The notes under the pieces are model-generated. The model saw only the letters and a program-made list of their open reading frames with translations. It was not told where the DNA came from and did not search any database. Shown here piece by piece: positions 1 to 64,000 of a stretch of 64,000 nt of DNA. The stretch covers positions 310,001 through 374,000 of the forward strand of contig NZ_CANLMB010000001.1 in NCBI RefSeq assembly GCF_947492365.1, written 5' to 3'. The stretch comes from an uncultured Erythrobacter sp. (lineage in GTDB: Bacteria; Pseudomonadota; Alphaproteobacteria; Sphingomonadales; Sphingomonadaceae). Position numbers and translations under genes: made by a program. Position 1 is the stretch's first letter. Each line of letters opens with the position of its first letter.

Positions 1-622
1 GGCGCGAGGGGCGCGTTGCGGCATGGGTGCGGATTGGCACCGATGTGATCGCAAGCCGCTTGCGCCCCGCCTGGATCAGCATGTCGGTCGTGTAGCTGAA
101 GTCGGTGGTGATATTGATGCGCTGGGCAGCATCGCGGCTGATTGCGCGGAAACCGCTGACGGCATCGGTGATGTCGGTAGCTGAGAGCGTGCGCACGACA
201 TAGCTGCCGAGACGCTGGAGCATGCGCTTGCCTGCGCCGAAATGCGCGTTGTTGCTGACGGAACGGTCGCCGATGCAGATATCTGCTTCACCCGCTGCGA
301 CAGGCGCGACGATCTTGGCGATGTCCTCGCCTTCATATTGGCCGTCCGCATCGGTGTTGACGATGATGTCCGCGCCTTCGGCAAGGCATCTGTCGACCCC
401 GTTGCGGAATGCTTCGGCAAGGCCGCGATTGCGGCGGTGGCGCACGATGTGATGCACACCCCAACGCTTGGCTACGCCCGAAGTGTCGTCAGAGCTGCCA
501 TCATCAATGATGCAATATTCGATTACGTCGATCCCCGGCAGGCTGCGCGGCAGCTTGGCCAGCGTCGCAGGCAGCACTTCGGCCTCGTTGAGGCAGGGTA
601 TCTGGATGATGAGTTTTGTCAT
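1..622 (-). CDS. Glycosyltransferase family 2 (polyprenyl-phosphate sugar synthase type), 3' end missing
   Basis: The reverse strand reads from an ATG at 620-622 to the window edge without a stop, so the C-terminus is missing. The protein begins MTKLIIQIPCLNEAEVLPAT, the usual opening of GT-A fold family 2 enzymes. A DDGS nucleotide-binding motif follows near residue 41 (IIDDGSSDDTSG), then NTDADGQYEGED with the metal-binding acidic residues. Later VSGFRAISRDAA resembles the dolichyl-phosphate mannose synthase branch. By family it would transfer a sugar from a nucleotide donor to a polyprenyl phosphate or surface glycan at the cytoplasmic membrane. The acceptor cannot be told, and any C-terminal membrane helices lie outside the window. 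Confidence 0.85.
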   Translation of the reverse strand, partial: MTKLIIQIPCLNEAEVLPATLAKLPRSLPGIDVIEYCIIDDGSSDDTSGVAKRWGVHHIVRHRRNRGLAEAFRNGVDRCLAEGADIIVNTDADGQYEGEDIAKIVAPVAAGEADICIGDRSVSNNAHFGAGKRMLQRLGSYVVRTLSATDITDAVSGFRAISRDAAQRINITTDFSYTTDMLIQAGRKRLAITSVPIRTHAATRPSR

Positions 623-806
623 TAGATCGTAAGGGCCCCTCGGACGCGCAAAGTGACGCCCTTTGAAAGCGGTGTTAGCCAGAGGCTCTTAAGCAATCGT
701 AAACCATGAATTCTGGCGAGTGAGTGAGGGCGTGAGCGAGGTGGCTTGCCTTTTGCAAAAGCTTGGCCCACGGCGCGCGCATGATTGCGATTGTGAGCCT
801 GCTTCG

Positions 807-1721
807 ATGACCCCGAGTGAACGCAGCGGTGTTGCCTATGCGGTGACCGGATTTGCCGTGCTTTCTTGCGGCGATGCGGTGGTAAAGAGCATGGCGGGCG
901 AGTGGCCTGCTTATGCGGTTGCCGCCCTGCGGTTCAGCATCGGCGCGCTGGTTTTATCGGCGCTGTTGTGGCGGCAGGAGGGGCGCGGAGCCTTTGTCGC
1001 ACGCAACTGGCCGTTGCAGATTGCACGCGGGGCCTGCCTTGCTTTTGCGTCAGTCTGCTTCTTCTCGGCGCTCTACATCATGCCCATGGCAGAGGCGATG
1101 GCGATAGCGTTCCTTTCGCCCATCCTCACGCAAATCCTGGCAGGCCCGCTGCTGGGAGAGAAAGTGCGCGGCAAGGTCTATCTGATCTCGCTGGTGGCGC
1201 TCGCCGGGGTGGCGATCATCTTGCGGCCCAATCTCGCACTGCTCGGCTGGGGAGCGCTCTTGCCGCTTGTCTCGGCGGTGTTCTTTGCGCTGCTGATGAT
1301 CTCCAATCGCGCCAGTGCGGGGCAAGGCAGCGCGCTGTCGATGCAGGTCTTTGTGGCGGCATTCTGCGCGCCGATCCTGATCCTGATTTCGTCAGGAGCG
1401 AAACTGTCGGGCATCACCGCGCTCGATTTTGACTGGCCAAGCTGGGACGTGGTCCTGCGATGCGCAATTGTCGCTGCAACTGCCAGCACCGCGCACTGGC
1501 TTGCCTATATCGGCACCAGCCGGGCAGGCGCGGCGCAGGTCGCTCCGGCGATCTATGTCCAGATGCTGGTGGTGGTCATTCTGGGCTGGATATTCTTCGA
1601 CGAGGTGCCGGACGGGCTCACATTGCTGGGCGCAGGTTTGATTATTGCCGCCGGACTTTACCTATGGCGCGACGGGCTGAAACCGCAGGCCAAACCGTCA
1701 CCAGTGCCAGAACGGAGCTGA
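807..1721 (+). CDS. DMT-superfamily (EamA) transporter
   Basis: About 304 residues, almost entirely hydrophobic, with roughly ten predicted membrane helices in two EamA repeats; the repeat junction is near residues 145-155. The pattern GVAYAVTGFAVLSCGDAVVKS followed by an ALRFSIGALVL helix is typical of drug/metabolite exporters. A GTG 87 bases upstream is in frame but would add a cysteine-rich, charged, non-conserved segment, so I take the ATG at 807, which gives the normal family length. The substrate is unknown. It probably acts in the cytoplasmic membrane as a metabolite exporter. It stands alone between the glycosyltransferase and glmS and is not obviously part of an operon. Confidence 0.85.
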   Translation: MTPSERSGVAYAVTGFAVLSCGDAVVKSMAGEWPAYAVAALRFSIGALVLSALLWRQEGRGAFVARNWPLQIARGACLAFASVCFFSALYIMPMAEAMAIAFLSPILTQILAGPLLGEKVRGKVYLISLVALAGVAIILRPNLALLGWGALLPLVSAVFFALLMISNRASAGQGSALSMQVFVAAFCAPILILISSGAKLSGITALDFDWPSWDVVLRCAIVAATASTAHWLAYIGTSRAGAAQVAPAIYVQMLVVVILGWIFFDEVPDGLTLLGAGLIIAAGLYLWRDGLKPQAKPSPVPERS

Positions 1722-1807
1722 CGATAGGCGACAGCAAGCGCTTCAAGTCTTATTCAACTTTTCACGGTTAACGGCTGGCGAGTGAAACAGAGGGAATTTG
1801 CTTAAAT

Positions 1808-3631
1808 ATGTGCGGCATTATCGGCATTGTTAGCTCGAACGCTGTGTCCGACCGGTTGGTCGATGGCCTACGGCGGATGGAATATCGCGGCTATGACAGC
1901 GCCGGCATCTGCACCATGCACGATGGCGAGTTGGTGCGCCGCCGCGCGGAGGGCAAGCTGCTTAACCTCGTGGGCGTGCTGGAGAATGATCCCGCGCCCG
2001 GCACGGTTGGCATCGCGCATACGCGCTGGGCCACGCATGGCGCCCCCACCGCCGCGAATGCGCACCCCCATGCCACCGGCGAGGTTGCCATCGTTCACAA
2101 TGGCATCATCGAAAACTTCAAGGAATTGCGCGCCGAACTGGCCGCAAATGGGCGCACATTCGAAAGCGAAACCGACAGCGAAGTCGTCGCGCATATGGTT
2201 TCGGCCCAGATCGAGCGCGGACTAGACCCGCTCGACGCTGTGCAAGAAGTGCTGCCGCGCCTTCGCGGTGCCTTCGCATTGGCGATCACGTTCCGCCAAT
2301 ATCCCGATCTGCTGGTCGGCGCTCGGCTCGGCTCGCCTTTGGTGGTGGGTTACGGCGAGGACGAGATGTTCCTGGGGTCCGACGCGCTTGCATTGGCCCC
2401 GCTGACACAGCGCATCACCTATCTCGAAGAGGGCGACTGGGTGGTTGTCGGGCGGACAAAGGCGCAGGTCTTTGACGCGCAAAACAACCCGGTCACACGC
2501 CCGATCCAGCCCTCGGGCGCTTCGGCAGCGGCGGTGGAGAAGGGCAATTACCGCCACTTCATGCAGAAAGAGATATTCGAGCAGCCAACCGTGGTTGCGC
2601 AAACGCTCGGCTCCTATCTGCGGCGTGAGGATAATTCGGTTGCTCTCCCCCAATTCGATTTCGACATTTCGGCGATCAAGCGCCTGACCATCGTCGCCTG
2701 CGGAACGTCCTATTACGCTGGCCTCGTTGCAAAATACTGGTTTGAGCAATTTGCGCGCGTGCCGGTCGATATCGATGTCGCATCGGAGTTCCGTTACCGC
2801 GATCCTGTGCTCGAGGAGGGCGGCCTTGCGCTGTTCATCTCGCAAAGCGGAGAGACGGCAGACACACTCGCCGCCTTGCGCCATTGCAAGGAAGCGGGGC
2901 AGGTTATCGGCGTTGTCGTCAATGTTCCGACCAGCTCGATGGCGCGCGAGGCGGATCTGCTCTTGCCCACCCATGCGGGCCCCGAAATTGGAGTTGCCTC
3001 GACCAAGGCCTTCACCTGCCAGCTGGCCGTTCTGGCCGCTCTGGCGGCGCATATGGCGGTGAAAAAGGGCAGACTTTCGCGCGAGGAAGAGAAGGAAGTG
3101 GTCGCTCACCTTCTCGAAGCGCCTGCCGCTTTGAACGAAGCGCTCAACCATGATGACGACATCGCTGAAATCGCGCCGCTCATCGCTCCGGCGCGTGATG
3201 TGCTCTACCTGGGGCGCGGTCAGGACTTTCCGCTGGCGCTAGAGGGCGCCTTAAAGCTCAAGGAAATCAGCTATATCCATGCCGAAGGCTATGCCTCTGG
3301 CGAGATGAAGCACGGCCCGATTGCACTGATCGATGACGATGTGCCTGTGGTGGTGATCGCGCCTTCGGGGCCGCTGTTTGAAAAGACCGTCTCCAACATG
3401 GAAGAAGTGCGCGCGCGCGGCGGCAAAGTTGTGCTGATTTCCGACGCTCAGGGTATCGCCGATGCGGGCGAGGGCTGCCTCGCCACAATCGAAATGCCGG
3501 TTGTCCACCCGCTGATCGCGCCGTTGGTCTATGCGATCCCTGTGCAATTGCTGGCTTACCACGTCGCAGTGGTTAAGGGCACAGATGTGGATCAACCGCG
3601 AAATCTGGCCAAATCGGTAACGGTTGAATAA
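1808..3631 (+). CDS. glmS: Glutamine--fructose-6-phosphate aminotransferase (isomerizing)
   Basis: 607 residues, the normal length. The protein starts MCGIIGIVSS, so Cys2 is the N-terminal nucleophile of a class II glutamine amidotransferase domain (about 2-225). Typical signatures follow: RMEYRGYDSAGI, IAHTRWATHG and HNGIIENF. Two SIS sugar-isomerase domains occupy about 285-600, with VACGTSYYAG, FISQSGETADT and GPEIGVASTKAFTCQ. The C-terminus DQPRNLAKSVTVE is the conserved catalytic tail. It makes glucosamine-6-phosphate for peptidoglycan and LPS in the cytoplasm. I see no glmS ribozyme or other leader structure in the 86 bases upstream. Confidence 0.98.
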   Translation: MCGIIGIVSSNAVSDRLVDGLRRMEYRGYDSAGICTMHDGELVRRRAEGKLLNLVGVLENDPAPGTVGIAHTRWATHGAPTAANAHPHATGEVAIVHNGIIENFKELRAELAANGRTFESETDSEVVAHMVSAQIERGLDPLDAVQEVLPRLRGAFALAITFRQYPDLLVGARLGSPLVVGYGEDEMFLGSDALALAPLTQRITYLEEGDWVVVGRTKAQVFDAQNNPVTRPIQPSGASAAAVEKGNYRHFMQKEIFEQPTVVAQTLGSYLRREDNSVALPQFDFDISAIKRLTIVACGTSYYAGLVAKYWFEQFARVPVDIDVASEFRYRDPVLEEGGLALFISQSGETADTLAALRHCKEAGQVIGVVVNVPTSSMAREADLLLPTHAGPEIGVASTKAFTCQLAVLAALAAHMAVKKGRLSREEEKEVVAHLLEAPAALNEALNHDDDIAEIAPLIAPARDVLYLGRGQDFPLALEGALKLKEISYIHAEGYASGEMKHGPIALIDDDVPVVVIAPSGPLFEKTVSNMEEVRARGGKVVLISDAQGIADAGEGCLATIEMPVVHPLIAPLVYAIPVQLLAYHVAVVKGTDVDQPRNLAKSVTVE

Positions 3632-3727
3632 TCGGCTTTTCCCGAGGTAAAATGCGCCTGCCGGAACGCGAAATTTTGTGTCAGAACTTTACCGCGAGCT
3701 AACCTTTCGCGGTTAATCTGCGCCGTT

Positions 3728-6085
3728 GTGAGCGATAGAAAATCCAATACTCCTGCGGCAATCAGCCAGCAATTGCCGATCGCGACCGTCCTTGGCTTTT
3801 CAGACAAGGGCGATCTCGAATGGTCGCGCCTGCGCGGATTGCAATATGCAGCGGTCGCAAGGCTGACATTCTACCGCGCCTATGCCCATGCGATTATGGG
3901 CCTCATCGTCGCCTATATGTATCTCGACAGCGTCGGGCCGATCTGGGTTGGCCTCTGGTTGCTGGCGCTCGCATCTGTCCACTTTCGCGGCACTATGATT
4001 GATCGCAAACTTGCCGATGCTGAAAGCAGAAAGATCACCAATCGCGAGTTTGCCAACCATCTGAGCACGGCGGTCTTGTCTGGTGTTCTTTGGACGCTGG
4101 CAGTCCTACAGTTTTCTGCCCTTGGCACCGGTGAAGAGGCGATGGCGTTACTGATCATCCTCCTGACGGTGATCGCTGGTTCGATCTATTTCTACACGAC
4201 ATCACCGCTTAGCATTATGATTTTTGCGGGAATTGTCGGAGGCGGCTCTGCCACGCATTTCATGCTGCATGAGAGCTGGGCGATTGCCGGTTCCATGCTG
4301 ATCTTCACTGTCATGACTATGCTGGGAACAATCGAGGTTGGCCGTGCATTCCTCGCCGCGCGGATTGCCGAAGAGGCGATCACCGAAAAGGAAGAGGTCG
4401 TCTCGCTCCTGCTGCGCGAGTTTGAAGAGAACGAGGCTGACTGGCTGTGGGAGGTCGACACGCAGCGCCGGATGCGCTCGGTCAGTCCCCGTTTCGCTTT
4501 TGCGCTTGGCGATCACGAAGCCGAGATCGAAGGTCGCCCGCTGCTCGAATGCATTGCCGGTCCCGGCTGGAAGGACGGTACACTGCCAACGAGCCTGCAC
4601 GAGCTTGCCGAGCGGCTGCGCAACCGCGAGAATTTCTCCAACCTGTTCGTCCAGGTTTCAATCAAGGGCGAAGAGCGCTGGTGGGAGCTTTCTGGCACTC
4701 CCATTCGAGACGAGCGCGGCAAGTTTACCGGATTCCGCGGTGTCGGTTCGGATGTAACCGAGCAGCGCGCCTCCTCTGAAAAGATCGCCTATCTCGCGCG
4801 TTACGACACGCTCACTTCGCTGCCAAACCGCTTGATGCTGACCGAGGCATTGGGCGAGGCGCTCGAATATTCGGCGAAGTGGCGCACGCGCTGCGCGTTG
4901 CTGATGGTCGATCTCGACCGCTTCAAATCGGTGAACGATTCGCTCGGCCATGTAACCGGCGACAAATTGCTCGCGCAGGTTTCTGCACGGCTTCAGGCGC
5001 TGATGGGCGAGAACGCGCTGGTCGGGCGTCTTGGCGGAGACGAATTTGCGATTGTCATCCGCGATGCCAGCGATCTGGGCGTGATGCAGTCGCTTGCGCA
5101 GAAAGTCATCAATACGCTGTCAGAATCCTATCAGGTCGAACAGCACACGCTCTATGTCGGTGCCAGCGTCGGCTCGGCAATCGGTCCGCGAGATGGCAAG
5201 ACCGTCGAAGAACTGATGCGCAACGCCGACCTCGCGCTGTATCGCGCCAAAGATGCAGGGGGCGGTGAACATTGCCGGTTCGAACCTGTGCTTCACGCAT
5301 CGGCAGAGGAACGTCGCCAGCTCGAGGTTTCGCTGCGCAAGGCGCTCGGCCTCGATGAATTCGTGCTGCATTATCAGCCGGTCGTCGATGCGCGAAGCGA
5401 GAGCATTGTCAGCTTTGAAGCGCTTGTTCGCTGGAACAGTTCGGACCACGGCTTTGTCAGCCCGGGCAAGTTCATTCCGCTAGCGGAAGACACGCGCCTG
5501 ATTGTGCCGATTGGCAAATGGGTGCTGCGTCAGGCCTGCTTCGAGGCGCGCAACTGGCCTGACCACGTCAAGGTCAATGTCAACGTCTCACCTGAGCAGC
5601 TGCTCGAACCCGATTTCCATCAGGACGTCGTCGAATCGCTCTCGGCCAGCGGTCTGCGGCCAGACCGGCTTGAGATCGAGGTGACCGAAAGCATCTTCCT
5701 ACGCGATGCCAGTGTGGCGCGTAATGCGCTTGAACAGGCGATGGCGCTGGGCTGTTCGATCGCTCTCGATGATTTCGGCACCGGCTATTCCTCGCTCGGC
5801 TACCTGCGCAAGCTGCGCTTCTCCACGATCAAGGTCGACCGAACCTTTGTCCAAGGGGCCGCGCAGGGCTCGAATGAGAGCCTGGCGATCATCAACGCCG
5901 TTGTGGCGATGGCGAAGAGCATGAACATGACCACGACCGCCGAAGGGGTCGAGGATGCGGATGAGGCTGAACTGATCCGCAATCTGGGTTGCGACAAGAT
6001 TCAGGGCTTCTATTTCGGCCGCCCGATGTCGAATGAGGAAGCAATCCGCCTGTTCAGCGAGGAAGCCAATCGCTTGCGCGCCTGA
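3728..6085 (+). CDS. Membrane-anchored PAS-GGDEF-EAL c-di-GMP enzyme
   Basis: 785 residues starting at GTG. About residues 35-205 carry several hydrophobic helices, then a PAS-like domain (about 225-345), a GGDEF domain (about 355-520) and an EAL domain (about 530-785). The diguanylate cyclase motif is intact (VGRLGGDEFAIV), but no RxxD inhibitory site lies in front of it. The EAL domain keeps EALVRW, LEIEVTES and DDFGTGYSS, so phosphodiesterase activity is likely. A bifunctional or GTP-stimulated phosphodiesterase role is inferred; the net activity cannot be decided from sequence. The signal sensed by the membrane/PAS part is unknown. An inverted repeat ACCGCG-N11-CGCGGT at 3691-3713 lies just upstream. 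Confidence 0.93.
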   Translation: MSDRKSNTPAAISQQLPIATVLGFSDKGDLEWSRLRGLQYAAVARLTFYRAYAHAIMGLIVAYMYLDSVGPIWVGLWLLALASVHFRGTMIDRKLADAESRKITNREFANHLSTAVLSGVLWTLAVLQFSALGTGEEAMALLIILLTVIAGSIYFYTTSPLSIMIFAGIVGGGSATHFMLHESWAIAGSMLIFTVMTMLGTIEVGRAFLAARIAEEAITEKEEVVSLLLREFEENEADWLWEVDTQRRMRSVSPRFAFALGDHEAEIEGRPLLECIAGPGWKDGTLPTSLHELAERLRNRENFSNLFVQVSIKGEERWWELSGTPIRDERGKFTGFRGVGSDVTEQRASSEKIAYLARYDTLTSLPNRLMLTEALGEALEYSAKWRTRCALLMVDLDRFKSVNDSLGHVTGDKLLAQVSARLQALMGENALVGRLGGDEFAIVIRDASDLGVMQSLAQKVINTLSESYQVEQHTLYVGASVGSAIGPRDGKTVEELMRNADLALYRAKDAGGGEHCRFEPVLHASAEERRQLEVSLRKALGLDEFVLHYQPVVDARSESIVSFEALVRWNSSDHGFVSPGKFIPLAEDTRLIVPIGKWVLRQACFEARNWPDHVKVNVNVSPEQLLEPDFHQDVVESLSASGLRPDRLEIEVTESIFLRDASVARNALEQAMALGCSIALDDFGTGYSSLGYLRKLRFSTIKVDRTFVQGAAQGSNESLAIINAVVAMAKSMNMTTTAEGVEDADEAELIRNLGCDKIQGFYFGRPMSNEEAIRLFSEEANRLRA

Positions 6086-6094
6086 TCGGCTGCT

Positions 6095-6783
<689 letters not shown>

Positions 6784-6784
<1 letters not shown>

Positions 6785-7035
6785 CAGGCGTGCTCCTTCA
6801 CGCCGTCCATTTTTTCGATGGCGTAATCCTCGATCACCATATTGGCGAGCAGTTGCTCGCACATTTTGGTGAGAGCCTCGTCGCTTGTTCCGTCAGCGAC
6901 ATCCATCTCGATCATGCGGCCAATGCGCACATCCTCGACCCCTTCGAAACCGAGGCTGCCGAGCGAGTGATGCACCGCGCGGCCCTGCGGATCGAGCACG
7001 CCGGGTTTGAGACGGACTAGGATGCGAACTTTCAT
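6784..7035 (-). CDS. purS: Phosphoribosylformylglycinamidine synthase subunit PurS
   Basis: 83 residues, [20 protein letters not shown] onward, the standard PurS opening, with the conserved [16 protein letters not shown]-like segment (here [19 protein letters not shown]). PurS bridges PurQ and PurL in the FGAM synthase complex. It lies directly upstream of purQ with a one-base stop/start overlap. The fragment purS-purQ is separated from purC by two unrelated genes on the same strand. Confidence 0.96.
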
Positions 7036-7118
7036 GGGCGCTTTGGTCCTGCTTTGTGTTGGATTAGCGCGAGCCTATAGCGTGGTTGCGCCAAGGTGCA
7101 ATCGCTGCCCTGCGACAA

Positions 7119-10019
7119 TCAACCGTCATCTTCCTCGGTTTCTTCCTCAGGCAACACCAGAAACTCGACTGCGGAATCGGGTTCAAGGTAGCGGCGAGCT
7201 GCGTCGAGCAGGTCTTCCGGCGTCACCGCGCGCAGCGTGTCAGGACCGGCAAACCACCGGTCGAGCCGTTCAGGCTGGCTTTGCGCCCGCGTGGCAAGGC
7301 TCATCCACCCGCCCAGCGATTTGAGCGAATTGTCATAGGCTTCGAGCATCGGCTGGCGCGCGCGATCGATAAGATCGGGATCGACCGGTTCGCTGCGCAA
7401 TTCCTCGATGAGATCGCGCATAACGCCGCGCACCGTCTCGACCTCTTCGGTCGCAACCGGAGCGGAAATAGTGAACACCCCGTAGCCGGGATAGGTCCGG
7501 CTCGATGAATTGCTCGCTTGCGTCGAATAGGCCTGGCCCAGATCTTCGCGCAGCCTTTCGGTCAGTTCGAGCCGGACGACTCGGCCCAGCAGCGCCAGCT
7601 CCATCGTTTCGGTGAAGTCACTGTCATCGCGGGTTGGCCAGACCATGCGCACCCATGCCTGATCCGCCTCGCCCGTGTGACGGATGATGCGTTCACCGCG
7701 TGTCTGGGTGAAGGAGCGGGTGCGAGCCTCTTCACGCGGCAGGAAATCGGCTTCGCGCATGTCTAGAGCGCCGAGCGTTGCGGCGACTGCGGAAATCGCG
7801 GTGTCTTCGTCAATGTCGCCCACCAGCGCCACTTCGATGGCTCCGCTTGCGAAGCGGTCCGCGATCACATCGCGCAATTGCCCATAGTCGAGCGCGAAGA
7901 AAGCATCCTTGCTTTGCAGGCTGAAACGCGGATCATTGTCTGACAGGATTGCTCCCTGCTGCGTGCCATAGGCGCTCGCGGGAGTTGAGCCCATCGACAT
8001 AAAGAAGTTCTCGATTCCCCGCCGGAACTGCTCGACCCCTTCGGGACGATAACCCGGATCGGTCAGGCCGGCGGTGATGAGCTGCAACTGCAAATTGAGA
8101 TCGCGCGGGGTCGTGCCTCCGGCAAAGCTGAACGCATCGGAAGTGTTCGAAACGCGCAGCGCGACACTGCGCCCGGCCATGATGCTCTGCAATTCGTCGA
8201 GGCTGTGCTGGCCTAGACCTCCCGCAGAAAGCGATCCAACCAGATAGGTATTGAGCGGGTTCTCACGCGTATTCAGGAGATTGCCGCCATCGACAAGCAC
8301 GCGGAAACTCACACGGTCTTCGCGAATATCCGTCTGCTTGAGTGTCAGCCGCACGCCGTTGGCAAAGGTGATGAGGCGCAGGCCAAGCCGCTCCTCGCGC
8401 GTGTCCGACACCACTTCGCCCGGCTCGCCGAAATCGGCGTATGCAAATTCGACTGCGCCGGTGTCTTGCGGCGGCGCAATCGGCAGCGCCATGGCTTCTG
8501 TGAAAGCGCTGCGCAAAGCTTCCTCTCCGCCTTCGGGAGCATTGCGGCCCTGAAAACGGATCAGCGGTGCGTTGAGCGGCAAGGCCTCTTCGCGCAGCAG
8601 AGCAAAGATCGACGCCGGCGTTATCTCGCCTGCATAGGATTCAAATTGTTCAAGCGTGTATTGCGGCGTCGTCGGCACGACATCATCCGATGCAAGCCGC
8701 AGCGCGCTACCGGCAAACGCCGTATTGCTGCGGGTTTCGGCCCCCGAGACGCGGTTCTCAAGCGCTGTGCGGGTGTTGGCGAGCTGTTCGTCCAATTCGG
8801 CCTGTGTGAAGCCATAGGTCAGCGCCTGGTTGACCTCGCGCACTGCGGCGAGCAGCCCTTTGCGCCATTCGCCGTCTTCGCTGGCAATCGTGATCGAGTT
8901 GGTGCTCGCGTCCTCGAAAATGTCACCTCTGCCATATCTAGCCTGACGGAAAGGCGCATCTTCTGCGCGGGCAAGCCGGGTGAGGCGGCGCGAGATGATG
9001 CTGTAGGCAATCGAGCGCTCCAGGTTGCGGCGGCGATTGGCGCTACTGTCTGGACGGTCGGTCCATGGGCCGAGCACGGTGATCGTTACACTCTCCGACA
9101 AAGCCGGGTCGGTGTAGATGTCGGTCAGCCCGCTGCGAGTGATGTCGACCGGGCCGGTTGCAGGCTCGGCAGGGGCGTGAGCGGCCTGCCAGTCAGTGAA
9201 CCGCTCACGCAAGGCCGCCTCCATCACCTCGACCGGAAAGTCGCCGACGATCACCAGCACGGTGTTGGAAGGGGTGTAGGTCCGCTCGTAAAGCGCTCGC
9301 AATTGGGCAGCCGAGGCGTTTTCGAGCGCTTCGAGCGTGCCGATCGGCAGGCGATCAACGTATCGCGCGCCCGGAGTCGTGAACGCGAAACCGTCCTCGC
9401 GCGCGGCCTGCGCAAAATTGCGGCGGTCGCGCCGTTCGGCCAGCACCACACCGCGCTCGCGCTCGACTGCATCTTCGGCAATGGTCAACTCGCTGGCGGT
9501 TTCGCGCATCAGCATCAGCGCGGTATCGAGCAATTCCTCTTCATTGCGCGGCAAGTTGAGCATGTAGGTGATTGTTTCAAAGCCGGTTGAGGCATTGGTG
9601 TCCGCGCCAAAGGCCAGCCCTTCGCGCTCGAGCAGTTTGACCATTTCGCCTTCGGGAATGTTGGTCGATCCGTTGAAGGCCATATGTTCGAGGAAGTGCG
9701 ACAATCCGCGCTCTTCTTCCGTCTCGGCAAGCGATCCCGAATGGATCCGCATCCGCACCAGAGCAGTTCCTTCGGGGGTGGCATTCTGGCGCAGGATGTA
9801 GCGCATTCCGTTGTCGAGCTGGCCAAATGTATAATCCGGATCAACGGGCAGATCGCTTTGCTCGAAATACCAGACCGGCTGTTCGGCTGGCGCGGCCGCA
9901 ACCTCAACGACTTGATCGGGAGCGCCGCCAGCGTCGAGCGTCGCACAGGATGCAAGGCACGAAATGGCGAAGAGAAGACCGGCGGTCAGCCGCATTTTCG
10001 GGAAATCCATAACCATCAT
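7119..10019 (-). CDS. M16-family zinc metallopeptidase, predicted lipoprotein
   Basis: 966 residues. The N-terminus is a lipoprotein signal: a hydrophobic stretch ending LASC near residue 25, so it is probably lipid-anchored in the periplasm or outer membrane. The first M16 domain has the inverted zinc motif HFLEH (in LSHFLEHMAFNGSTN) with the downstream glutamate region ERERGVVLAE. The later M16 repeats (about 550-900) lack HxxEH, as is usual for the inactive half. The family degrades peptides, and periplasmic members have been linked to peptide turnover. It lies between the caspase-like gene and purS on the same strand. No specific substrate can be inferred. Confidence 0.93.
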   Translation of the reverse strand: MMVMDFPKMRLTAGLLFAISCLASCATLDAGGAPDQVVEVAAAPAEQPVWYFEQSDLPVDPDYTFGQLDNGMRYILRQNATPEGTALVRMRIHSGSLAETEEERGLSHFLEHMAFNGSTNIPEGEMVKLLEREGLAFGADTNASTGFETITYMLNLPRNEEELLDTALMLMRETASELTIAEDAVERERGVVLAERRDRRNFAQAAREDGFAFTTPGARYVDRLPIGTLEALENASAAQLRALYERTYTPSNTVLVIVGDFPVEVMEAALRERFTDWQAAHAPAEPATGPVDITRSGLTDIYTDPALSESVTITVLGPWTDRPDSSANRRRNLERSIAYSIISRRLTRLARAEDAPFRQARYGRGDIFEDASTNSITIASEDGEWRKGLLAAVREVNQALTYGFTQAELDEQLANTRTALENRVSGAETRSNTAFAGSALRLASDDVVPTTPQYTLEQFESYAGEITPASIFALLREEALPLNAPLIRFQGRNAPEGGEEALRSAFTEAMALPIAPPQDTGAVEFAYADFGEPGEVVSDTREERLGLRLITFANGVRLTLKQTDIREDRVSFRVLVDGGNLLNTRENPLNTYLVGSLSAGGLGQHSLDELQSIMAGRSVALRVSNTSDAFSFAGGTTPRDLNLQLQLITAGLTDPGYRPEGVEQFRRGIENFFMSMGSTPASAYGTQQGAILSDNDPRFSLQSKDAFFALDYGQLRDVIADRFASGAIEVALVGDIDEDTAISAVAATLGALDMREADFLPREEARTRSFTQTRGERIIRHTGEADQAWVRMVWPTRDDSDFTETMELALLGRVVRLELTERLREDLGQAYSTQASNSSSRTYPGYGVFTISAPVATEEVETVRGVMRDLIEELRSEPVDPDLIDRARQPMLEAYDNSLKSLGGWMSLATRAQSQPERLDRWFAGPDTLRAVTPEDLLDAARRYLEPDSAVEFLVLPEEETEEDDG

Positions 10020-10061
10020 TGCTGCCCTAGGAACGCGGTGAGAACAAGGTGGCGAAGCCGC

Positions 10062-11513
10062 TTAATCGGGCATTTCAGCGCTGAGCGCCTGCGGATCGTC
10101 GAGCGCCTCGCGGATCAGCACGAAATGCACCGGAAAGGGGAAAGTGCCCACGCGCACATCCAGATTGCCATCGGCGCGCAGGCTCATCCGCGCATCGCCA
10201 TTAAGCAGGATGTCGCGGCCCAGATAGAGCCCCGGCTCGTCGCGCCGAATATCGACCATCGTGACCTGCTCGGGCTCGACGCGGAACAGCAGCGCATGGT
10301 TCCAGCCATCGACGGCAAAGGCGCGCCCGCGCTCGATCCTCAGGCGGCGATCATTGGTCGAAATGCGCCACACCCCGTCGATCGGCATGGAGGCGCCGAG
10401 ATCCACGGCATAGCGATCGGGCAGGGCGGCCCCGAGCGAGATGATCCACGGCGTCTCGCTGTTGATCTCTCCGCCGGTCGCGGTCGGGTCGAGCAATTGC
10501 GCGATATTCGCCTCGGCAAAGCGGGCATAGGCGCCTTGCGGGAACTCGGCGAGATAGGCGCGATAGGCCTCCACATTGTCGAGTTTGAGCGTTTCCAACC
10601 AGACATGCTCGTCGAGCGATGCGCTGTCTTCGGCCGCAACGCTGCGCGTGGTATCGAGTGAGGCAACCATCTCACTGTAATCGACTAGCGCAGGAGCATC
10701 GCCTGCGGTCTCGCCTCCCTCGGCATAGAGGCTGGTCAGCCACGCCAGCTGCGTGTCAGGGCCATCGACCAGAAAGAGCGGGCGGCCTGTCATCGAGGCC
10801 GAGATAAACGGGCGCTGGTCGCCATCGGTTGCGGCCAGCACATCGTCGCGCACCATCCCGCCCAGCATCTGCACCGGCAGTCCCGGCTGCACGATCCGCC
10901 GTGCCAGTGCGAGCGCGAAGGGCGAATTGCCATCCGCTCCGTCAAAGGCAAACGCACCCGGTGCGGCAGCATAGATCACCAGCATATCGTCGGTTTCAAA
11001 CGGGGCGAGACCGCGCGCGACATCACGGTTTTCGCCTTGCCAGCGATTGGCGAACGGGTTGTTGCGGCATGCATCGAGCACCACGATCCGCAGGCTCGCG
11101 CCATAAAGCGTATCGAGAATACGTTCGAGCTCGACCGCTTCGAACGGCATGTCGCGCTCTGCTTGCAGCGCCGCGTCAGTGGGCACCAACCAGTTGCGCC
11201 CGTCGCTCTCGACACCGTGACCGGCATAATAGACCAGCGCTGCATCCGCGCCGTCAGCCAGATCGCGAAAGGCGCGCAGGCGCTCCATGAACTCGCCGCG
11301 CGCGAGGTTTTCGGCGATTTCAACCGTATCGAACCCGGCCTCGCGCAAGGCACCCGCGACCAGCGCCGCATCGCCTGAAGGGTTGGCAAGCTGCGAGGTG
11401 TGTTCGTAATCCGAATTGGCGATGACCAGCGCGACCTTCTGCGCCGAGACTGCAGAGGGCAGGGCGAGCAGCAGCGCGGCAAAAACCGCCCATACTCGCA
11501 CCGCTCGCATCAT
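10062..11513 (-). CDS. Secreted caspase-like (peptidase C14) protein
   Basis: 483 residues with a signal peptide (cleavage near VSA-QK, residue 24). The caspase fold follows at once: KVALVIANSDYEHTSQLANP, then the catalytic histidine in VYYAGHGVES and the catalytic cysteine in IVVLDACRNNPF. After about residue 260 the sequence is a helical segment (DEHVWLETLKLDNVEAYRAYLAEF...) of the kind found behind many bacterial caspase domains, then a beta-rich tail. Both catalytic residues are present, so it is probably active, cutting after basic residues as metacaspases do; that specificity is inferred. Its place inside a purine gene strand is unexplained. Confidence 0.9.
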   Translation of the reverse strand: MMRAVRVWAVFAALLLALPSAVSAQKVALVIANSDYEHTSQLANPSGDAALVAGALREAGFDTVEIAENLARGEFMERLRAFRDLADGADAALVYYAGHGVESDGRNWLVPTDAALQAERDMPFEAVELERILDTLYGASLRIVVLDACRNNPFANRWQGENRDVARGLAPFETDDMLVIYAAAPGAFAFDGADGNSPFALALARRIVQPGLPVQMLGGMVRDDVLAATDGDQRPFISASMTGRPLFLVDGPDTQLAWLTSLYAEGGETAGDAPALVDYSEMVASLDTTRSVAAEDSASLDEHVWLETLKLDNVEAYRAYLAEFPQGAYARFAEANIAQLLDPTATGGEINSETPWIISLGAALPDRYAVDLGASMPIDGVWRISTNDRRLRIERGRAFAVDGWNHALLFRVEPEQVTMVDIRRDEPGLYLGRDILLNGDARMSLRADGNLDVRVGTFPFPVHFVLIREALDDPQALSAEMPD

Positions 11514-11608
11514 TGGCTGTCCCCCCGAAGCCCGAGAATTCGAGGATAGGCAAAGCTGCGCGCAGGTCCAGAACTAACTGGATGCGCTTGAACAACCTGC
11601 AGAGCGGA

Positions 11609-12409
11609 TTACTTCTTGGGCGGAGTGCCGCGCAGGCGTGACCGGTGGCTCGACATGTCGAGCACTTCGCCGGGGCCATTGTCCTCGCCCTGCAGCAGGC
11701 CGAGGCGGCGGGCGACTTCGCGGTAGGCCTCCTCTTCGCCGCCCAGATCGCGGCGGAAGCGGTCCTTGTCGAGCTTTTCGCCCGATTCCATGTCCCACAA
11801 ACGGCAGCCATCGGGGCTGATCTCGTCCGCCAATATCACGCGGCTGTAATCGCCATCGAACAGGCGGCCGAACTCCAGCTTGAAGTCCACCAGACGGATG
11901 CCGATGCCTGCAAACATGCCGCACATGAAATCGTTGACGCGGATCGCCATGCTCGAAATGTCGTGCATTTCCTCATGGCTCGCCCAGTTGAAGCAGGCGA
12001 TGTGTTCTTCGGAGATCAGCGGGTCGCCCAGCGCGTCGTCCTTGTAATAATACTCGATCAGAGTGTGCGGCAGCGGTTCACCTTCTTCCAGGCCCAGCCG
12101 CTTGCAAATCGAACCTGCCGCGACATTGCGCACGACCACTTCGATTGGGATGATCTCGACCTGCCGGACCAACTGCTCGCGCATATTCAGGCGGCGGATG
12201 AAGTGCGTTGGGATGCCGATATGCGAAAGGCGGGTGAACACATGCTCGCTGATGCGATTGTTGATCACGCCCTTGCCGTTGATCGTGCCCTTTTTCTCCG
12301 CGTTGAAGGCGGTGGCGTCATCCTTGAAATATTGAATGATCGTGCCGGGTTCAGGGCCTTCGTAAAGAACCTTGGCCTTGCCTTCGTAGATTTTGGTGCG
12401 GCGGGTCAT
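11609..12409 (-). CDS. purC: Phosphoribosylaminoimidazole-succinocarboxamide synthase
   Basis: 266 residues starting [18 protein letters not shown] at 12407-12409. An in-frame upstream extension would run through the tRNA gene, so it is rejected. SAICAR synthetase signatures: [19 protein letters not shown], the substrate-binding [17 protein letters not shown], and [24 protein letters not shown]. It joins aspartate to CAIR in purine biosynthesis. It is the first of four same-strand genes ending in purS-purQ, but an intergenic gap of about 95 bases and two non-purine genes intervene. tRNA-Phe lies 40 bases upstream on the same strand. Confidence 0.98.
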
Positions 12410-12448
12410 GCGTCGATTTACCCCAATAAGGATTTGCATGTCAGCGAA

Positions 12449-12523
12449 TGGTGCCCGGGGGCGGAATCGAACCACCGACACGCGGATTTTCAATCCGCTG
12501 CTCTACCCCTGAGCTACCCGGGC
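12449..12523 (-). tRNA. tRNA-Phe (GAA), CCA encoded
   Basis: On the reverse strand the acceptor arm GCCCGGG (12523-12517) pairs with CCCGGGC (12459-12453), followed by discriminator A and an encoded CCA (12451-12449). The anticodon stem GCGGA/TCCGC encloses the loop TTGAAAA with anticodon GAA. The T arm contains GGTTCGATTCC. The D loop is one base shorter than in E. coli tRNA-Phe, giving 75 nt including CCA. Confidence 0.97.
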
Positions 12524-12648
12524 ATTCGCTGCGGCGACGGAGCTTTTAGCAACTCCGGCGAGCAAATGAGAGCGGCGCTATGGCGAAGCGCGCTCCGCTT
12601 GGCAAGAGGGAAATGGGGGTGAAACCCGGGGAAAGCGCGATTTGGGCG

Positions 12649-12834
12649 CTAATCGAGCTGATCCCATTCCTGCTGCGCGATCTCCTCGGGGTTTACCCGC
12701 TCACCGGGCAGCGAATAGCCATCGCCAAACCACTGCGCGAGATCGCGGTCTTTGCACCTTTGCGAGCAGAACGGCGCAAAGTCCTCCTCACGCGGTTTCT
12801 TGCAGATGGGACAGGGTTTTGTACGCTTTGTCAT
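12649..12834 (-). CDS. yacG: DNA gyrase inhibitor YacG-type zinc protein
   Basis: 61 residues with four cysteines in the YacG pattern: CPIC at 8-11 and CSQRC at 23-27, followed by DLAQWFGDGYSLPGE, which matches the conserved RD-L--W--e-y-ip segment. In E. coli YacG binds GyrB and blocks gyrase. Its stop lies just 5' of tRNA-Phe on the same strand, and its start overlaps the stop of the RNase E/G gene by four bases. The maf-rng-yacG arrangement suggests one transcript. Confidence 0.93.
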   Translation of the reverse strand: MTKRTKPCPICKKPREEDFAPFCSQRCKDRDLAQWFGDGYSLPGERVNPEEIAQQEWDQLD

Positions 12835-13799
12835 GCAGCGACTAACTGGGCATGTCCGGCGTCAAGGGCAAGGGTGCGATTGGTTTCGAACATGATCGCA
12901 TCCGGATTGCGACCGGCCAGCTCGCCCAGTTCGATCAGCCAATCATCAGGCATCGCGTTTCGCACGGCGGGATTGCACGAAATATGGATATTCCCCGCGC
13001 CTTCCAACTGAGACGCCTGCCGCAAAAGATAACGCGCGCACGCCTCGGCACGAGAATTCTCCAAGCGGTGCAGGAGCGACGGCATTTCCATGCGCGACAC
13101 GATCTGCACAAAGCCAAAACCGTTCATCGCGGTGCGCTCGTGCCGCCAGTCGGCCAGTGCCGCCGCGAGCGCCTGATCGACCTCTTTTCGGCCAGCTTTG
13201 TCGGCAATCGTCGGAAAATCCACTCCGATAGAGCCGCCGATATTCAGCCAGCGCAGCGCTTTTGCGATTGCCGGGATCGCAGAAAGCGCAAGCTCGCGCG
13301 GTGAACCCTGCCCGTCAATATCGATCAGCGTCATTGCCGGTGTTACGCTCAAGACCAGACTGCCGCCGTCAAATGCCAGCTCGCCTTCGCTGGCGACGGC
13401 CCACACGTCTTCCCAAAGCCCGTCCGGCAGTTTTCTGACAACCTTGCCTTCGCCCAGGACCGATGCTGGCGGCAAAGGCGGTGCATTCTCGTGAAAGTGC
13501 CGCCCCTGTGCCCGTTTCAATCGCCCTCGTTCCGCCATCGGTTCACGGTGAATGATGATGCGGACATCACGGCCTTCGCTCGCTTCGGGGGGCAGGTCGC
13601 TCACATTGATCTCGAAACCGTCTGGCGAACGGCAAAGGCCGCGCGGTGAGCCCTGTCGGCGGGTGATCACCCGCGCCATGATGATCGCACCGGCTGTGAT
13701 CGAACTGAGCCAATGCATTCTCGCGGCAAGCACCTGATCATTTTCGATCAGCAGTGCGCGCTTTTCTCCGAAGCTTTCCTCGTAGACCCACTCAGCCAA
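12831..13799 (-). CDS. Short ribonuclease E/G family protein
   Basis: 322 residues, much shorter than RNase G (about 490). The N-terminus has an S1-like portion without a clear complete domain. The catalytic part is recognisable at about 150-220: TLIDIDGQGSP and LNIGGSIGVDFPTI correspond to the RNase E/G segments carrying the two metal-binding aspartates. The C-terminal zinc-link cysteines seem absent. It may be an active short paralogue or have a narrower RNA-processing role; the first is inferred from the retained aspartates. It sits in a tight row, overlapping maf by eight bases and yacG by four. Confidence 0.8.
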   Translation of the reverse strand: MAEWVYEESFGEKRALLIENDQVLAARMHWLSSITAGAIIMARVITRRQGSPRGLCRSPDGFEINVSDLPPEASEGRDVRIIIHREPMAERGRLKRAQGRHFHENAPPLPPASVLGEGKVVRKLPDGLWEDVWAVASEGELAFDGGSLVLSVTPAMTLIDIDGQGSPRELALSAIPAIAKALRWLNIGGSIGVDFPTIADKAGRKEVDQALAAALADWRHERTAMNGFGFVQIVSRMEMPSLLHRLENSRAEACARYLLRQASQLEGAGNIHISCNPAVRNAMPDDWLIELGELAGRNPDAIMFETNRTLALDAGHAQLVAA

Positions 13800-14364
13800 T
13801 GTCGAACCCCGCCGATTTCAGCAGCGCCCGTGTTTCAAACAGCGGCAGGCCCATTACGCCCGAATGGCTGCCCTTGATCCACTGGACGAGGCCTTCGGCT
13901 GCGCCTTGGATCGCATAGCCGCCAGCCTTGCCGCGCCATTCGCCGCTGGCGAGATAGGCAGCGATTTCCTCTTCGGAGAGGTTCTTGAAACGCACGGTGT
14001 TCTCGTTGAGCCGCTCGCGCACAGTGCCATCGGGAGCGCGCAGGACTACGCTGGTCAGGACGGTGTGGCGGCGTCCGGACAGCAGCTTGAGGCAGGCGCG
14101 CGCTTCGGCCTCGTCCTCGGTCTTGGGCAGGATGCGGCGTCCGGCGGCGACCACGGTGTCGCCCGCGAGCACAAAGCCCGAAGCCTCTACCGCCAGCGCT
14201 TTCTCACGCCCCATCCGCAGCGCATAGTCGCGCGGGCGCTCGTCCTTGAGCGGGCTCTCGTCAATATCAGCAGGGGTGACGGCATCGGGCTCCACACCCA
14301 GACGCGCGAGCAGGTCGCGGCGACGCGGGCTGGCAGAAGCAAGGGTGAGATGAAGCGCGCTCAT
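13792..14364 (-). CDS. maf: Maf family nucleotide pyrophosphatase
   Basis: 190 residues. The opening LTLASASPRRRDLLARLGV is the Maf signature; FVLAGDTVVAAGRRILPKT and KAGGYAIQGAAEGLVQWIKG carry the conserved active-site residues. Maf proteins hydrolyse dTTP/UTP or modified pyrimidine/m7G triphosphates as house-cleaning enzymes. The exact nucleotide is not decided here, although the GGYAIQG form fits the dTTP/UTP group. It overlaps the downstream RNase gene and follows infA by 12 bases, the usual order in Sphingomonadales. Confidence 0.95.
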   Translation of the reverse strand: MSALHLTLASASPRRRDLLARLGVEPDAVTPADIDESPLKDERPRDYALRMGREKALAVEASGFVLAGDTVVAAGRRILPKTEDEAEARACLKLLSGRRHTVLTSVVLRAPDGTVRERLNENTVRFKNLSEEEIAAYLASGEWRGKAGGYAIQGAAEGLVQWIKGSHSGVMGLPLFETRALLKSAGFDIG

Positions 14365-14376
14365 CGGCGCGTCAGC

Positions 14377-14634
14377 TTATGAAGGGCCGGGGCCCTGACC
14401 GGGTCCGCCACGGCCGGGCATAAAGCGGTAGGTGATGCGTGCCTTGGTCAGGTCATACGGCGTCAGCTCGCACAACACTTCGTCACCGACCAGCACGCGG
14501 ATGCGGTTTTTGCGCATCTTGCCCGCTGTGTGACCCAGCACTTCGTGGCCGTTTTCAAGCTCTACCCGGAACATCGCATTGGGCAGCAGCTCGACGACGC
14601 GCCCGCGCATTTCGAGAAGTTCTTCCTTGGCCAT
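14377..14634 (-). CDS. infA: Translation initiation factor IF-1
   Basis: 85 residues. The S1-type OB fold is complete ([50 protein letters not shown]). E. coli IF-1 has 72 residues; here a Gly/Pro-rich tail ([13 protein letters not shown]) extends it. It binds the 30S A site during initiation. It is the first gene of the infA-maf-rng-yacG strand. The 236 bases between it and the divergent TonB receptor hold both promoters; I could not place them with confidence. Confidence 0.97.
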
Positions 14635-14853
14635 GTATTTCCTTTAAAATTTCGCGCGGTGATTAGGTATTGCACCGCATATATTTATCGCTCTGGGCGC
14701 GCCGTTTAGCGATGGCGAGAGGAAAAGGAAAGGGCGCTGAGAGAGCATGCACGCACTCGGGATCGGACCGTCGCACCTATCCCACACTTTGCCACTTAAA
14801 CCCATTGCGGTGCAAAGCGATACAATTCAGGCGCTTGCACATCCAATCACTAG

Positions 14854-14865
14854 CCCCGAAAGGGG
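14854..14865 (+). promoter_or_regulatory. Hairpin with GAAA tetraloop covering the receptor's Shine-Dalgarno
   Basis: CCCC-GAAA-GGGG forms a perfect 4-bp stem with a GNRA tetraloop. The 3' arm is the AGGGG that serves as ribosome-binding site for the ATG at 14871, so the site is partly sequestered in this fold. The structure is visible; the regulatory effect is inference. Confidence 0.4.
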
Positions 14866-14870
14866 ATTGA

Positions 14871-17666
14871 ATGCCCCGCCACCTCCTCCCCCGGATCGCG
14901 CTTTTGGTCAGCGTCTGCGCCGCCGCAATCGGCGGGCAGCCCGCTTTTGCGCAAGGGACGGGCGAGGCCGAGGACGTCCAATCCGACACTAGCGAAGGCA
15001 CAATCGTTGTGCGCGGAGAGCGGCTTCGCGGGCAGCTCGATGTGGAGCAGGCCCCGTTGCTGGAGCTTGGCGCAGAGGATATTGCGGCTGAAGGCGTCAC
15101 TTCGATTGCCGACCTTGTCACCCAGCTGACCGAGCAATCCGGTTCTGCGCGAGGTCGCGGCGGCGGTGGCCGGCCGGTGATCCTGATAAACGGCATTCGC
15201 GTCGGCTCTTTCCGCGAATTTTCCAATTATCCTCCCGAGGCTCTCGAGAGGGTCGAGGTGTTTCCCGAGGAAGTCGCCCAGCGTTTCGGATTTCCGCCCG
15301 ATCGCCGCGTGATGAACCTGATTCTGAAAGACAATTACCGCAATGCCGAGGTGGAGCTGGCATTGGAAGGTCCGTCGCGCGGCGGGTTCTACCGCAGCGA
15401 GCAAGAGCTGGGTTTCCTCCAGATCGCCGATGGCGCGCGGATCAACGTCAACTTGGAGGCGTCGGACAATTCGCTGCTGACCGAGGATGAGCGCGATATC
15501 ATCCAGACCCCCGTTTCGGTTTCGGACGTCGCGGGCGACCCCGATCAGGCCGAATTCCGCAGCCTCGTCGCCGATGCGCGCTCGCTCGAGGCCAATATCA
15601 GCTGGGCCAAAGCTTTCATCGACAGCGGCACGTCCGTGTCGGCCAATGCCAATTACACGCGCACAGACCGCCTGAGCCTGCGAGGCCTAAATACGGTGGT
15701 GTTGACCGATCCCGCGGGTGACAGCGTGCTCAGGACAATTGGCGAGCAGTCTCCACTGGAACAGCGCACCGCAGAGGACATCTTCAACACTTCCGGATCA
15801 CTGACCAGAGTGGTCAACGCCTTCCGTCTCACCAGCACGTTCAACGCTGGGCTTTCAGAGAACACGCAGACCATCGACCGCCGTTTCGACACGGCTGACT
15901 TGCAGGCGCAAGCACTAGCGGGAACGCTGCCGCTGGACGGGGCGCTGCCTCAAACCGTCGATGCCGGGGTCGACATTGCGAGCCAGCGCGGGCTGAGCGC
16001 GCAGACGCTCACGACGCTCAGGGGGCCGATTGCACGGCTGCCTGCTGGCGAGCTGCTTGCCACGTTCGATCTGGGCTATGACTGGTCGAACATTCGCAGT
16101 TCGGACACGCGCAACCCCTTGCCGGTCGATCTGACGCGCGGCGACCTGTCTACGGGCGTGAACCTCGTCATCCCGATCACCAGCCGACGCACAGGCTTTG
16201 CCGATGCGCTGGGCAGCTTTTCGCTGAGCACACAGGTCGGCTTGCAACGGCTTTCCGACTTCGGGACTTTGGGCGACTACACAATCGGCCTGAACTGGTC
16301 GCCATTCGATAGCCTGAACCTGTCCGCGACCTATATCATGCGGGAGGTCGCTCCCGGTCTCAGCGCGCTCGGCAGTCCTGAAATCGTCACGCTGAACACC
16401 CCCGTTTTCGACTTCACCAATGGCGAGACGGTGCTGGCTACGGTGACGAGCGGCGGCAATCCGAGCCTGCTGGCCGAGACGCAGCGCGACTGGAAATTTG
16501 CCGCCAACTGGCAGCTGCCGTTCTGGAGCCGCGCGCGGGTAAATTTCGAATATGTCCGCAATCGCTCTGACGATGTGACCAGCGGCTTTCCCCAGATCAC
16601 GCCCGAGATCGAGGCGGCATTTCCCGATCGAGTCACGCGCAATGCGAGCGGGACTCTGGTCGCGATTGACCAGCGCTCGGTAACTTTTGCCGAGACGCGC
16701 GCCGAGCGGCTCAATATCGGGTTGTTCATTCGCGGGTCGATCGGTGCGGGCAACCCTCAGGAACAAGGCGCGCGTGGAGGTGTAGCGCGAGCAGATCGAC
16801 CGACGCGCAGTGGACCTCGCGCAGGCGGCAGACCGGGCGGCCCACCAAGCCCAGAACAACGCGCCGCGTTCCAGCAATTGCGCGAACAGGTCTGCGCCGA
16901 TGACGGGATGGAGGTGCTCACGCGTCTCGTCGAAGCGGTGCAGAATGGCGAGGATGTGAGCGCGATCATCCCCGGCATGGATCCCTCGCGGATCGAGCGG
17001 TTGCTCAACCGTGTGCGCGGTGAAGATGGCAGTGTCGATCCCGAGCGGCTGGAGCAGGCGCGTGAGCGGATTTGCAGCCGTGATCCTGCCAGCAGGGGCG
17101 GGGCTGGTCGAGGCGGCGAGCAAGGAACGAGCCCAGCATCGGGCAGCCCGCCACCTGGCTTTAACCCTTTGCAACGGCGCAATTTTCGCGGCTTCCGCTA
17201 TTTCATCTCGCTAAACCACGCGATCGAGCTGGATAACCAGATCCTGATCGCGCCGGGCCTTGCGCCGCTCGACCAGCTGGACGGGCAGGGGACGGGAGCC
17301 TTCGGGCTCGCGCGGCACTCTTCGCGGCTCAGTGCGGGGATTTTCGGTTCGGGGATAGGCGCGCGTTTGTCGGCGCAATATGTCGGCGAAGCGCGGCTCG
17401 ACGGGTCGGGTCAGCCGGGGGCAAGCGACCTGTTCATTGACGATCTGGCGACCTTCAACCTGCGCGTGTTTTCCGAACTGGGGCAGCTCATCGGATCGAA
17501 TGAGGGCGCGCTGAAGAACACCCGAATCTCGCTGCGCGCGGACAATATTTTCGACGCGCGCCGCCGCGTGACGGATGAGAGCGGCGACACGCCGATCCCC
17601 TACCAACCGTTCCTGATCGATCCGGTCGGGCGCTATGTCGGGATTGAACTGCGCAAGCTGTTCTGA
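14871..17666 (+). CDS. TonB-dependent outer-membrane receptor with low-complexity insert
   Basis: 931 residues with a signal peptide ending FAQ near residue 28. A plug domain spans about 45-140 (TIVVRGERLRG, then RPVILINGIRVGSFREFSNYPPEALERVEVFPEE). The remainder is beta-barrel-like and ends in an aromatic residue (IELRKLF). Residues about 625-770 are an unusual insert: Gly/Arg/Pro-rich flanks around a helical stretch with two cysteines (EQVCADDG and ERICSRDP). The plug also has an RGRGGGG run. By family it imports a siderophore, vitamin or oligosaccharide across the outer membrane; no ligand can be named. It is transcribed divergently from infA. Confidence 0.85.
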   Translation: MPRHLLPRIALLVSVCAAAIGGQPAFAQGTGEAEDVQSDTSEGTIVVRGERLRGQLDVEQAPLLELGAEDIAAEGVTSIADLVTQLTEQSGSARGRGGGGRPVILINGIRVGSFREFSNYPPEALERVEVFPEEVAQRFGFPPDRRVMNLILKDNYRNAEVELALEGPSRGGFYRSEQELGFLQIADGARINVNLEASDNSLLTEDERDIIQTPVSVSDVAGDPDQAEFRSLVADARSLEANISWAKAFIDSGTSVSANANYTRTDRLSLRGLNTVVLTDPAGDSVLRTIGEQSPLEQRTAEDIFNTSGSLTRVVNAFRLTSTFNAGLSENTQTIDRRFDTADLQAQALAGTLPLDGALPQTVDAGVDIASQRGLSAQTLTTLRGPIARLPAGELLATFDLGYDWSNIRSSDTRNPLPVDLTRGDLSTGVNLVIPITSRRTGFADALGSFSLSTQVGLQRLSDFGTLGDYTIGLNWSPFDSLNLSATYIMREVAPGLSALGSPEIVTLNTPVFDFTNGETVLATVTSGGNPSLLAETQRDWKFAANWQLPFWSRARVNFEYVRNRSDDVTSGFPQITPEIEAAFPDRVTRNASGTLVAIDQRSVTFAETRAERLNIGLFIRGSIGAGNPQEQGARGGVARADRPTRSGPRAGGRPGGPPSPEQRAAFQQLREQVCADDGMEVLTRLVEAVQNGEDVSAIIPGMDPSRIERLLNRVRGEDGSVDPERLEQARERICSRDPASRGGAGRGGEQGTSPASGSPPPGFNPLQRRNFRGFRYFISLNHAIELDNQILIAPGLAPLDQLDGQGTGAFGLARHSSRLSAGIFGSGIGARLSAQYVGEARLDGSGQPGASDLFIDDLATFNLRVFSELGQLIGSNEGALKNTRISLRADNIFDARRRVTDESGDTPIPYQPFLIDPVGRYVGIELRKLF

Positions 17667-17669
17667 GCG

Positions 17670-18449
17670 TCAATCCGGCGTAAAGCGCGGGAACATCCAG
17701 CGGTGCGAAGCCTTCGCTTTGAAGGGCTTCCATGCGCCTTCATCCTGCGCCAGCCGGTCTGCCAGTGCCACCATCACGCTGGGGTTCACGCCGAGGCCGC
17801 AATGGCTCGCATGGACGAGGATGTTCTCGCATTCATCATGCGTGTCCTCTTGCACACTGCCGCGCCAATGGACGATCCCGTCAGTCTTGGTCAGCACCGA
17901 AGTGGTTGGCACAGGCGGCGCTTCGCCTAGCGCAAGGAAGCGGCCCTCGCGTTGCGGCTCAGGCTGCGCGCCGTTGAGCATCTCGAACAATTTGCGCGCA
18001 TTGGACACGTTGCGATCATTGGTGATCGGGCTGCCGAGGCTGATGACAAGCCGCGCCTTGTCAGGATGGAGCTTTGCCAGCTCGCGCGCGATCACACCGC
18101 CAAGGCTCCAGCCGACCAGCGAGACCTTGCGGCCACTGGCCTCGTAAAGGCGGGTGATCTGGCTTTCGAGCCGCTCCACCAGCTCGTTATCGACCCGCAG
18201 GTTGCGGCCTGAATCCCAGCCGTGGGCGTCATATCCCAGCTGATTGAGCAGGCCGCGCATCGGCGCAGTCGAGCTGTTGGTGGCCATGAAACCGGGCAGG
18301 CACAGGACCGAGTGGCCGTCACCCTTGGGGAGGGTGCCGAGCAGCGGACGCGTCGCAAAAAACGCACCCAGCTCGAACATGGCGCGCCCTTCAGTGAGGG
18401 TGAAGATGCGCCTTGGTCCGCGCATGGGGGCTCTGCCAGATTCTGACAT
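17670..18449 (-). CDS. Alpha/beta hydrolase (lipase/PGAP1-like)
   Basis: About 259 residues from the ATG at 18447-18449. A longer in-frame opening would only reread the repetitive tail of the upstream acyltransferase gene in another frame, so it is rejected. The nucleophile elbow is GWSLGG in SLVGWSLGGVIARELAKLHP, followed by VISLGSPI and a C-terminal histidine region ILVHASHCGLGVNPS. This is the pattern of lipase-like esterases. It begins 32 bases after the wax-ester synthase stop and is probably cotranscribed. That neighbourhood suggests a role in neutral-lipid or acyl-ester turnover, which is inference. Confidence 0.8.
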   Translation of the reverse strand: MSESGRAPMRGPRRIFTLTEGRAMFELGAFFATRPLLGTLPKGDGHSVLCLPGFMATNSSTAPMRGLLNQLGYDAHGWDSGRNLRVDNELVERLESQITRLYEASGRKVSLVGWSLGGVIARELAKLHPDKARLVISLGSPITNDRNVSNARKLFEMLNGAQPEPQREGRFLALGEAPPVPTTSVLTKTDGIVHWRGSVQEDTHDECENILVHASHCGLGVNPSVMVALADRLAQDEGAWKPFKAKASHRWMFPRFTPD

Positions 18450-18481
18450 ATCCGGTCCTGCCTCTGCTGCGATACTCGCCA

Positions 18482-20098
18482 CTATTTGCTCTCCCTCGGG
18501 GTTTTTGTTTTGGTTCTGGTTTTCTTGGCTGCCGGCTTCTTGGCCGGAGCTTTCTTCGCCGGTGCCTTCTTCGCCGGTGCCTTCTTGGCTGGCGCTTTCT
18601 TGGCTAGCGCTTTCTTGGCCGCAGCCTTTTTCGGAGCCGCTTTCTTCGGAGCCGCCTTTCCTGCAGGCGCTTTCGTTCCCTGCGCCTTTGCGGCTGCCAG
18701 CAGCTCGTCGAAACTCTCCTGCAAGCATTCCGCGTAGAATTCCGGGTCGGGCATGATGTCGCGGCAGGCGGTGAAGCTGATATAGGCTTCCCCGACATAG
18801 GACTGCACGACATGGGCGAGGCCCAATCCGTCGGTCAGACAGATCAGCGAGAGCGCCATGCTTTCAAGCCGCGCGCCGCTCGAATAGATATGGACCGGCG
18901 GGCCGGGAACATTGGTCACGACCGTGTTGAACGGCATCACCCTGTGGGCAAGGCTGACGCGGCTGAACAATTGTGCGCCCAGTGCCATGTAGAGCGCCGG
19001 ATTGACCTTGCTCACCTCGGTCATGGTGCGCGCGCCGATTGCGCCTGTCATCGCCTTGGAATTGCTCGTCTGGCCGTAGACATAGGCCAGCCGCTCTTTC
19101 GGATCGGCGATATGCGAGCCGAGCGGTGCGACCATGGCCGAAACCTGGTTGCCCATATCGCCCTTTTCATCGCCCGATCGGACCGAGATCGGAGCCATCG
19201 CGGTCATCGTGCCTTTGGGCAGGTCGTCCTTGGCGGTGAGATATTTGTTGAGTGCGCCGCCGATCACCGCAATCGCGACGTCATTGACCTTCGCCTCTGG
19301 CACAAGCGCGCGGATCGACTTGAATTCTTTGAGGTCGAATGTGCGCCCTTCGATCACGCGATGCGAGGAAATCGAGCGGTTAAAGCGGGTGCGCGGCGGC
19401 ACCATGTCGCTGCTGACCTTGAACTGCTTGGTCACCAGCCCCTTGATCGCATTGGCGATGCCGGGGACAGCTTGCGCGGCCACTTGCGCCTGTTTGAGCG
19501 GGTTGAGCAGCGCGTTGACATAGCTCTTGCCCAGCAGCTCGACCGGGTTCGGCACTTTCTCGGGCTTCCAATTGTCAGGCTTGCTCGGCGGCGGCGTGTC
19601 GGACGCGAGCGTGTGCAGCGCCTCCATCAGGTCGATCCCGCTCATCCCGTCGATCGCAGCGTGGTGGACCTTGGTGACGAATGCAAAGCAGCCCTTTGGA
19701 TAGCCGCGGACATTGTCCAGCCCCTCAACCACGGTGAACTCCCATGGCGGCCGTTCGAGATCGAGCGGCCGGGCATGAATGCGCGCGGCCTGGATGCACA
19801 ATTGCCGCCAATCGCCCGGTTTGGGCAAGGCAACATGGCGGACGTGATATTCGAGATCGAAATCCGGATCCTCGATCCAATACGGATAATCGAGGTCGAA
19901 CGGAACGCGCACCAGACGCTGCCGCATTGTCTTGGACAATTGCATGCGTGATCCGATGAAATCGAGAATGTCTTTAAAGCGGACGAAACCGCCCGGTGCC
20001 GTTGCCGGATTGTAGATCAGCACACTGCCGATATGCATCGGCGAATTCTTCGATTCCAACGCTACGAACGAGGAATCCATGCCTTGCAATTGTCGCAA
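18482..20098 (-). CDS. Wax ester synthase/diacylglycerol acyltransferase with histone-H1-like tail
   Basis: 538 residues. I keep the TTG start at 20098: GGGAG stands six bases upstream, and MRQLQGMDSSFVALE matches the usual family opening. The acyltransferase active-site motif HHAAIDG lies at 145-151, and the C-terminal condensation-type half follows (FNTVVTNVPGPP). The enzyme would make triacylglycerol or wax esters from acyl-CoA at the membrane/lipid-body surface. From about residue 470 the protein ends in roughly 69 residues of Lys/Ala/Pro repeats (APAKK units), not part of the family domain. The gene precedes an alpha/beta hydrolase on the same strand. Confidence 0.9.
   Translation of the reverse strand: MRQLQGMDSSFVALESKNSPMHIGSVLIYNPATAPGGFVRFKDILDFIGSRMQLSKTMRQRLVRVPFDLDYPYWIEDPDFDLEYHVRHVALPKPGDWRQLCIQAARIHARPLDLERPPWEFTVVEGLDNVRGYPKGCFAFVTKVHHAAIDGMSGIDLMEALHTLASDTPPPSKPDNWKPEKVPNPVELLGKSYVNALLNPLKQAQVAAQAVPGIANAIKGLVTKQFKVSSDMVPPRTRFNRSISSHRVIEGRTFDLKEFKSIRALVPEAKVNDVAIAVIGGALNKYLTAKDDLPKGTMTAMAPISVRSGDEKGDMGNQVSAMVAPLGSHIADPKERLAYVYGQTSNSKAMTGAIGARTMTEVSKVNPALYMALGAQLFSRVSLAHRVMPFNTVVTNVPGPPVHIYSSGARLESMALSLICLTDGLGLAHVVQSYVGEAYISFTACRDIMPDPEFYAECLQESFDELLAAAKAQGTKAPAGKAAPKKAAPKKAAAKKALAKKAPAKKAPAKKAPAKKAPAKKPAAKKTRTKTKTPRESK
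18525..18665 (-). repeat. 15-bp coding repeats for (A/P)AKKA units
   Basis: Near-tandem copies of a 15-base unit, on the plus strand of the type TTCTTCGCCGGTGCC / TTCTTGGCTGGCGCT, encode the Lys/Ala/Pro-rich tail of the acyltransferase. The copies differ mainly at third codon positions, so the repeat is kept at protein level. Reading the other frames produces a long artificial ORF. Confidence 0.85.
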
Positions 20099-20242
20099 GG
20101 TATTCTCCCGCAGGACTGCTGAGGATCAACAGCTTCGGCCCGTTTTCGAGCTCTGCAATCGGGACGTAAGCATGTTTCAAATGCGTGACAACCTGACGCA
20201 AGCGTAAGTGTTGCACTTGTCCCGTAATAATGCGCAACTTTG

Positions 20243-21460
20243 TTACGCGGCGATCGAGTCTCCGGCCGCGACGCCGCTCGCCCAGGCCCATTGGAAATTG
20301 TAGCCGCCCAGCCAGCCGGTTACGTCCACCGCTTCGCCAATTGCGTAGAGGCCGCGGACGTTCTTCGCCTCCATCGTCCGGCTCGACAACTCGGCTGTCG
20401 AGATGCCGCCGATTGTGACTTCGGCCTTGGCAAAGCCCTCGGTCCCGTTGGGGGTGAAGCGCCAGTCGGCCAGCCGCTCTGCCGCGGCGCGAAGAACCTT
20501 GTCGGGCACATTGCCAAATTCGCGCTCGATACCGATGCGTTCGGCCAGCGCGTCCGCCAGCCGGTCGGGCAGGACGTCGCGCAAGGCAGAGCGCAGAGTG
20601 GCGCGGGGATTGGCGCGTTTGAGGTCGATAAGCCAGTCAGCGCTGGCGTCGGGGAGGAAGGTGATCGCGACCTCTTCGCCCGAGCGCCAATAGGAGGACA
20701 CTTGCAGGATTGCGGGACCGGACAGGCCTTTATGGGTGAATAAAGCCGCTTCTGCAAAGCTCGCCTTGCTCTTGCCGGTTCCGGCGCGGACGGGTGCCGA
20801 AACGCCTGACAGCTCGCGGAACAGCACATCCTCTCCGCCCAGCGTGAAGGGTACGAGGGCAGGGCGCGGCTCGACCACTTTCAGCCCGAATTGCCGCGCG
20901 AGGTCGTAGGCGTATCCGGTCGCGCCCATTTGCGGGATCGAGGGGCCGCCCGTGGCGATCACCAGAGCGGGCGCGGCGAAGTGGCGACCTCTGGCGGAGA
21001 CGGCAAAGCTGTCGCCTTCCTTGATCACCGCGCTGACTTCCGCGCCGCAGATCACATCGACAGTGTCGGGGCACTCAGCCAGCAGCATCTCGACAATCTG
21101 CGTCGCGCGCCCGTCGCAAAATAGCTGGCCCAGCGTCTTCTCATGCCACTCGATCCCGTGTTTCTCGACCAGCGCGAGGAAGTCCTTCGGCGTGTAGCGG
21201 GCGAGCGCCGACTTGGCGAAATGCGGATTGGCGGAGAGGAAGTTCGCCGGGCTGGTGTGCACATTGGTGAAGTTGCACCGCCCGCCGCCCGAAATCAGGA
21301 TCTTCTTGCCCGGCTTCTCGGCTTTCTCAAGCACGACTACACGCAGGCCGCGCTGGCCCGCACGCGCCGCACACATCAGGCCAGCCGCGCCGCCGCCGAG
21401 AATTATTCCATCATAATGTTCCACTTTGCTGCCGATAGGCGTGTGCGCCTGCATTGCCAA
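20243..21460 (-). CDS. HI0933/YhiN-family NAD(P)/FAD-dependent oxidoreductase
   Basis: 405 residues. A dinucleotide-binding motif ILGGGAAGLMCA lies near residue 20, followed by KILISGGGRCNFTN, the signature of the HI0933/YhiN (BaiN-like) flavoproteins. The C-terminus has VRGLYAIGEAVDVTGWLGGYNFQWAWASG, the second FAD-binding region. The cellular reaction of most members is unknown. The start may lie 15 residues further in, at the segment before HYDGIILGGG, because the first residues are not conserved-looking. It is divergent from uvrC with only about 30 bases between the starts. Confidence 0.88.
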   Translation of the reverse strand: MAMQAHTPIGSKVEHYDGIILGGGAAGLMCAARAGQRGLRVVVLEKAEKPGKKILISGGGRCNFTNVHTSPANFLSANPHFAKSALARYTPKDFLALVEKHGIEWHEKTLGQLFCDGRATQIVEMLLAECPDTVDVICGAEVSAVIKEGDSFAVSARGRHFAAPALVIATGGPSIPQMGATGYAYDLARQFGLKVVEPRPALVPFTLGGEDVLFRELSGVSAPVRAGTGKSKASFAEAALFTHKGLSGPAILQVSSYWRSGEEVAITFLPDASADWLIDLKRANPRATLRSALRDVLPDRLADALAERIGIEREFGNVPDKVLRAAAERLADWRFTPNGTEGFAKAEVTIGGISTAELSSRTMEAKNVRGLYAIGEAVDVTGWLGGYNFQWAWASGVAAGDSIAA

Positions 21461-21489
21461 TCGCGCGGTTCACTCCCTATCTGTTGACC

Positions 21490-23433
21490 ATGTCCAAGAC
21501 CCCGGCCGGCACTCCCCATGACCCCAGAGGAGCCGAGCGCTTCAATGAGGAGCGCGCGGCCTACACTGTCGCGAGCGCGCAGCCGAACCTTGAGGCAGGT
21601 GTGACTGCGATCCGCGAAGTGCAGAAAACCCTGAAGCCGATCCCCGGCGTCTACCGCATGTGTGATGCGCGCGGGGACGTTCTGTATGTCGGCAAGGCGC
21701 GAAGCCTGAAGGCGCGGGTGGCGAATTACACCAACGTTGCGCAGCTTTCCGGACGGCTTCAGCGGATGGTCTCGCAATGCCGCAGCATGGAGATCATCAC
21801 CACCAATTCAGAGGCCGAGGCGCTGCTGCTCGAAGCGCAGCTGATCAAGCGGTTTCGCCCGGCTTTCAACGTGTTGCTCCGCGATGATAAGAGCTTTCCT
21901 TTCATCCTGCTGCGCTCCGACCACGCCTTTCCGCGCATCCACAAACATCGCGGCGCGCGGCGGGCGAAGGGGAACTATTACGGGCCGTTCGCGAGCGCCG
22001 GGAGCGTCAACACCACACTTAATGCACTTCAGAAACTGTTTCTGCTAAGGTCTTGCACAGACAGCTTTTTCAACAATCGCGACCGGCCCTGCCTGCTCTA
22101 TCAGATCAAGCGGTGCTCGGGGCCTTGTGTGGGCCGGATCAGCGAGGGTGATTACGACGCGCTGGTCGATCAGGCGAAGGATTTCCTCGCGGGCAAATCA
22201 GGGCAGGTGCAGGCCGATCTCGAAAAACAGATGGCGAAAGCGGCGGAGGAGCTCGACTTTGAAACCGCTGCGATCCTGCGCGACCGGTTGAGGGCTGCGA
22301 CCTTTATTCAGGGCAGCCAAGCCATCAATGCCAGCGGCGTGGGCGATGCCGATGTCTTCGCGCTCGCGTCAAAAGGTGGCCAGATCGGGGTGCAGGCCTT
22401 CTTCATTCGCGGCGGGCAAAACTGGGGCCACCGCGCCTTCTTCCCCACCCACACAAAGGATGTAGAGGAGGATCAGGTGCTCTCCAATGTGATCCTGCAA
22501 TTCTACGAAGAAGTGCCCCCGCCGCCCAACATCCTGGTCGACCGGATGCTGCCCGAAAGCGAGCTGGTCGAGGCAGCGCTCAGCGAAGTGGTGGGCCGGA
22601 TTGTGAAGCTCTCCGTCCCCCAGCGCGGCGACCGTCGCAAGCTGATGGAGCAGGCGAGCCGCAATGCCATCGAAGCGCTTGAGAGGCGGCTAGCCGAAAC
22701 CGGCACCAAGGCGAAGACCCACCGCGAGCTGGCCGACTTCCTTGAACTGGGCGAGCCTCCCCAGCGGATCGAGGTCTATGACAACAGCCACATTCAGGGC
22801 GCGAAAGCTGTGGGCGCGATGGTGGTCGCCAGCCCCGAAGGCTTCGAGAAGTCGCAATATCGCAAGTTCAACATCAAGACCGCGCAGACCAATGACGATT
22901 ACGCGATGATGCGCGAGGTTATGGAGCGCCGCTTTACCCGCGCGATGAAGGACGATCCCGATCGAGCGCGAGAAGGCGTCTGGCCCGATCTCGTGCTGGT
23001 CGATGGCGGCAAGGGCCAGCTGTCGAGCGTGATGGAAGTGCTCGGTGAACTCGGCATCGAGGACCTGCCCGTCATCGGCATCGCCAAGGGTCCGCATCAC
23101 GGACGCGAGGGACGCGAAGTCTTCCACTTCCCCGATGGCCGCGAAAAGACGCTGCCGACCAATTCGCCGGTGCTGTTCTACGCCCAGCGGCTGCGCGACG
23201 AGGTTCACCGCTATGTCATCGGCGCGCACCGGGCAAAGCGCTCCAAGGCGATCACCGCGAGCCCGCTGGACGAGATCCCCGGCATCGGCCCGGCCCGCAA
23301 GCGCGCGCTGCTGCTCCATTTCGGAACCGCCGGCAAAGTCCGCGCTGCCTCGTTCGAAGACCTGCAACGCGCGCCCGGCGTCAGCGATACGGTCGCGCGC
23401 AAAATCTATGACTTTTACCATGCGAGCGGATAG
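21490..23433 (+). CDS. uvrC: UvrABC excinuclease subunit C
   Basis: 647 residues from the ATG at 21490 (MSKTPAGTPHDP). The GIY-YIG nuclease domain is at about 45-130 (GVYRMCDARGDVLYVGKARSLKARV). The central cysteine region CLLYQIKRCSGPC is followed by a UVR motif near 240. The RNase H-like nuclease domain starts EVYDNSHIQGAKAVGAMVV, and the C-terminal helix-hairpin-helix pair is IPGIGPARKRALLLHFG. It makes both incisions around a bulky lesion in nucleotide excision repair. An N-terminal extension of about 40 residues precedes the nuclease. The DUF6445-like gene starts 12 bases downstream. Confidence 0.97.
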   Translation: MSKTPAGTPHDPRGAERFNEERAAYTVASAQPNLEAGVTAIREVQKTLKPIPGVYRMCDARGDVLYVGKARSLKARVANYTNVAQLSGRLQRMVSQCRSMEIITTNSEAEALLLEAQLIKRFRPAFNVLLRDDKSFPFILLRSDHAFPRIHKHRGARRAKGNYYGPFASAGSVNTTLNALQKLFLLRSCTDSFFNNRDRPCLLYQIKRCSGPCVGRISEGDYDALVDQAKDFLAGKSGQVQADLEKQMAKAAEELDFETAAILRDRLRAATFIQGSQAINASGVGDADVFALASKGGQIGVQAFFIRGGQNWGHRAFFPTHTKDVEEDQVLSNVILQFYEEVPPPPNILVDRMLPESELVEAALSEVVGRIVKLSVPQRGDRRKLMEQASRNAIEALERRLAETGTKAKTHRELADFLELGEPPQRIEVYDNSHIQGAKAVGAMVVASPEGFEKSQYRKFNIKTAQTNDDYAMMREVMERRFTRAMKDDPDRAREGVWPDLVLVDGGKGQLSSVMEVLGELGIEDLPVIGIAKGPHHGREGREVFHFPDGREKTLPTNSPVLFYAQRLRDEVHRYVIGAHRAKRSKAITASPLDEIPGIGPARKRALLLHFGTAGKVRAASFEDLQRAPGVSDTVARKIYDFYHASG

Positions 23434-23445
23434 GGCGGGGCCGCA

Positions 23446-24129
23446 ATGAACCCACCCGAACCCAAAGTCACGGTCCAGCGGATCGGCAATGAAGGCGAGC
23501 CGCTGGTCATTATCGACAATTTCACCGGCCAGCCCGAGCGGCTGCGCGATCTGGGGGTTCGGTCGCGATATTATCCCGCAGGCGTCGATTACCCCGGCAT
23601 TCGTGCACCCGCCGACCCGTCCTATCTCGACATCCGCCGCGATCTGATGATGCAGGTGATGGGCGAGGTCTTTGGTCTGCGCCAGTCAATCCAGTGCGAG
23701 GTTGCGGCGTTCTCGGTGGTGACGCTCGCGCCCGAAGCGCTCTCACCCCGTCAGCGCATCCCGCATCACGACCACTCCGATCCGGGCCGCGTGGCGATCA
23801 TGCATTATCTCGATGGGCCAGAGAGCGGGGGCACAGCGTTCTACCGCCACAAACGCACCGGCTTTGAAGCGATCACGTCCGAGCGTGAGGCCACCTATGC
23901 CGCCGCGCTGGAGGCGGATTCGCGTGAGTATGGTGAGCCGCCGCTGGCCTATCCCGGCCCCGACACCCCCGGTTTCGAGCAAATCGGCGCGGTCGAGGCA
24001 CAGCCGGACCGCCTAGCGCTCTATCGCGGCCGCCAGCTGCATTCGGGGATCATCCCCGACGCAGCCGCGCTGTCAGACGACCCGAAAGCGGGCCGTCTGA
24101 CAGTCAATATGTTCCTCTATGGGAGCTAG
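23446..24129 (+). CDS. DUF6445-like putative 2OG/Fe(II) oxygenase-fold protein
   Basis: 227 residues. An H-x-D-type pair occurs in RIPHHDHSDPGRVAIMHYLDGP near residue 105. GGTAFYRHKRTGFE follows, then RLALYRGRQLHSGIIP with a distal histidine, and RLTVNMFLYG with a possible 2-oxoglutarate-binding arginine. This ordering fits the Fe(II)/2OG oxygenase fold and proteins annotated DUF6445, which often accompany tryptophan halogenase/TonB-receptor loci; here no such partner is adjacent. It follows uvrC after 12 bases, so it may be cotranscribed. The substrate is unknown. Confidence 0.7.
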   Translation: MNPPEPKVTVQRIGNEGEPLVIIDNFTGQPERLRDLGVRSRYYPAGVDYPGIRAPADPSYLDIRRDLMMQVMGEVFGLRQSIQCEVAAFSVVTLAPEALSPRQRIPHHDHSDPGRVAIMHYLDGPESGGTAFYRHKRTGFEAITSEREATYAAALEADSREYGEPPLAYPGPDTPGFEQIGAVEAQPDRLALYRGRQLHSGIIPDAAALSDDPKAGRLTVNMFLYGS

Positions 24130-24165
24130 GCCGCGTGGCCTAGAGCCTTCGGTGCGACCCGAAGG
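24126..24165. terminator. Twin hairpins between convergent genes
   Basis: CTAGGCC-GCGT-GGCCTAG (24126-24143) is a perfect 7-bp stem that overlaps the stop codon of the DUF6445-like gene. CCTTCGG-N6-CCGAAGG (24146-24165) is a second 7-bp stem. They lie between two convergent stop codons. Neither is followed by a clear T-run, so a terminator role is only probable. Confidence 0.45.
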
Positions 24166-24168
24166 GAA

Positions 24169-25368
24169 TCAGAGCAAATTCGCTGCCGTCTCGTCGCGGT
24201 GCTTTTTCAGATAGCGCATGAAGGGCGTGCCTCCGGTGCCGACATCGGTGTCGTTGCCGGCTGATTTCTTGCCCTGCTTGTTGATGTAGCTCGCCGCATA
24301 TTCGAGGTGGCGCGTGCGGAAGTCTGCAACGGCCTGAATATTGGCGTTGTAGGCGTCGGTGAGGCCCGATGCGCCGACGGTTTGGACGAAACCGCGCAGC
24401 CCGCTCGACCGGCGGGCGTCGTCGACGAAAGTGCGGTGGCCGACGGGGCGGTATTCGTGCAGCTGGTCGAGGAATTCGCGCAAGGGATCGCTTGCGTGAC
24501 CGACATTCATCAGCGCGTCCATGCTGGGCACGATGGAGCTCTGTGAGCCGGTCTGTCCGCGATAGGAGCGCGCCTCGTCGCCGAAGCGCTCGACGCCTTC
24601 GTAGATCACGCCGTCGGGCAGCGCGGGATTGTCGCGCCAGCCGTGAATATAGGGGCGCACACGCTCGAAATAGATATAGGGATCGCAGCGTTCGGGCATG
24701 CGGTCGAACAGGGCGTTGATGTGTTTCCAGGTGCCCGCCATGGCTTCGAGCTGAAGCTGGGCGGCCTCGGGATCATCATTGTGAGCGGCTTCGCACACAT
24801 CTTCGAACCGCGCGAGCGCTGCGCCTGCCTGCGCTTCGATGGCGACGTGGACCAGCACGAACCACGCCTCATCCATTCCGCCGAGGAAGTTCTGGATCAT
24901 GCGGATATTGTCGAGCGCGAGCGGCTTTGCCGGATCGATCAGCGTCCAATTGTCGAGCACATAGGTCGAATAGGTCAGCAGCGGCTGCTGTCCCAATGCG
25001 TCGGCGAGCGCGACCATCGGCACTGCGATGCAGGCCGGGATGCGGTTGTCGACCTCGGCCTCACCCCAGACATAGGCCTGGATCATAAAGCTGTAATGCA
25101 CCGTCGCCATGCGCAGCTGCTCGTTGCTGAGCGTCGAGACATCGGCAAGTTCACGCGGATCGGGCAGGTGGGCGCGCAGGAAAGCGCGGATTTCGCCCGA
25201 CGGCATCACCTGCGGCAATTGCAGCGCAACCCGCGCAGCGTCGGCCCAAGCGCCGTCAAACGTCACCTTGCCTGCATCGTAGCGGCACAGAAAGCCGCGT
25301 TCCTGCGACATGTCGTAATCGGCGAGCGGCTTGAGAACAGAATGGTCGGAAGGTGCGAGAGTGGCCAT
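24169..25368 (-). CDS. Indoleamine 2,3-dioxygenase-like heme dioxygenase
   Basis: 399 residues. SYRGQTGSQSSIVPSMDALM, HEYRPVGHRTFVDD, the proximal heme histidine region FRTRHLEYAASYI and DVGTGGTPFMRYL together match the indoleamine 2,3-dioxygenase family rather than tetrameric KynA. By family it opens the indole ring of tryptophan or a related indole to N-formylkynurenine. No kynB or kynU lies nearby, so the downstream pathway is not shown. It diverges from an Lrp/AsnC regulator 114 bases away, which suggests amino-acid-responsive control. Confidence 0.88.
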   Translation of the reverse strand: MATLAPSDHSVLKPLADYDMSQERGFLCRYDAGKVTFDGAWADAARVALQLPQVMPSGEIRAFLRAHLPDPRELADVSTLSNEQLRMATVHYSFMIQAYVWGEAEVDNRIPACIAVPMVALADALGQQPLLTYSTYVLDNWTLIDPAKPLALDNIRMIQNFLGGMDEAWFVLVHVAIEAQAGAALARFEDVCEAAHNDDPEAAQLQLEAMAGTWKHINALFDRMPERCDPYIYFERVRPYIHGWRDNPALPDGVIYEGVERFGDEARSYRGQTGSQSSIVPSMDALMNVGHASDPLREFLDQLHEYRPVGHRTFVDDARRSSGLRGFVQTVGASGLTDAYNANIQAVADFRTRHLEYAASYINKQGKKSAGNDTDVGTGGTPFMRYLKKHRDETAANLL

Positions 25369-25398
25369 TTGCGAGAGCTTTCTGCGTTGATTTGTTGG

Positions 25399-25472
25399 TT
25401 GTGCACAATTCTACGGCCAATTGCGGCGAATATCCTTGCAAAATGCGTTGTTCGGCGCGCTCTATTGCAATA
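25399..25472. promoter_or_regulatory. Candidate operator region of the IDO/Lrp divergent pair
   Basis: The 114-base gap between the two start codons is A+T-richer than its surroundings and holds the palindromes TTGTGCACAA (25399-25408) and ATTGCAAT (25465-25472), with several TTGC/GCAA half-sites between. Lrp/AsnC proteins commonly bind such sites and control a divergent neighbour. The binding itself is inferred. Confidence 0.4.
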
Positions 25473-25482
25473 TCGTGCGGAA

Positions 25483-25926
25483 ATGGACCGGATTGACAGC
25501 AAGATATTGCATGAGCTTGAGCGCGACGGGCGACTCTCCAACACCAGCCTTGCAGGCAAGGTTGGTCTGTCGCCATCGGCGTGTCTCAGACGGGTGCAGG
25601 AGCTGGAGCGCTCAGGCCTGATTCGCGGCTATCGCGCGGTGCTGGATCGCAGCCAGCTGGGCGGGGCGGTGACGATCTTCGTGATGGTGGGCCTCGCCGC
25701 GCAGCTCGCCAAGGATGCGCGCAATTTCGAAGCGGCGATGGATGCAGCGCCCGAAGTGCGCGAATGCCACAACATCACCGGCTCGGTCGAATATCTGCTG
25801 CGCGTCGAAGTCTCAGACCTCGCCCAGTACAAGACGTTCCACGCAGACACGCTGGGCACATTGCCGCAGGTCGCCAGCATCACCTCGCATATCTCGCTGG
25901 GTTCATCGAAGGATATGCGCGCCTGA
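25483..25926 (+). CDS. Lrp/AsnC-family transcriptional regulator
   Basis: 147 residues from the ATG at 25483. An N-terminal winged helix-turn-helix covers about 2-50 (IDSKILHELERDGRLSNTSL, then VGLSPSACLRRVQELERSG). A C-terminal RAM effector domain covers about 65-140 (VTIFVMVGLA..., HNITGSVEYLLRVEV). Such proteins bind amino acids as octamers and control amino-acid catabolism. Divergence from the indoleamine dioxygenase gene suggests a role like KynR, the Lrp-type activator of the kynurenine pathway. That comparison is by position and family only. Confidence 0.93.
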   Translation: MDRIDSKILHELERDGRLSNTSLAGKVGLSPSACLRRVQELERSGLIRGYRAVLDRSQLGGAVTIFVMVGLAAQLAKDARNFEAAMDAAPEVRECHNITGSVEYLLRVEVSDLAQYKTFHADTLGTLPQVASITSHISLGSSKDMRA

Positions 25927-25930
25927 TACG

Positions 25931-25964
25931 AAAAAGCCCCGCCGCGCATGGAGCGGGGCGGGGC
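25931..25964 (-). terminator. Rho-independent terminator of sodB
   Basis: On the reverse strand GCCCCGCC pairs with GGCGGGGC, then one mismatch and three more pairs, with a five-base loop TCCAT, followed by TTTTT. It lies 25 bases past the sodB stop and directly after the convergent Lrp gene stop at 25926. Confidence 0.85.
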
Positions 25965-25988
25965 CTTTCAAACAAAGTCCGGTCAGGA

Positions 25989-26600
25989 TCAGGCCGGATA
26001 GGTCCAGGCGCTGCCGCGCGCGAGGTTCTCGCTGGCGAAGGCCCAGTTGATCTTTCCATCGACAACCGCGTCGAGATAGGCCGGACGCGCATTCTGGTGG
26101 TCGAGGTAATAGGCGTGCTCCCACACATCGATGGTCAGCAGCGGGTTGAAGCCGCTGTCAGCCAGCGTGTCGCCGTCGTGGGTTTCCTCGATGCTGAGCG
26201 CTCCGTCCTTTTCAGCCAGCCACACCCAGCCACTGGCGAAGTGGCCTGCGCCGCGTGCTTTGAGCTGTGCCTTAAGCTCGTCCATCGAACCGAAAGCGGC
26301 ATCGATCTTCGCAGCAAGGTCTGCCGAGGGCGCGGTTTCCGACGCGGCCATCGAATGCCAGTAAAAGGCGTGGTTCCACGTCTGCGCGGCGTTGTTGAAC
26401 AGGCCCGCATTCGATCCGCGTGCAGCCGCAACGACGGTTTCGAGCGAAGCATTGTCGTGATCGGTGCCCGCAATCGCTGCGTTCATCTTATCGACGTAAG
26501 CCTTGTGATGCTTGCCGTGATGGAAAGAAAGCGTGTTGGCCGAGATCGCCGGTTCGAGCGCGCTATCGGCATAGGGAAGATCGATTAGGTTGAAAGCCAT
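25989..26600 (-). CDS. sodB: Superoxide dismutase, Fe type
   Basis: 203 residues from the ATG at 26598-26600 (MAFNLIDLPYADSALEP). Metal ligands are visible in TLSFHHGKHHKAYVD, NHAFYWHSM and DVWEHAYYLDHQN. AAQTWNHAFYW and FNPLLTIDVWEH favour iron over manganese. It converts superoxide to oxygen and peroxide in the cytoplasm. In-frame sequence upstream of the chosen ATG is not SOD-like. It is probably monocistronic, with a strong terminator behind it. Confidence 0.97.
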   Translation of the reverse strand: MAFNLIDLPYADSALEPAISANTLSFHHGKHHKAYVDKMNAAIAGTDHDNASLETVVAAARGSNAGLFNNAAQTWNHAFYWHSMAASETAPSADLAAKIDAAFGSMDELKAQLKARGAGHFASGWVWLAEKDGALSIEETHDGDTLADSGFNPLLTIDVWEHAYYLDHQNARPAYLDAVVDGKINWAFASENLARGSAWTYPA

Positions 26601-26807
26601 GTGAGTGTCCTTCTCTTTGGTCTGAACAGGTCGTTTGAATAAATGACGCCCCGCGCGGATAGGGGCTGTGCGGGCGTAAGGAAAGGGCGCGGACAAGAAT
26701 ATCGCATTTCGGGTCAAATTGTCGAACGCAGAATATTGATGAGCGCGCGAGTTTTTGGCATGCGTGCACTCAAGGGCTGAAACAGGCTCGGTGGGGGGAG
26801 TTTTTCA

Positions 26808-27095
26808 TTGTTCGGTTTCAGCATCGCCCGGGTGCGCGGGAAAGGCATCGAGCTCAATCTGCCCGAGGGTAGCATAGCCCTGTTTCGTCGCCGCAAGACC
26901 AAAGCGATACGGCGCGGTGATGTGGTTCTTGTGGATCACCCTGATCTTGGCAGGATCGTCAAGAAAGTCACCGCCGTCGGGCGCAAGGGCAATGTCCATC
27001 TCAAAGGCATGTCGAGCAGCGCGACCGGCGACGAACCTTCGGGCAAAGTGCCGCGCGAGGCGGTGCTGGGGCGCTTTGTCCGGCGCTTGATCTAG
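26808..27095 (+). CDS. S24/S26 peptidase-like small protein, nucleophile apparently lost
   Basis: 95 residues from a TTG start at 26808, preceded by GGGGGGAG about eight bases away. IRRGDVVLVDHPDLGRIVKKVTAVG resembles the RGD-and-lysine strand region of signal peptidase I and LexA-type proteases, with the possible general-base lysine in VKKV. Where family members have the Ser-Met nucleophile before this region, the sequence reads GKGIELNLPEGS, so no serine aligns clearly. It diverges from the sodB promoter region. Related proteins mature nickel SOD, but the SOD here is iron type, so that role does not apply directly. The function is open. Confidence 0.6.
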   Translation: MFGFSIARVRGKGIELNLPEGSIALFRRRKTKAIRRGDVVLVDHPDLGRIVKKVTAVGRKGNVHLKGMSSSATGDEPSGKVPREAVLGRFVRRLI

Positions 27096-27103
27096 GCCGA
27101 AAC

Positions 27104-28597
27104 CTAAGCCGCCAGTTCCGCCCGTTTGAACGCCGCATCGGCTTTGAGCTGTGCGTGCTCGACCCAGGTGGTGTGCACTCCGCTTGAGATCTTGTGCGGC
27201 AGGCGCGCTCGGCAGATCGGGCCTTTGGTGACATCGCTGGCATCGAGAATGGCCAGTTCAGATGTTCCGGCATTGTCGTCGATCAGGAAGGTGACGAGGT
27301 AACCATCATCTTCGGACAAACTTCCTTTGCGCGGCACCATCGGGCTTTCGCTGGCATAGACGCCCTCGGGCAGCTCAAACACCTGTTCCTCGCCCGTTTC
27401 GGTGTCGTGGCGGACATAGCCGTTGAACAGGAACCAGCCGGGCCGCGTCGTGGTTGACCAGATATAGCGGCTTTTCCCCATCAGATAGGCCGGATTGATC
27501 ATGCCGAATTCGACAATCCGGTCGGACAGGCGCTCTTCGCGCGTCTCGCCCGTCTTCAGGTTAAAGCGCCAGCGGTGCAGGCGGCTCTGGAAAGAATGCT
27601 CGTCCACATAGGCCATCATGTGGCTGTATTGGCCCGCTTCCTCGATCGGGTCGGGCATGGGCTTGTCTTGGTAGTATCCTTCCAAGATCACCTCGTCGCC
27701 CTCTTCCCAAGCGTTGGTCCAGTGGAGCACATAGGTGGGCGAGGCTTCGAACCAGCGGATATCCTCCGGCCGACCGCGGCGAGGAATCAGGGCAAAGCGG
27801 GTCGGCACGCCTTCGTGGATGCGCGCGGCGTGGATGTTCCGCTCCAGAAGGTCGGCGTCCCAGTAAAGCGGCATATCGTTGAGGATCGACCAGTTCTTCG
27901 TGATCGCCATGTCATGCGGCAGGCGCGGACCCGAAAGCGGGATCGGCACGTAGTGCACAAGGCTGCCGGAGCGGTCGACCACGCCGTAATGCATATAGGG
28001 CGCGTGTTTGGAATAGTTGAAGAACATCAGCTCGCCGGTCGTCTCGTCCACTTTGGGATGCGCGGAAACGCCGTCCAATGGCCCCCATGAAGCCTTGCCC
28101 AGATTCTCCAGCGTCACAGGGTCCATCTGCCACGCTTCGCCGCATTGGTAGAAGGTCGCAAGCGCGGTGCCGGCATGGACGATAATGTCGGTGGAGCCAG
28201 TGTCCTTCAGCCCCTCATGCGCGCCATAGCCGGGGCGCTTCGAAGTGCCATGCGGGTCCATCAACCCGCCCCATAGCGCCTCGCCATTGATCTGTTCCTG
28301 ATCGAAGCAATGGGTGCGGATAAACCGGTTGCGATAGCTCGCCTTGCCGCCGCTGATCGACACCTGATGCACCATCCCGTCTCCATCGAACGGGTGGTGG
28401 CGGCCCAGCGGCTGGTGGACCGGATTTTCGGTGTTGCGCAGATAGATACCGTCAATATCAGCCGGAATCTCGCCTTCGATTACTTCCAGCTCGGCCACAT
28501 CCACTTCCTCATGAACCGGCGTCCATGCGCCAGAGAGATAGGGATGGTTCGACGGCTCCAGCGTAACGCGGACCGGCGGATGGCGTGTGACCTGCAT
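27104..28597 (-). CDS. Carotenoid cleavage oxygenase family protein
   Basis: 497 residues. HHPFDGDGMVHQVSISGG is the family hallmark. Candidate iron-binding histidines are in DGVSAHPKVDE, RLPHDMAITKN, PTYVLHWTNAWEEGD and SSGVHTTWVEH, spaced as in the RPE65/lignostilbene/apocarotenoid oxygenases. It would cleave a carotenoid, apocarotenoid or stilbene-like double bond; the substrate is not decided. AGGAGAACACCCA precedes the ATG, a good ribosome-binding site. It diverges from a universal stress protein gene with an FNR-type box between the two starts. Confidence 0.92.
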   Translation of the reverse strand: MQVTRHPPVRVTLEPSNHPYLSGAWTPVHEEVDVAELEVIEGEIPADIDGIYLRNTENPVHQPLGRHHPFDGDGMVHQVSISGGKASYRNRFIRTHCFDQEQINGEALWGGLMDPHGTSKRPGYGAHEGLKDTGSTDIIVHAGTALATFYQCGEAWQMDPVTLENLGKASWGPLDGVSAHPKVDETTGELMFFNYSKHAPYMHYGVVDRSGSLVHYVPIPLSGPRLPHDMAITKNWSILNDMPLYWDADLLERNIHAARIHEGVPTRFALIPRRGRPEDIRWFEASPTYVLHWTNAWEEGDEVILEGYYQDKPMPDPIEEAGQYSHMMAYVDEHSFQSRLHRWRFNLKTGETREERLSDRIVEFGMINPAYLMGKSRYIWSTTTRPGWFLFNGYVRHDTETGEEQVFELPEGVYASESPMVPRKGSLSEDDGYLVTFLIDDNAGTSELAILDASDVTKGPICRARLPHKISSGVHTTWVEHAQLKADAAFKRAELAA

Positions 28598-28663
28598 TGG
28601 GTGTTCTCCTGCGCATCAATGCGCTCTGGATGAGCTTAAAGCACGAAATGCAACCAGCGCAAA

Positions 28664-28677
28664 TTGATCCTGATCAA
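28664..28677. promoter_or_regulatory. FNR/Anr/FixK-type box
   Basis: TTGATCCTGATCAA is a perfect match to TTGAT-N4-ATCAA. Its centre is 60 bases before the universal stress protein ATG and 73 bases before the carotenoid oxygenase ATG, so it can serve either gene. Control by an oxygen-sensing Crp/Fnr regulator is inferred from the match. Confidence 0.75.
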
Positions 28678-28730
28678 TGCAGCCGCTCTCCAACCGCGCA
28701 AGAGTCAGGTGGCAACAAAGGAGAAGCCCC

Positions 28731-29549
28731 ATGAAATCCATCCTGCTGCACATCAATGACGATTCCTGCATGGAAGCGCGCCTGCAAGTCGCAATGGACA
28801 TTGCCCGCGCCTGCGACGCGCATATCACTTGCCTTCAAGCGGTGAGTTACGAGGTGTTCGCACCCGGCGATTTTGCCGGAAACGCGATGGCTGCTGCAAT
28901 TCCCCGTATCCGCGAAGCCGCCGAGCATTTGCGGGCGGAGATCGAAGCCGACCTCGCCAATGAAGATGTCGCGTGGAACTGGCGTTTTCTCTACGGCGCG
29001 GCGGAGCATCGCCTGCTCGAACAATCGGCGCTGCACGACATCATCATCGTTGGCCCGCATGACATTGGCGAAGAGGGCTCGCGCGGGCCTTCGGCCATGG
29101 CGGGCGAGCTTACGCTTGATGCGCCTGCGCCGGTTCTGGTGGTGCCGGGGTCGATCAAGCGGTTGGACGTTCGCGCACCGGTGCTGGTGGCGTGGAACGG
29201 CTCGTCAGAGGCCGCAGTGGCCTTGCGCGCGGCAGTGCCGTTGCTGGCATTGTCGGAGCGGGTGTTCCTCGCCAGCGTGAAGGAAGAAAAGGACACTGAA
29301 CGTTTTGAATTTCCCGCAAGCGAGGCCGCGCGATATCTGGTGCGCCACGGGGTCGAGGCCGAAGTGGTCGAAATCCCGCGCGGCAAGGGCAAGATCTCCG
29401 AGGTGCTGGCCAAAGCCGCTGCTGCGCGCGAATGCGGGATGCTGGTGATGGGCGCTTACGGCCATTCGAGGCTCGCCGAAATGCTGCTGGGCGGGGTGAC
29501 GCGCCGGATGCTGAGCGAGCCGCAATTGCCGATCCTGCTGGCGCATTAG
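28731..29549 (+). CDS. Universal stress protein (tandem-length UspA family)
   Basis: 272 residues from the ATG at 28731 with AAAGGAG nine bases upstream. The length fits two Usp folds. The C-terminal half has the ATP-binding pattern G-2x-G-9x-G-x(2): GAYGHSRLAEMLLGGVTRRM. The N-terminal half (MKSILLHINDDS..., DIIIVGPHDIGEEG) is degenerate. Such proteins help cells survive starvation, oxygen limitation or oxidative stress; the partner is unknown. The perfect FNR-type box upstream suggests induction at low oxygen, as for many Usp genes. Confidence 0.92.
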   Translation: MKSILLHINDDSCMEARLQVAMDIARACDAHITCLQAVSYEVFAPGDFAGNAMAAAIPRIREAAEHLRAEIEADLANEDVAWNWRFLYGAAEHRLLEQSALHDIIIVGPHDIGEEGSRGPSAMAGELTLDAPAPVLVVPGSIKRLDVRAPVLVAWNGSSEAAVALRAAVPLLALSERVFLASVKEEKDTERFEFPASEAARYLVRHGVEAEVVEIPRGKGKISEVLAKAAAARECGMLVMGAYGHSRLAEMLLGGVTRRMLSEPQLPILLAH

Positions 29550-29805
29550 CTGGCGCCTTAGATGGCGCCTTAGCTAGCATCGGAGCGCCGCGCGGTGATT
29601 TTCCTACATTGGTCGGTCAGTGTATGAACCGCGCGGCTCTTTCTCATCGTCTGCACCGCTTGTTTCGTGCGAATTTTGCTGCTGCGCATCCGCCAAAGAT
29701 GAAAGTTGACACTTCACGGCGGCAAAAAGCGAAAATTTTCACATGCAAACAGTCACTTGAAAAGAAGTGGTTTTTCTTAAAGAGGCCACTCGGGTGTAAC
29801 AGGTT
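29550..29805. other. 256-base intergenic region, no gene seen
   Basis: The start holds a 12-base near-tandem repeat (GGCGCCTTAGAT/GGCGCCTTAGCT). The right half is A+T-rich and includes a weak stem CACTT-N6-AAGTG followed by GTTTTT at about 29753-29775, a possible weak terminator for the stress protein gene. I see no credible short ORF or RNA gene. Confidence 0.4.
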
Positions 29806-30723
29806 TCACCCCTTGGCTTTGCGCCTTCGCATCATGCCCTCTTGCGCAACGCTGGCAACTAGCTCGCCGGATGCGTTGAAGATGCGGCCCCGGTTGAAGC
29901 CGCGACCCTTGCCCGACCACGGCGCGTCGGTGGAGTAGAGCAACCACTCATCGGCGCGCGCTTCGCGGTGGAACCAGATCGCGTGGTCGAGGCTTGCGCC
30001 GACCAGCTCGCCGCGCATCCAGCTCAGGCCATGCGGCAGCGCGCTGGTGCCAAGCAACGTGAAGTCGCTGGCATAGGTGATGACCGCGCGGTGCAGCGCC
30101 GGATCGTCGGGCAGCGGCGCGACGGTGCGGAACCAACTATGCGCATGCGGCGGCTTGGGCTCGGAGTTCATCCAGTGCAGCTTGTCGAGGGTGCGCATCT
30201 CGATGGGGCGAGGGCGCAGCATCAGCTTGCGCTGCGCCTCGCCAAGCTTGTCACCCATGCGCTCCGCCATCTCGCGGCGCAGCACCGTGTCGGACTTGAG
30301 TGTCTCCGGCCCTTCGACATCGGGCATCGGACTGTCGTCATGCTCCAGCCCCTCTTCGACGGTCTGGAAACTGGCAGTGAGGTTGAGGATCGGGCTTTGG
30401 GTGCCGTCCTCGTTGGCTTGCGAGGCCACGACGCGCCGATTGGCGAAGCTGCGCCCGTCAAAGTCGCGCTCGATCCGGTACTCGATCGGTGTGCCCTCGC
30501 GCCCGCCGCGCAGGAAGTAGGCGTGGAGCGAATGCGCCTGCTTGCCATCGGTGAGCGAGCATTGTGCGGCTTGAAGCGCCTGGGCGAGCACCTGCCCGCC
30601 AAAGACGCGGCCAATGCCGTCCTTCTGCTCGCGCCCGGCATAGATGTCGCTTGCGCGCTGCTCGACTGTCAGCAGGCGGACGAGCCCGTCAACGAGGCGC
30701 TGATTGTCTGGAATGTCGTTCAT
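29806..30723 (-). CDS. tesB: Acyl-CoA thioesterase II
   Basis: 305 residues (MNDIPDNQRLVDGLVRLLTVEQ from 30723; a start four residues earlier is possible). Double-hotdog TesB features: GRVFGGQVLAQALQAA, HSLHAYFLRGG and ASLDHAIWFHR, the last with the catalytic aspartate region. It hydrolyses medium- and long-chain acyl-CoAs to free acids in the cytoplasm. It lies 34 bases downstream of the JmjC-like gene on the same strand and may share its transcript. Confidence 0.95.
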   Translation of the reverse strand: MNDIPDNQRLVDGLVRLLTVEQRASDIYAGREQKDGIGRVFGGQVLAQALQAAQCSLTDGKQAHSLHAYFLRGGREGTPIEYRIERDFDGRSFANRRVVASQANEDGTQSPILNLTASFQTVEEGLEHDDSPMPDVEGPETLKSDTVLRREMAERMGDKLGEAQRKLMLRPRPIEMRTLDKLHWMNSEPKPPHAHSWFRTVAPLPDDPALHRAVITYASDFTLLGTSALPHGLSWMRGELVGASLDHAIWFHREARADEWLLYSTDAPWSGKGRGFNRGRIFNASGELVASVAQEGMMRRRKAKG

Positions 30724-30756
30724 CGCCGCTCGCAATGCGCAGGGTCGCGGGCGAGG

Positions 30757-31662
30757 TCAAGCGCCAGTGAGGCCGAGCTTGCGCAAGGCGCGGAAGGCGA
30801 AGGCCTTGCCCCGGTTGCCCTTGGGCCAGCGACCCGGCGCTGCAGGAGTAAACCCGCGTTGACGCAGCAGATGGTTGAGCCCGCGCGCGTCGCTTTCGGC
30901 ATAGCTCCATTCCGAACGCCATGTGATCGAAAGCGAGATCGAGCTTTCCGGCCCGTTGCGCACGAAATGCGGCGCCATAACCGGCACATAAACCGCCTGA
31001 CCGGGAGCCAGCGCAAACTCGCGCGCGCCCTGCATAAAGGCATCGTCCCACGCCAGCTCACGCGGGCCGCCCGCATGGTAGCTCTCATGCACCTCGTCCG
31101 GTGCGTAATGCGGATCGCCTGCAGGGAACTGCGTCATCACTTTGGAGCCTTTGACCTGAAGCAGGATGTTGTGCTCCGGATCAAAGTGGTAGGGCGTGAC
31201 CGCGTTCGGACTGGAGATGAAGATGTAGGCCTGCGGGGTCAGCATCGCGCCGGTCCTCGCCTCGATACCGCCGCGCAGCTCGCCCAGCAGATCGAGCAGC
31301 AAGGACTGGTAGGGTTGCACCTGCTCGACGTTCTTCAGGACCGCCCAGCTGTTGGCTTCGGCGACATGCCGGATCGTCTCGCCGATCGAGAGGCCGGTTG
31401 CGCCCGGCTTTCCGTCCACGCCGATTGGCAGGTCGCCGCGATTGAACTCGACGCTTTGTTCGTCAAGTTGCTCGGCCAGCTCGGCAAGAGCCTCCAGTTC
31501 GAGTAGCGGATGCCGGTTTAGCGCGTGGCTCAGAACATGCGGAACTTCGGGGTAGCCCGCCGCGAAGTCCTGCCGCGCGCGCGCATCGAATATGTCCCAA
31601 CTCGAAGCGGTGGGATCAAAGCTCCGGTGGTCTGTCGGGTGGAGGCGTGAGGGGGCATTCAT
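30757..31662 (-). CDS. JmjC/cupin_8-like Fe(II)/2OG oxygenase family protein
   Basis: 301 residues. The metal-binding H-x-D is in TPYHFDPEHNILLQVKGSK, and a second histidine in YVPVMAPHFVRNG. A conserved-looking arginine/serine strand ISLSITWRSE follows. These match bacterial JmjC-like (cupin_8) dioxygenases that hydroxylate proteins or small molecules. The partner gene immediately upstream, overlapping by four bases, encodes a FemAB/BioF2-like acetyltransferase, so the two probably act on one substrate; which one is unknown. Confidence 0.85.
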   Translation of the reverse strand: MNAPSRLHPTDHRSFDPTASSWDIFDARARQDFAAGYPEVPHVLSHALNRHPLLELEALAELAEQLDEQSVEFNRGDLPIGVDGKPGATGLSIGETIRHVAEANSWAVLKNVEQVQPYQSLLLDLLGELRGGIEARTGAMLTPQAYIFISSPNAVTPYHFDPEHNILLQVKGSKVMTQFPAGDPHYAPDEVHESYHAGGPRELAWDDAFMQGAREFALAPGQAVYVPVMAPHFVRNGPESSISLSITWRSEWSYAESDARGLNHLLRQRGFTPAAPGRWPKGNRGKAFAFRALRKLGLTGA

Positions 31663-32831
31663 TCGGGGGATTGTCCTCGGGTTTCATAGGCCATCAGCGC
31701 GCGAAAGGCAGTGCGGCGTAGGGAGCCGCCAATGGCAATATTGCGAGAGATGATGCGGCGTTTCTCGCGCCAGATCCGCTCGATCATCGTGTGACCTTCG
31801 ACCGCGCAGCTATCCGCCCATTCAAAGCCGGGACGCTCGACAAGATCGAGATTCTCGATCTGGAGCAGCAGGCCGGGGGAGAAGCGCGAATAGGCCTCGT
31901 CAAAGGTGGTCTTGAAACTGAACACGCCCGGCATGGTGATGAAGTTGGCGAGCATTGCGACCGGCTTGCCGTCAAGCCGCAGTGCCAGCCGCTCAAGCTT
32001 ATGAGCCTGCGCCGCCGATGTGAGTGTGGCGGTGAAGAAGCTGCGAGTGCTCTGCGCGCTTGCAAGCGCCGAACCGGCTTCGCCTTTCCAACCTTCTGCT
32101 TCCAGCGCGAGGAATTCGGCGATCCATGTGTCTATTCCCACGCTGCCCTCTAGGCGTTCAACGGTCAGCGTGCCCAATTCGGATAGCCGCTTGCGCTGGC
32201 GACGCAGCTCCTTGCGCTTCTTGGTGCTCATTGCTGCGTCGAGATAGGCTTGCGCGTGGGGGTAGTCATCCGGCGGCGAGAGCATCGCGCGCTCGCCTGC
32301 ATCAACCGTGACGGCGCGGCGTCCGCTCTCTGCCAGAACCGCATCGAGCGCGGCGTTGAGCGGTCCGTCAGCGGGCAGCTGGGGCAAATGGAGGAACAGC
32401 GCGCGGCCCGCTTCTTGGTCAAGATGCGCGAGCAAGGACCGCCAGAAAGCACGTTCAAACCCGCGAGCCGCAAGCGGGCTGCCGCAAAAGGCATTGGAAT
32501 GGAGCCAGCCTGCAATATGCGGCACCGGATAGCCGTAATAGCGCGGCTTTCGCGCGAGCGGCAAAAGTCCGATGAGCTGTCCATCGCTATAATGCGCAAA
32601 CAGCTCGGGCGCGGAATCTTCGCTGAAATGGTCAAGCGAGCCGAGCGCAAACCAGCTTTCGAAGAACGGGTTGGGTTCGCTCGCTTGCTCGGCAAGCGCC
32701 TGCCATGCGGCGAGGAATGCGGTGCTAGCGGCTTCCTCGCAGTCAATCAGACGCACCTGTCCTGCGCCGACTGCTCGGCGATCCGGTGCGCCCTTTTGGG
32801 CTGGAAGGGAAGGCGCTGCCGCCAAATCCAC
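31659..32831 (-). CDS. BioF2-like/CelD-type GNAT acetyltransferase
   Basis: 390 residues. The FemAB/Acetyltransf_6 layout is visible: FFESWFALGSLDHF and LIGLLPLARKPRYYG in the N-terminal half, STKKRKELRRQRKRLSELG in the middle (the conserved basic helix), and LALRLDGKPVAMLANFITM, TTFDEAYSRFSPGLLLQIEN in the C-terminal GNAT fold. Such proteins are often found in exopolysaccharide loci. Here the partner is the overlapping JmjC-like gene, and no polysaccharide genes are adjacent. The acceptor is unknown. Confidence 0.82.
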   Translation of the reverse strand: MDLAAAPSLPAQKGAPDRRAVGAGQVRLIDCEEAASTAFLAAWQALAEQASEPNPFFESWFALGSLDHFSEDSAPELFAHYSDGQLIGLLPLARKPRYYGYPVPHIAGWLHSNAFCGSPLAARGFERAFWRSLLAHLDQEAGRALFLHLPQLPADGPLNAALDAVLAESGRRAVTVDAGERAMLSPPDDYPHAQAYLDAAMSTKKRKELRRQRKRLSELGTLTVERLEGSVGIDTWIAEFLALEAEGWKGEAGSALASAQSTRSFFTATLTSAAQAHKLERLALRLDGKPVAMLANFITMPGVFSFKTTFDEAYSRFSPGLLLQIENLDLVERPGFEWADSCAVEGHTMIERIWREKRRIISRNIAIGGSLRRTAFRALMAYETRGQSPE

Positions 32832-32991
32832 TGCGTAAACCCCATTGCGAACATTGCAGAACCCGCCTGAATGCGCGCTCTTGAAACCGGGCTACGTATG
32901 CATCGTTAACAGAGCGTTAGGTTTGGGGCGGGCTTTGGGCATGTGGTTCAGATCGGCACAACCGGCGGCGCAATTGCAAATCGGGCAAAAC

Positions 32992-33025
32992 AAAACCCCG
33001 CCCGGATCACTCCGGACGGGGTTTT
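32992..33025 (-). terminator. Rho-independent terminator of hppA
   Basis: On the reverse strand AAAACCCCGTCCGGA pairs with TCCGG(G)CGGGGTTTT around the loop GTGA, a long G/C-rich stem with a T-tail. It begins 25 bases after the hppA stop at 33051. Confidence 0.93.
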
Positions 33026-33050
33026 GCAAAGGTCGGTTCTGAAGGAGCGC

Positions 33051-35186
33051 TTAGTGCGCGCCGCCAGCCAGCGCCGCGAGCAGAAGCAGCGCGACGATGT
33101 TGGTGATCTTGATCATCGGGTTCACAGCCGGACCTGCGGTATCCTTGTAAGGATCGCCAACAGTGTCGCCGGTCACCGCAGCCTTGTGAGCTTCGGAGCC
33201 CTTGCCGCCGTGATTGCCGTCTTCGATGTACTTCTTCGCATTGTCCCATGCGCCGCCGCCAGCGGTCATGGAAAGCGCGACGAACAGACCGCCTACGATC
33301 ACGCCGAGCAGCAGAGCGCCCAGCGCAGCGAAGGCGTTGTCCTGACCAGCGATCCACAGGATCACGAAGTAGGTCACGATCGGTGCGAGCACCGGCAGGA
33401 GCGACGGAACGATCATCTCCTTGATCGCGGCCTTGGTCACAAGGTCCACCGTGCGGGCATAGTCAGGACGGCTGGTGCCGGCCATGATGCCCGGGTCTTT
33501 GGCGAACTGGTCACGCACATCGACAACCACATCGCCCGCAGCGCGGCCCACAGCGGTCATGCCCATCGCGCCGAACAGGTACGGGAGCAGAGCGCCGAGC
33601 AGCAAGCCGACGATGACATACGGGTTTTCAAGGCCGAAATCGACATTGGCATCCGGGAAGAATGCACGAAGGTCGGCGGTGTAGGCAGCGAACAGCACGA
33701 GTGCTGCAAGACCGGCCGAACCGATTGCGTAACCTTTGGTCACAGCCTTGGTGGTGTTGCCAACCGCGTCGAGCAGGTCGGTCTTTTCACGGACGCTTTC
33801 GTCCAGACCGGCCATTTCGGCGATGCCGCCAGCATTGTCGGTAACAGGACCGTAAGCGTCGAGCGCGACGACCATGCCAGCAAGGGCGAGCATTGCGGTT
33901 GCGCCGAAGGCCAGACCGATCAGACCAGCGAGCTGATACGCACCGATGATCGCCGCAATGATGACGATTGTCGGAAGTGCGGTCGATTCAAGGCTGATTG
34001 CCAGACCCTGGATCACGTTGGTGCCGTGGCCCGTTTCCGAAGCTTTGGCGATCGAGCGAACCGGACGGAAATTCGTGCCGGTGTAATACTCGGTGATCCA
34101 GATGATGATGCCGGTCAGCGCAAGGCCGATCAGCGAGCAGTAGAACAGGTCCATGCCGTTGAACTCAACGCCGCCCGGACCGGTGCCAAGCACCTGGTTC
34201 ATATCTGCTCCTCCCGTGCCAAGCGCGTATTGCGTGACCAGATAGATCAGCGGAATGGCGAGGACTGCGGTGACGATGAAGCCCTTGTACATCGCGCCCA
34301 TGACGTTGGTTGCCCCGGGGCCGCTTTTGCCCAGACGGACAAAGTAGGTGCCAATGATCGAGGTCACGATGCAGGCGCCGCCGATCAGGAGCGGAAGCGC
34401 CATCATCGGAAGCAGCAGATCGCCAAGCTGTGTAGCGAAGAGCAGCGCGGTCAGAACCATGGTCGCACCAACGGTGACGACATAGGTCTCGAACAGGTCA
34501 GCTGCCATACCAGCACAGTCGCCAACATTGTCGCCGACATTGTCAGCGATGGTGGCGGGGTTGCGCGGATCGTCTTCAGGGATGCTGGCCTCGACTTTAC
34601 CGACAAGGTCGGCCCCGACGTCAGCAGCCTTGGTGAAGATACCGCCGCCCAGACGCGCGAAGATCGAGATAAGCGACGCACCGAATGCGAGGCCGATAAG
34701 ACCGTCGATCACTTTGCGGCTGTCTGGTGCGAGTTCCATGGGGCCGACGAGGACGTAGAAGAACACCGCAATCGCGAGCAGCGCGAGACCAGCCACCAGC
34801 ATGCCGGTGATGGCGCCAGCGCGAAACGCGATGGTGAGGCCCTGTTGCAGACCTTCGCTTGCAGCCTGCGCAGTACGAACGTTCGAGCGCACCGAGATGT
34901 TCATCCCGATATAGCCCGCAACGCCCGAAAGCACTGCGCCGATGATGAAGCCGACGGCTGGGATCCAGCCGAGGAACAGTCCAACTACGATCGCAGCAAC
35001 CACACCGACCATGCCGATCGTGGTGTATTGACGGTTCAGATAGGCCTGTGCGCCTTCCTGAATCGCGCCTGCGATTTCCTGCATTTTTTCATTACCGGCG
35101 CTGGCACCCAGCACCTGGCGGCTCGTCACGAAACCGTAAACGATTGCGAGCACGCCCAACCCGATTGATATGAGAATAAGGTCCAC
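33051..35186 (-). CDS. hppA: K+-independent H+-translocating membrane pyrophosphatase
   Basis: 711 residues from a GTG at 35184-35186 with AGGGG eight bases upstream; a longer in-frame opening lacks membrane character and is rejected. About 16 membrane helices. The pyrophosphate-binding signatures are present: [20 protein letters not shown] and [29 protein letters not shown] has lysine where K+-dependent enzymes have alanine, so it should be K+-independent. It couples PPi hydrolysis to proton export across the cytoplasmic membrane, saving energy under low ATP. A strong terminator follows. Confidence 0.97.
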
Positions 35187-35346
35187 GGAAGAATCCCCTC
35201 TATTGCGTGGAAAATACGCCGCGACAGGTTTTCCTGCTGGCGCAAGGCCCCCTCCCATAGTCGTAAACGACCATGAGGCAAGCCGGAAAACGGCTCAAAA
35301 GCGTGTGTCTCACCAGATTTGGGAGGGAATCGGCCCGTGTCGCGGC

Positions 35347-36204
35347 TCAGCCGTGCTGAAAGCCAAGGCCCTGTTGGTTGACCAGCGGATGCCCGTCTAG
35401 CACCAGCGGAGCAAATCCGAGCGGTTCGACAGTGCCGATGCGTGAGGCCGGGACCGGGCTCTCGGCGCCTTCTCGAAGTGTGAAGAGCAGTTCGTAATCA
35501 TCGCCCCAACGCATGCACTCATCGCGGCGGTCAGCTGACGCAACAGGCACTGCGGCTGCCTCGATCGCGAACGTCGCCTCGCTTGCTTCGGCCATCCGAA
35601 ATGCGTCGAGCAGCAGCCCGTCCGAAATGTCCATCATCGCCGTGACACAAGGCGCAAGCGTGCGACCTTCGAGCATGCGCGGTTCGGGGCGGTTGAAGGC
35701 GTCGAGGTGTTCTTGAACACCTTCAAAGCCGAGCATTGCTCGGCCCAAAGTGCCGGTGACGTAGATTGCATCTCCGATCTGCGCACCTGAGCGCGCCGGG
35801 ACCGGAATGTGCGTGGCGCGGCCGATAGCGGTTAGACCGATTGTGCGTGCGCCCTTGGCCGCGAATGTGTCGCCGCCCAGCAATTGGACATCCATCGCGT
35901 CCAAAGCTTGCCAGAGTCCGCTGACGAATTCCGCATCTTCGTCGCCGAGCGGATAGCTAAGCATCACACCGACCGGCTCTGCGCCCTTTGCTGCAAGGTC
36001 TGACAGGTTGCTCGCCACCAACTTCCAGGCGACATCGCGCAGGTTGGCATCAGCACGGAAATGCGTGCCTTCGGCCATCGTGTCATGGGTGAGCACAAGC
36101 GTCTCGCCGCCGATCTCGATCACTGCGGCATCATCATTGAGCCCGCGTGCGCCCTGATGGAGCGGCAATGCGCGCAAGGCGGCGATGAAAGCCGCTTCGT
36201 CTAT
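35347..36204 (-). CDS. thiL: Thiamine-monophosphate kinase, apparent AUA start
   Basis: ThiL features: GLNDDAAVIE, LVLTHDTMAEGTHF, WKLVASNLSDLAAKGAEPVG, LLGGDTFAA, MMDISDGLLLDA and WGDDYELLFT. It phosphorylates thiamine monophosphate to the diphosphate cofactor. The first ordinary start is TTG at 36177 (276 residues). However, the in-frame DEAAFIAALRALPLHQGARG upstream looks like a normal ThiL N-terminus. It begins at an ATA (36204-36202) that overlaps the nusB stop as ATAG, five bases after a perfect GAGGTG Shine-Dalgarno. I therefore extend the gene to 36204 (285 residues). If only conventional starts are accepted, use 36177. Confidence 0.85.
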   Translation of the reverse strand: MDEAAFIAALRALPLHQGARGLNDDAAVIEIGGETLVLTHDTMAEGTHFRADANLRDVAWKLVASNLSDLAAKGAEPVGVMLSYPLGDEDAEFVSGLWQALDAMDVQLLGGDTFAAKGARTIGLTAIGRATHIPVPARSGAQIGDAIYVTGTLGRAMLGFEGVQEHLDAFNRPEPRMLEGRTLAPCVTAMMDISDGLLLDAFRMAEASEATFAIEAAAVPVASADRRDECMRWGDDYELLFTLREGAESPVPASRIGTVEPLGFAPLVLDGHPLVNQQGLGFQHG

Positions 36205-36668
36205 GACCGCACCTCTTTGGCCACCGCGTCAAGGATGCCGTTCACGAATTTCGCCTCGCGGTCATCGAAGAAAGCTTTGGCGACATCGACATATTCGCTG
36301 ATCGCGCTGGCTGCCGGCACATCGGCGCGGGCGATCAGCTCGTAAGTGCCTGCGCGCAGGATTTGCAGCATCGTCTTGTCGAGCCGTTTGAGTGTCCACC
36401 CGCCGGCAAGCTTGGCGGTCAGCACCGCGTCGATCTCGTCGCGCCGCGCATCGACACCGCGCACGATGTCGTCGAAGAACTCGACCTCGGCATCGGCGAA
36501 GACCTCGCCTTCGTGGTCCTCGTCATCCACCTCGCGGCCCAGACGGTGTTGGTGGAACTCATCGAGCAGCTTGGCGAGCGCGGTCTTCTCCATGTGCTGC
36601 TGGTAAAGCGCCTGAACGGCGGCGAGGCGCGCAGTGGAGCGGGCTTGGGAACGGGCTGGAGTTGTCAT
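36201..36668 (-). CDS. nusB: Transcription antitermination factor NusB
   Basis: 155 residues. ARLAAVQALYQQHMEKT, then RRDEIDAVLTAKLAGGWTLKRLDKTMLQILRAGTYEL and AISEYVDVAKAFFDD..KFVNGILD are typical NusB. It works with NusE (S10) on boxA RNA in rRNA antitermination. An acidic insert (DDEDHEGEVFADAEVEFFDD) lies in the middle. It overlaps hisD upstream by four bases and thiL downstream by the ATAG junction, so it is in the middle of a tightly coupled row. Confidence 0.96.
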   Translation of the reverse strand: MTTPARSQARSTARLAAVQALYQQHMEKTALAKLLDEFHQHRLGREVDDEDHEGEVFADAEVEFFDDIVRGVDARRDEIDAVLTAKLAGGWTLKRLDKTMLQILRAGTYELIARADVPAASAISEYVDVAKAFFDDREAKFVNGILDAVAKEVRS

Positions 36669-37957
36669 TTGAGGCGCAATTCTACCGATTTGGCGTGTGC
36701 GGGAAGGCCCTCTGCATGGGCCAGAGTAACAGCGGCGGGTCCGATCTTGCCGAGCGCGGCATCATCAAGCCCGATAAAGCTGGTGCGTTTCATGAAGTCG
36801 AGCACCGAGAGCCCGCTGGAAAAGCGCGCGCGGCGGCCCGTTGGCAAGACGTGGTTGGGTCCAGCGACATAATCGCCCACTGCCTCGGGCGTCATCCGGC
36901 CAAGGAAGATGCTGCCCGCATGGCGAACTTCGCGCATCAGCGCTTCGGGTTCGTCAATAGCGAGTTCGAGGTGTTCAGCGGCCAAACGGTTGATCAGCGC
37001 GGGCGCTTCCTCGGCGATATCGTTGACGATGATGATTACGCCGTAGTCATCCCAGCTCGCTTTTGCTGTCTTGCCGGTGTCGAGCTGGGTCAGCTGGAGA
37101 TCGATGCAGGCGCGCACCTGCGCGGCGAAGCCCTGATCGTCTGTGATTAGGATCGATTGCGAGGTTGGGTCATGTTCGGCCTGCGAAAGCAGGTCGGCGG
37201 CGATCCAGTCGGGGTCGTTCTTGCCGTCTGCGACCACTAGGATTTCGCTCGGGCCTGCAACCATGTCGATGCCGACAACGCCGAATAGCTGGCGCTTTGC
37301 CTCTGCGACATAAGCGTTGCCGGGGCCGGTGATGACATCGACCGGCTTGATCTTGTCGGTGCCATAGGCGAGCGCGCCCACAGCCTGCGCACCGCCTACG
37401 CGCCAGATCTCGTCGATACCGGCAATATGCGCCGCAGCGAGCACCAGCGGGTTTGACTTGCCCTTGGGCGTTGGCGTTACGACGACAACCCGTTCAACCC
37501 CGGCCACGCGCGCGGGAATGGCGTTCATCAGCAGCGAGGAGGGATAGGCGGCGCGCCCTCCGGGAACATAAAGCCCCGCCGCATCTACCGGCCGCCAGAT
37601 CGCGCCAAGCCGCACGCCGGCTTCGTCGGTGAAGTCGCGATTTTCCGGCAATTGCGCCTCGTGATAGGCGCGGATGCGGGAGGCAGCGAGGTCGAGCGCC
37701 TCGCGTTGCTCCTGCTCGATCTGCTCGTAAGCTTCCCTGCAACGCTCCGCCGTGACCTTCCAGTCGGCATCGTCGATCAGCGAATATCCGTCATAACGCT
37801 GCGTATATTGAACCAGCGCGTCATCGCCGCCGGTCTTTACAGTGCGTAATATGTCGAGGACTTGACCCGCGACATCGCTATCGGCCTCGCGGCGCGCTTC
37901 GACCACGCGTTTGAAGCGTTGCTCGAAATCGGGATCGAGGGTGGAAATCTGCTGCAT
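36665..37957 (-). CDS. hisD: Histidinol dehydrogenase
   Basis: 430 residues. AGLYVPGGRAAYPSSLLMNAIPA, GVERVVVVTPTP, VGGAQAVGALAYGT, DMVAGPSEILVVAD and the C-terminal AGSIFLGRMTPEAVGDYVAGPNHVLPT with its zinc and catalytic residues are characteristic. It carries out the last two oxidations from histidinol to histidine. The start shares a base with the hisG stop and the end overlaps nusB by four bases, so hisG-hisD-nusB-thiL form one coupled operon. Confidence 0.98.
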   Translation of the reverse strand: MQQISTLDPDFEQRFKRVVEARREADSDVAGQVLDILRTVKTGGDDALVQYTQRYDGYSLIDDADWKVTAERCREAYEQIEQEQREALDLAASRIRAYHEAQLPENRDFTDEAGVRLGAIWRPVDAAGLYVPGGRAAYPSSLLMNAIPARVAGVERVVVVTPTPKGKSNPLVLAAAHIAGIDEIWRVGGAQAVGALAYGTDKIKPVDVITGPGNAYVAEAKRQLFGVVGIDMVAGPSEILVVADGKNDPDWIAADLLSQAEHDPTSQSILITDDQGFAAQVRACIDLQLTQLDTGKTAKASWDDYGVIIIVNDIAEEAPALINRLAAEHLELAIDEPEALMREVRHAGSIFLGRMTPEAVGDYVAGPNHVLPTGRRARFSSGLSVLDFMKRTSFIGLDDAALGKIGPAAVTLAHAEGLPAHAKSVELRLK

Positions 37958-38646
37958 CAGGCGGCTTCGCCCTTAGCACGACCTTCAGCATCGGCGCGGA
38001 AAGCCGCGACCAGATCAGCAACGCGCGGATCGGTTTTGAGCGCGGCGCGGTTCACGATCAGGCGCGCGGTGATGTCGATGATCTTCTGCGTCTCAACCAG
38101 ACCGTTCTGCTTCAGCGTCGTGCCGGTTGAGACCAGATCGACAATCTGGCGCGCCAGCCCAAGCGACGGAGCCAGTTCCATCGCGCCGTTGAGCTTCACG
38201 CATTCGGCCTGAACGCCTTGCCGTTCAAAATGGCGGCGGGTGAGGCTGGGATATTTGGTTGCAACGCGCAGATGGCTAGCTCCAGCAGTCTCTTCAGGAT
38301 CGCTGGCAAGACGCGCAACTGAAAGGCGGCAGTGACCGATATCGAGGTCCACTGGCGCGTAGAGATCGGAATAGTCGAATTCTTCGATCACATCCGATCC
38401 GACGATTCCCACCTGCGCCGCTCCATGCGCTACAAAAGTCGCCACATCGAATGCGCGCACCCGGATCAGCCGCATATCATCGCGCGATGTGCCAAAGGAA
38501 AGCGAGCGGTTGGACTTGTCGTGAAAGCCATCCTCGGGCACGACGCCAGCGCGCGCCATTACTGGCAGCGCTTCGTCCAGAATGCGGCCCTTGGGCACAG
38601 CGAATGTCAGCTGGCCTGTGGCGGAAGGTTTCGAGTTGCTCGTCAT
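37957..38646 (-). CDS. hisG: ATP phosphoribosyltransferase, short form
   Basis: 229 residues from the ATG at 38644-38646. [38 protein letters not shown] and [16 protein letters not shown] are HisG signatures. The C-terminal regulatory ACT-like domain is absent, so this is the short form that needs HisZ for activity and feedback control; hisZ is not in this window. It starts histidine synthesis. It is the promoter-proximal gene of hisG-hisD-nusB-thiL. Confidence 0.96.
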
Positions 38647-38726
38647 TGCGCGGCGGGACTTAGGCACTGGGCGATCAAAGGGCAACATAAACGCGGCAAC
38701 TCAAATAAGGCAAAGGTGGTGGACCG

Positions 38727-39812
38727 ATGAGCGATGGTGGGATCATGGGGCTTGAGGAGTTCGCAGCGGCGCTCGACTGGCAGGCGGCGCATGCTGAAGA
38801 GAACGATGCACCGTGCACTGCTCGCGTGATCCGTGCGCTTGCCAAAGTGCGCGAGGGTGACACCGCGACCGGACGGCGGATAGCGAACTGGCAGGGGTTA
38901 ACGCTCAAAGATGCGATGCCGCTGAGGATGGCGGGCGGTCTGCATCACCTGCTGCTATCAGGCGAGGATGAGCGGCTTGCGCGGGTCTATTCGGGCCAGA
39001 TAAGCGATCAGGGGCAGGTCGACCGGCTGGTTTGCGAGCTGGTCGAAACCTACGACACCCTCCTTCTCCCATGGCTCGACGGGCCGCCGCAAACCAACGA
39101 GGCTGGGCGTTCGGCCAGCCTGATGGCGGGGCTCTTGTGGCTGGCGCAGCGCACCGTACCCCGCTTCGAGCTGTTCGAACTGGGCGCCAGCGCGGGCGTG
39201 AACACGATGCTGGACCGGTATCATTTCAAACTCGGCGCGACTGAGGTTGGTCCAGCGAAATCACCGATGCAGATCGAGCCTAAATGGCGCGGGGGAGGTG
39301 GGTCACCGCCAGCCCCGCCCGAAGCTTTCAAAATCCTGTCAGTGCGAGGCTGCGATGTCGCTCCGGTTGATCTGTCGGACACGGCCAGCGCGCTCAAGCT
39401 CAAATCCTATGTCTGGCCGGATGCTCCGGTCAGAATGGCGCGGATCGACGCGGCAATCCAGCTGGCGGGGGAGCGGGCACCTGATCTGGTCAAGCAAGAT
39501 GCGGGCGATTTTGCCGCGGAAATGCTCGCCCGACCGCAAGCCGAGGGCACGACCCGGGCGATGTTCCACTCCATCATGTGGCAATATATGCCGTCCGAAA
39601 CGCAGGACGCGATCACCGCCGCGATGGAAGATGCAGGGGCAAAAGCCACGCCAGAGCGCCCGCTGGGCTGGGTCAGTCTCGAGACAGACCCCGCGACCTT
39701 CCGCCACGAGTTGAAAGTGCGTTACTGGAATGGCGGCGCGGATGATGGCGCGACGACCTTGCTCAGCCACGCCCATCCGCATGGTGCTTGGGTCGAGTGG
39801 GTGGGAGGCTAA
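38727..39812 (+). CDS. DUF2332 family protein
   Basis: 361 residues matching the DUF2332 pattern: LDWQAAHAEENDAPCTARVIRAL at the start, ELFELGASAGVNTMLDRYHF in the middle, and FHSIMWQYMPSETQDAI followed by LLSHAHPHGAWVEW at the end. The GASAG segment resembles a nucleotide- or SAM-binding turn, but no reaction is established for the family. Divergent from hisG, 80 bases between starts. A REP-like element lies just after it. Confidence 0.85.
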   Translation: MSDGGIMGLEEFAAALDWQAAHAEENDAPCTARVIRALAKVREGDTATGRRIANWQGLTLKDAMPLRMAGGLHHLLLSGEDERLARVYSGQISDQGQVDRLVCELVETYDTLLLPWLDGPPQTNEAGRSASLMAGLLWLAQRTVPRFELFELGASAGVNTMLDRYHFKLGATEVGPAKSPMQIEPKWRGGGGSPPAPPEAFKILSVRGCDVAPVDLSDTASALKLKSYVWPDAPVRMARIDAAIQLAGERAPDLVKQDAGDFAAEMLARPQAEGTTRAMFHSIMWQYMPSETQDAITAAMEDAGAKATPERPLGWVSLETDPATFRHELKVRYWNGGADDGATTLLSHAHPHGAWVEWVGG

Positions 39813-39830
39813 TCTCAACCCTCCGTGATT

Positions 39831-39886
39831 TCCTGCGAAAGCAGGAATCCAGCGAGCTATCCAATGGGCTCCTGCTTTCGCAGGAG
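39831..39886. repeat. REP/REPIN-like inverted repeat pair
   Basis: TCCTGCGAAAGCAGGA (39831-39846) and CTCCTGCTTTCGCAGGAG (39869-39886) are each self-complementary and carry the same CCTGCGAAAGCAGG core, 22 bases apart. This word is typical of sphingomonad intergenic REP sequences. It sits between convergent genes. I found no second copy in this window. Confidence 0.7.
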
Positions 39887-39887
39887 C

Positions 39888-40784
39888 TCACTCTGCCAAA
39901 AACTTCTCCATCGCCGCGTTCATCGCCTCCGGCGCTTCCCAGGTCACAAAGTGTCCGCAGCCATAGACTGGCTCGATCGTGAGCGGGTCGATCACATTGT
40001 CCAGACCTTCGATATTCTCTGACGGCAATGCGAGATCGTCCATCGCCCAAACTACCAGCGTCGGGATCGTCAGCTTGGGCAGATCTGGCGGGGAGTAATC
40101 AGCGGGAATCTCGAACGGCTCATCCATGGTCGGCACGTGCATCGTGCTGCCGCGATAGTAATTGAGCATCCCGAAACAGGCATCGCGATCCTCCCATTCG
40201 CGCAGCAAACGCGCGCGCTCCTCCTTGGGCATCGCATCAGGGCGGTCCCAATTGACCTCTTGCAGCAAAATGCCGGTGAGGCCCTTTTCGCGGATTAGAG
40301 CGTCATTGGCCGGGTCCTTAAACCCGCGAATATACTGGCTCGCCTCACGTTGGCCGTGATGGGTGTAAAGCAGCTTTTGAAAGATCGCCGGATGCGGCGC
40401 ATTGGCAATAATAGCCCGCTCGACCCGCGCATGCTGCCCGCCCAGTGCCACACCCCAGGCAATCGCTCCGCCCCAATCGTGACCAACGATGGTGAATGTC
40501 TCGACTCCCAAGGCATCGGCCAGCAAAAAGACGTCGCCGATCATCTTGTCGGGCGTGTAGTTCTCGGCTCCTTGCGGTTTTGACGAGCCTGCATAGCCGC
40601 GCTGATCAGGGGCGATGCAGCGATAGCGGTCAGAGAAATGGGCGAGCTGGTGCCGCCATGTGCGGTGGTTTTCGGGAAAGCCGTGGAGGAAGATGAGCGC
40701 TGGCGCATCGCGCGGGCCTATGTCCACCACGTTGAGTTCTATCCCGTTGGCGAGCGCGATACGGGTCTGTTCGAGCGAGGTCAC
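39888..40784 (-). CDS. Epoxide hydrolase-like alpha/beta hydrolase
   Basis: 298 residues. LIFLHGFPENHRTWRHQL carries the HG-x-P oxyanion motif, and the nucleophile elbow is GHDWGGAIAW, with aspartate rather than serine, as in epoxide hydrolases and haloalkane/fluoroacetate dehalogenases. The acid/His pair is likely in VVWAMDDLALP and YGCGHFVTWEAPEAM. Epoxide hydrolase is more likely than dehalogenase from the HGFPE form. Its start overlaps the stop of the upstream SDR gene by four bases, suggesting a shared pathway. Confidence 0.87.
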   Translation of the reverse strand: MTSLEQTRIALANGIELNVVDIGPRDAPALIFLHGFPENHRTWRHQLAHFSDRYRCIAPDQRGYAGSSKPQGAENYTPDKMIGDVFLLADALGVETFTIVGHDWGGAIAWGVALGGQHARVERAIIANAPHPAIFQKLLYTHHGQREASQYIRGFKDPANDALIREKGLTGILLQEVNWDRPDAMPKEERARLLREWEDRDACFGMLNYYRGSTMHVPTMDEPFEIPADYSPPDLPKLTIPTLVVWAMDDLALPSENIEGLDNVIDPLTIEPVYGCGHFVTWEAPEAMNAAMEKFLAE

Positions 40785-41593
40785 TCTGTCGCCTCGATCT
40801 TCTCCATATAACCCGCCGCGACCATGCCCGCGACCTGATCGAGCAATTCCTCGGGCGTCCGGCGCAGCTCTCCCATGCCCGCTTCCACTCCCTGCGCGAC
40901 GATAATCTCGCGCTCGCCATTGGCCATGCCGTCGAGCATGATCTTGGCGGCATCGGGAGCCGGAATGCCTTCGTCGATGACCTTGTCCGAACTGCCCCGC
41001 TTGCTGCCGTCACCGACCAGCGCGTTGCGCGCGACATCGGTCGCAACCGAACCGGGATAGATGACGTGTACGCTGACGCCGGATTGCGACAATTCCGCGC
41101 GCAAGGCGTCACCATATCCGGCAAGCCCGAACTTCACCGCGCAATAGGCGGTGCGCATCGGCACACCGACCTTGCCCGCGATCGACGAGATAAAGGCCAA
41201 AGCGCCCGAGCCTCGCTCTGCCATGTGTCCGATCAGGCTTTGGCTGAAGGCGATCTGCGCGGTGAGGTCGATGTCGATAATGTCGCGGTAGACCTTCATA
41301 TCGGTTTTGAGCGCGCGGCTGCGCTGCGAGACACCGGCATTGGCAAAGGCGATGTCGACCCCGCCTTCCCACGCGGTCGCCTTGGCCGTCGCATCGGCAA
41401 GAGCATCATCGTCGCGGACATCGAAGGGCAGAATGAGCGTCTCGCCGCAGTCTGCTGCGACCTCGGCCAGCCGCGTTTCATCGCGTCCTGACAGGACCAC
41501 ATGCGCCCCGCGTCTTGCGACATCGCGCGCCAGTGCTGCGCCGATCCCAGAGGAGGCTCCCGTGATCCAGACGACCTTGCCCGCATAATCCAT
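40781..41593 (-). CDS. Short-chain dehydrogenase/reductase
   Basis: 270 residues. Rossmann motif TGASSGIG near residue 12, NAGVS near 85, catalytic serine in FISSIAGKVG and YxxxK in AYCAVKFGLAGYG. The pattern fits classical SDRs acting on lipid or alcohol substrates. The basic residues after the second strand (SGRDETRL) suggest NADP(H). It is the first gene of a two-gene unit with the epoxide hydrolase-like gene; the substrate is not known. Confidence 0.9.
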   Translation of the reverse strand: MDYAGKVVWITGASSGIGAALARDVARRGAHVVLSGRDETRLAEVAADCGETLILPFDVRDDDALADATAKATAWEGGVDIAFANAGVSQRSRALKTDMKVYRDIIDIDLTAQIAFSQSLIGHMAERGSGALAFISSIAGKVGVPMRTAYCAVKFGLAGYGDALRAELSQSGVSVHVIYPGSVATDVARNALVGDGSKRGSSDKVIDEGIPAPDAAKIMLDGMANGEREIIVAQGVEAGMGELRRTPEELLDQVAGMVAAGYMEKIEATE

Positions 41594-41652
41594 CTAACAT
41601 TCCTCTCCAGTCTCGTTTTGCTACCGATAGGAGGCGAATGGAGGGCGCGCAA

Positions 41653-42096
41653 TCAGCTTGGTCTGGCCATTTCTATCAGTTTGGCGAGATTTTCCGGAAA
41701 CAAGGCCTCGTGCCAGCCTCCCAACTCGTCGAGACTGAACCAGCGGTGCTGCGTCATCACCTGCTGTTCAAGCGCGGTGTGACAGTCAGTGGAGATCGAG
41801 GGCTCTGGCACGCGCACCAGAAAGTAGCGCTCGTCTGCCTGCACCGGCTCGCCTTCGACAGTCACGAATTCGGGCGTGGTGCGCGCGATCTGCTCGCCTG
41901 GATCGGCGGATATGCCGGTTTCTTCGAGCAATTCGCGCCGCGCGGCCTCTTCAAAGCTCTCATCCGGTTCGCATTCGCCGCCTGCCGTGACCCAGAATGG
42001 CGGACGGCCTGCAACATCGAAGCGGAACATCAGCACCCGTTCACTCGGGTCGAGCACGATCAGGCGCGCAGAGCGGCGGATGCGCCTGGCTGTCAT
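41653..42096 (-). CDS. Nudix hydrolase
   Basis: 147 residues with a complete Nudix box: GGECEPDESFEEAARRELLE followed by ETGI (G-x5-E-x7-REL-x-EE-x-G-I). The N-terminus RIRRSARLIVLDPSERVLMFRFD and WVTAGGECEP are typical of small nucleotide-diphosphate hydrolases. The substrate cannot be named. The start overlaps the stop of the BolA-type gene by four bases, a Nudix-BolA pairing seen in many alphaproteobacteria. Confidence 0.92.
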   Translation of the reverse strand: MTARRIRRSARLIVLDPSERVLMFRFDVAGRPPFWVTAGGECEPDESFEEAARRELLEETGISADPGEQIARTTPEFVTVEGEPVQADERYFLVRVPEPSISTDCHTALEQQVMTQHRWFSLDELGGWHEALFPENLAKLIEMARPS

Positions 42097-42365
42097 GATG
42101 CCGGAGCGTTGGCCTTGATCGCTACCGCATGGACGCGCTCGCCAACGATGTCACCGAGCGCCGCGATCACCGCTCGTTGCCGGCCAAGGCGTGACATTTC
42201 GGCGAAGGCGGGGGCCTCGATCAGGATGGTGAAATGCGATTCGCCTGACCCATCATCACCCGCATGGCCCGAATGCTGGGCGCTATCGTTGATGATCTGG
42301 AGCTGAGTCGGGGCGAAGGCCTCGTTCAAAAGCTCGCGCATTTCCTCTGCTACTGTTCCGCTCAT
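42093..42365 (-). CDS. BolA family protein
   Basis: 90 residues. GSGESHFTILIEAPAFAEMSRLGRQRAVIAALGDIV and the C-terminal VHAVAIKANAP are the BolA fold with its helix-turn-helix-like segment. BolA proteins pair with monothiol glutaredoxins in iron-sulfur handling. The conserved histidine in ESHF can be a cluster ligand. It is divergent from the DnaJ-domain gene 69 bases away. Confidence 0.92.
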   Translation of the reverse strand: MSGTVAEEMRELLNEAFAPTQLQIINDSAQHSGHAGDDGSGESHFTILIEAPAFAEMSRLGRQRAVIAALGDIVGERVHAVAIKANAPAS

Positions 42366-42434
42366 CGCTGCATTTCCTGATTACAAATCTACCGGGTTGG
42401 AATCTGGCGACTCTATCGCCATTCTCAAGGGTTC

Positions 42435-43040
42435 ATGTCTAGCGCGCGATTCCATGGACGGTACGAAACACAGGAACGGGAGTGTGAGCACCCGACCTGC
42501 CGCGAGGCAGGCGAGTTCCGCGCGCCGGGCTATCGTCCCAACGGATTTGACGGTCCGGGCGAATGGCGCTGGTTCTGTCTTGACCATGTGCGCGAATTCA
42601 ATTCGGGCTATGACTGGTTCGAAGGAATGAGCGCGGAAGAAGTGCTGGCCGCGCAGGCTCCGGCGAGCGGCTGGCGCACGGAAAGCCCGAGTTTCGGTCC
42701 GCGCGCTGGCGTGGATGGCATGCCGCGTTGGGCCGATTTCGACGATCCGCTCGATGCCATTTCCGCGCGTGCGAGCGGTATTCGCAGCCGGGCTGCGCGC
42801 GAAGCGGCAATGGCCCGAAACGCCTATGGGTCTGGCAAATTCTCCAAGGATGAAGCGGAGGCGCTCGAAACAATGGGTCTTGGTTCCGACACCGACCGGC
42901 GGCGCTTACGGCGACGCTATTCTGAGCTGGTTCGCCGTTATCACCCCGACCGCAATGGCGGCGACCGAAGTTATGAGGCGCGGCTCAACAAGGTGGTCGA
43001 CGCCTATCAAACGCTGCGCAAATGCGCCTCGATTGCCTGA
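42435..43040 (+). CDS. DnaJ-domain protein with N-terminal Cys/His motif
   Basis: 201 residues. The C-terminal 65 residues form a J domain with the HPD motif in VRRYHPDRNGGDRSYEARLNKVVDAYQTL. The N-terminal part has C-x4-C (CEHPTC) and C-x2-H (FCLDH), likely a small zinc site, and a linker with DWFEGMS. J domains stimulate Hsp70 ATPase; the N-terminal unit would select the client. The client is unknown. This arrangement, next to bolA, recurs in alphaproteobacteria as far as I recall. Confidence 0.88.
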   Translation: MSSARFHGRYETQERECEHPTCREAGEFRAPGYRPNGFDGPGEWRWFCLDHVREFNSGYDWFEGMSAEEVLAAQAPASGWRTESPSFGPRAGVDGMPRWADFDDPLDAISARASGIRSRAAREAAMARNAYGSGKFSKDEAEALETMGLGSDTDRRRLRRRYSELVRRYHPDRNGGDRSYEARLNKVVDAYQTLRKCASIA

Positions 43041-43052
43041 ACAAAGGACGCG

Positions 43053-43694
43053 TTACTCGCCCGCTTCCTCGATCAGTTTCGCATCAATCGCATTGGCCTC
43101 GGCATAGGCTGGACGCTGGATGACGCGCTCGACATAGGCCTTGAATGCGGGACGTTCAGGGATCGAACCAAAGCGCAGGCCCCAGACGAACTGGCTGCCG
43201 ACATAGGTGTCGGCCATGGTGAAGCGGCTACCTGCGGCAAAATCGTGTTTTGAAAGCCAGCCTTCCATCGCTGTCAGCGCCAGATCGAGGGTGCCGAAGC
43301 CCGCCATCGCTGTGCGCTCGGGCGGAACCTCCCAACCCATAGCCGAGGCGATCACCGCCTGCTCGATCGGACCCGCAGAGAAGAACAGCCAGCGGAAATA
43401 GGCGGCTCGTTCATGTGCATCGGGCAGCAGGCCTTTGTCTGGGTGCGTCTCGGCGAGATAGTGATTGATGGCGGCGGCTTCGGTGATGATGTGGTCGTGG
43501 TCGCCCCCGTCTTTTTGGCGATGATGATGGACCAGCGCGGGCACCTTGTTCATCGGATTGATGTCGGTGAAGCCCTCGGGCCGCTGGCCCCAGCCGAAGA
43601 CAACCTGATCATAGTTCGCGCCAACCTCATGCAGCGCCCAGCGCGAGATTTGCCCGCGGCTCATCGCGACGGTGTAGAAGGTGAAGTCGGCCAT
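43053..43694 (-). CDS. Glutathione S-transferase family protein
   Basis: 213 residues: a thioredoxin-like N-terminal domain (MADFTFYTVAMSRGQISRWA..., NPMNKVPALV, ITEAAAINHYLAE) and a helical C-terminal domain (FAAGSRFTMADTYVGSQFVWG). Ser12 is a candidate catalytic residue. A His-rich loop HHHRQKDGGDHDH (56-68) replaces the usual short turn before TEAAAI. The substrate is unknown. The DUF1428 gene lies three bases upstream on the same strand. Confidence 0.9.
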   Translation of the reverse strand: MADFTFYTVAMSRGQISRWALHEVGANYDQVVFGWGQRPEGFTDINPMNKVPALVHHHRQKDGGDHDHIITEAAAINHYLAETHPDKGLLPDAHERAAYFRWLFFSAGPIEQAVIASAMGWEVPPERTAMAGFGTLDLALTAMEGWLSKHDFAAGSRFTMADTYVGSQFVWGLRFGSIPERPAFKAYVERVIQRPAYAEANAIDAKLIEEAGE

Positions 43695-43697
43695 GGA

Positions 43698-44057
43698 TCA
43701 ACGTCCCCTTGTGAGCAGCGGTTCAAATTCGCCAAAGATCAGCCGTGAGCCGTCAAAAGGCGGGTCGCCTTCGGGATAGTCCTCGAAACCTTCGCCTTTG
43801 CCCATCGATTCCTTGGCTTTGTCGAGCGTTTCCTTGTCAGGCCAGATCACCCAGCCAGTGACGATCTTCTCGCCCTCGGGCGCAGCCACGGCTTTGCGCA
43901 GGTCGGTGTTTTTGCCTTCGGGGACATTCGCCTCCCAGGCCTCCATTACTTCCAGAGCGCCATGGGCGATCGACCAGTCGGCCATGAATTCGGCGGCCTC
44001 GATATAGGCCTGCTTGTTTGCCTCTGGCACCGATAGTGCCGCCACTGCCACATACAT
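43698..44057 (-). CDS. DUF1428 family protein
   Basis: 119 residues. MYVAVAALSVPEANKQAYIE followed by WEANVPEGKNTDLRKAV, VTGWVIWPDKETLDKA and SRLIFGEFEPLL match the DUF1428 dimeric alpha/beta-barrel (ferredoxin-like) proteins. No biochemical role is established for the family. It lies directly upstream of the GST gene, with three bases between, and is probably cotranscribed. Confidence 0.9.
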   Translation of the reverse strand: MYVAVAALSVPEANKQAYIEAAEFMADWSIAHGALEVMEAWEANVPEGKNTDLRKAVAAPEGEKIVTGWVIWPDKETLDKAKESMGKGEGFEDYPEGDPPFDGSRLIFGEFEPLLTRGR

Positions 44058-44116
44058 TACCGCTCTCCTTCAGCTGTGTCGCAAAGAGCATTTAGCACAT
44101 TTGCCGCGCGATGCGG

Positions 44117-44956
44117 TTAGTTCTGCTTGAAGGCCCAGCGAAGCGTCCTGCCGACGCCCCATGTCGCTGCGCGTGCGGGCAGGGCGGTGAAGACCGGACG
44201 TTTCAGGCGCAGCATCGAACGCCCCCAATCGGGGAGCATGGCAATCGCTTCGGCACCCAGCAACGCCTGGACGCCGGGCGGGGTGCCTTCGGGACGCTGG
44301 GTAAGCACGAGCTGTGCGATTTCGCGCGCTTCGGGTGTGGGACGCAGATCGCTGCGCAGTTCGCGGAAGATCGCCTCAGCTTCGTGGCGCGTTTCAGGGA
44401 CCGGGTCGGCTCCCAAGGCGCGGGCAATTACTGCGAACTGGCGGTAATATTCATCTTGCTCGGCTACCGGCATCGAGGGGCGGACATGGCGCAGATAGCC
44501 CGCAAGAAAGCTCTGCGCTTCGACCACATGCACCCATGCAAGCGTGCGCGGATTGGCGGCGTTGTAGGGTGCGCCATCGGGCAAAGTGCCGCTAACCTTT
44601 GAATGGATCGCATTGACCCGTTCTATCGCGGCATGGGCGCGGTCGCGGTGTCCAAAGGTCGTCACCGCAATGAATTGCGCGGTCCGCCGCAGTCGCCCAT
44701 GCATATCCTCGCGGAAATTGGAATGGTCGAGCACACCTTGCAACGCATGCGGGTGAAGCATCTGGAGCAGCAGACTTCTGATACCGCCAGTCATCATACC
44801 GACCAGATCGGCATGGACCATGCGGATCGGCGTGTCTTTCTCGAACAAGGCGTCATCAGACGGCGGAGTAGGGCGCTCGCCCTTGGAGGTGTCGTTGAAC
44901 ACACCGCGCACATGCTCGACCAGTTTTATGCGGAGGGATTCAATCGGATCGGCCAT
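44117..44956 (-). CDS. Oxygenase MpaB family (DUF2236) protein
   Basis: About 279 residues from the second in-frame ATG; a start four codons earlier (44968) is possible. RMVHADLVGMMTGGIRSLLLQMLHP and HGRLRRTAQFIAVTTFGHRD, then ANPRTLAWVHVVEAQSFL, are the conserved DUF2236 segments. The family includes latex-clearing protein and MpaB, which bind heme b through histidines of this kind. The substrate here is unknown. It lies alone on the reverse strand, divergent from cobS. Confidence 0.85.
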   Translation of the reverse strand: MADPIESLRIKLVEHVRGVFNDTSKGERPTPPSDDALFEKDTPIRMVHADLVGMMTGGIRSLLLQMLHPHALQGVLDHSNFREDMHGRLRRTAQFIAVTTFGHRDRAHAAIERVNAIHSKVSGTLPDGAPYNAANPRTLAWVHVVEAQSFLAGYLRHVRPSMPVAEQDEYYRQFAVIARALGADPVPETRHEAEAIFRELRSDLRPTPEAREIAQLVLTQRPEGTPPGVQALLGAEAIAMLPDWGRSMLRLKRPVFTALPARAATWGVGRTLRWAFKQN

Positions 44957-45004
44957 TCCCGAATGCATAGGCGCACCCGCAGCTATTTGAAATGATGGTG
45001 TCAG

Positions 45005-46048
45005 ATGGGCACGAGCCTCTTGCCCACTAGCGTTGCTCGCATTAACGCCGCGCTTGAAATGAACGCTCCTGCATCAGAAAACTTCACCGGCGACAGCGCC
45101 ATCCCGTCCAAGCCCGACGCGACCATCGACGTGCGCGACACATTCGGCATTGATGTCGACTGGCAGGTTCCGGCCTTCAGCGCGAATGACGAACATGTGC
45201 CCGAGCTCGATGAAAGCTATGTGTTCGATCCGGACACGACGCTCGCGATCCTTGCCGGTTTTGCGCATAATCGCCGAGTAATGATCCAGGGCTATCACGG
45301 CACCGGCAAGTCCACCCATATCGAACAAGTCGCAGCCCGCCTGAACTGGCCGAGCATCCGCGTAAACCTCGACGCGCATATCAGCCGGATCGATCTGATC
45401 GGGCGCGATGCGATTGTGCTCAAGGACGGTCTTCAGGTTACTGAGTTCAAGGAAGGCATCCTTCCCTGGGCATTGCAGCACCCGGTCGCGCTGACCTTTG
45501 ACGAATATGATGCGGGCCGTCCCGATGTCATGTTCGTGATCCAGCGTGTGCTCGAATTTGATGGCCGCCTGACCCTGCTCGACCAGAACCGGGTCATCAC
45601 GCCGAATCCCTACTTCCGTCTGTTTGCCACCACCAACACGGTCGGCCTTGGCGATACGAGCGGGCTGTATCATGGCACGCAGGCGATCAATCAGGCGCAG
45701 ATGGACCGTTGGAATATTGTGTGCGCGCTCAATTATCTACCTGCCGAAATCGAACAGCAGATCGTTAAATCGAAGACACCCGAAACCAATGACGCGGTGA
45801 TTGCCGACATGGTCAAGGTCGCCGAACTGACCCGCCAAGGCTTTATGAACGGTGACATCTCAACTGTGATGAGCCCGCGCACGGTCATCACCTGGGCGCA
45901 AAATGCAGCGATCTTCAACTCGATCGGATTCTCCTTCCGCCTGTCATTCCTCAACAAATGCGATGAGGCCGAACGGACATTGGTGAGCGAATATTACCAG
46001 CGCGTCTTCAACGAAGATCTGCCTGAGGGCGCGGCAAAGGGTAGCTGA
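45005..46048 (+). CDS. cobS: Cobaltochelatase CobS-type AAA+ ATPase
   Basis: 347 residues, or 329 from the ATG at 45059 ([12 protein letters not shown]), which is closer to the known family opening. Walker A is GYHGTGKST and Walker [35 protein letters not shown] and [12 protein letters not shown] are strongly conserved. In aerobic cobalamin synthesis CobS and CobT form the chaperone-like motor for CobN. In this window neither cobT nor cobN is near: a PBP gene follows instead. The function may be with a distant CobT or in another process. Confidence 0.93.
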
Positions 46049-46090
46049 CCGCTTGCACCATACCGTATTAGCCTGCTAACACACTAGGCT

Positions 46091-48232
46091 ATGGGCCTGC
46101 TTGATCGATTCTGGAAGCGCCGCGGTGCGGGTGGAGCGCAAAGCGGCGAGAGCGGGTTTTACGCGCTCTATGAATCGCAGCGACCGCTCGATCACGATGA
46201 CGAGCCCTTGCGCTTTCGTACTGCGGGTTCGCCCGATTACGATTCCTGGGATTCCCGGCTGGGCACGCTCGATCATTCGGTGGAGCGCGAAGAACGGCGG
46301 CGACTGCCATTCTGGCGCCTCGGTTTTTGGCAGGGGCGGCGAAAGCGTTGGTGGGCGGTGCGCATTGTGGCGGCAATGCTGGCACTTTTCCTCATCCTCT
46401 TTGCTTGGCTCGCGATCACTGCGCCCTTGTCCAAGAGCCTTGAGCCAATTGCGCCCCCGCAAGTCACTTTGCTGGCGAGCGACGGGACACCGATTGCGCG
46501 GCGCGGGGCGATGGTGGGTGAGCCGGTCGAGATCGAGAACCTGCCGCCCCATGTTGTTCAAGCCTTCCTCGCCATCGAAGATCGCCGGTTCTATTCGCAT
46601 TGGGGTGTCGATCCACGCGGTATCGCGCGGGCGGTGTGGACTGGCACCGGCGGCGGATCGACCATTACCCAGCAGCTCGCCAAGTTCACTTTCCTTACCC
46701 CCGAACAGACCCTGACGCGTAAGGCGCGCGAGGCGCTGATCGCTTTCTGGCTGGAAGGGTGGCTGACCAAGGACGAGATCCTCGAACGCTATCTGTCCAA
46801 CGCCTATTTCGGCGACAATCAGTATGGGCTGCGCGCAGCGAGCTTGCACTACTTCTATCGCCAGCCTGAAAATCTGCTGCCCCAGCAGGCGGCGATGCTT
46901 GCGGGGCTCCTTCAGGCGCCTTCACGTTATGCGCCAACCGAGCATTATGACCGGGCCAAGGCGAGGATGGACCTCGTTGTCGGAGCGATGGTCGATGTCG
47001 GCTATCTGACGCAGGCAGAGGCCGATGCTCTGCCTGATCCGGTGCTTGACGTGCGCACAAGCAATGATCTGCCCACCGGCACATATTTCGCCGATTGGGC
47101 GCTTCCGATCGCTCGCGAAGGGCTGGAGACGGGCTATGCGAGCCAGGTGCTTACCACGACGCTCGATTCGCAGCTGCAGGCGCTGGCGAGCAGGGTGACG
47201 AGCCGGGCTGCACTGGGCGATGCGCAAGTCGCGCTGGTAGCGATGCGTCCCAGCGGAGAGGTGGTCGCCATGGTGGGCGGGCGCAATTATGCCGAATCTC
47301 CCTTCAACCGCGCGACTCAGGCGCGCAGACAGCCGGGCTCTACTTTCAAATTGTTCGTGTATCTCGCCGCGCTCGAAGCGGGTTGGGACCCCGAAGACAC
47401 GATCGACAACACCGCGATCGAAGCAGGCTCTTATCGCCCCAAGAATTCGCGCGAGCGTTACTCTGAGTCCATTACGCTGGAGGACGCCTTTGCCTCTTCC
47501 AGCAATGTCGCGGCGGTGCGGCTGTTCAACGAGATTGGCAGCGAGCGGGTGATCCGCACCGCGCGATCATTGGGTGTCACCTCTGATCTGCCCGAGGGCG
47601 ATCCCAGCCTTGCGCTTGGCACTTCGACCATGACCTTGCTCGAACTGACATCGGCCTATGCCGGTGTCGCTGCGAACCAATATCCGGTGCGTCCCTATGC
47701 TTTTGCGCAAGAGGAGCAGGGTTGGTGGGAATGGCTCACTTCGCCAGTCGACAGCGCTTCGGCGCGGACGCATGAGGATATCGAACGAATGCTGCGCGCG
47801 GCGATCAATCGCGGGACGGGCAGGGCGGCCGAACTGCCGATTGCCAATTACGGCAAGACCGGCACGACGCAGAATTTTCGCGATGCTTTGTTTGTGGGTT
47901 ATGCTGGCGATCTGGTGGTTGGTGTGTGGGTCGGCAATGACGACAACTCGCCGCTCAATGGTGTTTCGGGCGGGGGGCTTCCGGCGCGTATCTGGAAAGA
48001 CTTCATGCGCTCCGCCCTATCGCTTCCCCCGCCGCGTCCGCGTGCTTCGCCTGACCCCGAAGGGCCGGTGCAGCCCTTCGATATCGAGGAAGGCGAAGAG
48101 ATTCCCTTGGGCGAAGACGGCACCTCTCTGCGCTTCGAAGAGGACGGGATCGTCCTTTCGCAAGACGGCGTGCCGGTAGAATTCAGACTCGATGAAGACG
48201 GGTTGAGGGTCGAGCCAGTAGAGCCGGATTAG
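46091..48232 (+). CDS. Bifunctional class A penicillin-binding protein (1A/PbpC type)
   Basis: 713 residues: cytoplasmic basic region, one membrane helix at about 95-115, a glycosyltransferase-51 domain (AIEDRRFYSHWGVD, then GGGSTITQQLAKF) and a transpeptidase domain with SxxK (QPGSTFKLF), SxN (SSNVAA) and KTG (YGKTGTTQNF). The C-terminus is acidic and repetitive. It polymerises and crosslinks peptidoglycan in the periplasm. TAGCCT-N11-AGGCTA (46069-46091) ends in the first base of the start codon and may fold over the initiation region. Confidence 0.94.
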   Translation: MGLLDRFWKRRGAGGAQSGESGFYALYESQRPLDHDDEPLRFRTAGSPDYDSWDSRLGTLDHSVEREERRRLPFWRLGFWQGRRKRWWAVRIVAAMLALFLILFAWLAITAPLSKSLEPIAPPQVTLLASDGTPIARRGAMVGEPVEIENLPPHVVQAFLAIEDRRFYSHWGVDPRGIARAVWTGTGGGSTITQQLAKFTFLTPEQTLTRKAREALIAFWLEGWLTKDEILERYLSNAYFGDNQYGLRAASLHYFYRQPENLLPQQAAMLAGLLQAPSRYAPTEHYDRAKARMDLVVGAMVDVGYLTQAEADALPDPVLDVRTSNDLPTGTYFADWALPIAREGLETGYASQVLTTTLDSQLQALASRVTSRAALGDAQVALVAMRPSGEVVAMVGGRNYAESPFNRATQARRQPGSTFKLFVYLAALEAGWDPEDTIDNTAIEAGSYRPKNSRERYSESITLEDAFASSSNVAAVRLFNEIGSERVIRTARSLGVTSDLPEGDPSLALGTSTMTLLELTSAYAGVAANQYPVRPYAFAQEEQGWWEWLTSPVDSASARTHEDIERMLRAAINRGTGRAAELPIANYGKTGTTQNFRDALFVGYAGDLVVGVWVGNDDNSPLNGVSGGGLPARIWKDFMRSALSLPPPRPRASPDPEGPVQPFDIEEGEEIPLGEDGTSLRFEEDGIVLSQDGVPVEFRLDEDGLRVEPVEPD

Positions 48233-48618
48233 GCCATCAGGATATTCATGATCGCCGTTGCAATCGGGCGGCCGCGATCATCCTGCCACGCCTCGACCGT
48301 GATATTGGCATTTCGCCGTCCCAGCCGCGTGACCCGGCCTTTGGCAAAGCTCGGGCGTGACTTGCCGGCGGAGAGATATTGCACCGTGATATTGATCGGC
48401 TTGAACTGGGCTTCGCGGCCTTCCTCGATCAGCCGGGCGCGTAAAGCGGCATAGCCTGCATTTTCGAGCAATCCGGCAGTGGCTCCGCCGTGATAGTGCT
48501 GCGGACGCCCTTCGACATTGGAGCCGAATTCGACTGTCAGGATCGGAGTTCCTTCGTCGATTTCGTGAACTGTGATGCCAAGCGCACGAGCATAGGCGGG
48601 GAGTTCAAATTCACTCAT
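48229..48618 (-). CDS. PaaI-like hotdog thioesterase
   Basis: 129 residues from the ATG at 48616-48618. A single hotdog domain: GRPQHYHGGATAGLLENAGY carries the usual H-G-G near the active-site helix, and PINITVQYLSAGKSRPSFAKG plus NANITVEAWQDD form the sheet. It would hydrolyse a small acyl- or aryl-acyl-CoA. It overlaps the next hotdog gene by eight bases, so two different thioesterase-fold proteins are made from one message and may form a mixed oligomer, which is inference. Its stop overlaps the convergent PBP stop. Confidence 0.88.
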   Translation of the reverse strand: MSEFELPAYARALGITVHEIDEGTPILTVEFGSNVEGRPQHYHGGATAGLLENAGYAALRARLIEEGREAQFKPINITVQYLSAGKSRPSFAKGRVTRLGRRNANITVEAWQDDRGRPIATAIMNILMA

Positions 48619-49120
48619 CGCCCGTTCCCGCTTCGCTTGCTTCGACCACCGATGGCACTTTGCCCTGACGCGGGTCAAAGTTGATCGTCATAAAGACCCC
48701 TGCAACATGCGCCACCGGATCATCGATGTCGCCATCATGGGCGATCCCCCGAACAAAGGCAGCAGATCGCGTGGTGCGATAGCATTCGACGCGGCCTCGC
48801 ACTGCACTGCGTTCGCGTGCGGGGCGCTGGTAGTCGACTCTCAGATCGAGCGTTGCGATCGGGGCAAAGCTGCGGCGCGTCTGCCAGATCGACATTCCGC
48901 TTGCCATGTCCATCAGGCTGACAATCGGGCCTGAGGCAAGCACGGCCCGGTCGGATTCGCCCAGCAGATCCTCCCGCCATGGCAATTCCAACTCGACCCA
49001 ATTTTCGCCTTGGTCGAGAAATTTCAATCCCAGCCAGCCCGTATGCCCGCCGCGGAAAAAGAACTTGCTCGCCTCGCGTGCATCAAAATGCGGCGGTTCT
49101 GTAGGGGTGGTTTTGCTCAT
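48611..49120 (-). CDS. Second hotdog-fold thioesterase
   Basis: 169 residues from the ATG at 49118-49120; an in-frame ATG 27 bases earlier is possible. The hotdog domain has ASGPIVSLMDMASGMSIWQTR around the active-site helix, with aspartate in the helix, and IATLDLRVDYQRPARERSAV in the sheet. It fits PaaI/YbgC-like acyl-CoA thioesterases. It overlaps the downstream hotdog gene, and diverges from the small peptide gene at 49251, with about 130 bases between the starts. Confidence 0.87.
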   Translation of the reverse strand: MSKTTPTEPPHFDAREASKFFFRGGHTGWLGLKFLDQGENWVELELPWREDLLGESDRAVLASGPIVSLMDMASGMSIWQTRRSFAPIATLDLRVDYQRPARERSAVRGRVECYRTTRSAAFVRGIAHDGDIDDPVAHVAGVFMTINFDPRQGKVPSVVEASEAGTGDE

Positions 49121-49234
49121 CGTCAGTAAGTTTGGAGCGAGGGGCATTTCATTACAATCTCTTAATTTCTTGGCGGGCCATTTCTCGCCCAAGTTCCCTC
49201 TCAGCGCCGCAGCAGGATTGGACGGCGCGATAAC

Positions 49235-49240
49235 AGGAGG
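49235..49240 (+). promoter_or_regulatory. Strong ribosome-binding site of the small peptide gene
   Basis: AGGAGG stands ten bases before the ATG at 49251. It is one of the best Shine-Dalgarno matches in the window and supports the short peptide gene as real. Confidence 0.85.
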
Positions 49241-49250
49241 GCACAAAATC

Positions 49251-49421
49251 ATGCCAAAAATCGAACTATCGAGCATTCCAGGATTGGAAACGGCGCAGGC
49301 GCTGTTTGGCGCTGTGAGCGAACGGGTCCAGGCGGCGACCTATGACGATTCAATCGTCGCGGTCATGGTCTATATCTATGACACCTCGCCTCCGCCCCCG
49401 CCTCCGCCGGGCATCTTTTAA
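49251..49421 (+). CDS. 56-residue peptide with polyproline C-terminus, candidate RiPP precursor
   Basis: I do not recognise this gene. It encodes 56 residues, starting at an ATG with AGGAGG ten bases upstream. Residues 1-30 look like a leader: an amphipathic helical stretch (PGLETAQALFGAVSERVQ). Residues 31-49 are YDDSIVAVMVYIYDTSP..., and the end is seven prolines followed by GIF. The codons for the proline run (CCT CCG CCC CCG CCT CCG CCG) are mixed, so it is not a simple DNA slippage tract. Two genes of unknown function follow in the same direction. The leader/core form plus the neighbours suggest a modified peptide, but no transporter or protease is present. Alternatives are a small structural or signalling peptide. 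Confidence 0.7.
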   Translation: MPKIELSSIPGLETAQALFGAVSERVQAATYDDSIVAVMVYIYDTSPPPPPPPGIF

Positions 49422-49461
49422 GGGATAGCGGCTGATGCTTTTAAGGGATAGCGGCTGATGC
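49416..49461 (+). repeat. Perfect 23-bp tandem duplication at a gene junction
   Basis: The 23-base word TTTTAAGGGATAGCGGCTGA plus TGC occurs twice head-to-tail at 49416-49438 and 49439-49461. The first copy includes the peptide's TAA stop (49419-49421). Each copy carries AAGGGA and an ATG. The ATG of copy 1 opens a 7-codon ORF (49435-49458, MLLRDSG) that ends TGA, sharing its last base with the ATG of the next gene. Confidence 0.95.
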
Positions 49462-50417
49462 ATGTGCATCCGGCTGTGGCGGCGCTGCGACTGGACCCCG
49501 GTTCGCAGCGCCGCTCCCGCGCGCGGATGGAGGCGGCCAAGTGCGACTGGCTTGCTTCCGAGAGCGAGGTGGCTGCGGCGTTGAGCGCTTATGATGGGGG
49601 CGGGGCGCTAGTCGGCTATCCGGCTCTGGCGGTGCTGATGGGAGAGGTGGATGCAGCGCGCGAATTCGTTGACGGATTTGTCCGCCGTTTCATTGCCGCA
49701 CAGCGCGAGGCGACGCTTGGCGAAGTGCCTTTGCGCCACAGTTCGAGCGCCGGATTTGCGCGGCTGCAACTGATGCAAAGCGGCACAGCGGTGCTGTCGC
49801 TTTGCGTTTACGAGCCAGTGGCAGAACCCAAAGCGGCGCAAACCGCACGTTTTGTCGATTGCGAACTTCAAGAGATGGTCATCGCTGGGTCAGGGCGTGG
49901 GCGGGTTCATCGCCTCGAACTTGGCGATAAAGCGCCAGCCAGGATTTCAACCTTTGAGCGGCAATGGCGGGCAGGCGATCACATAGTCCAGCAGCCGCTT
50001 AACGAGGCTCGCGAATTTGTGGATGTCGGCCAAAGCCTGCTGGTCCTGCAACTCAGCCGCACGCCAAAGAGCCCAAGGCCTTCGCGCGAATACCGGCTCG
50101 ATAACGGCGCGCTGATGCAGCAGATTAGCGGCGATAAACGTGCCAGCGAGCAGTTGATGGCGCTGAGCGTTCTGGGTGCGCTCGAACATTGCGAGGCGCT
50201 GGGTGAAATGGACAGCTTCGCCCGCGACCCGGCCAATGATCGCGATGCTAGGTGGGAGGCCTTGCGCCAAACGCTTGCGCTGGACACCGGACGGGGGATG
50301 GAACTGCTTGCCAGCTTCGGCCCCGGTGATCCATTGGCGCACGCCGCAGCGGAATTGCGGGCGCAGCTGATCGCCAGCCATCCCGCGCTTCAAGACATTG
50401 TTCCGGAGAACCAGTGA
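49458..50417 (+). CDS. Unrecognised 319-residue protein, putative partner of the small peptide
   Basis: I do not recognise a family. 319 residues with no signal peptide or membrane helix. The N-terminal 80 residues are helical, 100-215 are beta-rich (GTAVLSLCVYEP, RGRVHRLELGD, GQSLLVLQLS), and 225-305 are helical in a HEAT-like way (DRDARWEALRQTLALDTGRGM). The order helical/beta/helical parallels the next protein, but where that one has PHDHN this one reads DCELQ, without histidines. It could be a non-catalytic or substrate-binding paralogue; that is inference. The stop overlaps the next start (TGATG). The 23-bp duplication lies over its initiation region. Confidence 0.75.
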   Translation: MHVHPAVAALRLDPGSQRRSRARMEAAKCDWLASESEVAAALSAYDGGGALVGYPALAVLMGEVDAAREFVDGFVRRFIAAQREATLGEVPLRHSSSAGFARLQLMQSGTAVLSLCVYEPVAEPKAAQTARFVDCELQEMVIAGSGRGRVHRLELGDKAPARISTFERQWRAGDHIVQQPLNEAREFVDVGQSLLVLQLSRTPKSPRPSREYRLDNGALMQQISGDKRASEQLMALSVLGALEHCEALGEMDSFARDPANDRDARWEALRQTLALDTGRGMELLASFGPGDPLAHAAAELRAQLIASHPALQDIVPENQ

Positions 50418-51316
50418 TGCCTCAGCTCATCGACAATCCGTGCGATCAAAACTGCTCACTTCCCGAAGCGATCGAGGCGTTGGCGCAGTTCGATTTCGAC
50501 CCTCGCGATGAGGCCACGACGCGCGAAGCCGCGGACTGGCTGCGCAAGCTCGCCAATAACCGTGAATTCCTCGGGCGAGTGTTGCTTGACCGGTTGGCTG
50601 GGCGGACCGAGACAATGGTTGAAAGCGGCTATGGCCCGCAAGCAATCGTGCTCAGCCCCTTGCGCGGCAATATGTTTCTGCGTGCCAATATCTGGCCTGC
50701 AGAACACGATCTGTGTTTCAGGAACAGCGGGGCGAAGACCTTCGTCTATGGCGTCCCCCACGATCACAATTTTGCATTCCTGACCTGCGGCTATCTCGGC
50801 CCGGGTTATGAAAGCGATTACTTCGAATATGATTACGAGGGCGTAACTGGCTATTCGGGAGAACTGGCTGATTTGCGCTTTGTCGAACGCAGCGCGCTGC
50901 ATGAAGGCAGGCTGATGCTCTACCGCGCGCACCGCGATGTGCATTCGCAATTGCCGCCCAAGGCTTTGTCGATCTCGCTCAACATTATGCATGTCGATCC
51001 GGCACAGGCGTGGTTCGACCAATATGGCTTTGAGCTGGAGAGCAAGCGGGTCACCCGCGTGCTGAGCCCCAATGCGAACGAAGTGTTCCTGCGCGCGGCG
51101 GTTGCTGGCGGATCGGACGAGGCGGAAGAATTCGCGCATTGGGTCGGCAATTCGCATCCTAGCGAGCGGCTGAGACTGGCGAGCTTCGAAGCGCGAGCGG
51201 GACGGCAGACGGATCAGACGGCGCGCGAAGACATCTGGCGCGAAGGCGAGCTTAGCGGAAGCCGTATGGTGGCAGCGGTTGCTCGCGAGAGGCGGGCGGC
51301 GTTAGCCAAACTCTAG
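50417..51316 (+). CDS. Unrecognised cupin-like 299-residue protein with HxH...H motif
   Basis: 299 residues from the ATG at 50417, sharing a base with the preceding stop; a GTG one codon earlier is less likely. A beta-rich core holds VPHDHNFAFLTCGYLGPGYE (H115, H117) and LMLYRAHRDVHSQLPPKALS (H172, H176), a layout reminiscent of the metal-binding motifs of cupins or Fe(II) oxygenases. The C-terminal 80 residues are helical and charged. I cannot name a family. If it is a metal enzyme, the peptide encoded two genes upstream is the obvious candidate substrate. A 35-codon gene overlaps its 3' end on the other strand. Confidence 0.8.
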   Translation: MPQLIDNPCDQNCSLPEAIEALAQFDFDPRDEATTREAADWLRKLANNREFLGRVLLDRLAGRTETMVESGYGPQAIVLSPLRGNMFLRANIWPAEHDLCFRNSGAKTFVYGVPHDHNFAFLTCGYLGPGYESDYFEYDYEGVTGYSGELADLRFVERSALHEGRLMLYRAHRDVHSQLPPKALSISLNIMHVDPAQAWFDQYGFELESKRVTRVLSPNANEVFLRAAVAGGSDEAEEFAHWVGNSHPSERLRLASFEARAGRQTDQTAREDIWREGELSGSRMVAAVARERRAALAKL

Positions 51317-51409
51317 ATAAAGAATTGTGCCAGCTACAATAACGACCAGAATCACAAGGCATCCGAGTTGAGCCTTGCGTGGTAGCAATTCGAAGAAGTC
51401 GAACTCCAT
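51302..51409 (-). CDS. 35-residue single-span membrane peptide
   Basis: The reverse strand encodes MEFDFFELLPRKAQLG, then a hydrophobic span CLVILVVIVAGTILYL, then EFG and a TAA stop. GGAG stands nine bases before the ATG (51407-51409). The layout (short acidic/aromatic N-terminus, KxxxG, one helix of about 17-18 residues) is that of bacterial small membrane proteins. It follows ruvX by 12 bases on the same strand and is probably the last gene of the pyrE-...-ruvX run. Its end overlaps the end of the cupin-like gene by 15 bases. Function unknown. Confidence 0.6.
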   Translation of the reverse strand: MEFDFFELLPRKAQLGCLVILVVIVAGTILYLEFG

Positions 51410-51421
51410 CGCTTTGGTCTC

Positions 51422-51841
51422 CTAGATCACTCCGCCCGCCAGCCGGTCAACCGCACCTTGCAGGATGACGGCTGCAGCGTGGCTGTCGATGCTCGTCGCG
51501 CGTTTGGCACGGCTCATATCCTGCCCGATCATCGCCGCCTCGGCGCTCTGGGTGGACCAGCGTTCGTCCCACAGCAGGAGGGGCAGGCCGAAAGCTTTGT
51601 CAGCATTGCGGGCAAAGGCGCGGCTGGCCTGCGCGCGCGGCCCCTCGGAGCCGTCCATGTTGCGCGGAAGGCCGAGGACGAGGCCCTTGACCTCGCGGGC
51701 TGCAATCAACTCTTTGAGCGTGTCCCTGTCCCGCCCCCATTTGCCGCGCTGGATCGTCTTGCCATTGGTGGCAAAGCGCCAGCCCGCATCGCAAATCGCG
51801 GTGCCAATAGTCTTGGTGCCAAGGTCCAGCCCAAGAAGCAC
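51422..51841 (-). CDS. ruvX: Putative pre-16S rRNA nuclease / Holliday junction resolvase homologue (YqgF)
   Basis: LLGLDLGTKTIGTAICDAGW, VKGLVLGLPRNMDGSEGPR and LLLWDERWSTQSAE are YqgF/RuvX signatures, with active-site acids in GLDLG and WDERW. The family processes the 5' end of 16S rRNA. The GTG start at 51841 gives 139 residues. In frame upstream is ITEFAPDFAEALPDGG, which looks like the normal N-terminus of sphingomonad homologues, reaching a CTG at 51892 that overlaps the DUF3089 stop as CTGA. The true start may therefore be CTG (156 residues). The gene is in a long same-strand run. Confidence 0.92.
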   Translation of the reverse strand: MLLGLDLGTKTIGTAICDAGWRFATNGKTIQRGKWGRDRDTLKELIAAREVKGLVLGLPRNMDGSEGPRAQASRAFARNADKAFGLPLLLWDERWSTQSAEAAMIGQDMSRAKRATSIDSHAAAVILQGAVDRLAGGVI

Positions 51842-51888
51842 GCCGCCATCGGGCAGTGCCTCGGCAAAATCGGGTGCGAACTCGGTAA

Positions 51889-53055
51889 TCAGTTTGCCGG
51901 TTCCGCTTCTGGAGACCCCGCGAGTGCTCTCACCCGCCGCGCAACATCGGCCTTGGTGTTGGCCCAGAAAAGCGGGATGTCATAGACGTGGTAATTGTTG
52001 CCCGGCAGCACGTAGGAGCCAAGTTCGGGCGGGTCGCCGATCAGCAGCAAACCGCGATCATCACAGCGCGCCGGGACGGCATTCGGAACAAGCTCTCCGG
52101 TGGACATCGTATCGTCAGGGACAAGCGTGCCGATATTGGCGCTCGATGCCGCTTCGCCGCCAAATGTTCCGGTGAGCGGATTGGTGCAAAGGATGGTGCT
52201 GTCGCCGCGGGGCTGCCCGTCAAAGCCGATCGAGGCGGCATAGGTTTCAATCACCTTTGACGGATCGGCAGGCTCGGCGAAGCTCGACCAAGAAATGATG
52301 CAACCGGTTTGCGCGGGCGTGGCGCAGGCGGCAAGGCCAAGCGCGGGCAGGTCGTGCTCAACAGAGATTGGCCAGCCGATGGCGTAGGCTGCAACCAGTC
52401 GGTCTGCGAGCGGCGTGCCGTTCACTTCCTCGCGCAGCAGCCGCAGCAGATGGAGCGAGCCCTGGCTGTGCCCGACCAGAACCACCGGAATATCCTCGTC
52501 AATCGAGCTGAGGAAATAGCGGAAGGATTCAAGCACATCGCCATAGGCGGCATCAATAGCCTGCTGGCCCTCGGGCGCGTCGGTCAGGAAGGAGCCCATC
52601 GTCGCCTGGCGGTAACGCGGCGCCCAGATTTCGCTTGCTGCATTGAACGGGCTGGCCATTCCGCGAACATAGATGCGCGCGATGTTCTCTGCATCTTCAT
52701 CGCCAATCGGCGCGTTCCAATTGTCACGGCTGAGATAGCTGGTGGGGTGGATGAAGAAGACCGCGAAATCGGGCAGCTCGCCTTGGCCGCCGAACTCAGC
52801 ACCTTGCGGATCGACCGGTTCGCCCGCCAGCGCAGGTTGCCAGCGCGCCGGATCGTTCACACCGATGCCCGGACGCGAATACCAAAGAGCGGGATCCTGA
52901 TAGGCGTTTTCCTCAAGCGCTTCAGTCGGCGTGAACTCGCTTGACGGAACCAGCGCGAATGCGGCCAGCTCGTCCTGAAACATCTCGTAACTGATCCGCC
53001 CGATCAGGAAGAGGATGATGCAGATCGCGATGAAATAGAGGAATTTCTTGGCCAT
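51889..53055 (-). CDS. DUF3089 alpha/beta hydrolase with N-terminal membrane anchor
   Basis: 388 residues. Residues about 4-22 form one membrane helix (FLYFIAICIILFLIG). DUF3089 features follow: DFAVFFIHPTSYLSRDNWNAP, APRYRQATMGSFL and the serine nucleophile elbow VVLVGHSQGSLHLLRLL. It is probably an esterase or lysophospholipase-like enzyme facing the periplasm. It lies between lepB (18 bases upstream) and ruvX (overlapping or nearly so) on the same strand; I know no functional reason for this pairing. Confidence 0.87.
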   Translation of the reverse strand: MAKKFLYFIAICIILFLIGRISYEMFQDELAAFALVPSSEFTPTEALEENAYQDPALWYSRPGIGVNDPARWQPALAGEPVDPQGAEFGGQGELPDFAVFFIHPTSYLSRDNWNAPIGDEDAENIARIYVRGMASPFNAASEIWAPRYRQATMGSFLTDAPEGQQAIDAAYGDVLESFRYFLSSIDEDIPVVLVGHSQGSLHLLRLLREEVNGTPLADRLVAAYAIGWPISVEHDLPALGLAACATPAQTGCIISWSSFAEPADPSKVIETYAASIGFDGQPRGDSTILCTNPLTGTFGGEAASSANIGTLVPDDTMSTGELVPNAVPARCDDRGLLLIGDPPELGSYVLPGNNYHVYDIPLFWANTKADVARRVRALAGSPEAEPAN

Positions 53056-53073
53056 AGGTGAGAGCTTTCTAGC

Positions 53074-54069
53074 CTATTGATCCGTGCCGGTATCTTCGCC
53101 GGTTTCTTCCACAAGCGCTGGGCGCAGAGTGTTCCATGCGCGATCGCCGCGCGTGGCCGAATACCAGGTGAACGGGTTCCACGTCGCCGATCCGTCGAGC
53201 GAGAATGTGATGAACTCTGCCCGCCCGCCGATATTTTCCAGCGGAATGCCTCCGCCAAGCCCGCGATTGTTTGCAGGCGCGCGGCTGTCAGCGCTCGAAT
53301 CGCGGTTGTCGCCCATCACGAAGACCTCGCCTTCAGGCACGGTGTAAGGGCCGTAGTTATCGAGATCATCGCCGCCGCTGCGGAACCTGCTCTGATCCAG
53401 GTGGTCGATCACAAGATAGGTCGCGCCATTGGGCAGCGTTTCGCGGTAGGTGGGCGGCTCGAAGAATTGCTCTCCGCTTGGCAAGCGCACACGGAAATCT
53501 TCGAATCCGGTAAGGCAGGGGTTGCCGTCACATGTGAGCGAGGGTTCGTAAGGGATGCGGACCGGCGGCATCACTTCACGCTTGATCGGCGTGCCATTGA
53601 GGATGATCAGGCCGTCGCGCACTTCGATCGTATCGCCCGGCAGAGCGACGACGCGCTTGATATAATCCTCGTCGCGGGTCGGGTGGACGGGAATCACGAT
53701 ATCGCCATATTCTGGAGTTGCGCCGAACACCCGCCACTCGCCGCGCGGCAACAGGTGGAAACTCGCCGATGCCCATGACCAGCCATAGGGATACTTGCTG
53801 ACGATCAAGCGGTCTCCGACATGCAAAGTCGGCATCATCGAAGTCGACGGGATGTAGAACGGCTTTGCGACGAGGCTATGGAACGCCAGCACCGCGAGCA
53901 GCATCAGCGCTAGTCCGCGAAACTCTGCGAACCAGTCGACCTTTTCGTTCTCTTCCTTGCCCGCTGCAATCTCCGCATCTGCGGCAGCTCTCAGCACCGC
54001 CGATTCATTGTCGGGCGAGCCGGTGTCCTGCTTTTCTGGACCGGAAGTGGTGTTATCGTTGTTGTTCAA
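53074..54069 (-). CDS. lepB: Signal peptidase I
   Basis: 331 residues. After a hydrophilic N-terminus and one membrane helix (about 48-66), IPSTSMMPTLHVGDRLIV holds the catalytic serine, and EDYIKRVVALPGDTIEV the general-base lysine. Box D and E are GDNRDSSADSRA. It removes signal peptides at the periplasmic face of the membrane. The N-terminal tail is rich in Asn/Asp/Glu. The order acpS-lepB is common in alphaproteobacteria, where rnc and era usually follow; here DUF3089 and ruvX do. Confidence 0.96.
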   Translation of the reverse strand: MNNNDNTTSGPEKQDTGSPDNESAVLRAAADAEIAAGKEENEKVDWFAEFRGLALMLLAVLAFHSLVAKPFYIPSTSMMPTLHVGDRLIVSKYPYGWSWASASFHLLPRGEWRVFGATPEYGDIVIPVHPTRDEDYIKRVVALPGDTIEVRDGLIILNGTPIKREVMPPVRIPYEPSLTCDGNPCLTGFEDFRVRLPSGEQFFEPPTYRETLPNGATYLVIDHLDQSRFRSGGDDLDNYGPYTVPEGEVFVMGDNRDSSADSRAPANNRGLGGGIPLENIGGRAEFITFSLDGSATWNPFTWYSATRGDRAWNTLRPALVEETGEDTGTDQ

Positions 54070-54093
54070 GGTAAGTCTTCGATGCTCGCTGGG

Positions 54094-54498
54094 TCAGACC
54101 TTGGGAAAGGCCTCGATAATGACAAAGGCCTGTGCCCATGGGTGATCGTCGGTGAGGGTTAGATGAATGCGCGCCTCATGGCCCGCTGGCGTCAATTCTT
54201 CAAGCCGCTTGGCCGCTCCGCCGGTTAAAGCCAGCGTTGGTGCGCCCGATGGGGCGTTTACAACGCCAATATCCTTCATATAGACGCCGCGCTTGAACCC
54301 GGTGCCGACTGCTTTGCTGAACGCCTCCTTGGCGGCGAAGCGTTTCGCGTAGGTTCCGGCAATCGTAAAGGGTCGCCGCTGTGCTTTGGCGCGCTCGATA
54401 TCGGTAAAGACGCGGTTTTCGAAACGCTCCCCATAACGTTCGAGTGAGTTGGCAATCCGTTCAATATTGCAAAGGTCCGAACCAAGGCCGATGATCAT
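54094..54498 (-). CDS. acpS: Holo-[acyl-carrier-protein] synthase
   Basis: 134 residues from the ATG at 54496-54498. [22 protein letters not shown] has the metal-binding aspartate, and [20 protein letters not shown] the glutamate/lysine motif of 4'-phosphopantetheinyl transferases. It loads the CoA prosthetic group onto ACP. A longer in-frame reading covers the upstream membrane-protein gene in the wrong frame and is rejected. The start overlaps that gene's stop by four bases. Confidence 0.96.
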
Positions 54499-54776
54499 GA
54501 CGACGCCCTCACTATAATCGTGACGAGCAACACCAGCGCGATCGCATGTAGCATGACCTGACTGGCGAAGAGAGGGTGAGCGAAGTCGCCCCTTGCGAAC
54601 TTGATCGCTCCGACAAAGCCAAAGATTTGCAAGCCCACCCAGCCAATCGCGAACCCGCGCAGAATGCCGGTGTTGAGCGCGAAGCCGAGAAATCCGATCG
54701 CGAACAGGAACAGGAGCGCTGCGGCAAGCGACCACACTTTTTGCGCGCGAGAAAGGGTGGGGAGTTCTTCGCCCAT
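54495..54776 (-). CDS. Small membrane protein between pdxJ and acpS, function unknown
   Basis: 93 residues with three hydrophobic segments (about 14-34, 40-58, 70-90). There is no recognisable catalytic motif. A charged N-terminus ([15 protein letters not shown]) precedes the first helix. It starts 16 bases after pdxJ and its stop overlaps the acpS start (4 bases), so it is co-translated with essential lipid and cofactor genes. I do not recognise a family. The conserved position suggests a real gene. Confidence 0.8.
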
Positions 54777-54792
54777 CAGCCGCGTTGCCCCA

Positions 54793-55533
54793 TCATCGAG
54801 CGTCGTCCATCATTTCGCGCATCCGCCGGATCGCTGGTTCGAGGCCGGTGAACACCGCCTCGCCGATAAGGTAATGCCCGACATTGAGCTCGGCCAGCTG
54901 CGGGATCGCGGCGATTGGCTGGACGTTTTCAAAGGTCAGACCGTGGCCCGCATGCGGTTCGATCCCGTTTTTGGCAGCTAGCGCTGCCATATCGGAGATG
55001 CGGCGCAGCTCGCGCTCCACCCTCTCGCCGTCGCCATCGAGAAAGGCGTGGGCGTATTCGCCCGTGTGAAACTCCACAACCGGCGCGCTCAGTCGCAGGG
55101 CGGCGTCAAGCTGCCGCTCGTTTGCCTCGATAAACAGCGACACCCGAATGCCCGCTTCGCGCAGTCGTTCGACAATCGGGGCGATCGTGTTGTCGAGACC
55201 CGCCGCGTCCAGCCCGCCTTCGGTGGTGCGCTCCTCGCGCTTTTCGGGGACGATACAGGCCGCGTGGGGTTTGTGGCGCAGAGCGATTTCGAGCATTTCC
55301 TCGGTCGCGGCCATTTCCAGGTTGAGCGGGAGGTCGGTCGCTTCCTGAATGCGCGCGAGGTCTTCATCGCGAATGTGGCGACGGTCTTCGCGCAGGTGAG
55401 CGGTGATGCCGTCGCCGCCGACGCGCGCCACGATCTCCGCCGCGCGCACGGGATCGGGGTGATCGCCGCCCCGCGCATTGCGGATGGTGGCGACGTGATC
55501 GATGTTCACACCCAGTCGAAGACGGTTGCTCAT
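54793..55533 (-). CDS. pdxJ: Pyridoxine 5'-phosphate synthase
   Basis: 246 residues. RLGVNIDHVATIRNARGGDHPDP is the PdxJ N-terminus. GDGITAHLREDRRHI and NLEMAATEEMLEIAL follow, then FHTGEYAHAFL and the end GHYLIGEAVFTGLEPAIRRM. It condenses amino-acetone phosphate and deoxyxylulose phosphate to pyridoxine phosphate in the cytoplasm. It begins eight bases after pyrE on the same strand, leading the row through acpS and lepB. Confidence 0.97.
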   Translation of the reverse strand: MSNRLRLGVNIDHVATIRNARGGDHPDPVRAAEIVARVGGDGITAHLREDRRHIRDEDLARIQEATDLPLNLEMAATEEMLEIALRHKPHAACIVPEKREERTTEGGLDAAGLDNTIAPIVERLREAGIRVSLFIEANERQLDAALRLSAPVVEFHTGEYAHAFLDGDGERVERELRRISDMAALAAKNGIEPHAGHGLTFENVQPIAAIPQLAELNVGHYLIGEAVFTGLEPAIRRMREMMDDAR

Positions 55534-55541
55534 GTTTGCGT

Positions 55542-56147
55542 CTATTCCTTCCGGCTGCCCGGCTTAGTCACTTCGATTGCGGCAAGCGCTTCTGGCACTT
55601 CAACCTCGGCATAAGTCGGAAAGTTAAAGGCGGCGAGCGGGTAGAAGGGAACGCCCAGATCGGCTGTGCCTTCTGAGCGGTCGATCAGCGAACATTCGGC
55701 GATGACTTCTCCGCCTTCACGCGCGACAGCGGCAATGGCTTCGCGGCTGGAAAGGCCGGTGGTCACCACATCTTCAACCATCAAGACTCGCGCGCCCTTT
55801 TCCAGTGCGAAACCGCGGCGCAGGTGGAAAACGCCGTCTGGCCGCTCAAGGAACAGGGCGTCCTTGCCCACCACCCGCGCGACTTCGTGGCCGATTATGA
55901 TCCCGCCCATCGCAGGCGATACCACAACGTCGATCTGCTCGATCACATCGGCGGGAATCGCATTGACGACCGCTTGCGCCAGCCGTCCAGCGCGCGCCGG
56001 ATTCATCAAAACACGCGCGCATTGTAGGTAGTGTCCGCTATGCCGCCCTGAAGAGAGCTTGAAATGCCCTTCGAGCAATGCGCCGCTTTCGCGGAACTCG
56101 GCCAGCACGTCTTCAAGGGTCGCGGGAATCGTCTCGTTTGTAGTCAT
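55542..56147 (-). CDS. pyrE: Orotate phosphoribosyltransferase
   Basis: About 201 residues from the ATG at 56145-56147; a GTG three codons earlier is less likely. GHFKLSSGRHSGHYLQC, the acceptor part DVVVSPAMGGIIIGHEVARV and the PRPP-binding motif VLMVEDVVTTGLSSREAI are typical. It makes orotidine monophosphate in pyrimidine synthesis. It is the promoter-proximal gene of the pyrE-pdxJ-...-lepB row. The 201 bases to the divergent coxB gene contain both promoters, which I could not assign. Confidence 0.96.
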   Translation of the reverse strand: MTTNETIPATLEDVLAEFRESGALLEGHFKLSSGRHSGHYLQCARVLMNPARAGRLAQAVVNAIPADVIEQIDVVVSPAMGGIIIGHEVARVVGKDALFLERPDGVFHLRRGFALEKGARVLMVEDVVTTGLSSREAIAAVAREGGEVIAECSLIDRSEGTADLGVPFYPLAAFNFPTYAEVEVPEALAAIEVTKPGSRKE

Positions 56148-56348
56148 ATGGGGCACTTATCCGCAGAATTGATCGGGTTGATATGGAATTTTACCCCTTT
56201 GAGAAAGGCGCCATTGCGCTCTCTTCATCGGGGCTTGCATAAAATTCTCCCTAGAAGCGCTTGAGGCACTGGGCAAGCGAGGCTAAGGGGGCATCGACTG
56301 TGACAAGGTGTCACCGGTGCGCCGGACGCGTGGGGCTTGCAAAACGTT

Positions 56349-57389
56349 ATGCGCTTTCCGGCATGGGATAAATTCGAGAACCGATTAGGCATGATTATGG
56401 GTCAGGCATTTGCCCGCATGAAGTTTGGATTGCAGCTTGGCGTTTTGACGCTGATGGCAGCAGTGATGGTTGTTGTCGCACCGCAGGCGGCACTGGCGCA
56501 GGATGCGGCGACCGCCGAGACGGTTGCTGCGGCTGAAACCGAAGTCGAGGCGGCGGGTGGCTACACGCCGATGGCGCCGACCGAAGGCAAAGGCATGCCG
56601 ACCGCGTTTGAAGATGACGCGCTCAAGAGCATGACTTTTCAGGATCAATACACTGCCGACGGCCAATATGCGCTGTGGATGCACGATGCGATCCTGATGC
56701 CGCTGATCACGATTATCAGCCTCTTTGTGTTGGCTTTGCTGCTTTATGTCTGCGTCCGGTTTAACCGCCGCGCCAACGCGACCCCTTCGAAGACGACGCA
56801 TAACGCGCTGATCGAAGTGATCTGGACGATTGTTCCGGTTATAATTCTGGTCGTTGTCGCGGTGCCTTCGCTGACATTGCTTGCCGCTCAATATGAAAAT
56901 CCGCCCGAGGATGCGATCACCGTGAAGGCGGTCGGTTACCAGTGGTATTGGGGTTATGAATATCCTGACCACGGGGTCGAAGTCGTCTCCAACATGCTGA
57001 CTGAAGAGCAGGCCGCTGCAAGTGGCGAGCCGTTCCAACTGGCCGCAGACAATCGAATGGTTGTCCCTGCCGGTGTTCCGCTGCGTATCCAGACCACCGC
57101 CGCTGACGTGATCCACGCCTTTGCCGTGCCGTCGCTGTGGTTCAAACTGGACGCGGTTCCGGGCCGTCTGAACGAGCGTATGCTCGTGATTGAAGAGCCG
57201 GGCGTTTATTACGGCCAGTGCTCCGAACTGTGCGGCCCGCGCCACGCCTTCATGCCGATCGCGGTCGAAGCGCTGCCGATGGAAGAGTTTGAAGCTTGGG
57301 TGCTTGAAAATGGCGGCTCGATCCCCGGCACTGAGGAAGTTGCCGAGGCTGATGCGGCTGAAGAAACCGCTGAGGAGCCGGCCGCCTGA
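56349..57389 (+). CDS. coxB: Cytochrome c oxidase subunit II
   Basis: About 346 residues; other in-frame starts are TTG 56337 and ATGs at 56391-56418. The ATG at 56418 directly begins a standard signal peptide ending ALA-QD, so the mature protein is the same for all. Two membrane helices follow (about 110-140 and 155-180), then the CuA domain with YQWYWGYEYPDHG and the binuclear copper site YGQCSELCGPRHAFM. It accepts electrons from cytochrome c at the periplasmic face. The C-terminal 20 residues are an acidic Ala/Glu tail. Confidence 0.95.
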   Translation: MRFPAWDKFENRLGMIMGQAFARMKFGLQLGVLTLMAAVMVVVAPQAALAQDAATAETVAAAETEVEAAGGYTPMAPTEGKGMPTAFEDDALKSMTFQDQYTADGQYALWMHDAILMPLITIISLFVLALLLYVCVRFNRRANATPSKTTHNALIEVIWTIVPVIILVVVAVPSLTLLAAQYENPPEDAITVKAVGYQWYWGYEYPDHGVEVVSNMLTEEQAAASGEPFQLAADNRMVVPAGVPLRIQTTAADVIHAFAVPSLWFKLDAVPGRLNERMLVIEEPGVYYGQCSELCGPRHAFMPIAVEALPMEEFEAWVLENGGSIPGTEEVAEADAAEETAEEPAA

Positions 57390-57445
57390 ATGGCCGCCGA
57401 GCGCTGAGAAACACGACTTAGACTGAATGTGAGAGACCAGAGATA

Positions 57446-59155
57446 ATGGCTACCACCGCAGACAATTTCGACGCCCACGCCGGTGATCACGGGCATCATG
57501 ATGCCGATCACAAGCCGGGCTTTTTCGCCCGCTGGTTCATGTCGACCAACCACAAGGATATCGGCACGCTCTATCTGATCTTTGCGATTTTTGCAGGGAT
57601 CATCGGCGGTGCGATTTCGGGCATCATGCGGATGGAGCTGGCAGAGCCGGGCATCCAATATCTGCAATTCTGGGCGGACTTCATGGGCAACACGCCCGGT
57701 GATACCAATGCGGCGCTCCACATGTGGAACGTTTTCATCACCGCACATGGTCTGATCATGGTCTTCTTCATGGTCATGCCTGCGATGATTGGCGGTTTCG
57801 GCAACTGGTTCGTGCCGCTGATGATCGGCGCGCCGGACATGGCCTTCCCGCGCATGAACAATATCTCGTTCTGGCTGACGGTCGTTGGCTTCCTGAGCCT
57901 GCTTTTCTCCATGTTCGTGCCCGGAGCAGCAGGGACTGGTGCAGGCGTGGGCTGGACGGTTTACGCGCCGCTATCGACCACCGGCTCTCCGGGGCCGGCA
58001 GTCGATTTCGCGATCTTCTCTTTGCACTTGGCGGGCGCTGGCTCGATTCTGGGTGCGACCAACTTCATCACCACCATCTTCAACATGCGTGCGCCGGGTA
58101 TGACCTTGCACAAAATGCCTCTGTTTGTGTGGTCGGTGCTGGTCACAGCCTTCCTGCTGCTGCTCGCGCTTCCGGTGCTTGCCGCTGCGATCACGATGCT
58201 GCTGACTGACCGTAACTTCGGCACGACCTTCTTCGATCCGGCCGGTGGCGGTGATCCGGTGCTTTACCAGCACCTGTTCTGGTTCTTCGGCCACCCCGAG
58301 GTTTACATCATGATCCTGCCGGGCTTTGGCATGATCTCGCAGATCGTCGCGACTTTCAGCCGCAAGCCGGTCTTCGGCTATCTTGGCATGGCCTATGCCA
58401 TGGTCGCGATTGGCGTTGTCGGCTTCATCGTGTGGGCGCACCACATGTATACGGTCGGCCTCGACGTAAACACGAAGATGTACTTCACCGCCGCCACCAT
58501 GGTGATCGCGGTCCCGACCGGCGTGAAGATCTTTAGCTGGATCGCCACGATGTGGGGCGGCTCGATGGAGTTCAAGTCGCCGCTCGTCTGGGCGCTCGGC
58601 TTCATCTTCCTGTTCACTGTTGGCGGTGTGACCGGCGTTGTGCTTGCCAATGGCGGCATCGACGACAACTTCCACGACACCTATTACGTGGTGGCTCACT
58701 TCCACTACGTGCTGTCGATGGGTGCGGTGTTCTCGCTGTTCGCGGGCTTCTATTACTGGTTCCCGAAGATGAGCGGCAAGATGCACTCCGAGCTGCTTTC
58801 GCACCTGCATTTCTGGGGCTTCTTCATCGGCGTGAACGTGATCTTCTTCCCGCAGCACTTCCTGGGTCTGCAGGGCATGCCGCGCCGCTATCCGGACTAC
58901 ACCGAAGCCTACACTTACTGGAACGAGATCAGCTCGATCGGCTACATGATCATGGCTGCATCGATGGCGCTGTTCTTCATCAACATCGCCTACGCGTTCA
59001 TCGCAGGCCGCAAGGCTGAAGCGAATCCGTGGGGCGAAGGTGCAACGACGCTGGAATGGACGCTGTCGAGCCCGCCGCCGTTCCACCAGTTCGAAACGCT
59101 GCCTGTGATCGAGGATCACCACGATTACCACGATCATCGTCCGGCCAGCACGTAA
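57446..59155 (+). CDS. coxA: Cytochrome c oxidase subunit I
   Basis: 569 residues with 12 predicted helices. Key motifs are intact: [19 protein letters not shown] (CuB histidine and proton-channel glutamate), [13 protein letters not shown] (CuB histidines), [10 protein letters not shown] (K-channel lysine) and [17 protein letters not shown] (heme ligands). [11 protein letters not shown] and the E-containing channel define an A1-type aa3 oxidase. A His-rich N-terminus ([12 protein letters not shown]) is unusual but common in this order. It is preceded by coxB and followed by ctaB. Confidence 0.98.
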
Positions 59156-59255
59156 GGCTTTGACCGGCGCCTAAAGGCGTCGGGCACAAGAAATGAAAAG
59201 GGGGAGGGCGCGCCGATCTGGTGTGCTCTCCTTCGGATTAAGTAACACTGCGAAT

Positions 59256-60203
59256 ATGACCACAAGCGTAGAAACCCAGTTAGGGGCACAAGTGATGCCG
59301 ACGGAGTGGCGCGATTTCTTCGCGCTCACAAAGCCGCGCGTCATGACGCTGGTGATCTTCACGGCGATTTGCGGATTGCTGGCCGCGCCCGGCACGATCC
59401 ACCCAATCCTGGGCTTCACCGCGATCCTCGCGATTGCGATGGGCGCAGGCGGTTCGGCGGTGCTAAATCAGTGGTGGGAAGCTGACATTGATGCGGGGAT
59501 GAAACGAACCCAGTCGCGCCCTTTGCCCGCAGGCAGGATGCGCCGCGACGACGCGCGCGATTTCGGCATCTTCCTTTCGGGCGTTTCAGTCATGGTGATG
59601 GGGCTCGCTATCGGCTGGCTCGCCGCTTTGATGCTGGCCGCTGCGATTGTCTATTACGCGGTGATCTACACAATGTGGCTCAAGCCGCGCACCCCGCAGA
59701 ATATCGTCATCGGCGGCGGATCAGGCGCGTTTCCGCCGCTAATCGGCTGGATCGCTGTGACCGGTGAGATCACCGCGATGCCGGTGCTGTTGTTCGCAAT
59801 CATATTCATGTGGACGCCGCCGCATTTCTGGGCGCTCGCGCTGTTTGTGAAGACGGATTACGCAAATGTCGGCATTCCGATGATGCCAAATGTCGCAGGC
59901 GAGAAATCGACCCGTTTGCAGATACTCGCTTACACCGTCCTGCTCGCACCTGTGGCCATCGCGCCATGGCTGATCGGCGGGACGAGCTGGATCTATGGCT
60001 GGGCGTCGGTAGCGCTCTCGCTGGCCTTCTTCGCGCTCGCATTGCCGGTGGGGCTGCGCAAGCGGAGCGAGAGCGACGACATGCAGCCTGAAAAGACACT
60101 GTTCAAATTCAGCATCCTTTACCTCTTCGCGCTCTTTGCCGCACTGGTCGCTGACCGGCTGCTGGAGGCGCAGGGCATTATTGCACCGGGAGCCTTCGCA
60201 TGA
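59256..60203 (+). CDS. ctaB: Heme O synthase (protoheme IX farnesyltransferase)
   Basis: 315 residues from the ATG at 59256, with 8-9 membrane helices. The prenyl-diphosphate motif [20 protein letters not shown] and [20 protein letters not shown] are family-defining. It attaches a farnesyl group to heme b to give heme O for the aa3 oxidase. A start 21 codons earlier would add a non-conserved basic segment. The stop overlaps the start of a 41-codon gene as ATGA. Confidence 0.97.
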
Positions 60204-60325
60204 CCCCTGACGAAGAAGCCGAAACCAAGCGCCGCCAGAAAAGTCGCAACCTCGTGGTCGGCGGGACGCTGATCTTTTTTGCGGTGCTGTTCTACGCGAT
60301 TACCTTGGTCCGGTTGGGCGACTAA
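60200..60325 (+). CDS. 41-residue single-span membrane protein in the oxidase operon (CoxF position)
   Basis: [17 protein letters not shown] is followed by one helix ([20 protein letters not shown]) and RLGD-stop. The ATG overlaps the ctaB stop (ATGA) and the TAA lies one base before ctaG, so it is clearly co-translated. A short membrane protein at this position between ctaB and ctaG is common in alphaproteobacteria (often called CoxF). It probably helps oxidase assembly; no catalytic residue is visible. Confidence 0.85.
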
Positions 60326-60326
60326 G

Positions 60327-60923
60327 ATGGTGACCGCAACCTTTGACGGCGAAACCGCGCGCAGGAATGCCAAGACCGGCATCCTCGCCATGATCGGTGC
60401 GCTCGGCATGCTGGGCCTCGGCTATGCGGCCGTACCGCTTTACGATCTGTTTTGCCGCGTCACCGGCTTTGGCGGAACCACGCAAGTGGCAAGCGAGGCT
60501 GAGGCCAATGCCGCTGCTGCCATCGGCACAACCCGCGATATTTCGATCCGTTTTGATGCATCTGTTTCGCGTGACATCCCGTGGGAGTTTCGCCCTTCGC
60601 AGCCGACCGACACGGTCCGGATTGGTCAGCGAGACCTCGCGACCTATGTGGCGAAGAACAATTCATCGCGCCCGATCACCGGCACTGCGACATTCAATGT
60701 CGAGCCTTCGCAGGCCGGCGTCTATTTCCACAAGATCCAGTGTTTCTGCTTTACCGAGCAGACGCTTGAGCCCGGCCAAGAAGTAAACATGCCGGTGCTC
60801 TATTACGTCGATCCGGCGATCCTCGACGACGAGGTTATCGGCGATATCGAGCAGATTACCTTGAGTTACACTTTTCATCGCGCGAAAGAGCCCGTATCGA
60901 GCGCTCTTGACCGCTCGCAATAA
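60327..60923 (+). CDS. ctaG: Cytochrome c oxidase assembly protein CtaG (Cox11)
   Basis: 198 residues from the ATG at 60327. One N-terminal membrane helix (GILAMIGALGMLGLGYAAVP) is followed by YDLFCRVTGFGG and a periplasmic beta-sandwich with the copper-binding motif KIQCFCFTEQTLEPGQ. It delivers copper to the CuB site of subunit I. It begins one base after the preceding 41-codon gene's stop and is 33 bases before coxC. Confidence 0.97.
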   Translation: MVTATFDGETARRNAKTGILAMIGALGMLGLGYAAVPLYDLFCRVTGFGGTTQVASEAEANAAAAIGTTRDISIRFDASVSRDIPWEFRPSQPTDTVRIGQRDLATYVAKNNSSRPITGTATFNVEPSQAGVYFHKIQCFCFTEQTLEPGQEVNMPVLYYVDPAILDDEVIGDIEQITLSYTFHRAKEPVSSALDRSQ

Positions 60924-60956
60924 GATCCAACTTTTCTAAGGCACGGGACGACAACC

Positions 60957-61844
60957 ATGGCTGGCAATGTAAACCACGACTATCACATTCTGGAGCCGGA
61001 TATCTGGCCGCTGATCGGTGCTTTTTCCGCGCTCGCTTTTACCTCTGGTATCGTCCTGAACCTGAATCCCAGCGTTCTGGGGGCAGCAACCAGCAGTGTT
61101 GTCATGTGGGCAGGTCTTGCCGGATTGCTGGCGACCTTCTTCTTCTGGTTCAAGAATGTCGTGATCGAAGCCCAGCGCGGCGATCACACGCCGGTTGTCC
61201 AGCTCCACATGCGTTACGGCATGATCCTGTTCATCGCATCGGAAGTGATGTTCTTCGTCGGCTGGTTCTGGAGCTTTTTCGACTTCGCCCTGTTCCCTGC
61301 GCCGCTGACGGTTGAGGGTGCGGGCACTGCCGCGCAATTGACCGACAATCTTTTCCTTACCGAAGGGCTGACGGGCCTCGGCACCCTCGTGCCTGAGGGT
61401 ATGGAAGTGCTCGATCCGTTCAGCCTGCCGCTTCTCAACACTATGATCCTGCTCTGCTCGGGCACCACGGTGACCTGGGCGCACCACGCACTGATCCATG
61501 GCGACCGCGAAGGTCTCAAGCAGGGCCTGTGGGCGACCATTGCCCTTGGCGCATTGTTCAGCGCGATCCAGGCTTACGAGTACAGCGTTGCGCCGTTCAA
61601 CTTCGGCCAGAACACCTACAGCTCGGCGTTTTACATGGCGACCGGCTTCCACGGGTTCCACGTCCTCGTCGGAACCATCTTCCTCGCCGTATGCCTGTTC
61701 CGCGCTTACAAGGGCCACTTCACCCCGCGCCAGCATTTCGGTTTTGAGGCGGCGGCCTGGTACTGGCACTTCGTCGATGTCGTGTGGCTGTTCCTGTTCA
61801 TCGCTGTCTATGTCTGGGGCGGTGCGGGAGCCGAATTCCACTGA
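60957..61844 (+). CDS. coxC: Cytochrome c oxidase subunit III
   Basis: 295 residues with seven predicted helices. HDYHILEPDIWPLIGAF at the start, then RYGMILFIASEVMFFVGWFW, ALIHGDREGLKQGL, FYMATGFHGFHVLVGTIFL and AAAWYWHFVDVVWLFLF are typical of the long form. It stabilises the oxidase core and its proton uptake. The stop shares a base with the start of the DUF983 gene (TGATG). Confidence 0.97.
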   Translation: MAGNVNHDYHILEPDIWPLIGAFSALAFTSGIVLNLNPSVLGAATSSVVMWAGLAGLLATFFFWFKNVVIEAQRGDHTPVVQLHMRYGMILFIASEVMFFVGWFWSFFDFALFPAPLTVEGAGTAAQLTDNLFLTEGLTGLGTLVPEGMEVLDPFSLPLLNTMILLCSGTTVTWAHHALIHGDREGLKQGLWATIALGALFSAIQAYEYSVAPFNFGQNTYSSAFYMATGFHGFHVLVGTIFLAVCLFRAYKGHFTPRQHFGFEAAAWYWHFVDVVWLFLFIAVYVWGGAGAEFH

Positions 61845-62224
61845 TGAATTCGGGCAAAGGCCCTGAAACAACCAAAGGGCAGTCCGGTATCTTCCGGGCT
61901 GCCCTTTTGGGTTTATGCCCCCGCTGCGGCGAGCCGACCTTGTTCGAGGCACCGGCGCGCGTCGCGCTCAAATGTTCAGATTGCGAGCTTAACCTTGGCG
62001 CGCTTGAACGCGGAGGAAGGCTGGGGGGTGTGTTGACGGCCTTTGTGGCGATAGTCCTGATGATGATCGCGCTGGGAATCGAATACGCACTGCGCCCGCC
62101 GATCTGGTTGCAGGCGGCATTCTGGGCGCCGGTGACGGTGGGCGTGGTGATTTACTCACTGCGCCTGTTCAAGACGAAATTGCTCTACGAAAACTTTGAA
62201 GAGCTTGAGGGGCCGCAAGAATGA
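61844..62224 (+). CDS. DUF983 zinc-ribbon membrane protein
   Basis: 126 residues. FRAALLGLCPRCGEPTLFEA and LKCSDCELNL form a two-CxxC zinc ribbon, followed by two membrane helices (about 63-83 and 90-108). DUF983 proteins lie in oxidase operons of many alphaproteobacteria; their role is not established. The ATG overlaps the coxC stop. A 14-bp hairpin with T-tail lies over codons 11-22, so much of the message may end there. An alternative TTG at 61907 would be beyond the hairpin but would remove the conserved FRAALLG part. Confidence 0.88.
   Translation: MNSGKGPETTKGQSGIFRAALLGLCPRCGEPTLFEAPARVALKCSDCELNLGALERGGRLGGVLTAFVAIVLMMIALGIEYALRPPIWLQAAFWAPVTVGVVIYSLRLFKTKLLYENFEELEGPQE
61874..61908 (+). 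terminator. Terminator-like hairpin inside the DUF983 gene start
   Basis: AAAGGGCAGTCCGG (61874-61887) pairs over its whole length, with one G-U, to CCGGGCTGCCCTTT (61894-61907) around TATCTT, and a further T follows. It stands 30 bases after the coxC stop but within codons 11-22 of the DUF983 gene. It would end or reduce transcription after coxC. Confidence 0.75.
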
Positions 62225-62823
62225 TCCGCAAATTGCCTGTTATCCCGACGGTGCTGGTGCTGGCAGCGGCTGCGACGATGGTGTGGCTTGGCTTCTGGCA
62301 ATTGGGCCGTGCAGACGAGAAGGCGGCGCTGATCGCCGAGTTCGAGGAGCGTTCAACCGATACAGAGATTCACGAGATCGTGGGCGGCAACGATCGCCTT
62401 GTGTATCGCAATGTCCGCCTTTCCTGCGACCAACCGCGTGATTGGCAAGCAGTCGCCGGACGGAGTGATCGAGGGCAGAGCGGCTTTGCGCACCGCTTCG
62501 TCTGCAACATTGAAACGCTATTTTCGTACGATGTTCCTCCAGCCCCTCCTATCGTGACCTATGCCGATATTGGTTGGTCCAACTCTCCTCAACAGCCCGA
62601 CTTCAACGGGGGCAATGTTGAGGGAGTGCTTGTCCGTCTAGGCGATGATTTCAAGCTCGTGGCTAGCGAGCCGCTTGCGGGGCTACAACCACTTGCCAAG
62701 CCCGATCCCAACGATCTGCCCAACAACCACCTTGCCTATGCTGGCCAGTGGTTCCTCTTCGCGCTGACCGCCCTCATCATCTACGGGTTCGCGTTGCGCG
62801 CGCGGCTCGCAAAGCGCGACTAG
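62221..62823 (+). CDS. SURF1-family cytochrome oxidase biogenesis protein
   Basis: 200 residues: an N-terminal helix followed by WLGFWQLGRADEKAALI, the SURF1 hallmark, a periplasmic domain, and the C-terminal NNHLAYAGQWFLFALTALII helix. At 200 residues it is at the short end for the family. It helps heme a insertion into subunit I. It overlaps the DUF983 stop by four bases and is the last oxidase assembly gene before thrC. Confidence 0.93.
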   Translation: MIRKLPVIPTVLVLAAAATMVWLGFWQLGRADEKAALIAEFEERSTDTEIHEIVGGNDRLVYRNVRLSCDQPRDWQAVAGRSDRGQSGFAHRFVCNIETLFSYDVPPAPPIVTYADIGWSNSPQQPDFNGGNVEGVLVRLGDDFKLVASEPLAGLQPLAKPDPNDLPNNHLAYAGQWFLFALTALIIYGFALRARLAKRD

Positions 62824-62884
62824 GTGAATAGCAAGCGAGCCTTGCTTGCCCCGCCGCAAAGCCCCCGCTAACCGCGAAAGCACG

Positions 62885-64000
62885 ATGCAGTATATCTCCA
62901 CCCGCGGCGCAGCGCCCGCACTCGACTTTGAAGGCGCAACTCTGGCAGGCCTTGCCTCTGATGGCGGGCTGTATTTGCCGCGCGAATGGCCGCGTCTGAG
63001 CGAGACGGACATCCGCGCGCTACGCGGGCTTTCCTACGCGCAACTTGCTGTGCGGATCATGCGGCCATTTGTTGCGGGCAGCCTGAGCGATGATGAGCTC
63101 GAAGCCTTGTGCGAGGCGGTCTATGGCGATTTCGGCCACAGCGCGGTCACGCCGCTGGTCCAGCTGAACGAGACGCATTGGTTGCTGGAGCTGTTCCACG
63201 GCCCGACGCTCGCGTTCAAGGATGTCGCGCTCCAGATGCTCGGCCATCTGTTCGAGACTTTTCTGGCGCGGCGCGGCGAGCGGCTCACCATCGTTGGCGC
63301 GACCAGCGGCGACACCGGCTCGGCAGCAATCAATGCGGTGGCGGGGCGCGAGCGGGTCGAGATATTCATGCTCCACCCCAATGGCCGTGTCAGCGACGTT
63401 CAGCGCCGCCAGATGACGACAGTGCGCGCGCCCAATGTCCACAACCTCGCGATTGATGGCAGCTTCGATGATGCGCAGAGCCATGTGAAGGCGATCTTTG
63501 CCGATAAGAGCGTGACCGGCACTCTGCGGATCGGGGCGGTTAACTCGATCAACTGGGCGCGGCTGATGGCGCAAGTGGTCTATTATTTCTACTCCGCGCT
63601 CCAGCTCGGCGCGCCGGATCGCAAGGTCGCTTACAGCGTGCCGACCGGCAATTTCGGCGATGTGTTCGCAGGCTATGTCGCGGCGCAGATGGGACTGCCG
63701 ATTGAACGGCTGATCGTTGCCACCAATGTCAACGACATCCTCCACCGCGCTTTGGGTGAGGGCGATTATTCGACCGGCGAGACGACCGCGACGATCACCC
63801 CGTCGATGGACATTCAGGTCAGCTCGAATTTCGAGCGGTTGCTGTTCGATTGCGGCGGGCGCGACGGAATGGCTTTGGGCGAGCAGATGCGCAGCTTTGA
63901 ACAGGCGCGCGCAATGCAGCTCACTGGCGCTCAGCGCGAAGGCGCAGCGGCGCTCTTCACCAGCGCGCGTGCGGACCAGGATGAAACCGCGCGGGCGCTG
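62885..64000 (+). CDS. thrC: Threonine synthase, 3' end missing
   Basis: The gene starts at the ATG at 62885 (MQYISTRGAAPALDFEGATL) and runs off the window after 372 codons. The PLP lysine is in GPTLAFKDVALQMLGHLFE, followed by IVGATSGDTGSAAINAV and IGAVNSINWARLMAQ with VAYSVPTGNFGDVFAGY. It is the last enzyme of threonine synthesis (O-phosphohomoserine to threonine). It follows surf1 by 61 bases, as in related genomes. Confidence 0.97.
   Translation, partial: MQYISTRGAAPALDFEGATLAGLASDGGLYLPREWPRLSETDIRALRGLSYAQLAVRIMRPFVAGSLSDDELEALCEAVYGDFGHSAVTPLVQLNETHWLLELFHGPTLAFKDVALQMLGHLFETFLARRGERLTIVGATSGDTGSAAINAVAGRERVEIFMLHPNGRVSDVQRRQMTTVRAPNVHNLAIDGSFDDAQSHVKAIFADKSVTGTLRIGAVNSINWARLMAQVVYYFYSALQLGAPDRKVAYSVPTGNFGDVFAGYVAAQMGLPIERLIVATNVNDILHRALGEGDYSTGETTATITPSMDIQVSSNFERLLFDCGGRDGMALGEQMRSFEQARAMQLTGAQREGAAALFTSARADQDETARAL

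Follow-up and report, generated by a model that had tools for sequence, protein, structure and literature searches.

The window, a 64,000-nucleotide stretch of the 3.16 Mb genome of an uncultured Erythrobacter sp., carries three consecutive forward-strand genes encoding a 56-aa peptide and two larger proteins, g2 and g3 (Table 1). The 56-codon gene and its AGGAGG sequence had been picked out in a first-pass annotation of the same DNA, as had the C-terminus of the product, which indeed reads YDDSIVAVMVYIYDTS, then seven prolines, then GIF. The two larger genes had been described there as following directly, with overlapping starts; this is correct for g2 and g3, which overlap by one base (TGATG), but not for the peptide gene, whose stop codon is separated from the g2 start by a 36-nt gap. 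A 23-bp tandem duplication in this region creates a decoy ATG that opens a short ORF, and was absent from all eight relatives examined by reading. On the opposite strand, the cassette is flanked by two 4HBT thioesterase genes on its upstream side and by RuvX on its downstream side, with a putative signal peptidase I gene (lepB, by reading), also on the opposite strand, ~1.8 kb downstream. No exporter or protease gene was found among the immediate neighbours. Rfam gave no match over positions 48500-51500, and promoter and terminator scans at the locus returned scores not above those of shuffled sequence.

Table 1 Features of the three-gene cassette, with positions in the window
Feature	Position	Strand	Basis or remark
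AGGAGG ribosome-binding site of the peptide gene	49235..49240	+	Read from sequence, ten bases before ATG
56-aa precursor-like peptide gene (56-codon ORF, stop included)	49251..49421	+	Conserved upstream of g2; pooled pN/pS 0.36
Leader-like part, residues 1-22, MPKIELSSIPGLETAQALFGAV	49251..49316	+	pN/pS 0.275; Pro10 and Gly20 conserved
Core-like part, residues 31-44, YDDSIVAVMVYIYD	49341..49382	+	pN/pS 0.223; hydrophobic C-terminal stretch
Variable peptide tail, TSPPPPPPPGIF	49383..49418	+	pN/pS 0.574; unconserved
Perfect 23-bp tandem duplication spanning the peptide gene's 3' end and the start region of g2	49415..49461	+	Sequence
g2, 319 aa, predicted degenerate thiol-dioxygenase/cupin fold with C-terminal HEAT-like helices	49458..50417	+	Presumed partner or scaffold
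g3, 299 aa, presumed metalloenzyme, predicted thiol-dioxygenase fold with C-terminal helical domain	50417..51316	+	
H115-D116-H117, with predicted metal ligands H115 and H117	50759..50767	+	Invariance (54 sequences); alignment with the HDH motif of CDO_I-type proteins
H176, predicted third metal ligand	50942..50944	+	Invariance (54 sequences); alignment to third His of CDO_I-type proteins
S187-L-N189-I-M191, at the Ser-x-His-x-Tyr position of thiol dioxygenases	50975..50989	+	Alignment

None of the three window proteins matched Pfam, NCBIfam or PHROGs above chance, in agreement with the first-pass annotation, which had recognised none of the families; g3 of the window had no Pfam match up to E=1. 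The search was extended to family members, using alignments of 54 of the 73 usable g3 sequences (A1) and 56 of the 74 g2 sequences (A2). In Pfam scans by member (up to E=0.1), only HEAT-type models exceeded three members, with HEAT_2 matching 39/56 g2 and 5/54 g3 sequences and HEAT matching 14 g2 sequences; PF05995 was not among the families matched by the 54 g3 members. NCBIfam scans of the 54 g3 proteins and 69 peptides gave single-member matches only, a PDB sequence search returned nothing credible for g3 or the peptide profile, and viral contigs queried with a single g3 sequence yielded no match. The MNIO family (DUF692, PF05114) was matched neither by g2 and g3 of the window (Pfam, NCBIfam) nor by the A1 and A2 members (Pfam). 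Pfam scans of the 54 g3 and 56 g2 proteins contained no RiPP recognition element families; many RiPP classes have no detectable element of this kind.

Structure prediction (pLDDT ~95 for both proteins) points to a thiol-dioxygenase fold plus C-terminal helices in g2 and g3, and the best structural matches of the fold are enzymes of small thiols. The cupin-like call that had been made on g3 is thereby sharpened, on the strength of the models. All four histidines listed earlier for g3 (H115, H117, H172 and H176) are present: H115, H117 and H176, together with D174, are invariant in A1, and H172 is nearly so. The three predicted metal-binding histidines align with the HDH motif and third His of seven CDO_I-type proteins. 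These were found through PF05995, one of them below its cut-off, from 14 loci giving 11 ORFs, of which L242, L244, L247 and L248 were dropped for wrong frames. Compared with these seven proteins, g3 gave an E-value of 0.0018 at 15% probability; profile comparison against one individual CDO_I protein was negative. The comparison of g3 with g2, which is independent of the CDO_I set, suggests that g2 is a degenerate paralogue; it has none of the metal ligands kept in g3 and is presumed to be catalytically dead.

Thiol dioxygenases carry a Ser-x-His-x-Tyr motif, which in ADO and PCO is replaced by X-Asp-Leu, according to the available part of the source (PMC10966181). Like the thiol dioxygenases (CDO, PF05995; 3-mercaptopropionate and mercaptosuccinate dioxygenases), g3 is predicted to have a cupin fold with an aligned three-His site, the HDH motif and the third-His spacing. 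Unlike them, it has S-x-N-x-M in place of the absent Ser-x-His-x-Tyr motif, carries a C-terminal helical domain of ~80 residues, and is constantly accompanied by a peptide gene and a presumably dead paralogue. Thus, the modelled fold and the three-His site read from the alignment would both suit CDO_I membership, but we do not class g3 as a CDO_I member because it has neither the Ser-x-His-x-Tyr motif nor a PF05995 match.

Homologues of g3 were found in 74/199 genomes sampled from the family of the window (single-sequence search) and in 97/296 from its order (profile search). They occurred in 5/385 genomes from the class, four of these five from the window's own family, and in 15/398 from the phylum, 13 of these 15 again from that family. 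When one genome per species was scanned by pattern, 421 relatives emerged; the best 80 were mostly Erythrobacteraceae by name, with Erythrobacter as the nearest named relatives among those 80. Detailed comparison covered 77 regions (L031-L106 and the window), every one located through g3. In 75 of them g2 adjoins g3, one g2 being a fragment; it was not found in L103, a broken locus, or in L105, the opposite contig end of L106.

The first-pass annotation had staked its reading on a conserved peptide beside homologues of the two larger genes, and on the absence of matches to well-known families; such a peptide is present, and Pfam and NCBIfam gave no such matches. A single-query search with the window peptide (E up to 1e-3) recovered it in 47/77 regions, and a profile built from those 47 added another 14 at E<1e-3, or another 19 when the threshold was relaxed to E<0.01. 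The 14 added peptides all lie upstream of g2, within ~110 nt, save in L103, where g2 is missing; a single profile match of those listed for the 77 regions (E up to 1) was misplaced, at E=0.44. Counting weaker matches accepted on place and pattern, and with the candidates of L099, L101 and L102 chosen by eye, a peptide was assigned in 72/77 regions and precedes a g2 in 71. One locus (L075, in G162) has a truncated g2, a stop within g3 and its peptide ~40 kb away. At the 80 nearest named loci and the window, peptide and g2 were both present in 80/81 cases, the sole exception being a contig end whose sequence begins inside g3.

Across the family sample (n = 199), the genome-wide peptide profile matched 71/74 g3-positive genomes (G057, G076 and G155 lacking a match) versus 1/125 g3-negative genomes; it is the latter figure that is informative, because the profile was built largely from the same genomes. 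The single g3-negative genome with a match was G018 (85% complete), where no g2 or g3 was matched in the 18 kb around the peptide. There (L216, G018:C22:8000-26000, ~8265-8735), the peptide has a decayed-looking leader and an intact-looking core, and sits between genes read as a putative thioesterase and RuvX. As in the window, a thioesterase family (either of two) lies near the cassette in 44/77 regions and RuvX in 34/77. A mobile origin of the window cassette was rejected, the same neighbours occurring in many relatives. The trio is a real cassette, widely conserved in the family of the window.

The peptide was compared in an alignment of 80 sequences, window included. The leader consensus is M-n-L-P-K-I-D-L-s-s-L-P-g-L-d-t-x-x-G-l-F-G-S, followed by a variable linker, and the core consensus is D-D-R-I-V-x-I-M-V-Y-V-Y-D/E, followed by a variable tail. 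In window numbering, Gly20 is found in 80/80 sequences and Pro10, Leu12 and Met39 in 78/80 each; the acid of the core (D or E) is kept in 79/80, and the Tyr preceding it in 76/80. P10 and G20 also stand at 90% or more each in a set of 69 peptides (alignment A3, which omits L049, L084 and L093). Uncorrected Nei-Gojobori pN/pS values from 19 close sequences were low in both leader and core and higher in the tail (Table 1) and linker (0.678). A check of core versus leader conservation, proposed beforehand, thus found both constrained: leader and core are under purifying selection, and linker and tail are relaxed. Conservation also bears on the residues suggested earlier as targets. Modification on Pro was rejected as unlikely for want of conservation in the proline run, a long proline tail being retained in only a few relatives and the tail evolving under little constraint. 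Tyr and Asp are well conserved among near relatives only; the distant candidates share mainly a hydrophobic C-terminal stretch.

In these distant members the leader remains recognisable for a while, and the cores are other hydrophobic stretches, often rich in Val and Ile, with neither Tyr nor Asp. A 9-mer with at least seven hydrophobic residues occurs in the C-terminal half of 69/72 assigned peptides. Within-peptide shuffles reached this in 34.5% of cases, against 81/84 positive peptides, in a set of 84 that comprises the 72 assigned and 12 further candidates, the latter uninformative on this point because they were chosen by eye or by a hydrophobicity filter. No secretion signal was evident by eye. 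In one locus (L232, G1285:C23:700000-718500), two different candidate precursors, chosen by eye, stand ahead of a single g2-g3 pair.

Cysteine is found in only 10/72 assigned peptides, and the window peptide has none. This bears on whether g3 makes Cys-sulfinate on the precursor, as ADO and PCO do. Those enzymes require an N-terminal Cys, which cannot be present in most precursors here. They share with g3 the thiol-dioxygenase fold, which in g3 is predicted, and, in the available part of PMC10966181, the lack of a Ser-His-Tyr motif, and they act on peptides or proteins; but the replacement motif of g3 differs, X-Asp-Leu being absent as well. Moreover, the active-site residues of g3 are nearly identical whether the precursor has Cys or not. 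With 62/72 precursors free of Cys and an active site that hardly varies with it, we rejected Cys oxidation as highly improbable.

Outside the order, 14 of the 18 g3 copies (15 loci) adjoin a recognised g2; the others are in L198, L235, L237 and one of the two copies in L231. The g3 homologue of L198 (Vibrio sp. ED002 plasmid, 7186-8754) is shortened and retains H-x-H, the ORF at the g2 position escapes the g2 profile, and a short ORF containing Cys and Gly lies downstream. On an Alteromonas stellipolaris plasmid (L197), g2-g3 is preceded by two unannotated short ORFs; the locus also has HlyD and ABC ATPase genes on the upstream side, and genes for an ABC ATPase and an ABC-2 permease on the downstream side. 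A locus from another class of the phylum (L230, G1264:C1:341500-361400) holds three g2-g3 pairs within 20 kb, together with HlyD, two ABC ATPases, a MacB-type permease, an S49 peptidase and a Trans_reg_C/PD40 regulator; at its edge, one ORF reads by eye like a phytanoyl-CoA-dioxygenase type protein. L197 and L230, the two relatives scanned for transporters, look like export-equipped biosynthetic clusters, judging from their gene content. The first-pass statement that no transporter or protease is adjacent is therefore true of the immediate neighbours in the window, but does not extend to these two relatives.

Among the 77 regions, six loci (L079, L080, L081, L087, L091 and L092) have a conserved gene for a putative membrane protein of ~160 aa directly 3' of g3. 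A putative winged-helix regulator takes this place in eight others (L077, L085, L086, L088, L093, L094, L095 and L098); by reading it is of OmpR type, with the receiver domain degenerate or missing, and a putative TIR-domain protein gene comes next in L085 and L086.

Such regulators, the transporter genes of the two relatives and the strongly hydrophobic C-terminal part of the peptide would all suit a secreted or membrane-active bacteriocin or signal, with g2 and g3 serving mainly as immunity or regulatory proteins. We consider this improbable, given that immunity alone would not need the conserved metal site of g3, and that the window cassette has neither an adjoining exporter nor, by eye, a secretion signal in its peptide. 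The peptide might instead be an unmodified third subunit that stabilises or gates a g2/g3 oxygenase of a small molecule (a thiol, persulfide or aromatic compound). The about equal conservation of leader and core agrees with this, as do the small-thiol enzymes among the best fold matches and a synteny that is maintained in many regions, unlike that of many secondary-metabolite clusters. A third subunit nevertheless seems unlikely to us: beyond the near group the precursors diverge strongly and the active site of g3 does not, L197 and L232 each have two candidate peptides (by eye) per g2/g3 pair, and the clusters of two relatives include transporter genes.

We favour a RiPP-like cassette, with a probability of roughly 60%, in which a leader-bearing precursor has its hydrophobic core oxidised by g3 with g2 as partner. 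The 56-aa product would be the precursor, composed of a recognition leader of ~22 residues, a short linker, the core YDDSIVAVMVYIYD and a variable tail. Here, g3 would act as a mononuclear three-histidine oxygenase derived from the thiol-dioxygenase fold, its metal probably being Fe(II), and g2, as a dead paralogue, would bind or present the precursor in a g2/g3 complex, in which g2 or the helical domains would hold the leader. Together with O2, g3 would then oxidise the core, most likely through hydroxylation or a related two-electron change on aliphatic or aromatic residues rather than on a thiol. A constant g3 active site facing changing cores suggests, as a guess, chemistry on aliphatic side chains or the backbone that calls for no special residue. 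In the window genome, the genes for a leader protease and an exporter would need to lie at other loci.

This proposal starts from the gene trio, the purifying selection, the predicted folds, the His triad present in g3 and missing from g2, and the Cys-free window peptide; complex formation, the peptide as substrate, the metal and the reaction are steps that we infer. Genetically, the locus has what we looked for in a RiPP cassette: a gene for a short precursor that divides into leader-like and core-like parts, and a linked, co-conserved gene for a modifying enzyme, whose status as an enzyme is read from its fold and His conservation. The idea of the first-pass annotation that one or both proteins modify the peptide is thus partly supported, the modification itself being an inference.

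Known systems offer partial parallels. Cassettes of the MNIO (DUF692) type, such as those for bufferins and methanobactin, combine a short precursor, a non-haem iron oxidative enzyme and a partner protein, as far as the available part of PMC12452194 describes them. The plan is the same here if g3 is indeed oxidative, but the enzyme and partner families are unrelated, and MNIO enzymes act mostly on Cys. In biphenomycin-like RiPPs, the cupin-like, JmjC-related hydroxylase PbsQ acts on a precursor residue, which makes it, from the accessible portion of PMC12257519, a partial precedent for a cupin-fold hydroxylase of a RiPP precursor; in contrast to PbsQ, g3 has the three-His thiol-dioxygenase kind of fold, by prediction, and a degenerate paralogue. 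A literature search for RiPPs with cupin or thiol-dioxygenase enzymes, or from sphingomonads or Alteromonas, found no such family in the titles and abstract openings of the papers listed; subscription papers lay mostly outside this search, so an earlier description is possible.

Taken together, this cassette, which has no Pfam or NCBIfam model, is probably a peptide-modification system. Only tentatively would we go further and propose a new RiPP class, in which a three-His oxygenase of thiol-dioxygenase fold, with its dead paralogue as the partner that binds the leader, has been turned from thiol oxidation to O2-dependent aliphatic or aromatic oxidation of the core, and which forms a stable syntenic locus in the family and an export-equipped cluster, once with three pairs, in other classes. 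If true, RiPP chemistry would gain a cupin oxygenase of thiol-dioxygenase fold whose substrate mostly carries no thiol, raising the question of what such a metal site of three histidines does after replacement of the Ser-His-Tyr network. For the family itself, the presence of g3 in this share of the sampled genomes, often in the same place, means that the product probably has a steady role.
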